Positions 1 to 41,840 of a DNA stretch of 41,840 nt are shown here, piece by piece; positions within the stretch are counted from its first letter, which is position 1, and each line of letters starts with the position of its first letter. The stretch spans positions 145,617 through 187,456 of the forward strand of contig NVXE01000005.1 of assembly GCA_002746975.1 (NCBI GenBank), read 5' to 3'. The notes below the pieces were generated by a model. It saw nothing but the letters and a program-made list of their open reading frames with translations, was not told the origin of the DNA and ran no database searches. A program made the position numbers and the translations under genes. Source of the stretch: Bacteroidota bacterium (GTDB lineage: Bacteria > Bacteroidota > Bacteroidia > Flavobacteriales_D > Sanyastnellaceae).

Positions 1-1
1 G

Positions 2-1408
2 AACTCTCCAAGCCCAGTTTATGCGAGCGATTCTCTCCAATCTGTATTAGATACAGCTAATAGAAGAGTTAACCTCCCAACTCAACACAGCTTTTTATCT
101 TATTTTACTAGAGTAAACTATGCTTTGGAAGATAGATACTTCTTCCAAGCGACAATGAGAGTTGACGGGTCGTCAAGATTTGGTAGAAATAGTAGATACG
201 GATTTTTTCCTGCAATTTCTGCAGGTTGGGTAGTCAGTGATGAAAATTGGTTTGAGTCTGAAAAACTCAGTTTCTTAAAGGTAAGAGCTAGTATAGGAAA
301 GACTGGCGCTGCAAATATTCCCGACTATGCTAGGTTTGGTACGTATAGCCCCACAAATAATGGAGTAACTTATGCTGGAGACAGCATACTTTATCCCCTT
401 CAACCTGCAAATCCTAACTTAAAGTGGGAATCGACCAGAACTGTAGACGGATCAGTAGAGATAGGATTATTTGAAGATAAAATAGCATTAGAGGTAGGGG
501 TATATCATAAATGGTCAACAGATGTTCTAATGAATGTTAGTGTCCCAGCTTCAACGGGATTTACTAATTACTGGGATAACGTTGGAACTGTGATGAATAG
601 AGGAGTCGAATTAAGTGTAAAGAGCTACAACACAACGGGTAAATTACAATGGACTACAGAGTTTAACGTTAGCAAGAACTATAACGAGCTTATGGATATC
701 GGAGAATACACACCTGATGCTATCTCTGGCGGGTCAAATGACTCTAGAGTAATTGTTGGAAAGCCTATCGGGTCATTCTTCCTAGTAGAATATAGCCATG
801 TAGATAGTGAAACGGGACTTCCCGTATACATCGATTTAGAAGGGAATGAAACATTCGAATATTCTAACGATATAAGAAAATATGTAGGAGATGGACTACC
901 TGACTTTATAGGGGGTATAACTAACACATTTACATATGGAAACTGGGATTTGACAGCTCTCGTATCTTTCTCTAAAGGAGCCCAAATTTTCGATTCGTCA
1001 TCTAAAAGACAACTTGGTGTAGTAACAGATTGGAATATGCGAACAGAACTTTTTGACAGGTGGCAACAACCCGGAGATATTGCTACATATCCAAGACTGA
1101 CTCTTGATGAAACCACATATAGTTTGCCGTCTGGATTCCCTTGGTGGAATACCAGTCTCTTCATTTATAATGCATCATACTTAAGATTAAGAAACTTAAC
1201 TATAGGATATCGTGTTCCAGGAAAGCATGAAATACGTATCGCTGCAAATGCTACTAATCTATTTACTATTACAGATTTCCCTGGTTTAGACCCTGAAGTT
1301 GTTAGGGATTTTGAAAATGCTCAGGATAGAAACATGAGTGCTAACGTAACATACCTCACCCCTCCACAAGAGCGTTCTTTTACTTTTTCTATAACAGCAA
1401 ACTTCTAA
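2..1408 (+). CDS. SusC/RagA-type TonB-dependent outer membrane transporter, C-terminal part (5' end outside window)
   Basis: The reading frame is open from base 2, so the start lies upstream of the window; 468 residues are visible. They match the C-terminal beta-barrel of SusC/RagA transporters: alternating aromatic strands, the segment SSRFGRNSRYGFFPAISAGW near the start, a GLPDFIGG loop, and a last strand ending in Phe (ITANF), as outer membrane barrels do. SusC proteins import oligosaccharides through the outer membrane using TonB energy, with SusD as the lid. The next gene, 11 bases downstream, is SusD, which makes the pairing firm. With a GH13 alpha-amylase in the same run of genes, the likely substrate is an alpha-glucan such as starch or glycogen fragments. 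The plug and CarboxypepD_reg domains are not visible. The family call is confident; the substrate is inferred from neighbours. Confidence 0.93.
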   Translation, partial: NSPSPVYASDSLQSVLDTANRRVNLPTQHSFLSYFTRVNYALEDRYFFQATMRVDGSSRFGRNSRYGFFPAISAGWVVSDENWFESEKLSFLKVRASIGKTGAANIPDYARFGTYSPTNNGVTYAGDSILYPLQPANPNLKWESTRTVDGSVEIGLFEDKIALEVGVYHKWSTDVLMNVSVPASTGFTNYWDNVGTVMNRGVELSVKSYNTTGKLQWTTEFNVSKNYNELMDIGEYTPDAISGGSNDSRVIVGKPIGSFFLVEYSHVDSETGLPVYIDLEGNETFEYSNDIRKYVGDGLPDFIGGITNTFTYGNWDLTALVSFSKGAQIFDSSSKRQLGVVTDWNMRTELFDRWQQPGDIATYPRLTLDETTYSLPSGFPWWNTSLFIYNASYLRLRNLTIGYRVPGKHEIRIAANATNLFTITDFPGLDPEVVRDFENAQDRNMSANVTYLTPPQERSFTFSITANF

Positions 1409-1419
1409 TCTGAAATCAA

Positions 1420-2832
1420 ATGAATAATTTTATAAAAAACTTTAGAGGATTGGCGATTATAGGTATAGCAGCTGCCTCTTTTCTTTTTACTTCTTGTGAT
1501 AAACTTCTTGTTTTTGAGCCTGGCGAGGTGATTCTAGCTGAAGACGCTATTAACACTACAGATGATTTGCAAAGATTGCTAGTATCTACATATGACGTTC
1601 TGGGAAATTTATATGATGGCAGAGTCCAGATCATAAATGAACTGAGAGGTGACAATTTAGCCGAGCCAGACAACAACAACGATTACAAAGCAGTCTACAA
1701 TAGAGAGACTACTTTTTTTACAGGTATAAACGGAGGAGTATATACAGATTTTTACTATGCTATATATAGATCAAACGTGGTCTTAGAAAGCTTCAACTTG
1801 GTTGAAAACATTTCTACTGAGGATAAACTTAGAATTTCTGCTGAAGCAAGATTTGTTCGAGCTATTTGTCATCTAGGAGCAGTGAAGATTTTCGCTCAGC
1901 CATATGGGTTTACACCAGATAATAGTCATTCTGGAATCCCTTTAAGACTTGCGCCATCACAGGAGCCACTTCCTAGAGCGACTGTAGGTGAAGTATATGC
2001 TGCAATTATTGATGATTTGTTATTCGCAGCTCAGAACCTTCCCTCTAGTAACGGACCATATGCCACTTCTGATGCAGCAAATGGATATTTGGCACATATA
2101 TACTTCCTAATGCAAGACTGGAGTACAACAGTAAATTACTGTGATGCCATTATTTCGTCCGGACGTTATACTTTAGATACAGACCTTAATAGATTCGTTT
2201 ACGGTATTATGAATTCGGAGACGATATTTGGTATTAATAGCTACATGGATGGTATATCTATTCCTAATTCAACATTTATTGACTTCAGATGCGAGAGTTT
2301 TAGAGATAATTACAGATCTGATAACAACCCTACCCCTCAGCTAACTTTTTCGTCTGACTTTGTTAACTGGTGGAATGGACTAGGAGAAGGTTCTGGAGAT
2401 CAAAGGGGCGATTGGTTCACAGTTGGAGAACGCAATTTCTGTAATCGATTTAATGGTTTAGACGTTTTTAATATTCCACTAGTTCATTTGACAGGAATAA
2501 TGCTAATAAGAGCTGAGGCTCTTGCCGAGCTGAACACTGACCTTTCAAGCGCCATAGATGATATTAATACAATTCGAAATCGCGCAGGAGCTTCTCTTTT
2601 AAATGAAAGTGCCAATGCGTCACTAGTTAGGGATGCTGCTAGGATAGATTATAGAAAAGAAACATTATGTGAAGGAACTTGGGTAGAACAGCTTCAGCGT
2701 CGAGGAACTATGGGCGAAGACATTACTATAAGAGGTGGTGCGTGGGACTGTCCTGGTATGGCTTTACAGTTTTCGAATACAGAAAATACCGTTGCCGGGT
2801 TTGAATTGAATCCAGAAGGTGGATGCCTTTAA
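1420..2832 (+). CDS. SusD/RagB-type surface glycan-binding lipoprotein
   Basis: This 470-residue protein has a lipoprotein signal peptide with the lipobox at C26 (LFTSC), so it should sit lipid-anchored on the outer membrane. SusD landmarks follow in order: the helix around EARFVRAICHLGAVKIF, typical of the TPR-like SusD fold; a C-terminal DDINTIRNRAG segment; and a YRKETLCEGTWVEQLQRRG segment, equivalent to the family's RRxELxxEGxRxxDLxR motif. It works as the substrate-capturing lid of the SusC barrel encoded immediately upstream. The start is the ATG 11 bases after the susC stop, which gives a clean signal peptide. The next gene follows 11 bases after the stop, so the genes are very likely cotranscribed. 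The glycan is inferred to be an alpha-glucan from the downstream GH13 enzyme. Confidence 0.95.
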   Translation: MNNFIKNFRGLAIIGIAAASFLFTSCDKLLVFEPGEVILAEDAINTTDDLQRLLVSTYDVLGNLYDGRVQIINELRGDNLAEPDNNNDYKAVYNRETTFFTGINGGVYTDFYYAIYRSNVVLESFNLVENISTEDKLRISAEARFVRAICHLGAVKIFAQPYGFTPDNSHSGIPLRLAPSQEPLPRATVGEVYAAIIDDLLFAAQNLPSSNGPYATSDAANGYLAHIYFLMQDWSTTVNYCDAIISSGRYTLDTDLNRFVYGIMNSETIFGINSYMDGISIPNSTFIDFRCESFRDNYRSDNNPTPQLTFSSDFVNWWNGLGEGSGDQRGDWFTVGERNFCNRFNGLDVFNIPLVHLTGIMLIRAEALAELNTDLSSAIDDINTIRNRAGASLLNESANASLVRDAARIDYRKETLCEGTWVEQLQRRGTMGEDITIRGGAWDCPGMALQFSNTENTVAGFELNPEGGCL

Positions 2833-2843
2833 AAAGAAGAATC

Positions 2844-3371
2844 ATGAAGAATTATACAAATACGATGAGAAATTTCTTTGTAGTTGCGTTAACCATCGCA
2901 ACAGTATTTGCAAGTTGTAAACCCCAACCTCAAGGGTCTCTGGGTGAACCCTTTGATAAGATAGTAGGAATGATAGGCACTTGGGAGCTAAGCTCTTTTA
3001 TCCAAACAGACCTGACGAATCCTATTAAAGAAGAGCGTGACCTAACAGACTTTTTCTATGATGGAATAGTCACTCCTATGCAAATTACTCTTAATGAAGA
3101 TATGACTTACAGTGTTGCAATAGAGATGGGGCGTAATTACTTTGGAGATCAAGGAAATTGGGGATTTGATGACGTTGAACATCCCAGTTATTTTATTCTT
3201 GAGACCCAACTCTCTGACGGTACTCCTAGTGACACTTTACAATATGAATTAGGATCAGTTATAAGACCCTTTGACAACTCTATGTCAATAGAATACAATA
3301 GACTTTGCGGAACTGGTTCTTCAGCATCTGAAACAGTTTTATATTCATTTGAGTTTAACCGCGTTGATTAA
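2844..3371 (+). CDS. Small lipoprotein, lipocalin-like (DUF5004-type), SusCD-associated
   Basis: The 175-residue product starts best at the ATG at 2844: the longer frame from 2823 overlaps the susD stop, while 2844 follows AAAAGAAGAATC. An internal ATG at 2865 is also possible. A lipoprotein signal ends in VFAS-C25. The mature part has MIGTWELSSFIQTD, then an LNEDMTYSVAI strand, a QGNWGFDD turn and a terminal beta-strand. This resembles the GTWxL...D pattern of lipocalin-like domains such as DUF5004, often found beside SusCD genes. I see no catalytic motif. In an operon with susC, susD and an alpha-amylase it may be an accessory surface glycan-binding or assembly protein, filling the SusE/SusF position without clear similarity to them. 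The lipoprotein call is firm, the family assignment tentative. Confidence 0.7.
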   Translation: MKNYTNTMRNFFVVALTIATVFASCKPQPQGSLGEPFDKIVGMIGTWELSSFIQTDLTNPIKEERDLTDFFYDGIVTPMQITLNEDMTYSVAIEMGRNYFGDQGNWGFDDVEHPSYFILETQLSDGTPSDTLQYELGSVIRPFDNSMSIEYNRLCGTGSSASETVLYSFEFNRVD

Positions 3372-3381
3372 TATCATAATT

Positions 3382-4263
3382 ATGAATACATCAAGACTAC
3401 TTACGACCTTAGCCCTCGCAATAATTACTACTTCTACTTCATTATCTCAGGCTGCATACATACAACCCTCTCCTACTTCAGCTAATGAGGAAATTACTCT
3501 GTTTATAGATATAAACCAAAGTCAAGATGGTTTACAAAACAACGAACTTAATGCGATTTTAAGTTCATTACCCGATTCTACGGGAGTTTATTTATGGGCG
3601 TGGAATCCTTCTGCTCCCGTTGCAGGAAATGGAGATTGGGGAGCGTCTAATGAATCTATGCGTCTAAATCGTATAGGCCCCAAACTTTACTCTATAACAT
3701 TTGTTCCTACAGAATTTTTTGATATTCAAGGTGCTGAATTGTACTCAAATGGAATCTCATGTTTGGCCAAATTAAAAGATGGAGCTCCAATTGACGGATT
3801 CGATGGAGAACCGAAAACTGAAGACTTTCATATCTCTATCACACCTAAATTGTGCGGCGATATGATATGCGTATTTCCTGAGGTTAGAAGGTCGGATGAT
3901 TTTTTAAGCATTACTTATGACAATTCCCAAGAAACGTATGAAGGATTGCAAGGAATGGTGGATGGCGAGTGTTATTTGTGGATGGCCGCTAAGTTACTAG
4001 ACGGGACAAATATAATTTATACCGAAGAAGAGTTTGTTACTTCAACTCCTGAACTCCAAATGAAATCGTTAGCTGACGGATCTCCTGAGAATGATAGTTT
4101 ATTCCGAATTACATTTATTCCTCAGAATCTCTTTGGGTCAATGATGACTGAGGAAATGGCAGGGATTGATTATTTAATATGTTATGTTTTGCGCCCTGGC
4201 TTCTCCTACCCTCCTGGTCCACCTAACTATTACATTAATCTTCCTATTCTCACTTGTGATTAA
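3382..4263 (+). CDS. Secreted protein with two related beta-rich modules, in SusCD/GH13 operon; function unknown
   Basis: I do not recognise this 293-residue protein. The ATG at 3382 is preferred because it begins a normal signal peptide (MNTSRLLTTLALAIITTSTS, cleavage near SQA-AY). The frame extends up to 3349 but would overlap the previous gene. There is no lipobox and no T9SS-type C-terminus. The mature protein appears to hold two related halves: the first has YSITFVPTEFFDIQGAEL followed by SCLAKL, the second FRITFIPQNLFGSMMTEEM followed by LICYVL. It is Trp-rich around VYLWAWNPSAPVAGNGDWG, as in carbohydrate-binding modules. It lies 10 bases after the lipoprotein gene and 6 bases before the GH13 gene, so it is part of the operon. 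A glycan-binding role, like SusE/SusF, is the simplest inference but unproven. Confidence 0.75.
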   Translation: MNTSRLLTTLALAIITTSTSLSQAAYIQPSPTSANEEITLFIDINQSQDGLQNNELNAILSSLPDSTGVYLWAWNPSAPVAGNGDWGASNESMRLNRIGPKLYSITFVPTEFFDIQGAELYSNGISCLAKLKDGAPIDGFDGEPKTEDFHISITPKLCGDMICVFPEVRRSDDFLSITYDNSQETYEGLQGMVDGECYLWMAAKLLDGTNIIYTEEEFVTSTPELQMKSLADGSPENDSLFRITFIPQNLFGSMMTEEMAGIDYLICYVLRPGFSYPPGPPNYYINLPILTCD

Positions 4264-4269
4264 TACCAA

Positions 4270-6672
4270 ATGAAATTAGCTTCCCTACTCCTTTTATCTA
4301 GTTTTATTATTTTAAGTTGTGGAGAAAGAACTCCATCTAAAGTAGAAAACTTAACTGCAAATATTGAGGGAGACGGTTGGAGTAAATGGGGGCCTACATT
4401 ACCGATATACTTAAAAGGTGATTCTTCCGTACTTTTTTTGAGTGATTATCTTCTATACGAAGAGATTTTAGATTCGGCTATTTGGAGATTCTCTTCGGAT
4501 GAAGGTGAATCTATTAAGATGAACATTGGAGATAGTCAAAGAGTCGTAATTCAACCTAAACCAAGTGAAGGCATAGGGATTTTATCTCTTTATACGCAAA
4601 ATTCAAGTAGAGATATTGTGGTCTTAGGTTCTAGCAAACAAATAGTAGAAATATCTACATCAGGAGGACGTATAGACAAAGCAAAGTCCGTTTTTATTGC
4701 TGGCACAATGAATGGGTGGAGTTCTTGGTCAACCCCACTTAAAAGAAAAGATAATGGGGTTTGGTCTACAATACTTGAATTGTCAAATGGGGAACACGCA
4801 TACCAAATTATTACTGATGGAATATGGGGCGTAGATCCATCTAATTCAGATAGCATATCAAACGGAATGGGAGGATGGAATTCTGTCCTTTCTATTAAAG
4901 AAGAAGGTCCGCCTCCAGTGATACATACAGGTCTTTATGAAAAGGGAATTAAAATTATAGGTAGCGAGGGCGTTTCGGTTTTGTGTTTTATAGATGACAG
5001 ATTTATAAAGCGAGTAACACTTTTAAGTAAAGAGTCCTATTTACTCAATTTCGACGATATTTCTAATTCAAGAAAACGTTCACATCTAAGGCTCTACCCT
5101 GTAAAAAACGGTGTTCGTGGAGCTGAAGTCCTAGTCCCTTTATCATACGGCTCACCCATCACCTCCACTGACGATCTTGACAGACGTGACTGGCATTCAA
5201 TGATAATGTACTTCCTAATGGTCGACCGTTTTAATAACGGAATACCATCAAACGACGCCCCCGTTAATGATGAGGCAATAATGCCGATTGCAAATCACAA
5301 AGGAGGAGATCTTACAGGGATTTCACTTAAGATTGCAGATGGATATCTTCAACGATTGGGAATAAACACTGTTTGGTTAAGTCCTATAACGAAAAATGCA
5401 AAAGGAGCTTGGGGACTCTGGGAAGATCCTCGAACAGAGATATCTAGTAAATTTAGTAGCTACCACGGATATTGGCCTATCAGCAATACTGTAATCGATC
5501 CAGCCTTCGGTTCTAGAATGGAGTTTGATATATTGGTGAAAATGGCGCACTCTGAGGATATGAATGTTATACTTGACTATGTAGCAAATCACATTCATCA
5601 AGATCACCCTATTTACAGAGAGAATCCAGATTGGGCAACGAGCCTATACCTACCCGATGGTACTATGAATACCGAGCGATGGGATGATCATAGACTTACT
5701 ACATGGTTCGATACTTTTCTTCCAACCCTTGACCTGGCAAAACCTGAGGTATACTCTGCAATGACAGACTCAGCATTATGGTGGGTTGAGAATTCTGATA
5801 TTGATGGTTTCAGACATGATGCAACGAAGCATATTCCTGAAGTGTTTTGGCGCACGCTAACATCTAAAATAAAAAAGATAAATAGAACTAAAGACAGACG
5901 TCTTTTTCAAATCGGGGAGACATACGGTAGCCCAGAGTTGATTAGCAGTTACATTTCATCTGGCATGCTAGATGCCCAGTTCGATTTTAATCATTATGAT
6001 GCTGCTGTGGCCGCTTTCGCATTTGACGGAGACTTTAACAGTCTTGCAAAATCCGCAATCGAATCACTAAAGTCATATGGGGCTCATAATCTTATGGGTA
6101 ATATCACCGGAAATCAAGACCGTGTTAGGTTTACATCTCTTGCCGATGGAGGGGTGAAAACAACTGGAAACGGAAAATTCGAAGGTTGGACTCAGAATAT
6201 AACACATAAAGAAGGCGGTCACGGATATGAAAAAATGCAACTTCTAATCTCATACCTGATGTCCATGCCAGGAATACCATGCATCTATTATGGAGATGAA
6301 ATTGCTGACGTTGGAGGAAATGATCCTGATAACAGAAGGGTAATGAGATTTAATGACCTTAACGATAGTGAAGCGGCAACTCTTTCTTGGACTTCAGAAT
6401 GGACAAAACTTAGAAGTTCACGAATGTCATTAATTTATGGTTCTACTACAATAAAAGCTATATCAACTGACGTTTTAGAAATCACTCGAGAATACTTGAA
6501 CGAAATCAGTATCATTATTTTAAATAAGTCTAAGAAAGAAATTGAAGTTAATCTGCATAATCACCATGCCTCACGTAGTGATTTAGTAATACTTGCCGGT
6601 AAAGGATACATTACAGGCAATACCATAAACATCCCTCCTTTTACCGCAATTTGTATTGGTAAACAGGATTAA
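4270..6672 (+). CDS. GH13-family alpha-amylase lipoprotein with N-terminal beta modules
   Basis: This 800-residue enzyme has a lipobox at C17 (IILSC) and is probably tethered to the outer membrane. After an N-terminal beta domain comes a CBM48/AMPK-like glycogen-binding module at about 140-205 (AGTMNGWSSWSTPL), then the GH13 barrel from about 308 (IMYFLMVDRFNNG). The four GH13 regions are visible: region I DYVANH (D436-H441), region II GFRHDATKH with nucleophile D517, region III QIGETYG with acid/base E550, and region IV GNQD with D617. Gln616 replaces the usual His of region IV. PGIPCIYYGDEI near the end of the barrel is typical of alpha-amylases and neopullulanases. It hydrolyses alpha-1,4-glucosidic bonds in starch-like polymers so that SusCD can import the products, and so names the likely substrate of the whole operon. 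Exact specificity cannot be read from sequence. Confidence 0.92.
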   Translation: MKLASLLLLSSFIILSCGERTPSKVENLTANIEGDGWSKWGPTLPIYLKGDSSVLFLSDYLLYEEILDSAIWRFSSDEGESIKMNIGDSQRVVIQPKPSEGIGILSLYTQNSSRDIVVLGSSKQIVEISTSGGRIDKAKSVFIAGTMNGWSSWSTPLKRKDNGVWSTILELSNGEHAYQIITDGIWGVDPSNSDSISNGMGGWNSVLSIKEEGPPPVIHTGLYEKGIKIIGSEGVSVLCFIDDRFIKRVTLLSKESYLLNFDDISNSRKRSHLRLYPVKNGVRGAEVLVPLSYGSPITSTDDLDRRDWHSMIMYFLMVDRFNNGIPSNDAPVNDEAIMPIANHKGGDLTGISLKIADGYLQRLGINTVWLSPITKNAKGAWGLWEDPRTEISSKFSSYHGYWPISNTVIDPAFGSRMEFDILVKMAHSEDMNVILDYVANHIHQDHPIYRENPDWATSLYLPDGTMNTERWDDHRLTTWFDTFLPTLDLAKPEVYSAMTDSALWWVENSDIDGFRHDATKHIPEVFWRTLTSKIKKINRTKDRRLFQIGETYGSPELISSYISSGMLDAQFDFNHYDAAVAAFAFDGDFNSLAKSAIESLKSYGAHNLMGNITGNQDRVRFTSLADGGVKTTGNGKFEGWTQNITHKEGGHGYEKMQLLISYLMSMPGIPCIYYGDEIADVGGNDPDNRRVMRFNDLNDSEAATLSWTSEWTKLRSSRMSLIYGSTTIKAISTDVLEITREYLNEISIIILNKSKKEIEVNLHNHHASRSDLVILAGKGYITGNTINIPPFTAICIGKQD

Positions 6673-6703
6673 TAAGTTATTGATAACCCACGCAACTAAG
6701 TAA

Positions 6704-6725
6704 TGCATGTAATCTGTACATTGCA
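6704..6725. promoter_or_regulatory. Imperfect dyad with repeated TGCATG upstream of the dehydrogenase gene
   Basis: The 75-base gap between the GH13 gene and the next gene contains TGCATGTA-ATCTG-TACATTGCA, an inverted repeat broken by one extra T. TGCATG also recurs directly 18 bases later (6704-6709 and 6722-6727). I see no good TAnnTTTG promoter element here. It could be an operator or a processing hairpin between two halves of a long operon. This rests on symmetry alone. Confidence 0.3.
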
Positions 6726-6747
6726 TGAAATTGATACGTGTTGATCT

Positions 6748-8160
6748 ATGAAGAATTTATTACCTCTATTTACTTGCGCGATGTTGTTCGCGTTTTCCTC
6801 ATTTTCATATAAGTCTTTAGCCCAAACCCAATGGGATATTGAAGGCACAATTCTAACAGAATTCGACCTTGTCACCGGACTGCAAGTTCCATGGGAGATT
6901 TTATGGGGTCCTGACGATATGATTTGGGCTACAACAAGACCCGGAGACGTAATAAGAATAGATCCAGAAACGGGGTCTTATACAAATGTATTAAACGTTA
7001 GTGTGTACGGGGGGAATGGCTCCGAAGCTGGACTCTTAGGTATGGCTATGCATCCCGACTGGGCAAATACACCTAAAGTTTACCTAGTATATAATACTGG
7101 TACTAGCTGGTCTAATGCATCAGAGCGACTTAGTGTTTTTGATTGGGATGGTTCTCAGCTAGTAAATGAAGAAGTTCTTCTTACTATCGATGGAGGTGGA
7201 ATACATAACGGATCAAGACTTTTAGTTCTTCCAGACAACACCTTACTTATGAGTACAGGTGATACCGGAGATGGGGGTGTTTCATCTCAGAATCTTAATG
7301 TAAATAATGGAAAGATGTTGAGGTTAAATCTAGACGGATCTATTCCTTCAGACAATCCATGGCCTGGAAGCTATGTATATAGTTGGGGACACAGAAATAG
7401 TCAAGGACTTTGTTTAGGACCTGACGGTACAATTTACAGTTCTGAACACGGGCAAAGCTATTGGGATGAATTTAATATTATCGAGGCTGGAAGAAATTAC
7501 GGTTGGCCTAATGTTGAAGGAACTTGTAACAACGCATCCGAGATAGCTTTTTGTGAAGAATTTAATGTTCGTGAACCTCTACGAACTTGGGCTCCTTGTG
7601 TAGCTGTTAATGGAATTGAGTACTACGACCACCCAGCTATTCCTGCTTGGAATAATTGCATACTCCTTTCTGTTCTAGGCGGACTAGGCGGACAATATGA
7701 AAGATTGAGTATTCTTCACCTTAGTGAAGATGGATTGAGCGTGGATGCTGAGGACCAATACTTTTCTGAATTTAACCAACGTGTCCGAGACATAGCTGTC
7801 AACCCAAATACAGGTGCTGTTTACATGGCTCTTAATGGACCTTCTTACCCAGGGTATGGGCCTAACATTATTAAAGAATTTCGTCCTGGGGTATTCGATA
7901 ATATCTCTTCAATATCTGAAGATTTAGTTGATGCACTCATATACCCTAATCCTGCATCAGAGATAATAAACATAGAGGTGTCTGACGCGCTAATTGGGGG
8001 TAGTTTTGATATAATAGACTATAACGGCCGTATCGTTACAACAGGTAACATCTCATCAAAAAATGTTCAAACTAATGTTTCTGATCTCGCAAAAGGCTCA
8101 TATTATCTTTTAATACAGATCGGTTCTCAGTTTATTACACGAACATTCACTCTTCAGTAA
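6748..8160 (+). CDS. Glucose/sorbosone dehydrogenase-like beta-propeller enzyme with T9SS sorting domain
   Basis: The 470-residue protein starts with a signal peptide (MKNLLPLFTCAMLFAFSSFS, cleavage near LAQ). Residues about 30-385 show glucose/sorbosone dehydrogenase (GSDH) propeller features: LGMAMHPDW, HNGSRLLVLPDNTLLMSTGD, YSWGHRNSQGL and SSEHGQSYWDEFNIIEAGRN. Family members use PQQ and calcium to oxidise aldose sugars, though many relatives have other or unknown substrates. A type A T9SS C-terminal signal begins near residue 398 (YPNPASE) and ends in strand ITRTFTL, so it is probably exported and attached to the cell surface. It follows the glucan operon after a 75-base gap and precedes a TonB-dependent receptor by 5 bases. 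Oxidation of glucose released by the amylase is plausible but inferred; the electron acceptor is unknown. Confidence 0.88.
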   Translation: MKNLLPLFTCAMLFAFSSFSYKSLAQTQWDIEGTILTEFDLVTGLQVPWEILWGPDDMIWATTRPGDVIRIDPETGSYTNVLNVSVYGGNGSEAGLLGMAMHPDWANTPKVYLVYNTGTSWSNASERLSVFDWDGSQLVNEEVLLTIDGGGIHNGSRLLVLPDNTLLMSTGDTGDGGVSSQNLNVNNGKMLRLNLDGSIPSDNPWPGSYVYSWGHRNSQGLCLGPDGTIYSSEHGQSYWDEFNIIEAGRNYGWPNVEGTCNNASEIAFCEEFNVREPLRTWAPCVAVNGIEYYDHPAIPAWNNCILLSVLGGLGGQYERLSILHLSEDGLSVDAEDQYFSEFNQRVRDIAVNPNTGAVYMALNGPSYPGYGPNIIKEFRPGVFDNISSISEDLVDALIYPNPASEIINIEVSDALIGGSFDIIDYNGRIVTTGNISSKNVQTNVSDLAKGSYYLLIQIGSQFITRTFTLQ

Positions 8161-8165
8161 ATTTT

Positions 8166-10262
8166 ATGAAAAAGAATACTCCCATGAGATTCGCAATTAC
8201 TGCGGGTTCTATTTTTGTGTTGTTTTTTTCTACAAATTATTCTTCTCTTTCAGCCCAAACCCTTCTTCCTGAAGCTGAAATTAACGCCTATAGAATTTTA
8301 ACTCCAGAAAAACTAGTTCCAGGTGTTATTTACTCATTAGACTCTTCATCAATAAGAGGGTTTGCTAGTTCAGATTTGAGTAGAGCATTAAACACACTAC
8401 CTGGAGTTAAAATGGAAACTCGTGGAGATGGAGGTTCTCGTAGACTACATGTTAGGGGTTCATCTTTGCGATCTCCATATTCAGTTAGGAATACAATGCT
8501 GTTTTATGACGGTTTCGTACTTACAGAAGCCGATGGCAACTCTCCATTAGAATTAATCGATCCAGACCTTATAGAATCTATCACACTAGTTACTGGACCT
8601 TCAGCGGCATCCTTTGGAGGGGCGTATGGAGGAGCTTTACAAATCTCTAGTATGAGATATATCAAATCAGGAACTCATGGATGGGCTCACACTCGGTTAG
8701 GAAGTACAGGTGGAGGTGTCGATCTTAGAGATACCGGCGTAGGGTTAATGGGATTAAACAACCGATTTGCTGCTGGAATAAGTCATGGATTTCAACGTGG
8801 CGTAGTCAACTTCTCAGTAATTAATACAGATAACCCTGGTTATAGAACTTGGGAATGGAATAATAAAACTCAGATCAATTTTGCAGCGAGTATATATGAC
8901 GATGCTGGGAACACTCACTCAATAACCGCTATACATTTTGATGGCAATTGGGCACTCCCTGGATCTATTAATCAAGACCAAGTTGATACTATACCTACAA
9001 TATCTCCAGGTTTAAATTACAATGCTCACGTTGCTAGAGTTAGAGATCTCATAGGGTATAAATACCATCGTCTTTTCAATAATGGTCTTAAAATAAAGGC
9101 CTCTATTTTAGGAAGAATCACTTCAAAAAAGAACCCCTACGGGACCTCTCCTTTTTATAAAGGCTATAAAGAAGAGACGGGGTCGGGTTACAGTGCATTA
9201 GCGTCTATCGAAAAACCTATTTACAGGGGGGACGTTTGGAATTTAGATATGGAATTAACATTGATGCAACTTAATGACAATGTGAATATTGCCGAATGGG
9301 AAAGCGCCCCTAGCCCACTCACAGTGATTGTACCCCTCCGATATAACTTAGATATGAAGGCACAACAAAATTTCATTAGTACAAGTTGGATAGCTTCACA
9401 TGATAATGACCTTAGAATCGAAGCCCAAATCGGTTTAAGCAATCGTCAACGGACTACTTCTGGAATCACAATGGTTGAATTAGATACTGTTTCCGTAGAA
9501 ACACCATATTTAAGCGAGAAAACTCACAACACTTTACTTCCTAGACTGGGGATTAGTTGGGAGGTTAGTCCAGGGTTTGTTGTTTTTGCACAAGCAAGTA
9601 CTGGATTTAGTGATCCTACAGCTTTCGAACTCGTAAACCCTGAGGACGGTTTGGTCGCCGAGTTGGATAGCGAAAGTGCATTTGGAATGGAACTAGGTTT
9701 TAGAGCAAAAATCACCTCTGACATAGATCTTCACTCTACAATTTACAGATCAACAGTAAATTCTGCAATTTTACAAGTTATTGCAGAAAATGATGCTGTC
9801 GTATTCCAAAATATTGAGGGCGGACTAATAATGCAAGGTTTTGAAAATGAATTAAAATGGATTGCTTCAGAAAAATTATTTTTTAGAGCATTTGGTTCAT
9901 TGGCGCTACATAGGTTTGGTAATAATACCGATTATTCTGGAAATTCACTCCCAGGAAACCCTAAAGTCTCTGGTGGTATTCAAATTCGATATAACGATAA
10001 ATGGGGAGCCGTCAGCATAGATGCAAAACATATCGGAGAGACACCGTTAAATAATTCGGGGACAGATTATATGGACGCTTATGAAGTTTTCGATGCCTCT
10101 GTTAACTATAACCTTTCATCTGAGATCTTAATTGAATTCGGTGCTAGAAACATCTTAAACGCAGAATACTCGGATTGGCCACAATTAAATGGAGTTTATG
10201 GGAAATACTATAATCCCGCCCCTCCTAGAACCGTATATATATCAGTTCGTTGGGCACTGTAG
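8166..10262 (+). CDS. TonB-dependent outer membrane receptor (non-SusC type)
   Basis: This 698-residue receptor has an N-terminal signal (cleavage near SAQT; the start could also be the ATG at 8184). A plug domain spans about residues 55-165: LSRALNTLPGVKMETRGDGG, RLHVRGSS, then ESITLVTGPSAASFGGAYGG. The rest is a 22-strand-type barrel ending VYISVRWAL. It lacks the CarboxypepD_reg extension of SusC proteins and resembles receptors for iron complexes or other small ligands. It starts 5 bases after the GSDH-like gene, so the two are probably cotranscribed. Its ligand could be a metal complex, cobalamin or a cofactor such as PQQ, but the sequence does not decide. Its stop codon directly abuts the stop of the converging gene, leaving no room for a terminator between them. 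Confidence 0.9.
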   Translation: MKKNTPMRFAITAGSIFVLFFSTNYSSLSAQTLLPEAEINAYRILTPEKLVPGVIYSLDSSSIRGFASSDLSRALNTLPGVKMETRGDGGSRRLHVRGSSLRSPYSVRNTMLFYDGFVLTEADGNSPLELIDPDLIESITLVTGPSAASFGGAYGGALQISSMRYIKSGTHGWAHTRLGSTGGGVDLRDTGVGLMGLNNRFAAGISHGFQRGVVNFSVINTDNPGYRTWEWNNKTQINFAASIYDDAGNTHSITAIHFDGNWALPGSINQDQVDTIPTISPGLNYNAHVARVRDLIGYKYHRLFNNGLKIKASILGRITSKKNPYGTSPFYKGYKEETGSGYSALASIEKPIYRGDVWNLDMELTLMQLNDNVNIAEWESAPSPLTVIVPLRYNLDMKAQQNFISTSWIASHDNDLRIEAQIGLSNRQRTTSGITMVELDTVSVETPYLSEKTHNTLLPRLGISWEVSPGFVVFAQASTGFSDPTAFELVNPEDGLVAELDSESAFGMELGFRAKITSDIDLHSTIYRSTVNSAILQVIAENDAVVFQNIEGGLIMQGFENELKWIASEKLFFRAFGSLALHRFGNNTDYSGNSLPGNPKVSGGIQIRYNDKWGAVSIDAKHIGETPLNNSGTDYMDAYEVFDASVNYNLSSEILIEFGARNILNAEYSDWPQLNGVYGKYYNPAPPRTVYISVRWAL

Positions 10263-12218
10263 CTATTTAACGACTATTTCTACTCTTCTGTTTGCTGCTC
10301 GACCTTTATCAGTACTGTTGGAAGAAATGGGGACAGAACTTCCTACACCAGAGTGAGATAATCTAGATTCTGAAATAGATGACTTAACAAGGAATTCAAT
10401 TACTGAATAAGCGCGAGAAATGCTTAGTTCTAAGTTAACTTCTGTGTTTCCGACATCATCTGTGTGTCCTACAATTTCGACAGAAGTTGTAGGGTTCGTT
10501 TTAAGCCATGAAGCGAGCTTGGAAAGGTCTGCTTGATATCCCGTCTCTAATTTTGAACTTCCACTTTCAAACCTAACGGTTCTCATAGATAAAGTAGCTC
10601 CTGTAATAATTCTTTCTAATAGAACTACCTCATGACGTTCATTACTTGTGGAGTCAATACTAAACACATCGGCTATTTTAAACATATACCCTTCCTTAGA
10701 GACCTCAAAACTATATCTACCTATTTCAGGCAGTGGAAGAATAAATCCATTTGGTGAATTGAACTTATTTGAAATAACTGAGGCCAAAGTATCGCCTGAA
10801 GTAGCATTAATTAATACCACTTTTGCTTCTATAGGTTCTAACGAAACCGCATCTAAAACTACCCCAGAAAGAACTCCAACAGGAGTCGCTTTAACAGAAA
10901 TGGGTAATCTCGCACTCCATAAGTCCAAATCTCCTTTAGAACTAGACCTATCTGTAGCAAAAATTGCGATAGCCCCATCTGGTTCTACCATCAGACTATT
11001 TTCACTATTATGAGTATTTAAAGGGTATCCGAGATTTATTGGAGTACCCCAAAGCCCGTCATCTCCCTTACGAGAAACGAACATATCAAGTCCGCCAAGA
11101 CCTGGATGACCATTGCTACTGAAATACAACGATTTCCCATCTGGGTGAAGAAAAGGTGACTCCTCCTCATACGGAGTGTTAATATTACCAGGAAGACCAA
11201 ACGGGACTCCCCATTTACCATCATCGCCTCTCCTAACACCAAATAGATCACTTCCAGCTCCTCTTGTATGTCGGGCTCTAGCAAAAACCAAAAAATTACC
11301 ATCTGAGGAAAGGGTCGGTTGACTTTCCCAAGCACTTGAGTTTGGTTTACCCAAATTTTCACCTAAAGACCAAACCCCTGTGGTTCTATCAAATTTGCTT
11401 TCAAATAAATCACAACTTCCCTTGCCATTTCTTTTCCCGAAACCGTCTCTAGGACTAGCACAAGCAGTAAAGATTATAGTCATTCCATCTCCTGAAATAC
11501 TCGAAGCGCCTTCGTTAAAAGGGGTGTTTATTCCACTGAGTCTTTTCGCTGAAGTCCAACTTAAATTTTCCAACTTTGATTCAAAAAAATCCTCTTGAGC
11601 ATACTTGCCATTTTCACTTTTCACGCGACGTGTAAATACTAATGTCTTTCCGTTTAAAGTCATCGATGGGTAATACTCAGGATAAACACTATTAACATTA
11701 GAATCTAGCGGTTGAAGAACTAAATTATTAATAGGATTTAAAACTGCTGTAAAAGAAAAATTAAGACCTTCTTTGACCCATCTATATTTAGCTTTTAATT
11801 CATTATTTCTATTTATAGTCCTGAACGTCACCGTTTTTTCAAATTGTTTAATGTCGTATAAACCATCTTTATAATACCCTGATGACCAGTCCAGTTCTGC
11901 AAGAACCAACCACCCTGTTTCGAAAGGCTTGTCATCAATATTGAGAGCTCTTCTAAGATCTATTTTAGCAAGTGAATCTTGGTGTAAGTCGAGATGGGTT
12001 TGGGATGAAAGAAAAAGAGCTTCACTATACTCAGGGAATTTTTTCAATGCTTTTCCTAGTTCATGAAAGGTTTTATCAAAATCTTTCACCGCGTATGCAT
12101 TTATTGCTTTCTCATATGCTTTAGCAGCACTACGAGGAACTTGGGCCGTAACTTGTCCCGAAATTAGAATTAAAAATAACCCCGTAAAAACCGTCAGAAG
12201 TAGATTGTATTTGCTCAC
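10263..12218 (-). CDS. PorE-like OmpA-family protein (TPR, PD40 propeller, regulatory-like domain, OmpA C-terminus)
   Basis: The 651-residue protein begins with GTG at 12218; an in-frame stop lies just upstream, so no ATG is available. A signal peptide (ISGQVTAQ) is followed by TPR-like helices (about 30-100), a PD40/WD40-like propeller (about 165-435, with YYPSMTLNGKTLVFTRR and SPFLHPDGKSLYFSSNG), a carboxypeptidase-regulatory-like domain (about 443-515) and an OmpA peptidoglycan-binding domain (about 540-651, with GHTDDVGN and RAANRRVEI). This order matches PorE, a periplasmic T9SS protein of Porphyromonas that is anchored to peptidoglycan. Bacteroidota carry several paralogues of this layout, so the exact PorE role is uncertain. 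T9SS cargo genes and a PorT-like gene lie nearby. It is transcribed divergently from the phosphoesterase gene, 11 bases away. Confidence 0.85.
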   Translation of the reverse strand: MSKYNLLLTVFTGLFLILISGQVTAQVPRSAAKAYEKAINAYAVKDFDKTFHELGKALKKFPEYSEALFLSSQTHLDLHQDSLAKIDLRRALNIDDKPFETGWLVLAELDWSSGYYKDGLYDIKQFEKTVTFRTINRNNELKAKYRWVKEGLNFSFTAVLNPINNLVLQPLDSNVNSVYPEYYPSMTLNGKTLVFTRRVKSENGKYAQEDFFESKLENLSWTSAKRLSGINTPFNEGASSISGDGMTIIFTACASPRDGFGKRNGKGSCDLFESKFDRTTGVWSLGENLGKPNSSAWESQPTLSSDGNFLVFARARHTRGAGSDLFGVRRGDDGKWGVPFGLPGNINTPYEEESPFLHPDGKSLYFSSNGHPGLGGLDMFVSRKGDDGLWGTPINLGYPLNTHNSENSLMVEPDGAIAIFATDRSSSKGDLDLWSARLPISVKATPVGVLSGVVLDAVSLEPIEAKVVLINATSGDTLASVISNKFNSPNGFILPLPEIGRYSFEVSKEGYMFKIADVFSIDSTSNERHEVVLLERIITGATLSMRTVRFESGSSKLETGYQADLSKLASWLKTNPTTSVEIVGHTDDVGNTEVNLELSISRAYSVIEFLVKSSISESRLSHSGVGSSVPISSNSTDKGRAANRRVEIVVK

Positions 12219-12229
12219 GCCACGAATTT

Positions 12230-12721
12230 ATGAAAAGAATAGGTTTAATTTCTGATACTCACAGTCACTTGGACGAAAGAGTAAAAAAACATTTGAGTAA
12301 TTGCGATGAGATTTGGCATGCAGGTGATATCGGAGATATTCACGTAACTGATGAACTGGCACAAATCGCACCTTTAAGAGCTGTTCATGGGAATATTGAT
12401 GGAGGTGATGTGCGAATTTCCTTTCCTAAAGATTTAATTTTTAAAATTGAAGGCCAAACCGTTTGGATTACTCACATAGGTGGCCGACCTCCTCGCTTCG
12501 CTCCTGGAATCCTAACTGAGCTTAAATTGATAAAACCAAATTTGTTTATCTGCGGACATTCCCATATACTTCTCGCCCAAGGATGCCCTTCCTTCGGTGG
12601 CCTGCATTTAAATCCAGGTGCTGCAGGCATTTACGGAAACCACCAAGTCCGAACTATCATGAGATTTAGCATATCCCCCGATGGCATAACTGATCTTGAG
12701 GTCGTAGAACTTCATAAATAA
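12230..12721 (+). CDS. YfcE/MJ0936-family metallophosphoesterase
   Basis: This 163-residue cytosolic enzyme shows all metal-binding motifs of the YfcE/MJ0936 class: SDTHSH (D9, H11), HAGDIGD, HGNIDG, THIGG and CGHSH, plus a LNPGAAG end. Family members are compact, metal-dependent phosphodiesterases active on simple phosphodiesters in vitro; the physiological substrate is usually unknown. The length is normal for the family. Its ATG is only 11 bases from the start of the divergent PorE-like gene, so their promoters must lie inside or very near the opposing coding sequences. The rho promoter starts right after the stop codon. Confidence 0.92.
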   Translation: MKRIGLISDTHSHLDERVKKHLSNCDEIWHAGDIGDIHVTDELAQIAPLRAVHGNIDGGDVRISFPKDLIFKIEGQTVWITHIGGRPPRFAPGILTELKLIKPNLFICGHSHILLAQGCPSFGGLHLNPGAAGIYGNHQVRTIMRFSISPDGITDLEVVELHK

Positions 12722-12750
12722 TGACTTTTGATAAAAAAGTCGTATATTTG
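12721..12750 (+). promoter_or_regulatory. Predicted rho promoter (Bacteroidota -33/-7 type)
   Basis: TATATTTG at 12743-12750 is an exact match to the Bacteroidota -7 element TAnnTTTG. Nineteen bases upstream of it sits ATG (12721-12723), one mismatch from the -33 TTG and at the usual spacing. Transcription would start near 12757, about 85 bases before the rho start codon. The element directly follows the phosphoesterase stop codon, so rho probably has its own promoter. Confidence 0.55.
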
Positions 12751-12754
12751 ACAC

Positions 12755-12770
12755 GTCTTCATTTGAAGAC
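12755..12770 (+). promoter_or_regulatory. Perfect 6-bp inverted repeat at the 5' end of the rho leader
   Basis: GTCTTC-ATTT-GAAGAC is a perfect dyad with a 4-base loop. It begins 4 bases after the predicted -7 element, so it overlaps or sits at the expected transcription start. It could be an operator or a hairpin that stabilises the mRNA 5' end or takes part in autoregulation of rho. The symmetry is observed; the function is inferred. Confidence 0.4.
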
Positions 12771-12840
12771 ATAGGGTGTTTAGCGGCAACAGTAAAGGTT
12801 GGACGGACACCATTTCCCTAACAGAATTTATTACTTCCTG

Positions 12841-14661
12841 ATGTACGACATCATAGAACTAAACGGCAAAAAGGTCGCCGAACTCCGAGAGATAGCTTCA
12901 AAACTAGAAGTTAAACGTGTAGACAAGCTGAAAAAGCAAGATTTGGTCTACTCTATTCTTGATGAACAAGCATTGCAACCTTCATCTAAGAAGCCTTCGG
13001 AAAAACCAGCACCTCAGTCAGAATCAAAAACTGATTCAAAAAAACCTAACTCTAGAAGAACTCCTGCAAACAAAGCAAAGTCAAACTCTAACAATGAGTC
13101 TGATTCTAAAGAAAAAACTCCTAGAAATAAAAAACCAACATCACGAGACTCTAATTCATCAAAAGATGGAGGTCGTAGACCCAACGAAGGTTTGAGAGAA
13201 AGACGTGATCGTAGAAGAAATGACGACGATTCTAAAGACGAGGCGAAAAAAGAACGAGGCGAACGTCCCGAACGTCCTGAACGTCCTGAACGTCAAGAAC
13301 GTCAAGAACGTCCTGAACGAAAGGATTCTCGTAACAAGCGAGACGAAAGACCTACAAGAGGCGAACGAAATGATCGAGGCGAACGAAATGATCGCAACGA
13401 ACGTACTAGTCGTAACGAGAAAGGTGAAAGAAACGAACGTAACGACAGAAACGAACGCAACAATCCTAACCAAGATCGCCAAAAGAATAGGCCTCGCCCT
13501 AAGGCAGACAAGTTCCTCAGTGAACCTGAAGAGCATGGATACAACTTCGATAACTTAGTAGAAATTGAAGGCGTCCTCGAAGTACAGCAAGAAGGGTATG
13601 CAATTCTTCGCTCAGCTGATTACAATTATTTGAACTCTCCTGACGACGTTTACGTCTCGTCAAAGCAGATGAAAGAATTCTCTATTCAAAATGGAGATAC
13701 AGTTGTTGCAGGAATTCGTCCTCCTCGTATTGGCGAAAAGTTTTACCCTCTAATCAGTGTTAAGTCTGTGAATGGAAGGTCTTTGGAATGGATTCGCGAT
13801 AGAGTTCCATTCAAGTACCTAACTCCACTTTTCCCACAGGAAAAGTTCAACTTAAGCACAGCTCGAGGAGGTATTTCAATGCGTCTTATGGATTTATTCT
13901 CTCCTATCGGTAAAGGCCAAAGGGGTATGATCGTCTCTCAGCCTAAGACTGGTAAGACGACTTTATTGAAAGATTTGGCAAATGCAATTTCTATCAATCA
14001 CCCAGAAGTTTACCTTATAATTCTACTTATAGATGAGCGCCCTGAGGAAGTGACTGACATGAAACGTAGTGTTAACGGTGAGGTGATTGCCTCAACCTTT
14101 GATGAACCGGCTGATAGACACGTTCGAATTGCAAACCTCGTCCTTGAGAAAGCAAAACGAATGGTAGAGTGTGGACACGATGTATGTATTCTACTCGATT
14201 CTATTACACGTCTAGCTCGTGCATACAATACCGTGAGTCCTTCATCAGGAAAGATTCTTTCTGGTGGTGTAGAGGCAAACGCTCTTCAAAAGCCCAAAAG
14301 ATTTTTCGGTGCTGCTCGAAATATCGAGAACGGCGGATCTCTTTCCATAATCGCTACAGCGCTTGTAGATACTGGATCTAAAATGGATGAGGTTATTTTC
14401 GAAGAATTTAAGGGTACTGGAAATATGGAGCTTATGCTGGATAGGCGTATTTCTAACAGGCGTATCTATCCAGCTATAGATATACAGTCATCGGGAACTC
14501 GCAGGGAGGATCTACTAATGGACAAAGAAACTTTACAACGTATTTGGATTTTAAGGAAGCATCTTGCAGACATGAATCCAGTTGAAGCAATGGAGTTCGT
14601 AAAAGGAAGGATTGAATCTACTCGCAATAATGAAGAATTCCTAAACTCAATGAACGGATAA
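12841..14661 (+). CDS. rho: Transcription termination factor Rho with long disordered N-terminal insertion
   Basis: Start chosen at the ATG at 12841 ([15 protein letters not shown]), where the Rho N-terminal helical domain begins; the frame runs up to 12799 without family similarity. The product is 606 residues, well over the roughly 420 of E. coli Rho. Residues 1-46 form the Rho_N domain. About 47-222 is a low-complexity tract of Ser/Lys, then Arg/Glu/Pro/Asn repeats. The RNA-binding cold-shock-like domain follows at about 236-305, then the RecA-like ATPase with Walker A PKTGKTT (K372, T373) and Walker B LIDERPEE (D398, E399). Rho is the hexameric RNA translocase that ends transcription. Long disordered insertions here are known in Bacteroidota, where in Bacteroides thetaiotaomicron the region supports phase separation. 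A DUF4199-like gene follows 10 bases later. Confidence 0.97.
13252..13392 (+). repeat. In-frame tandem repeats in rho (9-bp and 18-bp units)
   Basis: Six adjacent 9-base units GAACGTCCT/CAA/CCC lie at 13261-13314, flanked by degenerate copies at 13252-13260 and 13315-13323, encoding Glu-Arg-Pro or Glu-Arg-Gln. A second array has 17 identical bases (GAGGCGAACGAAATGAT) at 13358-13374 and 13376-13392, an 18-base period encoding Arg-Gly-Glu-Arg-Asn-Asp. Units are multiples of three, so copy number can change without breaking the frame. This repetition also produces long spurious antisense reading frames. Confidence 0.9.
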
Positions 14662-14671
14662 CAGACATAAC

Positions 14672-15247
14672 GTGAAACACAATTTCATTATCATATTGTC
14701 TACTCTATTAGGGTGGATACTTCTAAAGTACCTACTACTAGGAAATGTGACTTTCGAAGCATCATTTAAGTACGGTTTTTTATACCATGGCACTGCATTA
14801 TTAACTTTATCTGTTCTTTCTACGGCAAATGGAATACGTGTCTTTGATAAAACTCCTGACTTTCTTGAAGGTTTTAAGCATATTGCCAAAACAGTTATGG
14901 TATATGCTATTGGCGCAACGTTGAGTGTTGGGATTTGGCATAATTTTCTGATGAAAGATGCTACACATGCCCGGTTGCAAAATCTTAAATTACAGATCAC
15001 TAACAATTACTCCTCAGAAGAAGAATATTTAGCAAATGCCAAAGAAAATGGGCTTCCTTCTGATTTATCACTTTCAGAATGGATTACCTCACAACATGAA
15101 GCCGCAGATATTTTTTATTCTGCAAAAACTCAAATCTCATTAACATTAATGGTTTATTTGGTTGTCGGATTATTTATGTCATTTGTAGCTAGCTTATTAT
15201 GGACAAAGGTTTGGGGAGTGCAACAAATTAAACAAAACTCTCGTTAA
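14672..15247 (+). CDS. DUF4199-like integral membrane protein
   Basis: This 191-residue protein begins with GTG at 14672, ten bases after the rho stop. Four hydrophobic segments are visible: about 3-24 (FIIILSTLLGWILLKYLLLG), 31-50, 68-88 (TVMVYAIGATLSVGIWHNF) and 152-175 (ISLTLMVYLVVGLFMSFVAS). A soluble loop between the third and fourth contains NNYSSEEEYLANAKENG. The layout fits DUF4199, a Bacteroidota membrane family of unknown function, but the match is by pattern only. The gene is followed 14 bases later by the PorT-like gene and probably shares its transcript. Confidence 0.7.
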   Translation: MKHNFIIILSTLLGWILLKYLLLGNVTFEASFKYGFLYHGTALLTLSVLSTANGIRVFDKTPDFLEGFKHIAKTVMVYAIGATLSVGIWHNFLMKDATHARLQNLKLQITNNYSSEEEYLANAKENGLPSDLSLSEWITSQHEAADIFYSAKTQISLTLMVYLVVGLFMSFVASLLWTKVWGVQQIKQNSR

Positions 15248-15261
15248 CGGTTAAAGAAATT

Positions 15262-15972
15262 ATGAGTAAGCATCTAGTTATATGGCTTTTATTGGGAATA
15301 TTATCATTCCCTACCCTTGCCCAAACTGGTCGTAAAAACCTCTCATCATTTGACAATAAGCCTTTTCATTTTGGCTTTATTCTATCAGGTAATAGTTCTG
15401 ACTTTCGTTTCAATCTTAACCAAGACACTACCTTCACAAGCAGTTTATACGGAGTTGCAAACGCACCTCAAGGAGGCTTTAATTTAGCACTCCTTGCATC
15501 TCTAAACCTTAGTCGACATTTAAAACTGCGATTTGTTCCAGGGTTAAGTTTCCAGGACAGAGGACTCAATTACTCATTCGGACAACCTTCGGGTGGAGTA
15601 AATACCATTTTACGTAGAACAGAGTCGGTAAATCTTGACGTACCATTACTACTTAAAATAAGAACTGATAGGCTAACAAATTTTGCAGCTTACGCTTTAA
15701 TTGGTGTTAAGTATAGTCGTGATATGCAATCCCAAGAAGGCGTAAACCAACAACTACAAGATGATGACATTCTTCGTATTCAATCTTCTAACATCTCGAT
15801 GGATTTAGGTGGAGGAATTGATATTTTTCTTCCCTTTTTCAAGTTCGCTATAGAATTGAAAACTGAAATTGGTCTCATCAATGTATTGATACCTGACGAT
15901 AGCGACTACGCAAACCCTTTAGAGGGCCTCAAGACGCGTTCATATATTTTCTCTATCTGTTTCGAGGGATAG
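15262..15972 (+). CDS. PorT-like outer membrane beta-barrel protein (type IX secretion)
   Basis: The 236-residue protein has a signal peptide (LLLGILSFPTLAQ) and a compact eight-strand-type barrel: KPFHFGFILSGNSSDFRFNL near the N-terminus, FNLALLASLNLSRHLKLRFVPGLSF, VNLDVPLLLKIRTD, and a last strand YIFSICFEG. This pattern and length fit PorT (SprT in gliding Flavobacteria), a protein needed for type IX secretion. T9SS cargo with matching sorting signals is encoded at 6748-8160, 17448-20288 and 24314-27028, so a T9SS gene is expected. A generic PorT-family/OMP_b-brl_2 barrel of unknown role is the alternative. The ATG at 15262 is the only start giving the signal peptide. Confidence 0.78.
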   Translation: MSKHLVIWLLLGILSFPTLAQTGRKNLSSFDNKPFHFGFILSGNSSDFRFNLNQDTTFTSSLYGVANAPQGGFNLALLASLNLSRHLKLRFVPGLSFQDRGLNYSFGQPSGGVNTILRRTESVNLDVPLLLKIRTDRLTNFAAYALIGVKYSRDMQSQEGVNQQLQDDDILRIQSSNISMDLGGGIDIFLPFFKFAIELKTEIGLINVLIPDDSDYANPLEGLKTRSYIFSICFEG

Positions 15973-15989
15973 TATTTACCGGACACTGT

Positions 15990-16604
15990 ATGTCACTCCC
16001 TCTCGAAAACGACACTTACCTCTCAATAGTAAACAGATGCGAAGGTCTGTACAAGGTAAAAGGATCGAAACACTATGCATACGCCTTTCCTGTATCATCC
16101 GAAGAAGAAATAAAGGAAAAACTCGCTTTAATTAGAGTTGAGCACCACGCAGCACGTCATCATTGTTATGCATGGAGGTTAGGTCATGATGCCTCTAGAT
16201 TTAGATCAAACGATGATGGAGAGCCCTCAAATTCTGCAGGGCCCCCTATTTTAGGAGTCCTCAAATCAAATTCGTTAACCGACGTTCTAATTATAGTAGT
16301 TAGATATTTTGGAGGGACCAAATTAGGTGTAGGTGGGCTTATCGATGCATATCGAACCGCATCGTCAATTGCTATAAAAGCAGGGGATATTGTAGAATTA
16401 CAGCGAACTCAAGAATATTCTGTCACATATCCTTATGATAAAATGGGAGATGTCATGAACGTCTTAAAGCGTGCTGGAATTAGTCCCTCATTAACTGACT
16501 TTCAACTTACTTGCAGACTTGAGCTCACAGTTAGGTTACGAGATTCTGAATCTCTACATAAAAAACTCAAAGATATTGACATGGTGAAAGTCGAACTTCT
16601 TTGA
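15990..16604 (+). CDS. YigZ/IMPACT family protein
   Basis: This 204-residue cytosolic protein carries the UPF0029/IMPACT N-terminal domain: KGSKHYAYAFPVSSEEE, HAARHHCYAWRLG, SNDDGEPSNSAGPPILG and IIVVRYFGGTKLGVGGLIDA. A short C-terminal alpha-beta domain, DUF1949-like, follows. Bacterial YigZ proteins are conserved but their role is not settled; the eukaryotic relative IMPACT regulates Gcn2 in translation control. The length is normal. It lies 17 bases after the PorT-like gene and converges on the methyltransferase gene. I saw no convincing terminator in the 46 bases between them. Confidence 0.93.
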   Translation: MSLPLENDTYLSIVNRCEGLYKVKGSKHYAYAFPVSSEEEIKEKLALIRVEHHAARHHCYAWRLGHDASRFRSNDDGEPSNSAGPPILGVLKSNSLTDVLIIVVRYFGGTKLGVGGLIDAYRTASSIAIKAGDIVELQRTQEYSVTYPYDKMGDVMNVLKRAGISPSLTDFQLTCRLELTVRLRDSESLHKKLKDIDMVKVELL

Positions 16605-16650
16605 CTTTTCATTTTAACTTATTGTCTGTTATATAAGGGAAAATGTGATA

Positions 16651-17424
16651 CTATTGTTTTAAAACCTTAAAAATCCATTGTTCTCCACCCAGGGCGTATC
16701 GATTGTAAAGTTCTTCTCCTAATTGCTTTTTCATATCGATAATTTCAACGGCGAAACCTGCCTCACGCAATCTATTAGGATAATCTTCATATCCATATAG
16801 GCGCAAATGATCACGTTGCCAGTATAACCTTTCGAGTTCCGAAGGATCAGTAATCGAACGGTCTTCCTCTGTTTCTGGATTAGTCCAGTCAATTGGAACC
16901 TGTAGTATCCCCCACCCTCCAGGCTTTAAAACACGATAGAATTCACGTAGAACAGCTCGGTCGTCATCAACATGTTCCATTAGATGATTCGCCATAATAA
17001 TGTCGAAAGATGAAGACTCAAAAGGGATTTGGTGTACATCGAAATGATGATCTGCCCATGGAGAATCAAGATCACCTGTGATATAATCCAAATTGCTAAG
17101 GGAACGGAATCGTTTAATGAAACAGTACTCAGGAGCCATGTGTAACATCTTGGCTGGGGCCGTGAAGAAGTTAGTACTCTCCTTCATGTAAATCCAAAGA
17201 GCCCTATGGCGCTCAAGAGATAAGCTAAATGGAGCTAATGCATTCTTCCTTGTTCGAACACGTCCATATGGAAGAATTCTACGATAAGTCTTCCCATCAA
17301 TAGGATCCTCAATCTCATTACCGAAATAGAACCAGCTTATCGATTGTAACCCGATGTGAGCCACTCTTTGGAGCAACGTTCTGGGGATGAACCGTGTTAG
17401 AAAAGCAACTAGAATTTTAACCAC
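16651..17424 (-). CDS. Class I SAM-dependent methyltransferase (Methyltransf_11 type)
   Basis: The 257-residue protein begins with GTG at 17424. The methyltransferase fold occupies about residues 85-210: MLHMAPEYCFIKRFRS, then YITGDLDS, IPFESSSFDIIMANHLMEHV (motif for the acidic strand and post-II region) and LREFYRVLKPGGWGILQVPI, as in Methyltransf_11 enzymes. A classic glycine-rich E/DxGxGxG loop is not evident; LHMAPE occupies that position, as in a subset of this family. The first 80 residues are basic and may help substrate or membrane binding. The substrate is unknown. The gene lies 23 bases downstream of the FG-GAP protein gene on the same strand, so the two may be cotranscribed. Confidence 0.82.
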   Translation of the reverse strand: MVKILVAFLTRFIPRTLLQRVAHIGLQSISWFYFGNEIEDPIDGKTYRRILPYGRVRTRKNALAPFSLSLERHRALWIYMKESTNFFTAPAKMLHMAPEYCFIKRFRSLSNLDYITGDLDSPWADHHFDVHQIPFESSSFDIIMANHLMEHVDDDRAVLREFYRVLKPGGWGILQVPIDWTNPETEEDRSITDPSELERLYWQRDHLRLYGYEDYPNRLREAGFAVEIIDMKKQLGEELYNRYALGGEQWIFKVLKQ

Positions 17425-17447
17425 CTATTTTACTATTACGATAATTG

Positions 17448-20288
17448 CTATTTAATAACTAAACGTGTAGTACCAAGTACATCTGAACCTTTTACTGTAA
17501 GGACGTAAGAACCTGATTCCAAATTTTGCAAATTCACCCTACTTTCATTTCCTGTATAAACAACTCTACCTTGAATATCTGATAATGTCACAACACTCGT
17601 TGAGCTAGGAAAATTAGATATAATGATTGTTGAGTTAGAGTTAGTCGGGTTAGGGAATATTACGGGAGTAAAAATATTAGATGTAGAACTCATCAACTCA
17701 TCAATTCCCGCTACAGAAATAGTAATCGATGAAAGAGGTGACTCACAAGTAATAGGTAATGGTTCAACTTGCCAGTCGTAGAAGAAGTAATAGTAACTGT
17801 ACTGAGGTCCGGCTGTGCAGTTTGTTATAGAACCAAGAGAACCTAATGCATAAGGGTAAGACAGACTTGAACTAGTACCTTCACGCCATAATTGAGGGTC
17901 TTCCGTAGTTGAGCGTAAACCGTAATTTTGGCCTTCAGGGACAACGAAGTTGAGATTTACTACAAACTCCCCATCTTCAACAAACACAGTCATAGACTCT
18001 ACTACATTATTGAAATTATCTATTAGCTCAAAAGTTCTCTCATACGCACCATTTGCGTAAACGGTCACACTTCTAAGTAGAATATCCTCGAAAGCATCGA
18101 ATTCAAGCCAACGGTTACTATTAGAATGATATTGCCCTTCTACTTGAGTTTCTAATTCCCCTCCATTTACTAAATCACCCGTATTTATTAATGATGAAGA
18201 TGCATAAAATGTTGTAGACGTATTAATGACTTCCGTTGTATAAATAGATCCTTCAAATATTAAGTTTTCTCCTGATTCAGAATCATACCACTTTATATTT
18301 TCTCCTCCAGTAGCTTCTAGAGTTACACTACCTGGAACATTTAATTCAGTTGATGACGCGCTTAATATGGGCGAGTTAGATGGTGAATCGAACATAACTA
18401 CAGTGATTCCATCTGAAACACCCGCATTTAGGCATATATCTACCGTTGACACACTGTAAGTACCAGCTGAATTTACAATTATGGTTTGGGTTTCTTCACC
18501 TGTAGACCAAAGCCAGTTAGAGGCCTCAGAGGCAGTCATACTAATTTCACTTCCTAAACATAGGTTAAGGTTGCCGTCTATTTCTATAGTAGGAGTCTCG
18601 CCTGAGATTTCAACAACTGAAACAACGTTAGAGCTTCCGGCACATCCTTCAGCCGTGGTTATTAAGAGGCTGTAATTACCTCCTGCACTTACAACTAAGC
18701 TATCCGAGCCTGATATACCATTAGACCAATTATAGCTCGTGAAACCTTCAGGCGCAGTAATAATGACTGAATCTCCTGGGCAGAAGCCATATGACGATGA
18801 GTTAATAGTTACATCAACCAAGCAAGGAGCTTCATTAATAACGTGGAACTGATTAATCGCGGGATTATCAATAATCGTTTCTAATCCACTTGGCCAACTA
18901 ATTACAGCTGTTTCAACAACGTTACTAGCACCCAGTCCAAAGTGACATGCAAAAGAACATGTAATCCCATAACTCTCACCTGCACGAACCTCACGGATTT
19001 GTGTTCCAAAATCTCCAGTAATAATCACGTGTGCACCAACAGCATCAGCGTTAGACTGAAAACCTTCAAGTTCAAATGTTATCCAATTATTTTGATTTCC
19101 GTCGTTAACCCAAAGAATGTCCTCGTTGATATTGTCAGGACTTACATAAGAATTACCGTAACTAGCATACAAGTCAATAAATCCATCTCTATTTACGTCT
19201 CCGAAAGCGAAACTGTGCATTATATCATTTCCGGGAAAGGTCCCTCCTATTAACGTGAAAGTATTATCTCCATTATTGTGAAAATAACGATGAGAACCTC
19301 CTGAATGAACGAGATCCACATATCCATCATTATCGAAATCTTCCATCTTAGCTTGAAGGAAAAATCCATCTACTGCTAATCCACTTCCTTCAGTAATTTC
19401 AGTGAAAAATCCGAGTCCGTCATTTTCGAACAGCTTGAGAGTCGCGCTATGTGTTGTAACTAAACAATCGAAATCTCCGTCGTTATCTATATCCGCAAAA
19501 TCTACTGTCCAGCTCTGCTCATAAAAAGCTAGTCCACGCTCGTTTGCCTCTTCAGTAAAATTTCCTTGACCATCATTAACCCAAAGTTGGTTTATACGAC
19601 GAGGGTCGTATGGGTCATTAATAAATTGACGACATTTTGCAATGAATAAATCGATATCGCCATCCGTGTCGAAATCACAAAAAACCGTACCGTAATTTCC
19701 TGAGTGGTCATTTCCAGGATAGTCAGCAAGTACGTAGTTCTCTAAAGGCATTAATCCTGGGGCAGGTGTGAGGGTCCCTCCAGCAGCTCCGGTCCACATT
19801 CTACTTAATCCATCATCGTGACAGCCAAAAGCATCTAGATATCCATCGTTATTAATGTCAGCCCAGTTACAAGCTTGCATAAACATTGAACCGTTATTTA
19901 ATTCCATCGATGTAAAAACACCCGGAGCAGTGATGTTTTGAACATGCACTCCATCATATGAACCTCCAGAATAAACATCTTTATGACCGTCATTATCAAA
20001 ATCCGCTATGCACATACCCCACTGATTTGATCCACTGACACTGCCTAAATCGAAATCTTCAAACGTTCCGTCTGGTCCTTGATAAAGAATATGAAGAATC
20101 TTACTTTGGTCTAAGATAATCAAATCATCAAATCCATCTCCATCCATGTCAGTAAAGCCGATACAGCCACCACTATGGTATTCATTCGGCAGTAAATCAA
20201 CTCCGTTAGAAAAAGTTTGGGATGAAACAAGTGTGGAAAAACAAATCCCCACAAGAAGTAAAGCGTTAGATTTCAATATATTACGCAT
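17448..20288 (-). CDS. Large secreted FG-GAP/VCBS and UnbV/ASPIC protein with T9SS sorting domain
   Basis: The ATG at 20288 is chosen because it begins a proper signal peptide (MRNILKSNALLLVGICFSTL, cleavage near SSQT); the frame continues to 20393 without one. The 946-residue protein has FG-GAP/VCBS repeats over about 20-400, each with calcium-loop-like DxDxDGxxD sequences (DMDGDGFDD, DFDNDGHKD, DINNDGYLD, DFDTDGDID). A UnbV/ASPIC domain follows at about 415-485 (GTQIREVRAGESYG, HFGLGAS, WPSG), then Ig-like modules, and a type A T9SS C-terminal signal from about 875 (FPNPTNS). It is probably displayed on the surface, for adhesion or matrix binding. That is the usual inference for such repeats, not shown. 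The methyltransferase gene follows 23 bases later. Confidence 0.9.
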   Translation of the reverse strand: MRNILKSNALLLVGICFSTLVSSQTFSNGVDLLPNEYHSGGCIGFTDMDGDGFDDLIILDQSKILHILYQGPDGTFEDFDLGSVSGSNQWGMCIADFDNDGHKDVYSGGSYDGVHVQNITAPGVFTSMELNNGSMFMQACNWADINNDGYLDAFGCHDDGLSRMWTGAAGGTLTPAPGLMPLENYVLADYPGNDHSGNYGTVFCDFDTDGDIDLFIAKCRQFINDPYDPRRINQLWVNDGQGNFTEEANERGLAFYEQSWTVDFADIDNDGDFDCLVTTHSATLKLFENDGLGFFTEITEGSGLAVDGFFLQAKMEDFDNDGYVDLVHSGGSHRYFHNNGDNTFTLIGGTFPGNDIMHSFAFGDVNRDGFIDLYASYGNSYVSPDNINEDILWVNDGNQNNWITFELEGFQSNADAVGAHVIITGDFGTQIREVRAGESYGITCSFACHFGLGASNVVETAVISWPSGLETIIDNPAINQFHVINEAPCLVDVTINSSSYGFCPGDSVIITAPEGFTSYNWSNGISGSDSLVVSAGGNYSLLITTAEGCAGSSNVVSVVEISGETPTIEIDGNLNLCLGSEISMTASEASNWLWSTGEETQTIIVNSAGTYSVSTVDICLNAGVSDGITVVMFDSPSNSPILSASSTELNVPGSVTLEATGGENIKWYDSESGENLIFEGSIYTTEVINTSTTFYASSSLINTGDLVNGGELETQVEGQYHSNSNRWLEFDAFEDILLRSVTVYANGAYERTFELIDNFNNVVESMTVFVEDGEFVVNLNFVVPEGQNYGLRSTTEDPQLWREGTSSSLSYPYALGSLGSITNCTAGPQYSYYYFFYDWQVEPLPITCESPLSSITISVAGIDELMSSTSNIFTPVIFPNPTNSNSTIIISNFPSSTSVVTLSDIQGRVVYTGNESRVNLQNLESGSYVLTVKGSDVLGTTRLVIK

Positions 20289-20359
20289 AAGTATAGGTTT
20301 ACAATGATCAAAACAGGTCTTGCAAGTTAATACACATAGAATGGATTTAACTTCGCAAA

Positions 20360-21670
20360 ATGATTTCAGGAGGAAAAGTAGCATTTCATACACTTGGTTG
20401 TAAACTTAATTTTAGTGAGACGTCAACAGTTGCAAGACAACTTGGTGAAAATGGATTCGCTAGAGTTTCAATTGATGAAAGACCTGATGTAGTGGTAATA
20501 AACACTTGTAGTGTAACTGATAATGCTGACTCAAAGTGTCGGAATTTTGTAAGACGATCACTCAAATCAAACCCTTTCGCTTATATCGTTGTGATTGGAT
20601 GTTATGCTCAGTTAAAACCCGATGAAATATCAGCAATTGAAGGTGTCGATTTAGTTTTAGGAGCGAACGAAAAATTTAACCTTCCTTCATTACTTAAGGA
20701 TCTTACAAAACGTAAAGAAGGAGAAAAAGGGACGATAAAAGCGGGTAATATAAAAGAAGTCAGAGATTTCATACCTGGGTTCTCAAGCGGTGATAGGACT
20801 AGGACATTCTTGAAGGTTCAGGATGGTTGCGATTATTTTTGCGCATTTTGTACTATCCCCCTAGCAAGGGGTAGATCTAGGTCAGGGACTATTGAGAAAA
20901 CGTTGGTAGAGGCAAAAAAGGCAATAGAATTAGGAGCAAAAGAAGTTGTTTTGACAGGTGTAAATATTGGTGATTTCGGTAAGGCGAATAACGAAACCCT
21001 ACTAGAATTAATTACAGAACTTGACAAGCTTGATGGCATAGAACGTTACCGAATATCAAGCATAGAGCCGAACCTTCTAACGGAAGAAATAATAGATTTC
21101 GTAGCGTCTAGTAATAAATTTCAACCACACTTTCACATTCCTTTACAGTCAGGGTCGGATGAAATTCTATCTACAATGCGCCGTAGATATAGAACCGATC
21201 TTTATCGATCTCGTATAGAATATATACGCAGAAAAATGCCACATGCAGGCATTGGCGTAGATGTTATAGTAGGTTTTCCTGGAGAATGCGACTCTTCTTT
21301 TCAGGAAACCTATGACTTCATCAACTCTCTAAACATAAGCTATTTACACGTATTTACATATAGTGAACGTCCAAAGACAACTGCTTTGCGAATAGACGAT
21401 GTCATTCCCATATCTATAAGACAAGAGAGAAATAAATTATTGAGAATTTTGAGCTTGAAAAAACAACGTTCCCATTATGAAAACTTTATAGGAAAAACTC
21501 GAACTGTACTAATCGAATCTTCTGAAGATGATGGACTTCGCTATGGATATACTCCAGAATACGTACGAGTTGCTGTTAAAGCAAATGAATTTATTGCTAA
21601 CTCAACAACAAAACTATTATTAGAGAATATCAATCCTAATGGATTCGTAACTGGAACATTAGCTAACTAA
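20360..21670 (+). CDS. mtaB: tRNA N6-threonylcarbamoyladenosine 2-methylthiotransferase MtaB
   Basis: This 436-residue radical-SAM enzyme has the UPF0004 N-terminal domain with its three cluster cysteines (C14 in HTLGCKLN, one in INTCSVTD, one in VIGCYAQL). The radical-SAM motif is CDYFCAFC (C157, C161, C164), followed by HIPLQSGSDEILSTMRRRY and a C-terminal TRAM-like segment. FHTLGCKLN and the CDYFCAFC form are typical of MtaB, as opposed to MiaB. It adds a methylthio group to t6A37 of tRNAs that read ANN codons, using two 4Fe-4S clusters. The ATG lies 71 bases from the divergent secreted-protein gene. lgt follows 13 bases after the stop, so the two may share a transcript. Confidence 0.93.
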   Translation: MISGGKVAFHTLGCKLNFSETSTVARQLGENGFARVSIDERPDVVVINTCSVTDNADSKCRNFVRRSLKSNPFAYIVVIGCYAQLKPDEISAIEGVDLVLGANEKFNLPSLLKDLTKRKEGEKGTIKAGNIKEVRDFIPGFSSGDRTRTFLKVQDGCDYFCAFCTIPLARGRSRSGTIEKTLVEAKKAIELGAKEVVLTGVNIGDFGKANNETLLELITELDKLDGIERYRISSIEPNLLTEEIIDFVASSNKFQPHFHIPLQSGSDEILSTMRRRYRTDLYRSRIEYIRRKMPHAGIGVDVIVGFPGECDSSFQETYDFINSLNISYLHVFTYSERPKTTALRIDDVIPISIRQERNKLLRILSLKKQRSHYENFIGKTRTVLIESSEDDGLRYGYTPEYVRVAVKANEFIANSTTKLLLENINPNGFVTGTLAN

Positions 21671-21683
21671 TTAAAACCCTAAA

Positions 21684-22871
21684 ATGTACCCGAATTTATA
21701 CTTTGCACTACTTGACCTATTCGGAATAGATCTACCCTTTTTAAAGTTAGTCAACAGTTTTGGCTTCTTCGTAGCTATGGCATTTCTTGTTGGCGGATAT
21801 ATAATAAGCATAGAATTCTCTCGCTTAACAACATTAGGTGTTTTTAAACCAAACCATACTGAAGTTATTATTGGGAAACCTGCTACGATTTTTGAGATAG
21901 CTTCACAAGCAATCATTGGATACCTATTTGGTTGGAAATTTCTGTACTTAGCTATAAACGCCGGAACTCTTTTTAATGGCAGTTCACTTCCACAATCACA
22001 TTTGTTTTCATCAGAAGGCAGTGTATTATTAGGTGTTCTACTTGCTTCTATACTTGGAGGATTAAAGTGGTGGGAAGCTAAGAAACACGAACTTCCAGAG
22101 CCTAAATTAGAAAAAACCACTGTTTTTCCAAAAGAACACGTAGGGGGGATTCTAACAACAGCTGCAATAGGTGGGATTTTAGGAGCTAAACTATTTCATT
22201 TAATAGAGTACCCAGAGCAATTCGTGGCTTTTTTTAAAACCCCTAGTCTTAATGCATTTCTTGGAGGTCTTACCATATATGGGGGGCTTATAGTCGGAGG
22301 CCTAAGTGTGTACTTCTACTCTCGCCACTATGGCCTTAAATTTTTAAATGTAGCTGACTCATCTGCACCCGCTTTAATGCTTGGGTATGGAATTGGACGC
22401 TTGGGATGCCAAATCTCAGGCGATGGCGACTGGGGAATTGCTAATCCAAAACCTCAACCAGATTGGCTCTCTTGGCTTCCTGAATGGACGTGGAGTTACA
22501 ATTTCCCAAACAACGTAAATGGAGTAGGTCGTTTTATTTCTGATTCTGACCCCTGGAGTGTTTATCCTGGATACGGGACTTGTTTAGACATTGCTGTATA
22601 TCCCACTTCTCTATACGAAACGATACTATCCGTACTTCTTTTTATAATTTTATGGAAATTGCGTACGCGTTTTAAAACGGCGGGACTAATCTTCGCTACA
22701 TACCTAATGATGAACGGCTTAGAGCGTTTTTTCATAGAGAAAATAAGAGTAAATACTACATTCGATTTACTCGGAATTACTATGACTCAGGCAGAATTGA
22801 TATCGACAGCACTTTTTATAGGAGGAGCAACTCTATTCTATGTGCTTAGACGGCGCGAAGTAAACATCTAG
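21684..22871 (+). CDS. lgt: Prolipoprotein diacylglyceryl transferase
   Basis: The 395-residue inner-membrane enzyme attaches diacylglycerol to the lipobox cysteine of prolipoproteins. The Lgt signature appears as GYGIGRLGCQISGDGDWG, with LTIYGGLIVGG before it and several hydrophobic spans along the protein, and a C-terminal RFFIEKIRV region. At 395 residues it is longer than E. coli Lgt (about 290), with extra N-terminal membrane segments and a loop at about 120-150, a form seen in other Bacteroidota. The window itself encodes several prolipoprotein substrates (SusD, the small lipoprotein, GH13, the FKBP-like protein). Its stop lies one base from the stop of the convergent helicase gene. Confidence 0.93.
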   Translation: MYPNLYFALLDLFGIDLPFLKLVNSFGFFVAMAFLVGGYIISIEFSRLTTLGVFKPNHTEVIIGKPATIFEIASQAIIGYLFGWKFLYLAINAGTLFNGSSLPQSHLFSSEGSVLLGVLLASILGGLKWWEAKKHELPEPKLEKTTVFPKEHVGGILTTAAIGGILGAKLFHLIEYPEQFVAFFKTPSLNAFLGGLTIYGGLIVGGLSVYFYSRHYGLKFLNVADSSAPALMLGYGIGRLGCQISGDGDWGIANPKPQPDWLSWLPEWTWSYNFPNNVNGVGRFISDSDPWSVYPGYGTCLDIAVYPTSLYETILSVLLFIILWKLRTRFKTAGLIFATYLMMNGLERFFIEKIRVNTTFDLLGITMTQAELISTALFIGGATLFYVLRRREVNI

Positions 22872-22872
22872 C

Positions 22873-24270
22873 TTAGCGTTTATTCTGACTCCCCTTCATT
22901 CGACGACCAGAAGATGATGTATTTGATTCATTTCTAGAGTCATTAGGGGTTCTTCCTTTATTACTATAACCACCTTTACCTTTACTCCTGTTTTTACTTC
23001 CACCAGTACTGTTATGAGATCTACCTCCGCTATCGCCACGCCGACCATTTCCTCCTCTAGATCCTCCACCACGTCCTCCGACAAACTTAGGGTCATATTT
23101 AGGACCGGGTCCTACTTTTGAAGGTAATTCAAGTTTATCTACAGGTCGTTCAATCAACTTTTCAATATTGCCAAAACGGCGCATATCATCAGGAGTAATT
23201 AGAGTAAAAGCTTCTCCCTTTCTTTCTGCACGAGCAGTTCTTCCTATACGGTGAACATAATCTTCTTCGTTAGGAGGAACATCGTAATTCACAACGATTT
23301 CAATACTATCTATGTCAATCCCTCTAGATACAACATCTGTTGCAACTAGAAGAGGGATTTTCTTCTGTCTGAACCCAAGCATTACCTCCTCTCTCTCTTC
23401 TTGTTTAAGATCTGAAGAAATTTTACCGCACTTCAATCCTGCGTTGCGTAAAGCTCTGACGACTTGATTTACAGTACGTTTACGAGACGTAAAGATTATT
23501 CCAGACTCAATATTTCTTTCCTTCAAGAGATGAACTAGAACTTCGTCTTTTTGGTGTTCAAACACAACGTACGCGCTCTGCTTAACATTTTCAGAAGGCT
23601 TAGATAAAGCTAATTGTATCGTTACTGGATCTTTTTTTAGGAGCTCATGAGCAAGAGAACGCATTTTCTCAGGCATTGTAGCACTGAATAATAAAGTTTG
23701 CCTGTCAGCTTTACAATGGGATGCAATCCTCATAATATCTTGATGAAAACCCATATCTAGCATCCTATCGGCTTCATCTAAAATGAGCACTTCAAGCTCA
23801 GAAAGATCTACATATCCAAGGCTTAAATGCGATAACATACGTCCTGGAGTTACAACTACGATATCCGCTCCTTCTTTAAGAGCTTGTTTTTCTCTAGCAA
23901 ACTCTTTTCCAGAACCTCCACCATAAATTGCCAAACTAGTAACACCAGTATAATAGCCAAATCCTTCCGCTGCTTGGTCTATTTGCATAGCAAGCTCCCT
24001 TGTAGGAACAACTATCAAAGCTTTGACTTTTCCGTCGTCAGGAGTGTCTAATATTCTATCCATAGTAGGCAACAAGAATGCAGCTGTTTTACCGGTTCCA
24101 GTTTGGGCTATGCCTAGAATATCTTTATTTTTAAGAATATGAGGGATAGCCTCAGCCTGAATAGGCGTAGCATTCTCAAAACCCATAGCTTCGAGTCCAT
24201 CTTCAATATCGGGGTGCAGGTCCAGGTCTTTAAATGGGACGGGAGCTGCTTTTTCTTCCTCTTTTTCCAC
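22873..24270 (-). CDS. DEAD-box RNA helicase (RhlE-like) with Gly/Arg/Ser-rich tail
   Basis: This 465-residue helicase starts with GTG at 24270. It has the Q-motif region (FENATPIQAEAIP), Walker A AQTGTGKT, PTRELA, TPGR, DEAD box LDEADRMLD, SAT, and the C-terminal domain with VATDVVSRGID and HRIGRTAR. The tail from about residue 395 is rich in Gly, Arg, Ser and Asn (GGRGGGSRGG), a flexible RNA-binding extension common in RhlE-type proteins. It probably unwinds RNA in ribosome assembly or decay. It is transcribed divergently from the PKD-repeat gene, and its 3' end abuts lgt. Confidence 0.93.
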   Translation of the reverse strand: MEKEEEKAAPVPFKDLDLHPDIEDGLEAMGFENATPIQAEAIPHILKNKDILGIAQTGTGKTAAFLLPTMDRILDTPDDGKVKALIVVPTRELAMQIDQAAEGFGYYTGVTSLAIYGGGSGKEFAREKQALKEGADIVVVTPGRMLSHLSLGYVDLSELEVLILDEADRMLDMGFHQDIMRIASHCKADRQTLLFSATMPEKMRSLAHELLKKDPVTIQLALSKPSENVKQSAYVVFEHQKDEVLVHLLKERNIESGIIFTSRKRTVNQVVRALRNAGLKCGKISSDLKQEEREEVMLGFRQKKIPLLVATDVVSRGIDIDSIEIVVNYDVPPNEEDYVHRIGRTARAERKGEAFTLITPDDMRRFGNIEKLIERPVDKLELPSKVGPGPKYDPKFVGGRGGGSRGGNGRRGDSGGRSHNSTGGSKNRSKGKGGYSNKGRTPNDSRNESNTSSSGRRMKGSQNKR

Positions 24271-24313
24271 GGCGTGAAGATAGTCAATACCTTATCTTTA
24301 TCGAGTGAGAAGG

Positions 24314-27028
24314 ATGAGCAAGATTATTTTAAGCCTATTATTTATTGTCTTCACTACTAAAGTGGGGGCTACACACTTGATAGGCAGTGAAATGTACTAT
24401 GTTGATTTAGGAGGAGGTAATTACCAAATTACTCTTAAAGTTTATAGAGAATGCGGACCTGCAAATACTCAAGGAACCGATTTTGATGATACTATTTATT
24501 TGGGAATTTTCTACTCTTCAACTAATCAACTACAACAAGTAGAGGATGTCTTTTTAAATTTCTCCACTGTTACAAACATCCCTGTTGTTATGACGAATCC
24601 GTGTGGCACACCTCCTCCTGATCTTTGTATAGAGGAAGCTACATACACAACAATTCTTATGCTTGGGTCAACTTCTGAAGGTTATGAAATTGCCTGGCAG
24701 AGATGTTGTAGAAACCCTTCTATTAGCAACGTTCAAAATTCTGGAGGAACAGATAATCCAGGAATGACTGCGACAGTACATATCCCAGGAGCTAATGAAA
24801 CAAGTGGTGGGAATAGTTCGCCTGTATTTCAAGCGTTCCCACCTGTAGCCCTTTGTGCCAATTTCGGTTTTTTCTTCGATCACTCTGCTATTGACCCTGA
24901 TGGAGACCAGCTTGTTTATTCTCTTTGTGCACCTTTTGACGGAGGTGGTCCAGATGGTGGTGGTGGAGGCTTTGGAAGCCCCGCTCCTAACCCGCCTTCA
25001 AGCCCTCCATACAACCCCATCCCTTATGGAGGTGGGTTTTCTTCAGCCTACCCCATAGCTGCAAACCCTGCGTTTGAAATAGACCCTGTAACGGGGTTTA
25101 TAACGGGTACGCCTACTATTCCTGGCCAATACGCAATGGGGATTTGTGTAGAAGAATTTAGAAACGGTATTTCTCTGGGAAAGGTAATTAGAGACTTCCA
25201 GTTTAATGTAACTCTATGTGACGCAAATATAGTAGCCGCTGTAACCCCACAACAACCTGAGCAATTATGTGTTGGAGAGACAATTTTATTTGAAAACAAT
25301 TCAATAAACGGAAATGATTTCTTATGGGATTTCGGTGTTCCAAATATCAGCTCTGACATCAGTAATGCCTATGAGCCAGAATATACATTCCCTGACACCG
25401 GAACTTATGTCGTCACACTAATAGCAAACCCTACATGGCCTTGTGCTGACACTTCATCTCAGATTTTCGACGTTTTTATGCCGCTTGAGCCTGTGATTGT
25501 CATGAATGATTTCGAATGTCTCTCTGGGGTGGAAACCTTTGGGTTTAACGTTGAGGGATCTATGAGTGGAGCCGCTACTTATTTTTGGGATTTGAATAAC
25601 GGGACTCCTTCATCGGCAAATATTTCTTCTCCACAAGGAATTAATTTTGGAAATGCCGACACTTGGGACGTTACTCTTACAGTGAATAATCACGGTTGTA
25701 TTGCTAATGCAGAGTTTAATTGGGTAGCACCAGATGACCCCATTGCATCAATTGAAGACCAAACCGGTTTCTGTCAAGGTTTAACTTTCACTTTCGTAAA
25801 TAACTCATTAAATGCAGAAACTTTTTTGTGGGATTTCGGCTCACCTTTTGGAGGAGACTCCTCAACTGAAGTAGAGCCTCAATATACTTATGCCGATAGT
25901 GGATCTTACACAGTAACTCTTACTGCTTATACTCAATTTACTTGTCCTTCCTTTGCAACAGCTACAGTGGATATACAATATTTACTAGAGCCTATTTTTG
26001 AGTCCCCTGATCCAAACTGCTTCTCTTCTCACAACTTTTCAATGACAGGATTTGCATCAATTGATATAAATACTATTTACAGTTGGGATTTTGGTGGGGT
26101 AACTATAAGTGCAAATACAAATGGCACTACTGTTTCAAATCTCGTCTATGCCGAACCCGGTGTTTACGATGTAACACTAACGGCTGAAGTGCCGGGACTA
26201 CAAGGATGTCAACAATCATTTACTTCTCAGGTGGAAGCGATACCAGACCCTACTATTGATTTTACAGCTGGTCCATTAACGGGGTGCCCTCCTCATCAAG
26301 TTTCCTTTACGAATGCAAGCACGACATCTACAGCGACAACATATCTATGGCACTTCGGAGATGGAACCACTTCTAACGCTGTAAACCCTGTACATGTCTA
26401 TCTTCAGTCTGGCGAATTCCCCGTTCTACTTGAAATGACCACTGGTGGATTTTGTGCAAAAGATCTAGAAAAGCTCGAAATAGACCTCGTCCAAACTTTT
26501 CCTATTCCATTTGCAGCATTCGAAGTTGATCCAAATGTTGTTGACATCCTAGAGCCTATTGTAACAGTAGACTACCTCGGCGATCAACCCGTTGATTGCT
26601 TCTACAACTTCGGTGACGGAGGAAGCCTCCAAGATTGCGACGGTACTTATATATATTCTGATGGTGGAAACTTCAATATCACTCTGACAGTAATTAACGA
26701 AGCTGGATGTACAAATACCGCAGCGGGAGAAGTAAGTATTAGCGGGTCTGTTTTTTATGCACCTAATGCTTTTACTCCAGACGGAGACGGAATTAATGAC
26801 ATTTGGCTTCCAATTATTCTCGGAGTAAGTGCTTATCGCATGAGAATTGTGAATAGATGGGGTGAGTTTATTTGGGAAACTGTCGACCCTACTATTCCAT
26901 GGCTCGGACAGAAAGGTGTTGACGGTCAGTATTTTTGTCCCAATGGCATGTATATATGGGAAGCTGTTTGGGTAGACCAAATAGGGTATCCAAGAACGAA
27001 AAGTGGAACAGTATATCTAACAAGGTAA
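24314..27028 (+). CDS. PKD-repeat surface protein with gliding-motility-type (CHU_C) T9SS C-terminus
   Basis: The ATG at 24314 (MSKIILSLLFIVFTTKVGAT) is preferred over an in-frame GTG at 24305, because an AAGG-type site precedes it and it begins the signal peptide. The 904-residue protein has a cysteine-rich N-terminal domain and a Gly/Pro-rich linker near 215-250, then repeated PKD domains: FLWDFGVPN, FLWDFGSPFGG, YSWDFGGV, YLWHFGDGTTS with VNPVHVY, and FYNFGDGG. It ends in a gliding-motility-associated C-terminal domain from about 815 (APNAFTPDGDGIND, NRWGEFIWET, NGMYIWEAVW), which directs type B T9SS export. It is probably a surface or extracellular adhesin-like protein; the ligand is unknown. 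Confidence 0.92.
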   Translation: MSKIILSLLFIVFTTKVGATHLIGSEMYYVDLGGGNYQITLKVYRECGPANTQGTDFDDTIYLGIFYSSTNQLQQVEDVFLNFSTVTNIPVVMTNPCGTPPPDLCIEEATYTTILMLGSTSEGYEIAWQRCCRNPSISNVQNSGGTDNPGMTATVHIPGANETSGGNSSPVFQAFPPVALCANFGFFFDHSAIDPDGDQLVYSLCAPFDGGGPDGGGGGFGSPAPNPPSSPPYNPIPYGGGFSSAYPIAANPAFEIDPVTGFITGTPTIPGQYAMGICVEEFRNGISLGKVIRDFQFNVTLCDANIVAAVTPQQPEQLCVGETILFENNSINGNDFLWDFGVPNISSDISNAYEPEYTFPDTGTYVVTLIANPTWPCADTSSQIFDVFMPLEPVIVMNDFECLSGVETFGFNVEGSMSGAATYFWDLNNGTPSSANISSPQGINFGNADTWDVTLTVNNHGCIANAEFNWVAPDDPIASIEDQTGFCQGLTFTFVNNSLNAETFLWDFGSPFGGDSSTEVEPQYTYADSGSYTVTLTAYTQFTCPSFATATVDIQYLLEPIFESPDPNCFSSHNFSMTGFASIDINTIYSWDFGGVTISANTNGTTVSNLVYAEPGVYDVTLTAEVPGLQGCQQSFTSQVEAIPDPTIDFTAGPLTGCPPHQVSFTNASTTSTATTYLWHFGDGTTSNAVNPVHVYLQSGEFPVLLEMTTGGFCAKDLEKLEIDLVQTFPIPFAAFEVDPNVVDILEPIVTVDYLGDQPVDCFYNFGDGGSLQDCDGTYIYSDGGNFNITLTVINEAGCTNTAAGEVSISGSVFYAPNAFTPDGDGINDIWLPIILGVSAYRMRIVNRWGEFIWETVDPTIPWLGQKGVDGQYFCPNGMYIWEAVWVDQIGYPRTKSGTVYLTR

Positions 27029-27101
27029 GTTTATGCCTAACTTGGGGTTTCATTATGAATAATCAGAATAGATAAACAGAATTTCTAAATAGAGCAGAAA
27101 G

Positions 27102-27602
27102 ATGTCAGATTACGGAAACGACAATAGAGACAGAGAGGAGCTGTACTCAGTAAGAGTTAGAGCGGGAAAACGAACTTACTTTTTTGATGTAAAAGAAACT
27201 AGAGGAAAAGACCTTTATATGACAATTACTGAGAGTAAGAGGAATTTTGATAATGGTGGAAACGTACATTATTCAAAGCATAAATTATTTCTTTATAGAG
27301 AAGACTTTGAGAAATTTGAAGATGGGTTTATTGACGCTACTGATAAGATTAAGGAATTAATGGCATCAGGTGATTTCCGTGACCCCATTGCTGAACGTAA
27401 AGCATACGATAAGGCAAATCCACGTGAGGAAAGTGCTTCTGATGAGGATTCATCAAAAGACATTTCCAACGATAGTTCTAATGACAACTCAGAGGGTAGT
27501 GATTCTGAAAAAATTGAAGGCAATTCGAGCGAATACGAAACTTCAGGTGATTCAAATGAAGTCAGCGACTCTGATGACGAGGTTAAATTCGAAGATCTAT
27601 AA
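27102..27602 (+). CDS. PUR-domain (DUF3276) nucleic-acid-binding protein with acidic tail
   Basis: This 166-residue protein carries one PUR-alpha-like repeat at about 9-92 (YSVRVRAGKRTYFFDVKETR, LYMTITESKRNFDNGG, KHKLFLYREDFEKFEDGF), the DUF3276 family typical of Bacteroidota. PUR domains bind purine-rich single-stranded DNA or RNA, usually as dimers. From about residue 105 the protein is a Ser/Asp/Glu/Asn-rich, strongly acidic tail of some 60 residues with no predicted fold. It sits just upstream of a 167-base intergenic region with DnaA-box-like sites and of parAB. A role near the origin or in RNA regulation is possible, but neither is shown. Confidence 0.88.
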   Translation: MSDYGNDNRDREELYSVRVRAGKRTYFFDVKETRGKDLYMTITESKRNFDNGGNVHYSKHKLFLYREDFEKFEDGFIDATDKIKELMASGDFRDPIAERKAYDKANPREESASDEDSSKDISNDSSNDNSEGSDSEKIEGNSSEYETSGDSNEVSDSDDEVKFEDL

Positions 27603-27769
27603 TAGCATTTATCAGCTCTATAGCTACCAACCTTTTCCACACTTAATTAACACAACTACCCCTTGTGCCCTAATAAACATGGGGTTTAGTGTGTAAAACT
27701 TTCTTTCGAAACGGTGATTGCAAATTCTACCTTAGCATAGGCATGAATTAACGCCTTAATAAAATTCTA
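27603..27769. other. parA upstream region with two DnaA-box-like sites and a dyad
   Basis: This 167-base gap between the PUR gene and parA holds TTTTCCACA (27633-27641, +) and TGTGTAAAA (27690-27698, which reads TTTTACACA on the - strand). Both fit the DnaA-box consensus TTWTNCACA, in opposite orientation. Between and around them is an imperfect dyad with ACCCC (27658-27662) and GGGGT (27681-27685) arms. TACCTTAG at 27728-27735 is one mismatch from the -7 element TAnnTTTG and may be the parA promoter. Origin or DnaA-controlled promoter are both possible; I saw no tRNA or small gene here. Confidence 0.4.
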
Positions 27770-28582
27770 ATGGGAAAGATTATTGCTATTGCAAACCAGA
27801 AAGGGGGTGTTGGAAAAACTACTACTGCTATTAACCTAGGTGCATGCCTTGGTGTGTTAGAATACAAAACTTTACTTGTAGACTCAGACCCTCAGGCAAA
27901 CGCAACTAGTGGCGTAGGTTTAGACCCTCACACTGTTGAGCATGGGATTTACGAAGTGATTTTGGGGAAGACAAATATTGAAGATTCAATACAAAACACC
28001 ACATCCCCTAACCTTGATATACTTCCTGCTAATTTAGATTTGATAGGTGCTGAGATAGAACTAGTCGATATGGCTCAGCGAGAAAGAAAGCTTTATCATG
28101 AGCTGGAAAAGATTAGAGATAATTACGATTTCATAGTAATTGACTGTTCCCCTAGCTTAGGTCTTGTTACACTGAATGCACTTACAGCAGCTGATTCTGT
28201 TATGATTCCTGTTCAGTGTGAGTATTTCGCACTGGAAGGTTTGGGCAAATTACTTAACACAATAAAAATAGTCCAAACTCAACTCAACCCTCGTCTTGAA
28301 GTAGAGGGTATTCTACTTACTATGTATGATACGCGCCTTCGATTAGCTAATCAAGTTGTTGAAGAGGTTCGAATTCACTTCCAAGACTTAGTACTAAACA
28401 CTGTAATACATAGAAACACAAGACTTGGAGAAGCTCCTAGTTATGGCGAGTCTATAATTCTACACGACGTTACGTGCAAGGGTTCTGTCAACTACCTAAA
28501 TCTAGCTCGAGAAATATTACAACGAAACGAGATGACTAAGCTTAAAGACCAAGACCGACTAATTAAAGATCTAGTAGGTTAA
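27770..28582 (+). CDS. parA: Chromosome partitioning ATPase ParA (Soj)
   Basis: The 270-residue protein starts MGKIIAIANQKGGVGKTTTA, with the deviant Walker A containing the signature lysine K11 and K16. A DSDPQANAT switch (Walker A') and FIVIDCSPSLG (Walker B) follow. Chromosomal ParA/Soj binds DNA as an ATP dimer and, with ParB, segregates the origin region; in several bacteria it also modulates DnaA. There is no N-terminal helix-turn-helix domain, so this is the chromosomal type and not a plasmid autoregulator. parB follows 7 bases later, and dnaA is about 8 kb downstream, which fits an origin-proximal position. Confidence 0.96.
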   Translation: MGKIIAIANQKGGVGKTTTAINLGACLGVLEYKTLLVDSDPQANATSGVGLDPHTVEHGIYEVILGKTNIEDSIQNTTSPNLDILPANLDLIGAEIELVDMAQRERKLYHELEKIRDNYDFIVIDCSPSLGLVTLNALTAADSVMIPVQCEYFALEGLGKLLNTIKIVQTQLNPRLEVEGILLTMYDTRLRLANQVVEEVRIHFQDLVLNTVIHRNTRLGEAPSYGESIILHDVTCKGSVNYLNLAREILQRNEMTKLKDQDRLIKDLVG

Positions 28583-28589
28583 GTCGCTT

Positions 28590-29573
28590 ATGTCAAGTAA
28601 AAAGCTTCCCTCAAGAACTGGTCTAGGACGAGGCCTTGGTGACATGTCTGACTTTCAGGATAATAGCCTAAGTCTTACATCAAAAATAAATGAAATTATT
28701 CGCGATATCGACGACGATAATATTAAGAATGATAAAGTCTCTAATAATTCTCCTCGATTTATAGGACAAATGGCCGGAGAAATCGCGATGATTCCAATTG
28801 GGAATATTGAACGAAATATTGGTCAGCCACGTGAAGAATTTGATTCAAAATCTTTAAAAAGCTTAGAAAATAGCATAAGAGAATTAGGTGTGATACAGCC
28901 TATTACGGTTCGTAAAATAAGTGCCTTAAAGTACCAAATCATTTCTGGGGAACGACGCTTTAGAGCGAGTCAAGCAGCCGGGCTTGATGAAATTCCGTCA
29001 TATATTAGAGAAGCAAACGACATTCAGCTTCTAGAGATGGCCCTGGTAGAGAATGTTCAGCGTCAAGATCTTCACCCAATTGAAATAGCTACCACCTATA
29101 AACGATTAATTGAAGAGTGCGACTTAACACACGAACAAGTCTCTCTACTAGTTGGAAAAGCCAGAGTGTCTATAACAAATTCTCTTAGACTACTCGATTT
29201 ACCAGATGAAATTAAAATTGAGCTTTCTAAGCGAACTCTTTCTCAAGGTCATGCAAAAGCTTTGCTCTCAATCTCAAATGATCCTGAACGTCAGATTCTA
29301 GTAATGAATCTTGCTATTACTCAAAAGTTTAGTGTTCGCCAAACCGAGAATCTTTGTAAGAAAAATGTGGGGAATAAAATACCCAGTAAAACAAAAAGCT
29401 CCTCAATAACTCGCAACTTATCTCCTGATGAAGAACAAGCGATCAGTTTACTGAGATTAAGATTTGGTACAGCTTTAAAGCTTAAAACATCTAAAGGAGA
29501 CAGCGGTAAACTCGAATTTCATTATAAAGACACTGATGAACTTCAGGTTTTACTTGATAAGCTCAACCAATAA
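28590..29573 (+). CDS. parB: ParB/Spo0J chromosome partitioning protein
   Basis: This 327-residue protein has the ParB N-terminal CTPase domain at about 65-160 (IERNIGQPREEFD, GVIQPITVRK, ISGERRFRASQAAG, ALVENVQRQDLHPIE). A helix-turn-helix DNA-binding domain follows (LTHEQVSLLVGKARVSITNS, then LSQGHAKALL), with a C-terminal dimerisation region (LRLRFGTALKLKTSKGDSGK). ParB binds parS sites and loads and spreads on DNA as a CTP clamp for origin segregation and SMC loading. The length is normal for Bacteroidota. It is in one operon with parA, 7 bases apart. I did not find an obvious 16-base parS palindrome in the window. Confidence 0.96.
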   Translation: MSSKKLPSRTGLGRGLGDMSDFQDNSLSLTSKINEIIRDIDDDNIKNDKVSNNSPRFIGQMAGEIAMIPIGNIERNIGQPREEFDSKSLKSLENSIRELGVIQPITVRKISALKYQIISGERRFRASQAAGLDEIPSYIREANDIQLLEMALVENVQRQDLHPIEIATTYKRLIEECDLTHEQVSLLVGKARVSITNSLRLLDLPDEIKIELSKRTLSQGHAKALLSISNDPERQILVMNLAITQKFSVRQTENLCKKNVGNKIPSKTKSSSITRNLSPDEEQAISLLRLRFGTALKLKTSKGDSGKLEFHYKDTDELQVLLDKLNQ

Positions 29574-29593
29574 ATATATCTTAAGCTACCTCT

Positions 29594-30178
29594 ATGATGG
29601 ATCTCGCAAAATATATATTTCTAATTTGTGGGATGAACTTAGTCACATTAAACCTTATATCTCAAGAGATTAAAGCTAAAGTTTCTGACGAAACGAAAAT
29701 TTCTGACGAAAAAGTTCAGATTAAGCACACCACTAAATGGGCTGCGATGCTTCCCGGATCTGGCCAAATAATCAATAAGAAATACTGGAAAGCACCCATT
29801 GTAGTAGGCGGACTATTAGCTAGTGGTTATTTCATCGTAGATAATTCGAAACAAATGAAAGTATTTCTTGAGAATTGGGGATACGAAACCGATGATGACC
29901 CAAATACTGTTAGCACATTAACCGACAGTAATGGACTTCTTTACTTAGAATCAGATTTAGAAGATGGTGCATATTTTTATCGAAGAAATAGAGATCTTTC
30001 ATACCTGACCTTCTTTGGTGTTTATTTACTTCAAATTGTTGACGCCAATGTTGACGCTCACATGAAGTTTTTCGATGCCAGTGAGGACATATCTTTTCAG
30101 ATAATACCTCCAGTTAAAAGTGGCTTTAGAAGAAGTGATATTTGGCAAGTAGGACTTACAATGAATATAGGCAACTAG
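29594..30178 (+). CDS. DUF5683-type membrane-associated protein between parB and dapB
   Basis: The 194-residue protein has an N-terminal signal or membrane segment and then KWAAMLPGSGQIINKKYWKA, a motif typical of DUF5683 proteins (APGLGQIYNKKYWKxP), followed by a hydrophobic stretch (VVGGLLASGYFIVDNS) and another near residues 133-152. The function is unknown. Its place between parB and dapB is the conserved Bacteroidota order, which supports the assignment. The stop codon TAG is followed without a gap by the dapB ATG at 30179, suggesting translational coupling. Confidence 0.85.
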   Translation: MMDLAKYIFLICGMNLVTLNLISQEIKAKVSDETKISDEKVQIKHTTKWAAMLPGSGQIINKKYWKAPIVVGGLLASGYFIVDNSKQMKVFLENWGYETDDDPNTVSTLTDSNGLLYLESDLEDGAYFYRRNRDLSYLTFFGVYLLQIVDANVDAHMKFFDASEDISFQIIPPVKSGFRRSDIWQVGLTMNIGN

Positions 30179-30880
30179 ATGAATATTGCGATTATAGGAT
30201 ATGGTAAGTTAGGCAAGGCCGTCGCAGGAATTGCTGAAGAAAATGGCTGGACTGTAGTTGCTAAAATAAAAAAGGATACCGATTGGGACCCCCAGTCTTG
30301 GAATGCTGACATTGCTTTCGAAAGCTCTACTCCTGACCAGGCTGTCGGTAATGTATTAAAGTGTCTTGCTATTGGTTTACCTGTTGTGATAGGCACTACT
30401 GGATGGCATAGTAGATTGCCTGAGCTTGAGAAAGCGGTTGCAGAAAACTCCTCTCAAATTTTCCATGCTACTAACTTTAGCTTAGGGGTTCATCTTTTAA
30501 ACCAAATCTCAAGATATATGACTCGTGTTATGAGTCAATTCCCTGAATACTCTGCATCAATACAGGAAAGTCATCACAAGCATAAGCTAGACTCGCCTAG
30601 TGGAACAGCTATTACTTTAGCAAACGAAGTGAGTTCTATAACTGACTCTGACATTACGTCCGACATTCCTATACATTCATTACGAGAAGGAAATATCGTA
30701 GGAATTCACGAATTATTATGGAAGTCTGAGGTAGATGTACTTGCTTTGCGGCACGAAGCAATTTCACGACGTGGTTTTGCGTTAGGAGCCTTTCAAGCAT
30801 CTTGTTGGCTTGTTGAAAAGAATAGAAAAAACTTAAGCGGAATTTATACTATGAATGACATGATTTCTGAAATAAAATGA
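30179..30880 (+). CDS. dapB: 4-Hydroxy-tetrahydrodipicolinate reductase
   Basis: This 233-residue enzyme starts with the Rossmann motif IAIIGYGKLGKAVAGIAEE. It shows the GTTGW loop and the catalytic/substrate segment ESHHKHKLDSPSGTA, which contains the conserved histidines, lysine and SGT loop. It reduces hydroxy-tetrahydrodipicolinate with NAD(P)H in the lysine and meso-diaminopimelate pathway, which feeds peptidoglycan synthesis. It is shorter than the E. coli enzyme (273), as in other Bacteroidota. The gene abuts the DUF5683 gene and overlaps lepB by ATGA, so all three are likely translated from one message. Confidence 0.95.
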   Translation: MNIAIIGYGKLGKAVAGIAEENGWTVVAKIKKDTDWDPQSWNADIAFESSTPDQAVGNVLKCLAIGLPVVIGTTGWHSRLPELEKAVAENSSQIFHATNFSLGVHLLNQISRYMTRVMSQFPEYSASIQESHHKHKLDSPSGTAITLANEVSSITDSDITSDIPIHSLREGNIVGIHELLWKSEVDVLALRHEAISRRGFALGAFQASCWLVEKNRKNLSGIYTMNDMISEIK

Positions 30881-32475
30881 CATTACTTCCTTGGATTTTA
30901 CTAGCAATTATTTGTGTAGAGCATTTAATTTTCATTCCTACACTGATAAAAAGATCTGGAGTTGCTCCAACTTGGCATGGATACGTACCTGTTTTAAATG
31001 CGCTTTCAATATTAAAGATGATAGAGCGACCTTGGTATTGGGTGCTCTTTCTTTTAGTGCCTGGCATTAACTTACTTATGCTGACAATAATGCATGTCGA
31101 GCTTGCTATAGTTTTCGGCCGAAGATCTTCAAAAGACCAGTGGTTAATGGGACTTCTGCCTTGGATTAGCTTACCCAAACTTGCACTTGGAGACGATAAT
31201 TATGTCGGTCCAAGAAGCTGGAGTAGAACTAGAAAATCTACATTTAGAGAATGGGGTGAGGCATTACTTTGGGCTACAATTGTGGCGAGTACATTTAGAA
31301 TATTTAGCTTCGAACCATTTACTATCCCTACAGGATCAATGGAAGGAAGTATGCTCGTCGGTGACTACTTATTTGTAAACAAACTTAGTTATGGTCCTAA
31401 ACTCCCTCAAACTCCATTCACATTACCATTCATACACAATACACTTCCGGGGTCTATGACTCCATCCTATACCTCTTGGTTTTCACTTCCATATTTTAGG
31501 TTACCGGGAATAAGAGATGTAGAACGTTATGATGCCGTTGTTTTCAGCTTCCCTCCAGGAGATACTATTTTCGCAGACCCTGAGTTAGCAGGTCATGATT
31601 ATTACGGACTTTTAAGAAGAGAAGGTATTAGAAATGCTGGAGGAGATATTGAAAAATTCGCTCTTAACCCTGAGCAGTATCTTAGAATCGCACGAGATAG
31701 AGCGTTTATTGAGCCTGGCTTAATTGCTAGACCCGTTGATAAAAAAGAAAATTACGTTAAACGTTGTATAGGTCTTCCAGGAGATTCCCTATCTGTAATT
31801 GATAGACAGGTGTACATCAATGGCAGCCCTATTGCAAATCCTGAGCATCTTCAATACGAGTACCAGGTTAATTTCAGCAGCCCCATGAAGGCAAAAAGAG
31901 CTATGAAATTTCTCGATTTAACAAATGTAGACATCGGTGCTTCACGAGCTATGAATAACGGAATTGCAACTTTGATCTCATTAACGGAAAGCGAAGTTAA
32001 AGCCCTTCAAAATAGCAATCTTGCTTTGAGCATAGACCTCATGAGCACGGCAAACCGAAAAGGTCGAATGGAAATGTTTCCAAATACATATCGTGATGAA
32101 TTTAATGAGTGGACTCCAGATGATCTAGGTCCTATTTACATTCCCAAAACTGGACGTACTATTGAACTGAACGAGAGAAATCTAGATATGTACAGACGTG
32201 TTATTACTGCCTTCGAAGGGCATGAACTCGTTGAAGAAGCTAGTGGGAAAATCCTTATCGATGGCGTTGAATCTACGCATTATACTTTCGAGCAGGACTA
32301 TTACTGGATGATGGGGGACAATAGACATCGTTCAGCCGATTCACGAATGTGGGGGTTCGTACCAGAAGACCACATAATCGGACGAGCTTCATTTACTTGG
32401 TTTAGTAAACAAAACGTTGCTCAACATGGTGAATCTAAAATTCGCTGGAATCGCATGTTCAAATCCGTTAAGTAG
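30877..32475 (+). CDS. lepB: Signal peptidase I, large Bacteroidota form
   Basis: The 532-residue protease has two N-terminal hydrophobic segments (about 2-22 and 50-72), a third near 130, and then the S26 peptidase domain. The catalytic Ser154 lies in PTGSMEGSMLVGDY, the catalytic Lys295 in NYVKRCIGLPGD, and the C-terminal box is MMGDNRHRSADSRMWGFVP. A long insertion between the boxes (about residues 215-290 and 330-440) makes it much larger than E. coli LepB (324). It removes signal peptides from exported proteins, including the T9SS cargo in this window. It overlaps dapB by four bases. Confidence 0.96.
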   Translation: MTLLPWILLAIICVEHLIFIPTLIKRSGVAPTWHGYVPVLNALSILKMIERPWYWVLFLLVPGINLLMLTIMHVELAIVFGRRSSKDQWLMGLLPWISLPKLALGDDNYVGPRSWSRTRKSTFREWGEALLWATIVASTFRIFSFEPFTIPTGSMEGSMLVGDYLFVNKLSYGPKLPQTPFTLPFIHNTLPGSMTPSYTSWFSLPYFRLPGIRDVERYDAVVFSFPPGDTIFADPELAGHDYYGLLRREGIRNAGGDIEKFALNPEQYLRIARDRAFIEPGLIARPVDKKENYVKRCIGLPGDSLSVIDRQVYINGSPIANPEHLQYEYQVNFSSPMKAKRAMKFLDLTNVDIGASRAMNNGIATLISLTESEVKALQNSNLALSIDLMSTANRKGRMEMFPNTYRDEFNEWTPDDLGPIYIPKTGRTIELNERNLDMYRRVITAFEGHELVEEASGKILIDGVESTHYTFEQDYYWMMGDNRHRSADSRMWGFVPEDHIIGRASFTWFSKQNVAQHGESKIRWNRMFKSVK

Positions 32476-32482
32476 CTTATAA

Positions 32483-33139
32483 TTGATAGTCCTTCCCTCC
32501 TGCCCTTTTCCTAACCTAGCATGGTATAGTTTGGCTTATTCAAAGGAAGGAAATAGCTCTGAAAATGATATCTATGTAGATGTGAATGAGAATTTTGTAA
32601 AGCAAACTCTTCGCAATCGCATTGAAATATCTGATGCTCAAGGCAAAAGGTTCATTACTCTACCTGTTCACCGTAGAAATGCTAACTCTAGGTCAATTGC
32701 TGATATTTATTTTACAGACTCTATTAATCCTAAGGGTATAATCAGAACTATCAGGACAGCTTATGGTGCCTCTCCATTTTTCGATCATTTCTCCGATTCA
32801 CTTTTTGAATTTATAGAAACATATGGGAAACCTGGAGAATCATTGCTTAGATTTAATCTGGAAAGTTTAAAGTGGGTAGAGTGTGAATTAGGGATAGGCG
32901 CAGTTACTTTTAAAACAAGTAGTACATATATCGACTCTTCTTCGAAGGCAAACGATTTTCGAATTAAAGGTGCTCTTTCAAGTGAAAATTGGGTATTTAA
33001 AAGATATCCCCAAGTTTTTGAAGACAGGAACGATTTTCTAGACGGGCTTTCTGTTTTGGACGCTTTATTTCACGGAGGGCCAGAGACAGAAAATTGGTGG
33101 AATAAAAAGGCCATAAGACTATCTTCGCAGCATGATTAA
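32483..33139 (+). CDS. WbqC family protein
   Basis: This 218-residue protein starts with TTG at 32483: an in-frame stop lies directly before it and no ATG follows before the conserved region. Features of the WbqC-like family include LPSCPFPNLAWYSLAY at the start, then FVKQTLRNRIEISDAQGKR and ITLPVHRRN, and FFDHFSDSLFEFIE. The family occurs in glycan and O-antigen gene clusters in other bacteria, and its activity is not defined. It lies 7 bases after lepB and overlaps gcvT by 8 bases, so translational coupling could explain the weak start codon. Confidence 0.88.
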   Translation: MIVLPSCPFPNLAWYSLAYSKEGNSSENDIYVDVNENFVKQTLRNRIEISDAQGKRFITLPVHRRNANSRSIADIYFTDSINPKGIIRTIRTAYGASPFFDHFSDSLFEFIETYGKPGESLLRFNLESLKWVECELGIGAVTFKTSSTYIDSSSKANDFRIKGALSSENWVFKRYPQVFEDRNDFLDGLSVLDALFHGGPETENWWNKKAIRLSSQHD

Positions 33140-34220
33140 CGAAACACTTATAAGAACATCATTATTCGACAATCACGTTGAATTAGGAGCTAAAATGGTA
33201 ACCTACTCCGGATTTGAAATGCCCGTTTCATACGACGGTCTTAAGATAGAGCACGCTGCTGTTCGTGAAAAGGTAGGGATGTTCGACGTAAGCCATATGG
33301 GTGAATTCACTGTTATAGGTAAAGATGCTACAGATTTTTTGCAATCAATTACTACTAACGATGTTTCTAAACTTACTGTTGGTAAAATTCAATATAGCTG
33401 TATACCTAACGGTTCAGGAGGAATTGTTGATGACCTTTTAATCTACAAAGAAGGAGATGAAGAGTATTTACTCGTAGTTAACGCCGGTAACATTGCAAAA
33501 GATTGGAGATTTATCTCAGAGAAAGTTCTAGACTTTGATGTTAGGCTAGAAGACACGTCTGATAAATGGTCACTCATCGCACTTCAGGGCCCCGAAGCAA
33601 CTGACGCCCTAGCGCCTATGATGGACTCATCCCCTGGCGATTTAAAATACTACACCTTCAAGCATGCAGAAGTTCTCGGAGTAGAATGTATTGTCTCAGC
33701 TACAGGATATACTGGTTCTGGTGGTTATGAACTTTATATACCAAACCATCATGCATCTCGTGTTTGGTCTGAATTATTGAACAAAGGAGTTACACCATGT
33801 GGACTAGGGGCACGTGACACTTTGAGAATGGAAATGGGCTTCTGCTTGTACGGCAATGATATTGACGAAAGCACGAATCCTATAGAAGCAGGTTTGGGAT
33901 GGATTACAAAATTCACGAAAGACTTCACTGACAAAGAATTTCTGGAGCAAATTAAATCTGATGGGCCTAAGAGAAAACTCACAGGCTTGAAAATGTTAGG
34001 AAGAGGTATTCCTAGACAAGGATACGAGGTAGTTACTAGAACAGGAGAAGTTGTTGGGGTTATTACGAGCGGGACAATGAGCCCAACTTTAGGGTTTGGT
34101 ATAGGAATGGCTTACATTGAAAGCGACTTCTCTAAGAAAGATACTGAGCTTGCAGTTAGAATTAGAAATAAGGATATTGAAGCCGAGGTAGTAAGATTCC
34201 CGTTCATAAAGAAAGACTAA
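33132..34220 (+). CDS. gcvT: Glycine cleavage system aminomethyltransferase (T protein)
   Basis: The 362-residue protein matches GcvT along its length: KMVTYSGFEMPVSYDG, MFDVSHMGEFTVIG, IPNGSGGIVDDLLIYK, IALQGPEA, TGYTGSGGYELY and a C-terminal VITSGTMSPTLGFGIGMAYI. It transfers the one-carbon unit from aminomethylated H protein to tetrahydrofolate, releasing ammonia. GcvP and GcvH genes are not in the window. Its ATG lies inside the 3' end of the WbqC-like gene, and comB follows 10 bases later. Confidence 0.97.
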   Translation: MINETLIRTSLFDNHVELGAKMVTYSGFEMPVSYDGLKIEHAAVREKVGMFDVSHMGEFTVIGKDATDFLQSITTNDVSKLTVGKIQYSCIPNGSGGIVDDLLIYKEGDEEYLLVVNAGNIAKDWRFISEKVLDFDVRLEDTSDKWSLIALQGPEATDALAPMMDSSPGDLKYYTFKHAEVLGVECIVSATGYTGSGGYELYIPNHHASRVWSELLNKGVTPCGLGARDTLRMEMGFCLYGNDIDESTNPIEAGLGWITKFTKDFTDKEFLEQIKSDGPKRKLTGLKMLGRGIPRQGYEVVTRTGEVVGVITSGTMSPTLGFGIGMAYIESDFSKKDTELAVRIRNKDIEAEVVRFPFIKKD

Positions 34221-34230
34221 TACATTTTCA

Positions 34231-34980
34231 ATGCTGACAATTAAACCGCGTATCGAAGCCTGTTTTTCACCACGAGAGTTCCATCAATACGAAAAGGGGT
34301 TCGAACTGATTGTCGTTATAGATGTACTAAGAGCTACCTCAGCTATTTGCACAGCAATAGAATACGGAGTAAAAGGTATAATTCCTGTTGATTCCGTTGA
34401 AGAAGCACGTGAGTATTTAGATAAAGGATATATCGCTGCTGCCGAGAGAGAAGGTGAGATAGTTAAGGGGTTTACAATGGGGAACTCTCCCCTTTCATAC
34501 ATGTCACCTGATCTTATAGGTCAGACTATTGTTCTAACTACTACAAATGGAACTAAGGCTATTAAAATGGCCCAGCATAAAGAAACAGTTGTTATAGGTT
34601 CTTTAAATAATTTGGACTCACTTACTGAGTGGCTTATTAATCAAGAAAGAAATACTTTAATTCTAGCCTCAGGATGGAAGGATAAATTTAATCTTGAGGA
34701 TACAATATGTGCAGGCGGTCTTATAGATGGGGTGCTTAAAAGTGGCAACTTCGATTCTGATGAAGACAGTTCCGTTGCTGCAAAATTTATTTTTAAGTCT
34801 GCGAAAGAAAATATATTTTCATATTTAAAAGCTAGCTCTCACAGAAGACGTCTGCGAAAACTCAACTTAAACGCGGACGTGAATTACTGCCTTACGCCTA
34901 ACAACTTAACGGCTATTCCTATTCTTAAAAATGGAATCTTAGTGCCTTTAAAGCACGTTGAAAAAGCAGTGGAATCATAA
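34231..34980 (+). CDS. comB: 2-Phosphosulfolactate phosphatase family protein (ComB)
   Basis: This 249-residue protein has ComB family landmarks: VVIDVLRATSAICTAIEYG, GFTMGNSPLSY, TTTNGTKAI, ILASGWKDKFNLEDTICAG. In methanogens and some bacteria ComB hydrolyses phosphosulfolactate to sulfolactate, using Mg2+, in coenzyme M biosynthesis or sulfolactate metabolism. No ComA or ComC partner is encoded nearby, so a sulfolactate-related or other phosphatase role is more likely than coenzyme M synthesis. The next gene starts inside its 3' end. Confidence 0.9.
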   Translation: MLTIKPRIEACFSPREFHQYEKGFELIVVIDVLRATSAICTAIEYGVKGIIPVDSVEEAREYLDKGYIAAAEREGEIVKGFTMGNSPLSYMSPDLIGQTIVLTTTNGTKAIKMAQHKETVVIGSLNNLDSLTEWLINQERNTLILASGWKDKFNLEDTICAGGLIDGVLKSGNFDSDEDSSVAAKFIFKSAKENIFSYLKASSHRRRLRKLNLNADVNYCLTPNNLTAIPILKNGILVPLKHVEKAVES

Positions 34981-35950
34981 AGCCCTTTATCTAGTTGTTG
35001 TAGTCACTACACCTTTATTAGTAAGCGGTTTTTGGGGCTTTTCCCCTCATAAAGAACTTCATGCTGTTGCCATTACTGGGCTTCCGCATCCTTTGTTTGG
35101 TTTTTATAAAACATACCAAAACGATATAATCAATCGAGCCACTGATGCTGATAAGAGAAAACACGGTGTAGAAGGCGAAGCTGCAAAACATTACATAGAT
35201 TTAGATAAATTCCCGAATGGAATAAAATCATGTGGGTGGTATGAAGCCTGTGATAAGTACGGTGAGGATTCTCTTTTAGAAAGAGGAGTATTACCCTGGA
35301 ATATCGAACGAGTTTATATATCACTGGTTTTAGAAATGTCCAAATCAGGTGAGAAAGGTGACTATTCGACAACTTTAAATCGCATTTTAAGACTTTCTGC
35401 TGATTTGGGACATTATGTCGGTGACGCACATGTACCTCTACATACCACTTCTAATTATAATGGTCAAAAGACAGGCCAATCGGGAATACATGCTCTATGG
35501 GAAACACATGTTTACGAGACCTCCAGAACTAGATGGACAGGGAGAAAAGTACATGCTGTTTACATTGAGGATATTCGTAAATGGATATGGAACGTTATCA
35601 ATGATAGCCATTCTGATGTCGAAGAGGTCTTAGTAAAAGAGCGAATAACCAGAGAACGTCCTGACGCTCCAGAAATATGGGGTTACAGAACAAGGGGGCG
35701 TACGTTATCGTTAATTCCTACACCTGCATTTTGTGAAGAATACGGTAGAGCTTTAGACGGAATGGTAGAAAGACGTTTTTATATGTCAGCAGAGGGAATT
35801 GCATCTGTTTGGTATTCAGCATGGGTTGATGCAGGTGCTCCTGATTTATATAGTGACTTTCCTCTAAACTTCTTGAAAGAAAATAATGACACTTGTGGAG
35901 CATTTATCAAACTTAAGAATGAATTAAGGCGTTTTTTTCAAGATCTCTAG
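34958..35950 (+). CDS. S1/P1 nuclease / zinc-dependent phospholipase C-like secreted protein
   Basis: The 330-residue protein begins with TTG at 34958, the only start that keeps the hydrophobic leader (ALYLVVVVTTPLLVSG); it overlaps comB by 23 bases. The mature start FWGFSPHKELHAVAITGLP carries the conserved Trp and the zinc-binding His region. Further zinc-site candidates are HYIDLD, ADLGHYVGDAHVPLHTTSNY and HALWETHVYE. This is the Bacteroidota family annotated as S1/P1 nuclease or zinc-dependent phospholipase C. It probably cleaves phosphoester bonds in nucleic acids or lipids outside the cytoplasm, but the substrate is not known. Its last 38 bases overlap the 3' end of the opposing thioesterase gene. 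Confidence 0.85.
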   Translation: MKKQWNHKALYLVVVVTTPLLVSGFWGFSPHKELHAVAITGLPHPLFGFYKTYQNDIINRATDADKRKHGVEGEAAKHYIDLDKFPNGIKSCGWYEACDKYGEDSLLERGVLPWNIERVYISLVLEMSKSGEKGDYSTTLNRILRLSADLGHYVGDAHVPLHTTSNYNGQKTGQSGIHALWETHVYETSRTRWTGRKVHAVYIEDIRKWIWNVINDSHSDVEEVLVKERITRERPDAPEIWGYRTRGRTLSLIPTPAFCEEYGRALDGMVERRFYMSAEGIASVWYSAWVDAGAPDLYSDFPLNFLKENNDTCGAFIKLKNELRRFFQDL

Positions 35951-36365
35951 CTAATCCATCAGGAGCTCTTCGAGGCTTCCCATTTGAATCTATAAACGCT
36001 AGGGTTACCTGAGCTTCAACTAAGAGATCTTCCTCGTGCATTATTTTAAAATGAAAATCTATCCTAGAAGTAGGAGGCTTCAAAACATGGGTTTCAATAC
36101 GTAATATTTGGTCATATCTCCCGGGCTTTTTATACTTAATCTTAAGATCAATTACAGGTAATAGAATTCCAGCTTCTTCCATTTTTGAATAAACCCACCC
36201 TATTTCTCTCAACGTTTCAACTCTTGCCGACTCTAACATATGAATATACGAACCATGATAAACCATGTCCATCCTATCGGTATCGGCATATTTCACTCTG
36301 TGATGAATGCAAAAGAGTTTTTCTTTACCGTTATTTTTCCAAAAAGATTGAAGAAAATTGTTCAT
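35913..36365 (-). CDS. Acyl-CoA thioesterase (YbgC/FadM-type hotdog)
   Basis: The 150-residue protein has the 4HBT hotdog fold with the catalytic motif YADTDRMDMVYHGSYIHMLE (acidic residue in the ADTD segment), followed by the helix ARVETLREIGW and strands IDLKIKYKKPGRYDQILRIE and VEAQVTLAFIDSNGKPRR. It probably hydrolyses acyl-CoA or 4-hydroxybenzoyl-CoA-like thioesters; the substrate cannot be read. The ATG at 36365 gives a 16-residue extension before the domain. It faces away from dnaA, and its 3' end runs into the S1/P1-like gene. Confidence 0.92.
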   Translation of the reverse strand: MNNFLQSFWKNNGKEKLFCIHHRVKYADTDRMDMVYHGSYIHMLESARVETLREIGWVYSKMEEAGILLPVIDLKIKYKKPGRYDQILRIETHVLKPPTSRIDFHFKIMHEEDLLVEAQVTLAFIDSNGKPRRAPDGLARDLEKNALIHS

Positions 36366-36718
36366 TAAACGAAAATAATCAATAAATTTTAAGAAATATC
36401 GCTCAATGCGAAAAAGCTATTACGCCTCTAATCGTTAAAAGAATCCTCATTAATCACACAACATAAACGCAACCTCTGTATGTATAATATTTTCCATATA
36501 AATGTTAAAATACTGTTTCTCAAACATTGAGGTATCAATCAATAAACCTTTAGAAAATTATAATAAATTATCAAATATGACTCGAAGTAAAATTCGCTAA
36601 AAAACTACTGATTTTAAAAACAAAGATTTTCTAAAAACAATAGGCGTGGCATTTTTTTTTACAAATGTTTTGTCGAACATTGCACTATCTAATCACCAAT
36701 CAAAAAGAATAAGAATTC
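36366..36718. other. AT-rich intergenic region upstream of dnaA
   Basis: This 353-base gap separates the divergent thioesterase and dnaA genes and has no plausible gene. It is very AT-rich, with poly-A and poly-T runs (for example around 36652-36660). I saw no match to TTWTNCACA; the nearest are TTAATCACA (36450-36458) and TTTTCCATA (36490-36498), each with two mismatches from TTATCCACA. The dnaA promoter should be here, but no clear TAnnTTTG element stands out. Its length and composition would also allow a replication origin. Confidence 0.6.
36664..36681. promoter_or_regulatory. Perfect 6-bp inverted repeat close to dnaA
   Basis: AATGTT-TTGTCG-AACATT is a perfect 6-base dyad with a 6-base spacer, 37 bases before the dnaA start codon. 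Its location suits an operator in or near the dnaA promoter. It is short and lies in AT-rich sequence, so chance is a real possibility. Confidence 0.35.
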
Positions 36719-38155
36719 ATGGAAAACGACCACAACAATGTTTGGGCAAATTGCCTTGGTGTCATAAGCGACAACATTAGTGCACAAGCATACAAAACGT
36801 GGTTCGCTCCCATCAAACCGGTGAAGCTAGACGATAGCGTTTTAACGATCCAAGTGCCGTCCCAATTCTTTTACGAATGGCTAGAAGAACATTATGTGTC
36901 TCTTCTTCGCAAGACTGTTCGGAAAGAATTAGGCCCGGACGCTAGATTAGAATACAGCATTATTATGGAGCACTCTCTTGAGGGAAATCAAGCGAGCCCA
37001 TACACAGTAAAGGTTCCTACTTCTCACAGAGCTGCCACGCGCAATCCTGCTGTGAACATGCCTATAGTTGGAGAGCCTGCCCCTATTAAGAATCCTTTCG
37101 TGATTCCGGGACTGAGAAAACTGAAGATTGATTCTAATTTAAATCCTAACTACGCTTTTGACAGCTTTGTCGAAGGAGAGTGTAACCGACTTGCTAGATC
37201 CGCTGGTTTCGCAGTTGCGAATAAACCTGGAGGAACAGCTTTTAATCCTTTATTAATATACGGAGGCGTAGGTCTAGGTAAGACCCACCTTGCACATGCT
37301 ATAGGAATTGAGATTAAAAACCAAACACCAGACAAGACCGTATTATACGTTACATCTGAAAGATTTACTCATCAGTTTATTGACTCTGTTAGAAACAATA
37401 CTGTTAACGACTTCAGTCACTTCTATCAAATGATAGATGTACTTATAATTGACGACGTACAATTCTTTAGTGGAAAGGAAAAGACTCAAGACGTATTCTT
37501 CCATATTTTTAACCACTTACACCAAACAGGCAAGCAGTTAGTTTTAACAGCTGACAAACCGCCTGTTGAGATGCAGGGAATGGAACAGAGATTATTAAGT
37601 CGCTTTAAGTGGGGACTTAGCGCAGACCTACAGACTCCTTCGCTCGAAACTCGTATGGCTATTCTTGAAAAGAAAATGTACGGCGACGGAATCGATATGC
37701 CTCGAGAAGTTGTTGAATACCTTGCCTACAGCATAACAACTAATGTTCGTGAACTAGAAGGTGCGTTAATCTCTCTTATAGCTCAGAGTAGTCTTAACAA
37801 AAAGGCCATCACTCTAGATCTTGCTCGTCAAATGATTGACAAGTTTGTTAAGAACACAGCTCGTGAAGTTAGTATTGATTACATTCAGAAAGTTGTTTGT
37901 GATTACTTCGATCTTCCTATAGAGCTTCTTAAGTCTAAGACTCGTAAGCGGGAGATTGTACAAGCTCGTCAAATAGCAATGTACTTCTCTAAAAAGATGA
38001 CCAAATCTTCTCTTGCGAATATTGGACTTCACTGTGGAGGTAAAGATCATGCAACTGTTCTGCACGCTTGTAGGACGGTAAATAACCTTAGCGAAACTGA
38101 CAAGCATTTCAGAAAATATCTGAACGATCTTGAAAAGAAACTAGCGATTCACTAA
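36719..38155 (+). CDS. dnaA: Chromosomal replication initiator DnaA
   Basis: This 478-residue protein has all four DnaA domains: an N-terminal DnaB/partner-binding domain (NVWANCLGVISDNI, YKTWFAPIKPVKL), a linker at about 90-145, an AAA+ ATPase with Walker A GGVGLGKT (G182-T189) and Walker B LIIDDVQFF (D245, D246), and the C-terminal DNA-binding domain with the signature GGKDHATVLHA (G440 onward). It binds DnaA boxes at the origin and melts DNA to begin replication. The ATG at 36719 fits the family start. A strong terminator follows, so it is probably a single-gene transcript. parAB about 8 kb upstream supports an origin-proximal location. Confidence 0.98.
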   Translation: MENDHNNVWANCLGVISDNISAQAYKTWFAPIKPVKLDDSVLTIQVPSQFFYEWLEEHYVSLLRKTVRKELGPDARLEYSIIMEHSLEGNQASPYTVKVPTSHRAATRNPAVNMPIVGEPAPIKNPFVIPGLRKLKIDSNLNPNYAFDSFVEGECNRLARSAGFAVANKPGGTAFNPLLIYGGVGLGKTHLAHAIGIEIKNQTPDKTVLYVTSERFTHQFIDSVRNNTVNDFSHFYQMIDVLIIDDVQFFSGKEKTQDVFFHIFNHLHQTGKQLVLTADKPPVEMQGMEQRLLSRFKWGLSADLQTPSLETRMAILEKKMYGDGIDMPREVVEYLAYSITTNVRELEGALISLIAQSSLNKKAITLDLARQMIDKFVKNTAREVSIDYIQKVVCDYFDLPIELLKSKTRKREIVQARQIAMYFSKKMTKSSLANIGLHCGGKDHATVLHACRTVNNLSETDKHFRKYLNDLEKKLAIH

Positions 38156-38169
38156 GCATCATACTATTT

Positions 38170-38200
38170 AAAACGGGACCCAAAGAGGTCCCGTTTTTAT
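38170..38200 (+). terminator. Intrinsic terminator downstream of dnaA
   Basis: A perfect 11-base stem AAAACGGGACC / GGTCCCGTTTT with loop CAAAGA lies 15 bases after the dnaA stop and is followed by a T run (CCGTTTTTATTA). It is the clearest intrinsic terminator in the window. It cuts dnaA off from the pseudogene just downstream. Confidence 0.93.
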
Positions 38201-38228
38201 TATCTAAAGTTGTATATCAAATCCCGAA

Positions 38229-38543
38229 TTTAAAATTCTTACTGTATGCTTAGGCAACATATGCCGCTCCCCTATTGCACATGGCTTAGTCGAACACCAC
38301 GCAAAAGATATCGGGATATCGGTAGAAGTGGACTAAGCTGGCACTATAGGAATTCATAGCGGGAATGCTCCTGACCCTATATCGCTTTCAAGAACCGAGG
38401 ATGAGATGCCTAGAGTTAAGATGATAATAAGCGACAAAGACGTGCCAGACCCGTATTATGGAGAGGTCGATGGTTTTAAGGTCGTTTATGATTTGATAAA
38501 TCAGGAAATTCCTAAGTGGCTCAATAGCTTGAAGCAGAAGTAA
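38229..38543 (+). pseudogene. Decayed low-molecular-weight protein tyrosine phosphatase
   Basis: Translating the frame of 38232 gives KILTVCLGNICRSPIAHGLV, the LMW-PTP P-loop (CX5R at C38247-R38265 codons). It continues EHHAKDIGISVEVD, a TAA stop at 38334-38336 where the family has the Ser of DSAGT, then AGTIGIHSGNAPDPISLSRT and DKDVPDPYYGEVDGFKVVYD with the catalytic Asp loop, ending at TAA 38541-38543. No start codon is present: TTT stands where Met would be, and a stop lies at 38205-38207. Some 45-50 residues expected between SLSRT and the VPDPYYG region, including the substrate-lining part, are missing without a frame change. This is about 105 codons against the usual 150. A functional LMW-PTP gene often sits downstream of dnaA in Bacteroidota, so this is probably a resident gene that decayed in place. 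Confidence 0.88.
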
Positions 38544-38545
38544 AC

Positions 38546-39097
38546 TTAATTCTGTCGAACTTGAAGAACGAGTAATGCTCCGGGAGGAACTTTACTCGGT
38601 ACGCCTATAGTCCCGTATGCCATTAATGATGGAACTATCGCTCTAATCGAGTCTCCCCTTCTCAGTTTTGTGGCTAATTCATCGAAGGCTTGTGGCTGAT
38701 TTGAATGCCCCACTACATATTTAAGTGAAGGAATAGTATAACATTCTATACCATTAATTAGTGAAGCTTTAATATTCCAAATAACAGTGTCACCGTACTC
38801 AACTAAACTTGATTCATTACTTTCTTCTTCCTCTAAAATCTTCTCATATACTATCCCTCCAGTTATTTTTTTCGAATTCCACCTCCATGCGATAGAAAGA
38901 GAGTCAATAATGTGAAATTCAGCAACAGAACGAGCGGCATTAAAATCTAGCATAGCATTGCTCAACGATTTTCGTTGTTCTTCAACACTTAAATGGCCAT
39001 TATCCTTACTAGGCTTTGATGAGCAAGAAGCAATCACTACCATTATCGTCAAAGTAATTATGATACTAATAAGTAATGCTGAATTCAACTTCGTCAC
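38546..39097 (-). CDS. FKBP-type peptidyl-prolyl isomerase-like lipoprotein
   Basis: The 183-residue protein has a lipoprotein signal (LTIMVVIASCSS, Cys near residue 25). The C-terminal part resembles the FKBP fold: GDTVIWNIKASLINGIECY, FDELATKLRRGDSIRAIVPS, LMAYGTIGVPSKVPPGALLV. The last segment is the family's AYG...IPPxAxLxFxVxL end. It resembles the GldI-type or periplasmic FKBP lipoproteins of Flavobacteria, which help fold exported proteins. The middle (about 60-95) is weakly conserved and some active-site aromatic residues are not evident, so isomerase activity is uncertain. It overlaps the upstream nrnA gene by ATGA and ends 2 bases from the phosphatase pseudogene. Confidence 0.82.
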   Translation of the reverse strand: MTKLNSALLISIIITLTIMVVIASCSSKPSKDNGHLSVEEQRKSLSNAMLDFNAARSVAEFHIIDSLSIAWRWNSKKITGGIVYEKILEEEESNESSLVEYGDTVIWNIKASLINGIECYTIPSLKYVVGHSNQPQAFDELATKLRRGDSIRAIVPSLMAYGTIGVPSKVPPGALLVLQVRQN

Positions 39098-40134
39098 GGA
39101 GCTGGGTAATTTAATTCTTTTGAATACACAGGCAATAGAGACACTATCTTCTTTAAAACATCCTCAAGAGAATCTTGGGAAGCTCCTCCAGCTGCGTTGT
39201 GATGACCTCCTCCTCCAAAATGTTTTGCAGAAAACTCTCTAGCACTAAATTCACCAACAGATCTAAAGCTCATTTTCACGCGTTCTGATGACTCGTGAAT
39301 AAAAGCTGCAAAATTTACTCCTTCTATACTCAAAGCAGTATTTACTAAGCCTTCTGTATCCCCTTTTTTATATCCAAAACGATTTAACTCTTCAGCTGAA
39401 AGCGAGATGATAGCAGCGTGAAATTCAGGAAAAACCTGAAGCTTTTCGCTTATTGCATATCCTACAAGCTTTAGTTTACCCTCTCTGTTATTATCGTAAA
39501 CTCTTGAATGAATCGCAGAATGATCCATACCCGTTTCTAATAGCGAAGCTGCTATTCTGTGAGTCCTAGGAGTTACTGAAGGAAATCTAAAAGACCCCGT
39601 GTCCGTCATTATTCCACAATAAATACACTCGGCCGTGCTTTTAGAAATCACTCTTGCCTCTCCCCATTTTTCAATCAAACGATAAATCATTTCGCAAGTT
39701 GAACAACTTAAAGAGTCAGAGAACATCATATCAACGAAATCTGAAGGCATTTGATGGTGGTCAACCATAACAGTGAAAGCTCCTGTATTATCAAGAGCAC
39801 TCTGTAAATCCCCTACTCTCGAAGAATCATTGTAATCTAAAACGAAAAGAACCTCAGCTTGGGTTACTAGTTCTTCAGCTAGGTTTGGTTTATCCGAATG
39901 CAGAACAATATCTTCATGCCCATTCATCCAGAAAATAAATTCAGGGTAAGGATCGGGCATAACCACCGTAGAATCAATACCATTCTCTTTGAGATGATTC
40001 CATAAGGCCAAACAAGCACCGACAGCATCTCCATCAGGGCCTCTATGACCAGTTAAGACTATTCGCTTTGAACCCTCCAACTTTGAGCGCAACTCTCGCA
40101 CTCTATCATCTGTAAAAACTTCCATTGACTCCAT
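39094..40134 (-). CDS. nrnA: DHH-family phosphoesterase NrnA-like (nanoRNase / pAp phosphatase)
   Basis: This 346-residue protein has the DHH catalytic domain with GHRGPDGDAVGACLAL, LDYNDSSRVGDL, VMVDHHQMP (the DHH motif) and CGIMTDTGSFRFPSVTPRT. It ends in the DHHA1 domain with FGGGGHHNAAGGA, a full NrnA-type set. NrnA enzymes degrade 2-5-nucleotide RNAs and dephosphorylate 3'-phosphoadenosine 5'-phosphate, using manganese. The first ATG at 40134 is used; a second ATG at 40125 is equally possible. It shares a four-base overlap with the FKBP-like gene and diverges from the DUF6702-like gene, 24 bases away. Confidence 0.92.
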   Translation of the reverse strand: MESMEVFTDDRVRELRSKLEGSKRIVLTGHRGPDGDAVGACLALWNHLKENGIDSTVVMPDPYPEFIFWMNGHEDIVLHSDKPNLAEELVTQAEVLFVLDYNDSSRVGDLQSALDNTGAFTVMVDHHQMPSDFVDMMFSDSLSCSTCEMIYRLIEKWGEARVISKSTAECIYCGIMTDTGSFRFPSVTPRTHRIAASLLETGMDHSAIHSRVYDNNREGKLKLVGYAISEKLQVFPEFHAAIISLSAEELNRFGYKKGDTEGLVNTALSIEGVNFAAFIHESSERVKMSFRSVGEFSAREFSAKHFGGGGHHNAAGGASQDSLEDVLKKIVSLLPVYSKELNYPAP

Positions 40135-40158
40135 GGGATAAATATATACCTTTAACGC

Positions 40159-40680
40159 ATGATTCGAGTACTACTAATGTGCCTGTTTATCGCGAGTTCT
40201 ACTCACGATATTCACTTTACAAAATCTACTATTGACTACAATAAAGAGACTCGTACTCTTCAGATAATAATGAATGTATTCACTGACGACATAGAGTTGG
40301 CTATTGAAAGAAATCACGAGGGTCTTGACTTAGAAATTGGGAGTAAAAACCAACATGAGCTAACCGACTCTTTAGTAAGCGAATACACCTTGAAGCATAT
40401 TCAGTATAAAAACGGAAACAATAATGTAAAGTTTAATTTCATAGGGTTTGAATACGATTATGACATCTGCTATCTATACTTAGAATCCGATACCTTGCCG
40501 AGGTGTATTTCAGATGAAACTACAATTGGAATAGACCTCTTTTTCGATGTCTATGACGATCAAGAAAACGTAACCGATATTAACACTCCTGCTTTAAATG
40601 AAAGTCATATTTTTACTAATAATGACCGTATGATTACAAGAGCTACAGAGTGTAATCACCTAGGAGATGACGAGCGCTAA
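40159..40680 (+). CDS. DUF6702-like secreted protein
   Basis: The 173-residue protein has a short hydrophobic leader (MIRVLLMCLFIASSTHDIHF) and a beta-rich body: KSTIDYNKETRTLQIIMNVF, TDDIELAIERNHEGLDLEIG, then YTLKHIQYKNGNNNVKFNFI and GFEYDYDICYLYLE. This fits DUF6702, a family of unknown function common in Bacteroidota, in which an FTDDxExAL motif follows the first strand. The C-terminus from about 130 is less conserved. It may be periplasmic; no partner is suggested beyond proximity to nth, 12 bases downstream. The family call is by pattern only. Confidence 0.75.
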   Translation: MIRVLLMCLFIASSTHDIHFTKSTIDYNKETRTLQIIMNVFTDDIELAIERNHEGLDLEIGSKNQHELTDSLVSEYTLKHIQYKNGNNNVKFNFIGFEYDYDICYLYLESDTLPRCISDETTIGIDLFFDVYDDQENVTDINTPALNESHIFTNNDRMITRATECNHLGDDER

Positions 40681-40692
40681 TCTGACTTCAAT

Positions 40693-41331
40693 ATGACCAA
40701 ATCCGAGAAGGTTAAATTCATAATGTCTGAACTTGAAAGGCTGTATCCTACAACTCCTATTCCTTTAGACCACACCGATTCGTACTCGTTATTGATAGCT
40801 GTTCTTTTATCAGCTCAATGCACAGATAAGAGAGTTAATACCGTTACTCCTGCTTTGTTTGAACTAGCAAGTGAACCTAGGGAAATGATGGAAAAGGACG
40901 TCGAGAAGATTCGTGAAATAATTAGACCGTGTGGACTTTCACCACGGAAATCTAAAGCTATTAAAGATCTCTCACGAATCTTAGTAGAAAAGCACGGAGG
41001 AGAAGTACCCGATAATTTTGAAGATTTGGAAGAGCTTCCCGGAGTCGGCCATAAAACTGCTTCAGTAGTTATGTCGCAAGCGTTTGGCGTGCCTGCATTC
41101 CCTGTTGACACTCACATTCACAGACTCATGACTAGATGGGGATTAACCTCAGGTAAGAATGTAGTCCAAACTGAGAAGGATGCAAAGCGTCTTTTTCCTC
41201 GCGAAAAATGGAACAAACTTCACCTGCAAATCATTTTTTACGGTCGAGAATTCAGTCCGGCTCGAGGTTTAGATATTGAAAAAGACTTTATTACTTCGAA
41301 AGTAAATAAGCCTTTAGCGCCTCGTAAGTAG
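40693..41331 (+). CDS. nth: Endonuclease III-type DNA glycosylase/AP lyase lacking the C-terminal Fe-S cysteines
   Basis: This 212-residue enzyme has the HhH-GPD fold: LLSAQCTDKRVNTVTPALF, the helix-hairpin-helix LPGVGHKTASVV with catalytic Lys121, and FPVDTHIHRL with Asp139, matching K120 and D138 of E. coli Nth. It excises oxidised pyrimidines and nicks abasic sites in base excision repair. The usual C-terminal CX6CX2CX5C iron-sulfur loop is absent: after HLQIIFYGREFSPARG the chain ends LDIEKDFITSK and a short tail, with none of the four cysteines. I believe cluster-less forms with this ending occur in related Bacteroidota, so this is probably a lineage trait and not damage. Its last 41 bases overlap the 3' end of the opposing thrC. 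Confidence 0.93.
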   Translation: MTKSEKVKFIMSELERLYPTTPIPLDHTDSYSLLIAVLLSAQCTDKRVNTVTPALFELASEPREMMEKDVEKIREIIRPCGLSPRKSKAIKDLSRILVEKHGGEVPDNFEDLEELPGVGHKTASVVMSQAFGVPAFPVDTHIHRLMTRWGLTSGKNVVQTEKDAKRLFPREKWNKLHLQIIFYGREFSPARGLDIEKDFITSKVNKPLAPRK

Positions 41332-41839
41332 GCTCGATAATGATGCTTACTTTTTCCTTTGATAGGCAATCCTGTAAATGTGATGGAATTTCAGGCGTAA
41401 CATGAGTTGATCCTTCTACTAACTCTCCGAATTTAGCCGGGTGAGCAGTTGAAAGGACTATTCCGGGATCGGAATTTCCGAACTCAGTTTGGTACGCCTT
41501 TAAACCAGCATACCCCACTGCGGTATGTGGGCAAACTAAATAATCGTGTCTATCAGACAAATCCGACATCACTTTACTAGTTTCATTATCATTTAGCGAA
41601 AAGCCAAACAACTCCTTACGCATTTTCATCAAATCATTACCGTAAAGAGCTTCAACACGTGGTCGGTTTGAAGGATCTCCTACATCCATAGCGTTAGACA
41701 TTGTAGAAACTGAGGTGCGAGGCTCAAACTCGGAATCGTATGATTCGTCTAAATACTTTGACATTCCGTCATTTGCATTCGTTGCAGCTACAAATCCCGC
41801 TACCGGCATTCCCATTTTTGCAGCGAGAAGTCCAGCCGC
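41291..41839 (-). CDS. thrC: Threonine synthase, C-terminal part (5' end outside window)
   Basis: The frame continues to the window edge (AAGLLAAKMGMPVAGFVAATN at the visible start), so the N-terminal part is beyond it; about 182 residues are visible. The segments FVAATNANDGMSKYL, SVSTMSNAMDVGDPSNRPRV and CPHTAVGYAGLKAYQ with VLSTAHPAKFGELVE match the C-terminal half of ThrC, which is a PLP enzyme. It converts O-phosphohomoserine to threonine and phosphate. The active-site lysine lies in the missing part. Its 3' end overlaps nth by 41 bases. In Bacteroidota, thrC is usually linked with thrA and thrB, which would be expected past the window end. Confidence 0.93.
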   Translation of the reverse strand, partial: AAGLLAAKMGMPVAGFVAATNANDGMSKYLDESYDSEFEPRTSVSTMSNAMDVGDPSNRPRVEALYGNDLMKMRKELFGFSLNDNETSKVMSDLSDRHDYLVCPHTAVGYAGLKAYQTEFGNSDPGIVLSTAHPAKFGELVEGSTHVTPEIPSHLQDCLSKEKVSIIIEPTYEALKAYLLSK

Positions 41840-41840
41840 A

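Follow-up and report, generated by a model that had tools for sequence, protein, structure and literature searches.

Probable recent in-place inactivation of a dnaA-linked low-molecular-weight tyrosine phosphatase gene in a Bacteroidota genome

Introduction

Low-molecular-weight protein tyrosine phosphatases (LMW-PTPs) are defined by two motifs, a P-loop of the form C-x5-R-[ST] towards the N-terminus and, towards the C-terminus, a DPYYG loop, the Asp of which we take to be the general acid, a role known for the family. The bacterial members (PF01451; Wzb/Ltp1/YfkJ type) have in common with the sequence described here both the P-loop, in the form C-x5-R-S, and the DPYYG loop. The thioredoxin-type arsenate reductases (ArsC) form a branch with the same fold.

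A related system has been described in Porphyromonas gingivalis, where, according to the excerpt consulted of a review (PMC8787120), both the LMW-PTP Ltp1 and the PHP phosphatase Php1 have the BY-kinase Ptk1 as a substrate. The genome analysed here likewise encodes a PHP-type phosphatase along with a Wzc-like kinase whose tail is rich in tyrosine, whereas its Ltp1-type member is, very probably, a pseudogene; moreover, Ptk1 and Php1 carry neighbouring gene numbers in the same excerpt (PGN_1524 and PGN_1525), while the two genes found here lie on different contigs (C8 for the kinase, C4 for the PHP gene). A literature search on the dnaA/LMW-PTP neighbourhood, or on a pseudogene of this kind, found nothing relevant: the excerpt of PMC3534657 deals with an ArsC of pfam01451 that is not beside dnaA, and that of PMC7020829 offers general remarks.

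The stretch of DNA analysed (the window, 41,840 nucleotides, positions 145617-187456 of contig C2) belongs to an assembly (G000) of 2.39 Mb in 14 contigs, which is 95.14% complete and 2.53% contaminated. Behind an intact dnaA it carries what can be regarded, with high confidence and on the basis of sequence comparison, as a recently inactivated, in-place pseudogene of a dnaA-linked LMW-PTP gene, the only LMW-PTP-like sequence found in the assembly. This is ordinary recent gene loss, and no new kind of element.

The remnant and its lesions

The features of the locus are collected in Table 1. With an X at the internal stop, the read-through frame scores 64.5 bits against Pfam LMWPc (E 1.6e-17, cut-off 23.2), and both the P-loop near the N-terminus and the DPYYG near the C-terminus are present. 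This score, together with a position identical to that of the intact gene of the congeners, excludes a chance resemblance. The LMW-PTP pseudogene adjoining dnaA described by the first-pass annotation stands in substance, apart from its start and the size of its deletion. The translation also bears out its statement that CLGNICRS and VPDPYYG are intact in one kept frame, and over the 330 nt this frame has two stops (one of them terminal), compared with ten in each of the other two.

Table 1. Positions of dnaA, of the phosphatase remnant behind it and of the remnant's preserved and altered parts, numbered along the window
Feature	Position	Strand	Remarks
dnaA, intact, 478 aa	36719..38155	+	no stops; residues 1-478 are 95-97% identical to those of 9 congener DnaA proteins
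Intrinsic-terminator-like hairpin of dnaA, between dnaA and the LMW-PTP remnant	38170..38197	+	11-pair stem, T-rich tail
Probable LMW-PTP pseudogene, 110 codons with the two stops counted	38214..38543	+	
Start position, ATA	38214..38216	+	ATG in 8/8 intact congeners (alignment)
Preserved P-loop segment TVCLGNICRS	38241..38270	+	
TAA in frame, where the DSAGT motif has its Ser	38334..38336	+	alignment to congeners
Region spanning the junction of the in-frame deletion (43 residues)	38370..38396	+	breakpoint placed to within a few codons
Preserved VPDPYYG loop with the presumed general-acid Asp	38442..38462	+	

Unlike working LMW-PTPs, the remnant has lost its start, carries a TAA between the two motifs and lacks 43 residues of the core. 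Regarding the start, the first-pass annotation had taken TTT at 38229-38231 for the former Met codon; this is ruled out by the alignment to the eight intact congeners, which places the start five codons upstream, at the ATA, and leaves the TTT as an interior codon. The same alignment agrees with the annotation in that the TAA replaces the Ser codon of DSAGT. The frame-keeping loss from the middle was also correctly recognized, but its length had been put too high, at 45-50 residues: the P-loop Cys and the DPY loop are 65 residues apart in the remnant and 108 (six) or 109 (two) in the intact congeners, which corresponds to a deletion of 43 residues (129 nt), or 44 with respect to the latter two. 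The deletion removes the region of the LILAMD strand, present as LILAMD, LILVMD, VILAMD or IILAMD in all eight intact congeners.

As a result, neither a complete core with this strand nor a single frame that opens with a start and runs to about 140-160 aa is found, the sequence comprising 109 letters even when read through. Translation from the old start position, if it occurred, would stop at the TAA after 40 residues. Of the in-frame ATG, GTG and TTG codons, a GTG at 38328 leads to 2 residues and the other five lie beyond the TAA, where the longest ATG-initiated product is a 45-aa tail lacking the P-loop. None of these codons would yield a product containing both the P-loop and DPYYG, and the LILAMD strand is gone; thus, no phosphatase would be expected from the frame as it stands. 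The proposed reading is that the dnaA-linked gene has lost its usual start, gained an internal TAA and suffered the in-frame loss across its core, and that presumably no phosphatase is made.

The gene in congeners and wider relatives

The genus set consists of 14 genomes, with dnaA found in ten; the assemblies of the other four, in which nothing matched dnaA, are incomplete (61-84%). In eight of the nine other congeners with dnaA, an intact LMW-PTP gene of 151-153 aa lies right behind it, whereas in the ninth (G013) the contig ends 83 nt past the dnaA stop, its last bases matching the first 16 residues of a congener's gene, all of which is as expected from the in-place loss downstream of dnaA proposed by the first-pass annotation. 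Residues 6-146 of the 153-residue intact protein of one congener (G001) match LMW-PTPs of known structure (best 4lrq, E 1.2e-31). In a dnaA tree the window's lineage stands apart from three well-supported congener groups, the forks among them lacking resolution, and the nearest dnaA is 83% identical as DNA, so that the intact copies compared come from relatives that are not very close.

A wider sample comprised the best 80 of 400 dnaA loci, several of which come from the same genomes as the congeners. Going by their titles, the named records are mostly Flavobacteriales MAGs, which suggests a flavobacterial lineage for the window. A P-loop was found within 2.5 kb of dnaA in 53 of these 80, and 52 were counted, L108 being left out with its P-loop at 2468 nt, at the edge of the extracted slice. 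The 80 loci are thus divided into 52 with the phosphatase downstream, 22 with none despite at least 700 nt of sequence, five that are too short and one that is uninformative; according to the script used, no ATG precedes the P-loop in eight of the 52. A shortened form conserved in relatives, which would have argued against decay, was seen neither in the eight intact congeners nor in the 52 downstream genes (141-160 aa) of these best 80 of 400 loci. Furthermore, tblastn with the 52 proteins revealed no convincing remnant in the 22 loci of this sample lacking the phosphatase; one hit, of 31.6 bits in L080, is far from dnaA.

Age of the loss

Amino-acid identity between the remnant and its congeners is 0.42-0.59 over 106 shared columns, compared with 0.47-0.60 between the intact congener groups. 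Since most comparisons among congeners approach saturation at silent sites (for the remnant, the lowest estimate of silent divergence from any congener is 1.37, and several estimates are saturated), changes at invariant columns were used instead of dN/dS. Out of 39 columns invariant among the eight intact copies, four are changed in the remnant, two of them mildly (K to R, L to I), and 0-2 in each intact copy treated likewise, a small difference between small counts. In a neutral simulation, the model of which is crude, 0.05 changes per site gave a mean of 4.0 changes and 0.6 stops, while 0.12 changes per site gave four or fewer in 4% of 1000 runs. With so few changes at invariant columns against so large a silent divergence, it looks as if most of the remnant's divergence arose under selection and preceded a late loss, and the first-pass annotation's suggestion of recent decay agrees with this. 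In that case a gene with a conserved location would have been lost late, in one lineage.

Copy number and losses in the family

No second LMW-PTP was found in the window's genome, where the PF01451 matches, even at E up to 10, are the two pieces of the remnant; it is possible that one lies in the missing part of the 95% complete assembly. As 45 of the 51 family genomes that are at least 90% complete have a PF01451 match at E<1e-27, the remnant is of value for annotation, explaining a missing gene where a strong match is the rule. The six genomes without such a match are the window's own, G041 (a partial match, positions 26-143), G051 (a match at 3.2e-21), G061 (a 22-bit partial match), and G045 and G046, which have no LMWPc match at E <= 0.001. 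The dnaA of G061 is cut at a contig start, so that its phosphatase gene may be unassembled and the absence uninformative. Beside dnaA in G046 and G051, and beside the second dnaA piece of G045, tblastn detected no LMW-PTP remnant, and other genes follow. Loss or relocation of the phosphatase is thus uncommon in the family but also occurs outside the window, and this speaks against regarding the latter as special.

PF01451 also gave another type of match, present in six of the 13 other congeners and the sole one in G006; it was considered as a source of extra LMW-PTPs and rejected as ArsC-like, three of the six proteins having been read and one scanned. The three read show a CTGNSCRS P-loop and a different tail, and are not products of the dnaA-linked gene; the G001 protein matched arsC_pI258_fam best, with 142.4 bits, under the cut-off of 174.3. 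No ArsC-like PF01451 match was found in the window's genome.

Tyrosine kinase, PHP phosphatase and tolerance of the loss

A search of the genome for tyrosine kinases led to the Wzc-like kinase, an open frame of 809 aa that scores 168.2 bits with eps_fam (tyrosine autokinase; cut-off 108.05) and has 11 Tyr in its last 50 residues. Its scores for Wzz (24.1 bits, cut-off 25.5) and GNVR (19.5 bits, cut-off 27.7) are both under cut-off, Wzz being over it in six of the 14 genus genomes. The BY-kinase motifs, as defined in the excerpt of PMC8787120, were looked for at two loci, in the window's genome and in G004: in the former, ExxRxxR and [ILVFM]3DxxP are present, while the strict Walker A GxxxxGK[S/T] and [ILVFM]3DxDxR are missing, with HPSEGKS and AMIDLDLH instead, and the G004 homologue departs from them likewise. 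With these two strict motifs missing and the Wzz and GNVR scores under cut-off, activity of the kinase is likely, but not certain. The PHP phosphatase, of the CpsB/CapC type, scores 124.1 bits against a cut-off of 27. The kinase gene is divergent from a cluster (L132, G000:C8:215000-222500) that includes an exosortase-family gene (best XrtX, 143.2 bits, cut-off 170).

The loss may have been tolerated either because the PHP-type phosphatase can serve the Wzc-like kinase or because the substrate of the LMW-PTP matters little in this lineage. The former, in which action of the PHP-type phosphatase on the kinase renders the LMW-PTP redundant, is compatible with the pseudogene reading, and is put forward tentatively, as rather doubtful. 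Both proteins occur in the window's genome, and the sharing of Ptk1 by Ltp1 and Php1 in P. gingivalis, as given in the excerpt of PMC8787120, suggests that a remaining PHP phosphatase could make an LMW-PTP dispensable. Against it stand the two missing strict motifs of the kinase, the separate contigs of the two genes and three congeners (G003, G008 and G012) that have kept the dnaA-linked LMW-PTP, although no kinase in them exceeds the eps_fam cut-off and CpsB/CapC gives no match, as well as G009, in which the LMW-PTP is kept together with CpsB and no kinase is over cut-off. The three form one clade, so that they may represent one evolutionary event, and two of them are only 83-85% complete. 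Nevertheless, the fate of the gene seems not to be tied to the kinase, and its main substrate in the genus may be something else.

That the dnaA-linked LMW-PTP of the genus serves some other conserved phosphoprotein, and not the Wzc-like kinase, would follow the same line; we consider it slightly less likely again than redundancy. The congeners with the gene and without the kinase are, in this respect, a small lead on the target of the dnaA-linked phosphatase. Were it true, the window's genome would offer a natural knock-out in which to look for the true substrate, the gene having just been lost there despite the kinase and the PHP phosphatase.

Assembly error and residual function

What argues against a pseudogene is that the frame and both catalytic motifs are kept, as they would not be in a long-dead gene; the remaining doubt is mainly that of assembly error. 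An assembly or consensus artefact in an organism that has an intact gene is conceivable in a draft of this quality, yet very unlikely, given that substitutions and a frame-keeping deletion make up three distinct lesions within 330 nt, with dnaA full-length against nine congeners on one side and open genes on the other; a triple hit on one gene with the frame kept would presumably be rare.

A functional truncated product (a short C-terminal peptide, stop readthrough or a regulatory RNA), to which the kept frame, P-loop and DPYYG might point, is the least credible alternative and can be set aside given the deleted core strand, the missing start to join the motifs, the longest piece without a P-loop, the short form not seen in the relatives read, the TAA that also ends dnaA and the remnant itself and so makes recoding unlikely, the lack of an Rfam match at gathering cut-offs over 36000-40200, and three promoter-like sites against 1.8 expected, none of them upstream of the frame, in a sigma-70 scan that may be ill suited to Bacteroidota promoters. 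Recoding of TAA, or some wider trouble with this codon across the genome, was also rejected. A ParA-like match listed with one internal TAA corresponds to an intact 270-aa ORF at 27770-28582; the match begins at about 27746, and the TAA is taken as lying upstream of the gene's ATG.

Neighbouring sequences

The hairpin behind dnaA was the one terminator-like site found, against 0.6 expected, and in a separate analysis it had a z of -4.24. In three congeners (L036, L038 and L039, from G001, G002 and G011) the phosphatase ATG comes close behind the dnaA terminator, and in G011 directly on its T-run, so that expression of the congener gene, judging from this arrangement, seems to need readthrough of the terminator or a promoter inside dnaA.

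On the other side, an FKBP-type gene, lipoprotein-like by eye (38546-39097, minus strand), converges on the remnant, the two stop codons being 2 nt apart; a similar gene occupies the same place in G001 and G002. A DHH-family-like gene directly follows the phosphatase in G009 (L037) and apparently in G005. Finally, some record titles in the wider sample call for caution: L049 (PBNL01000037.1) is titled Euryarchaeota archaeon, which looks wrong for a DnaA 95% identical to that of the window, and the title Chryseobacterium gleum, borne by several loci (L089, L100 and others), may be mistaken as well.
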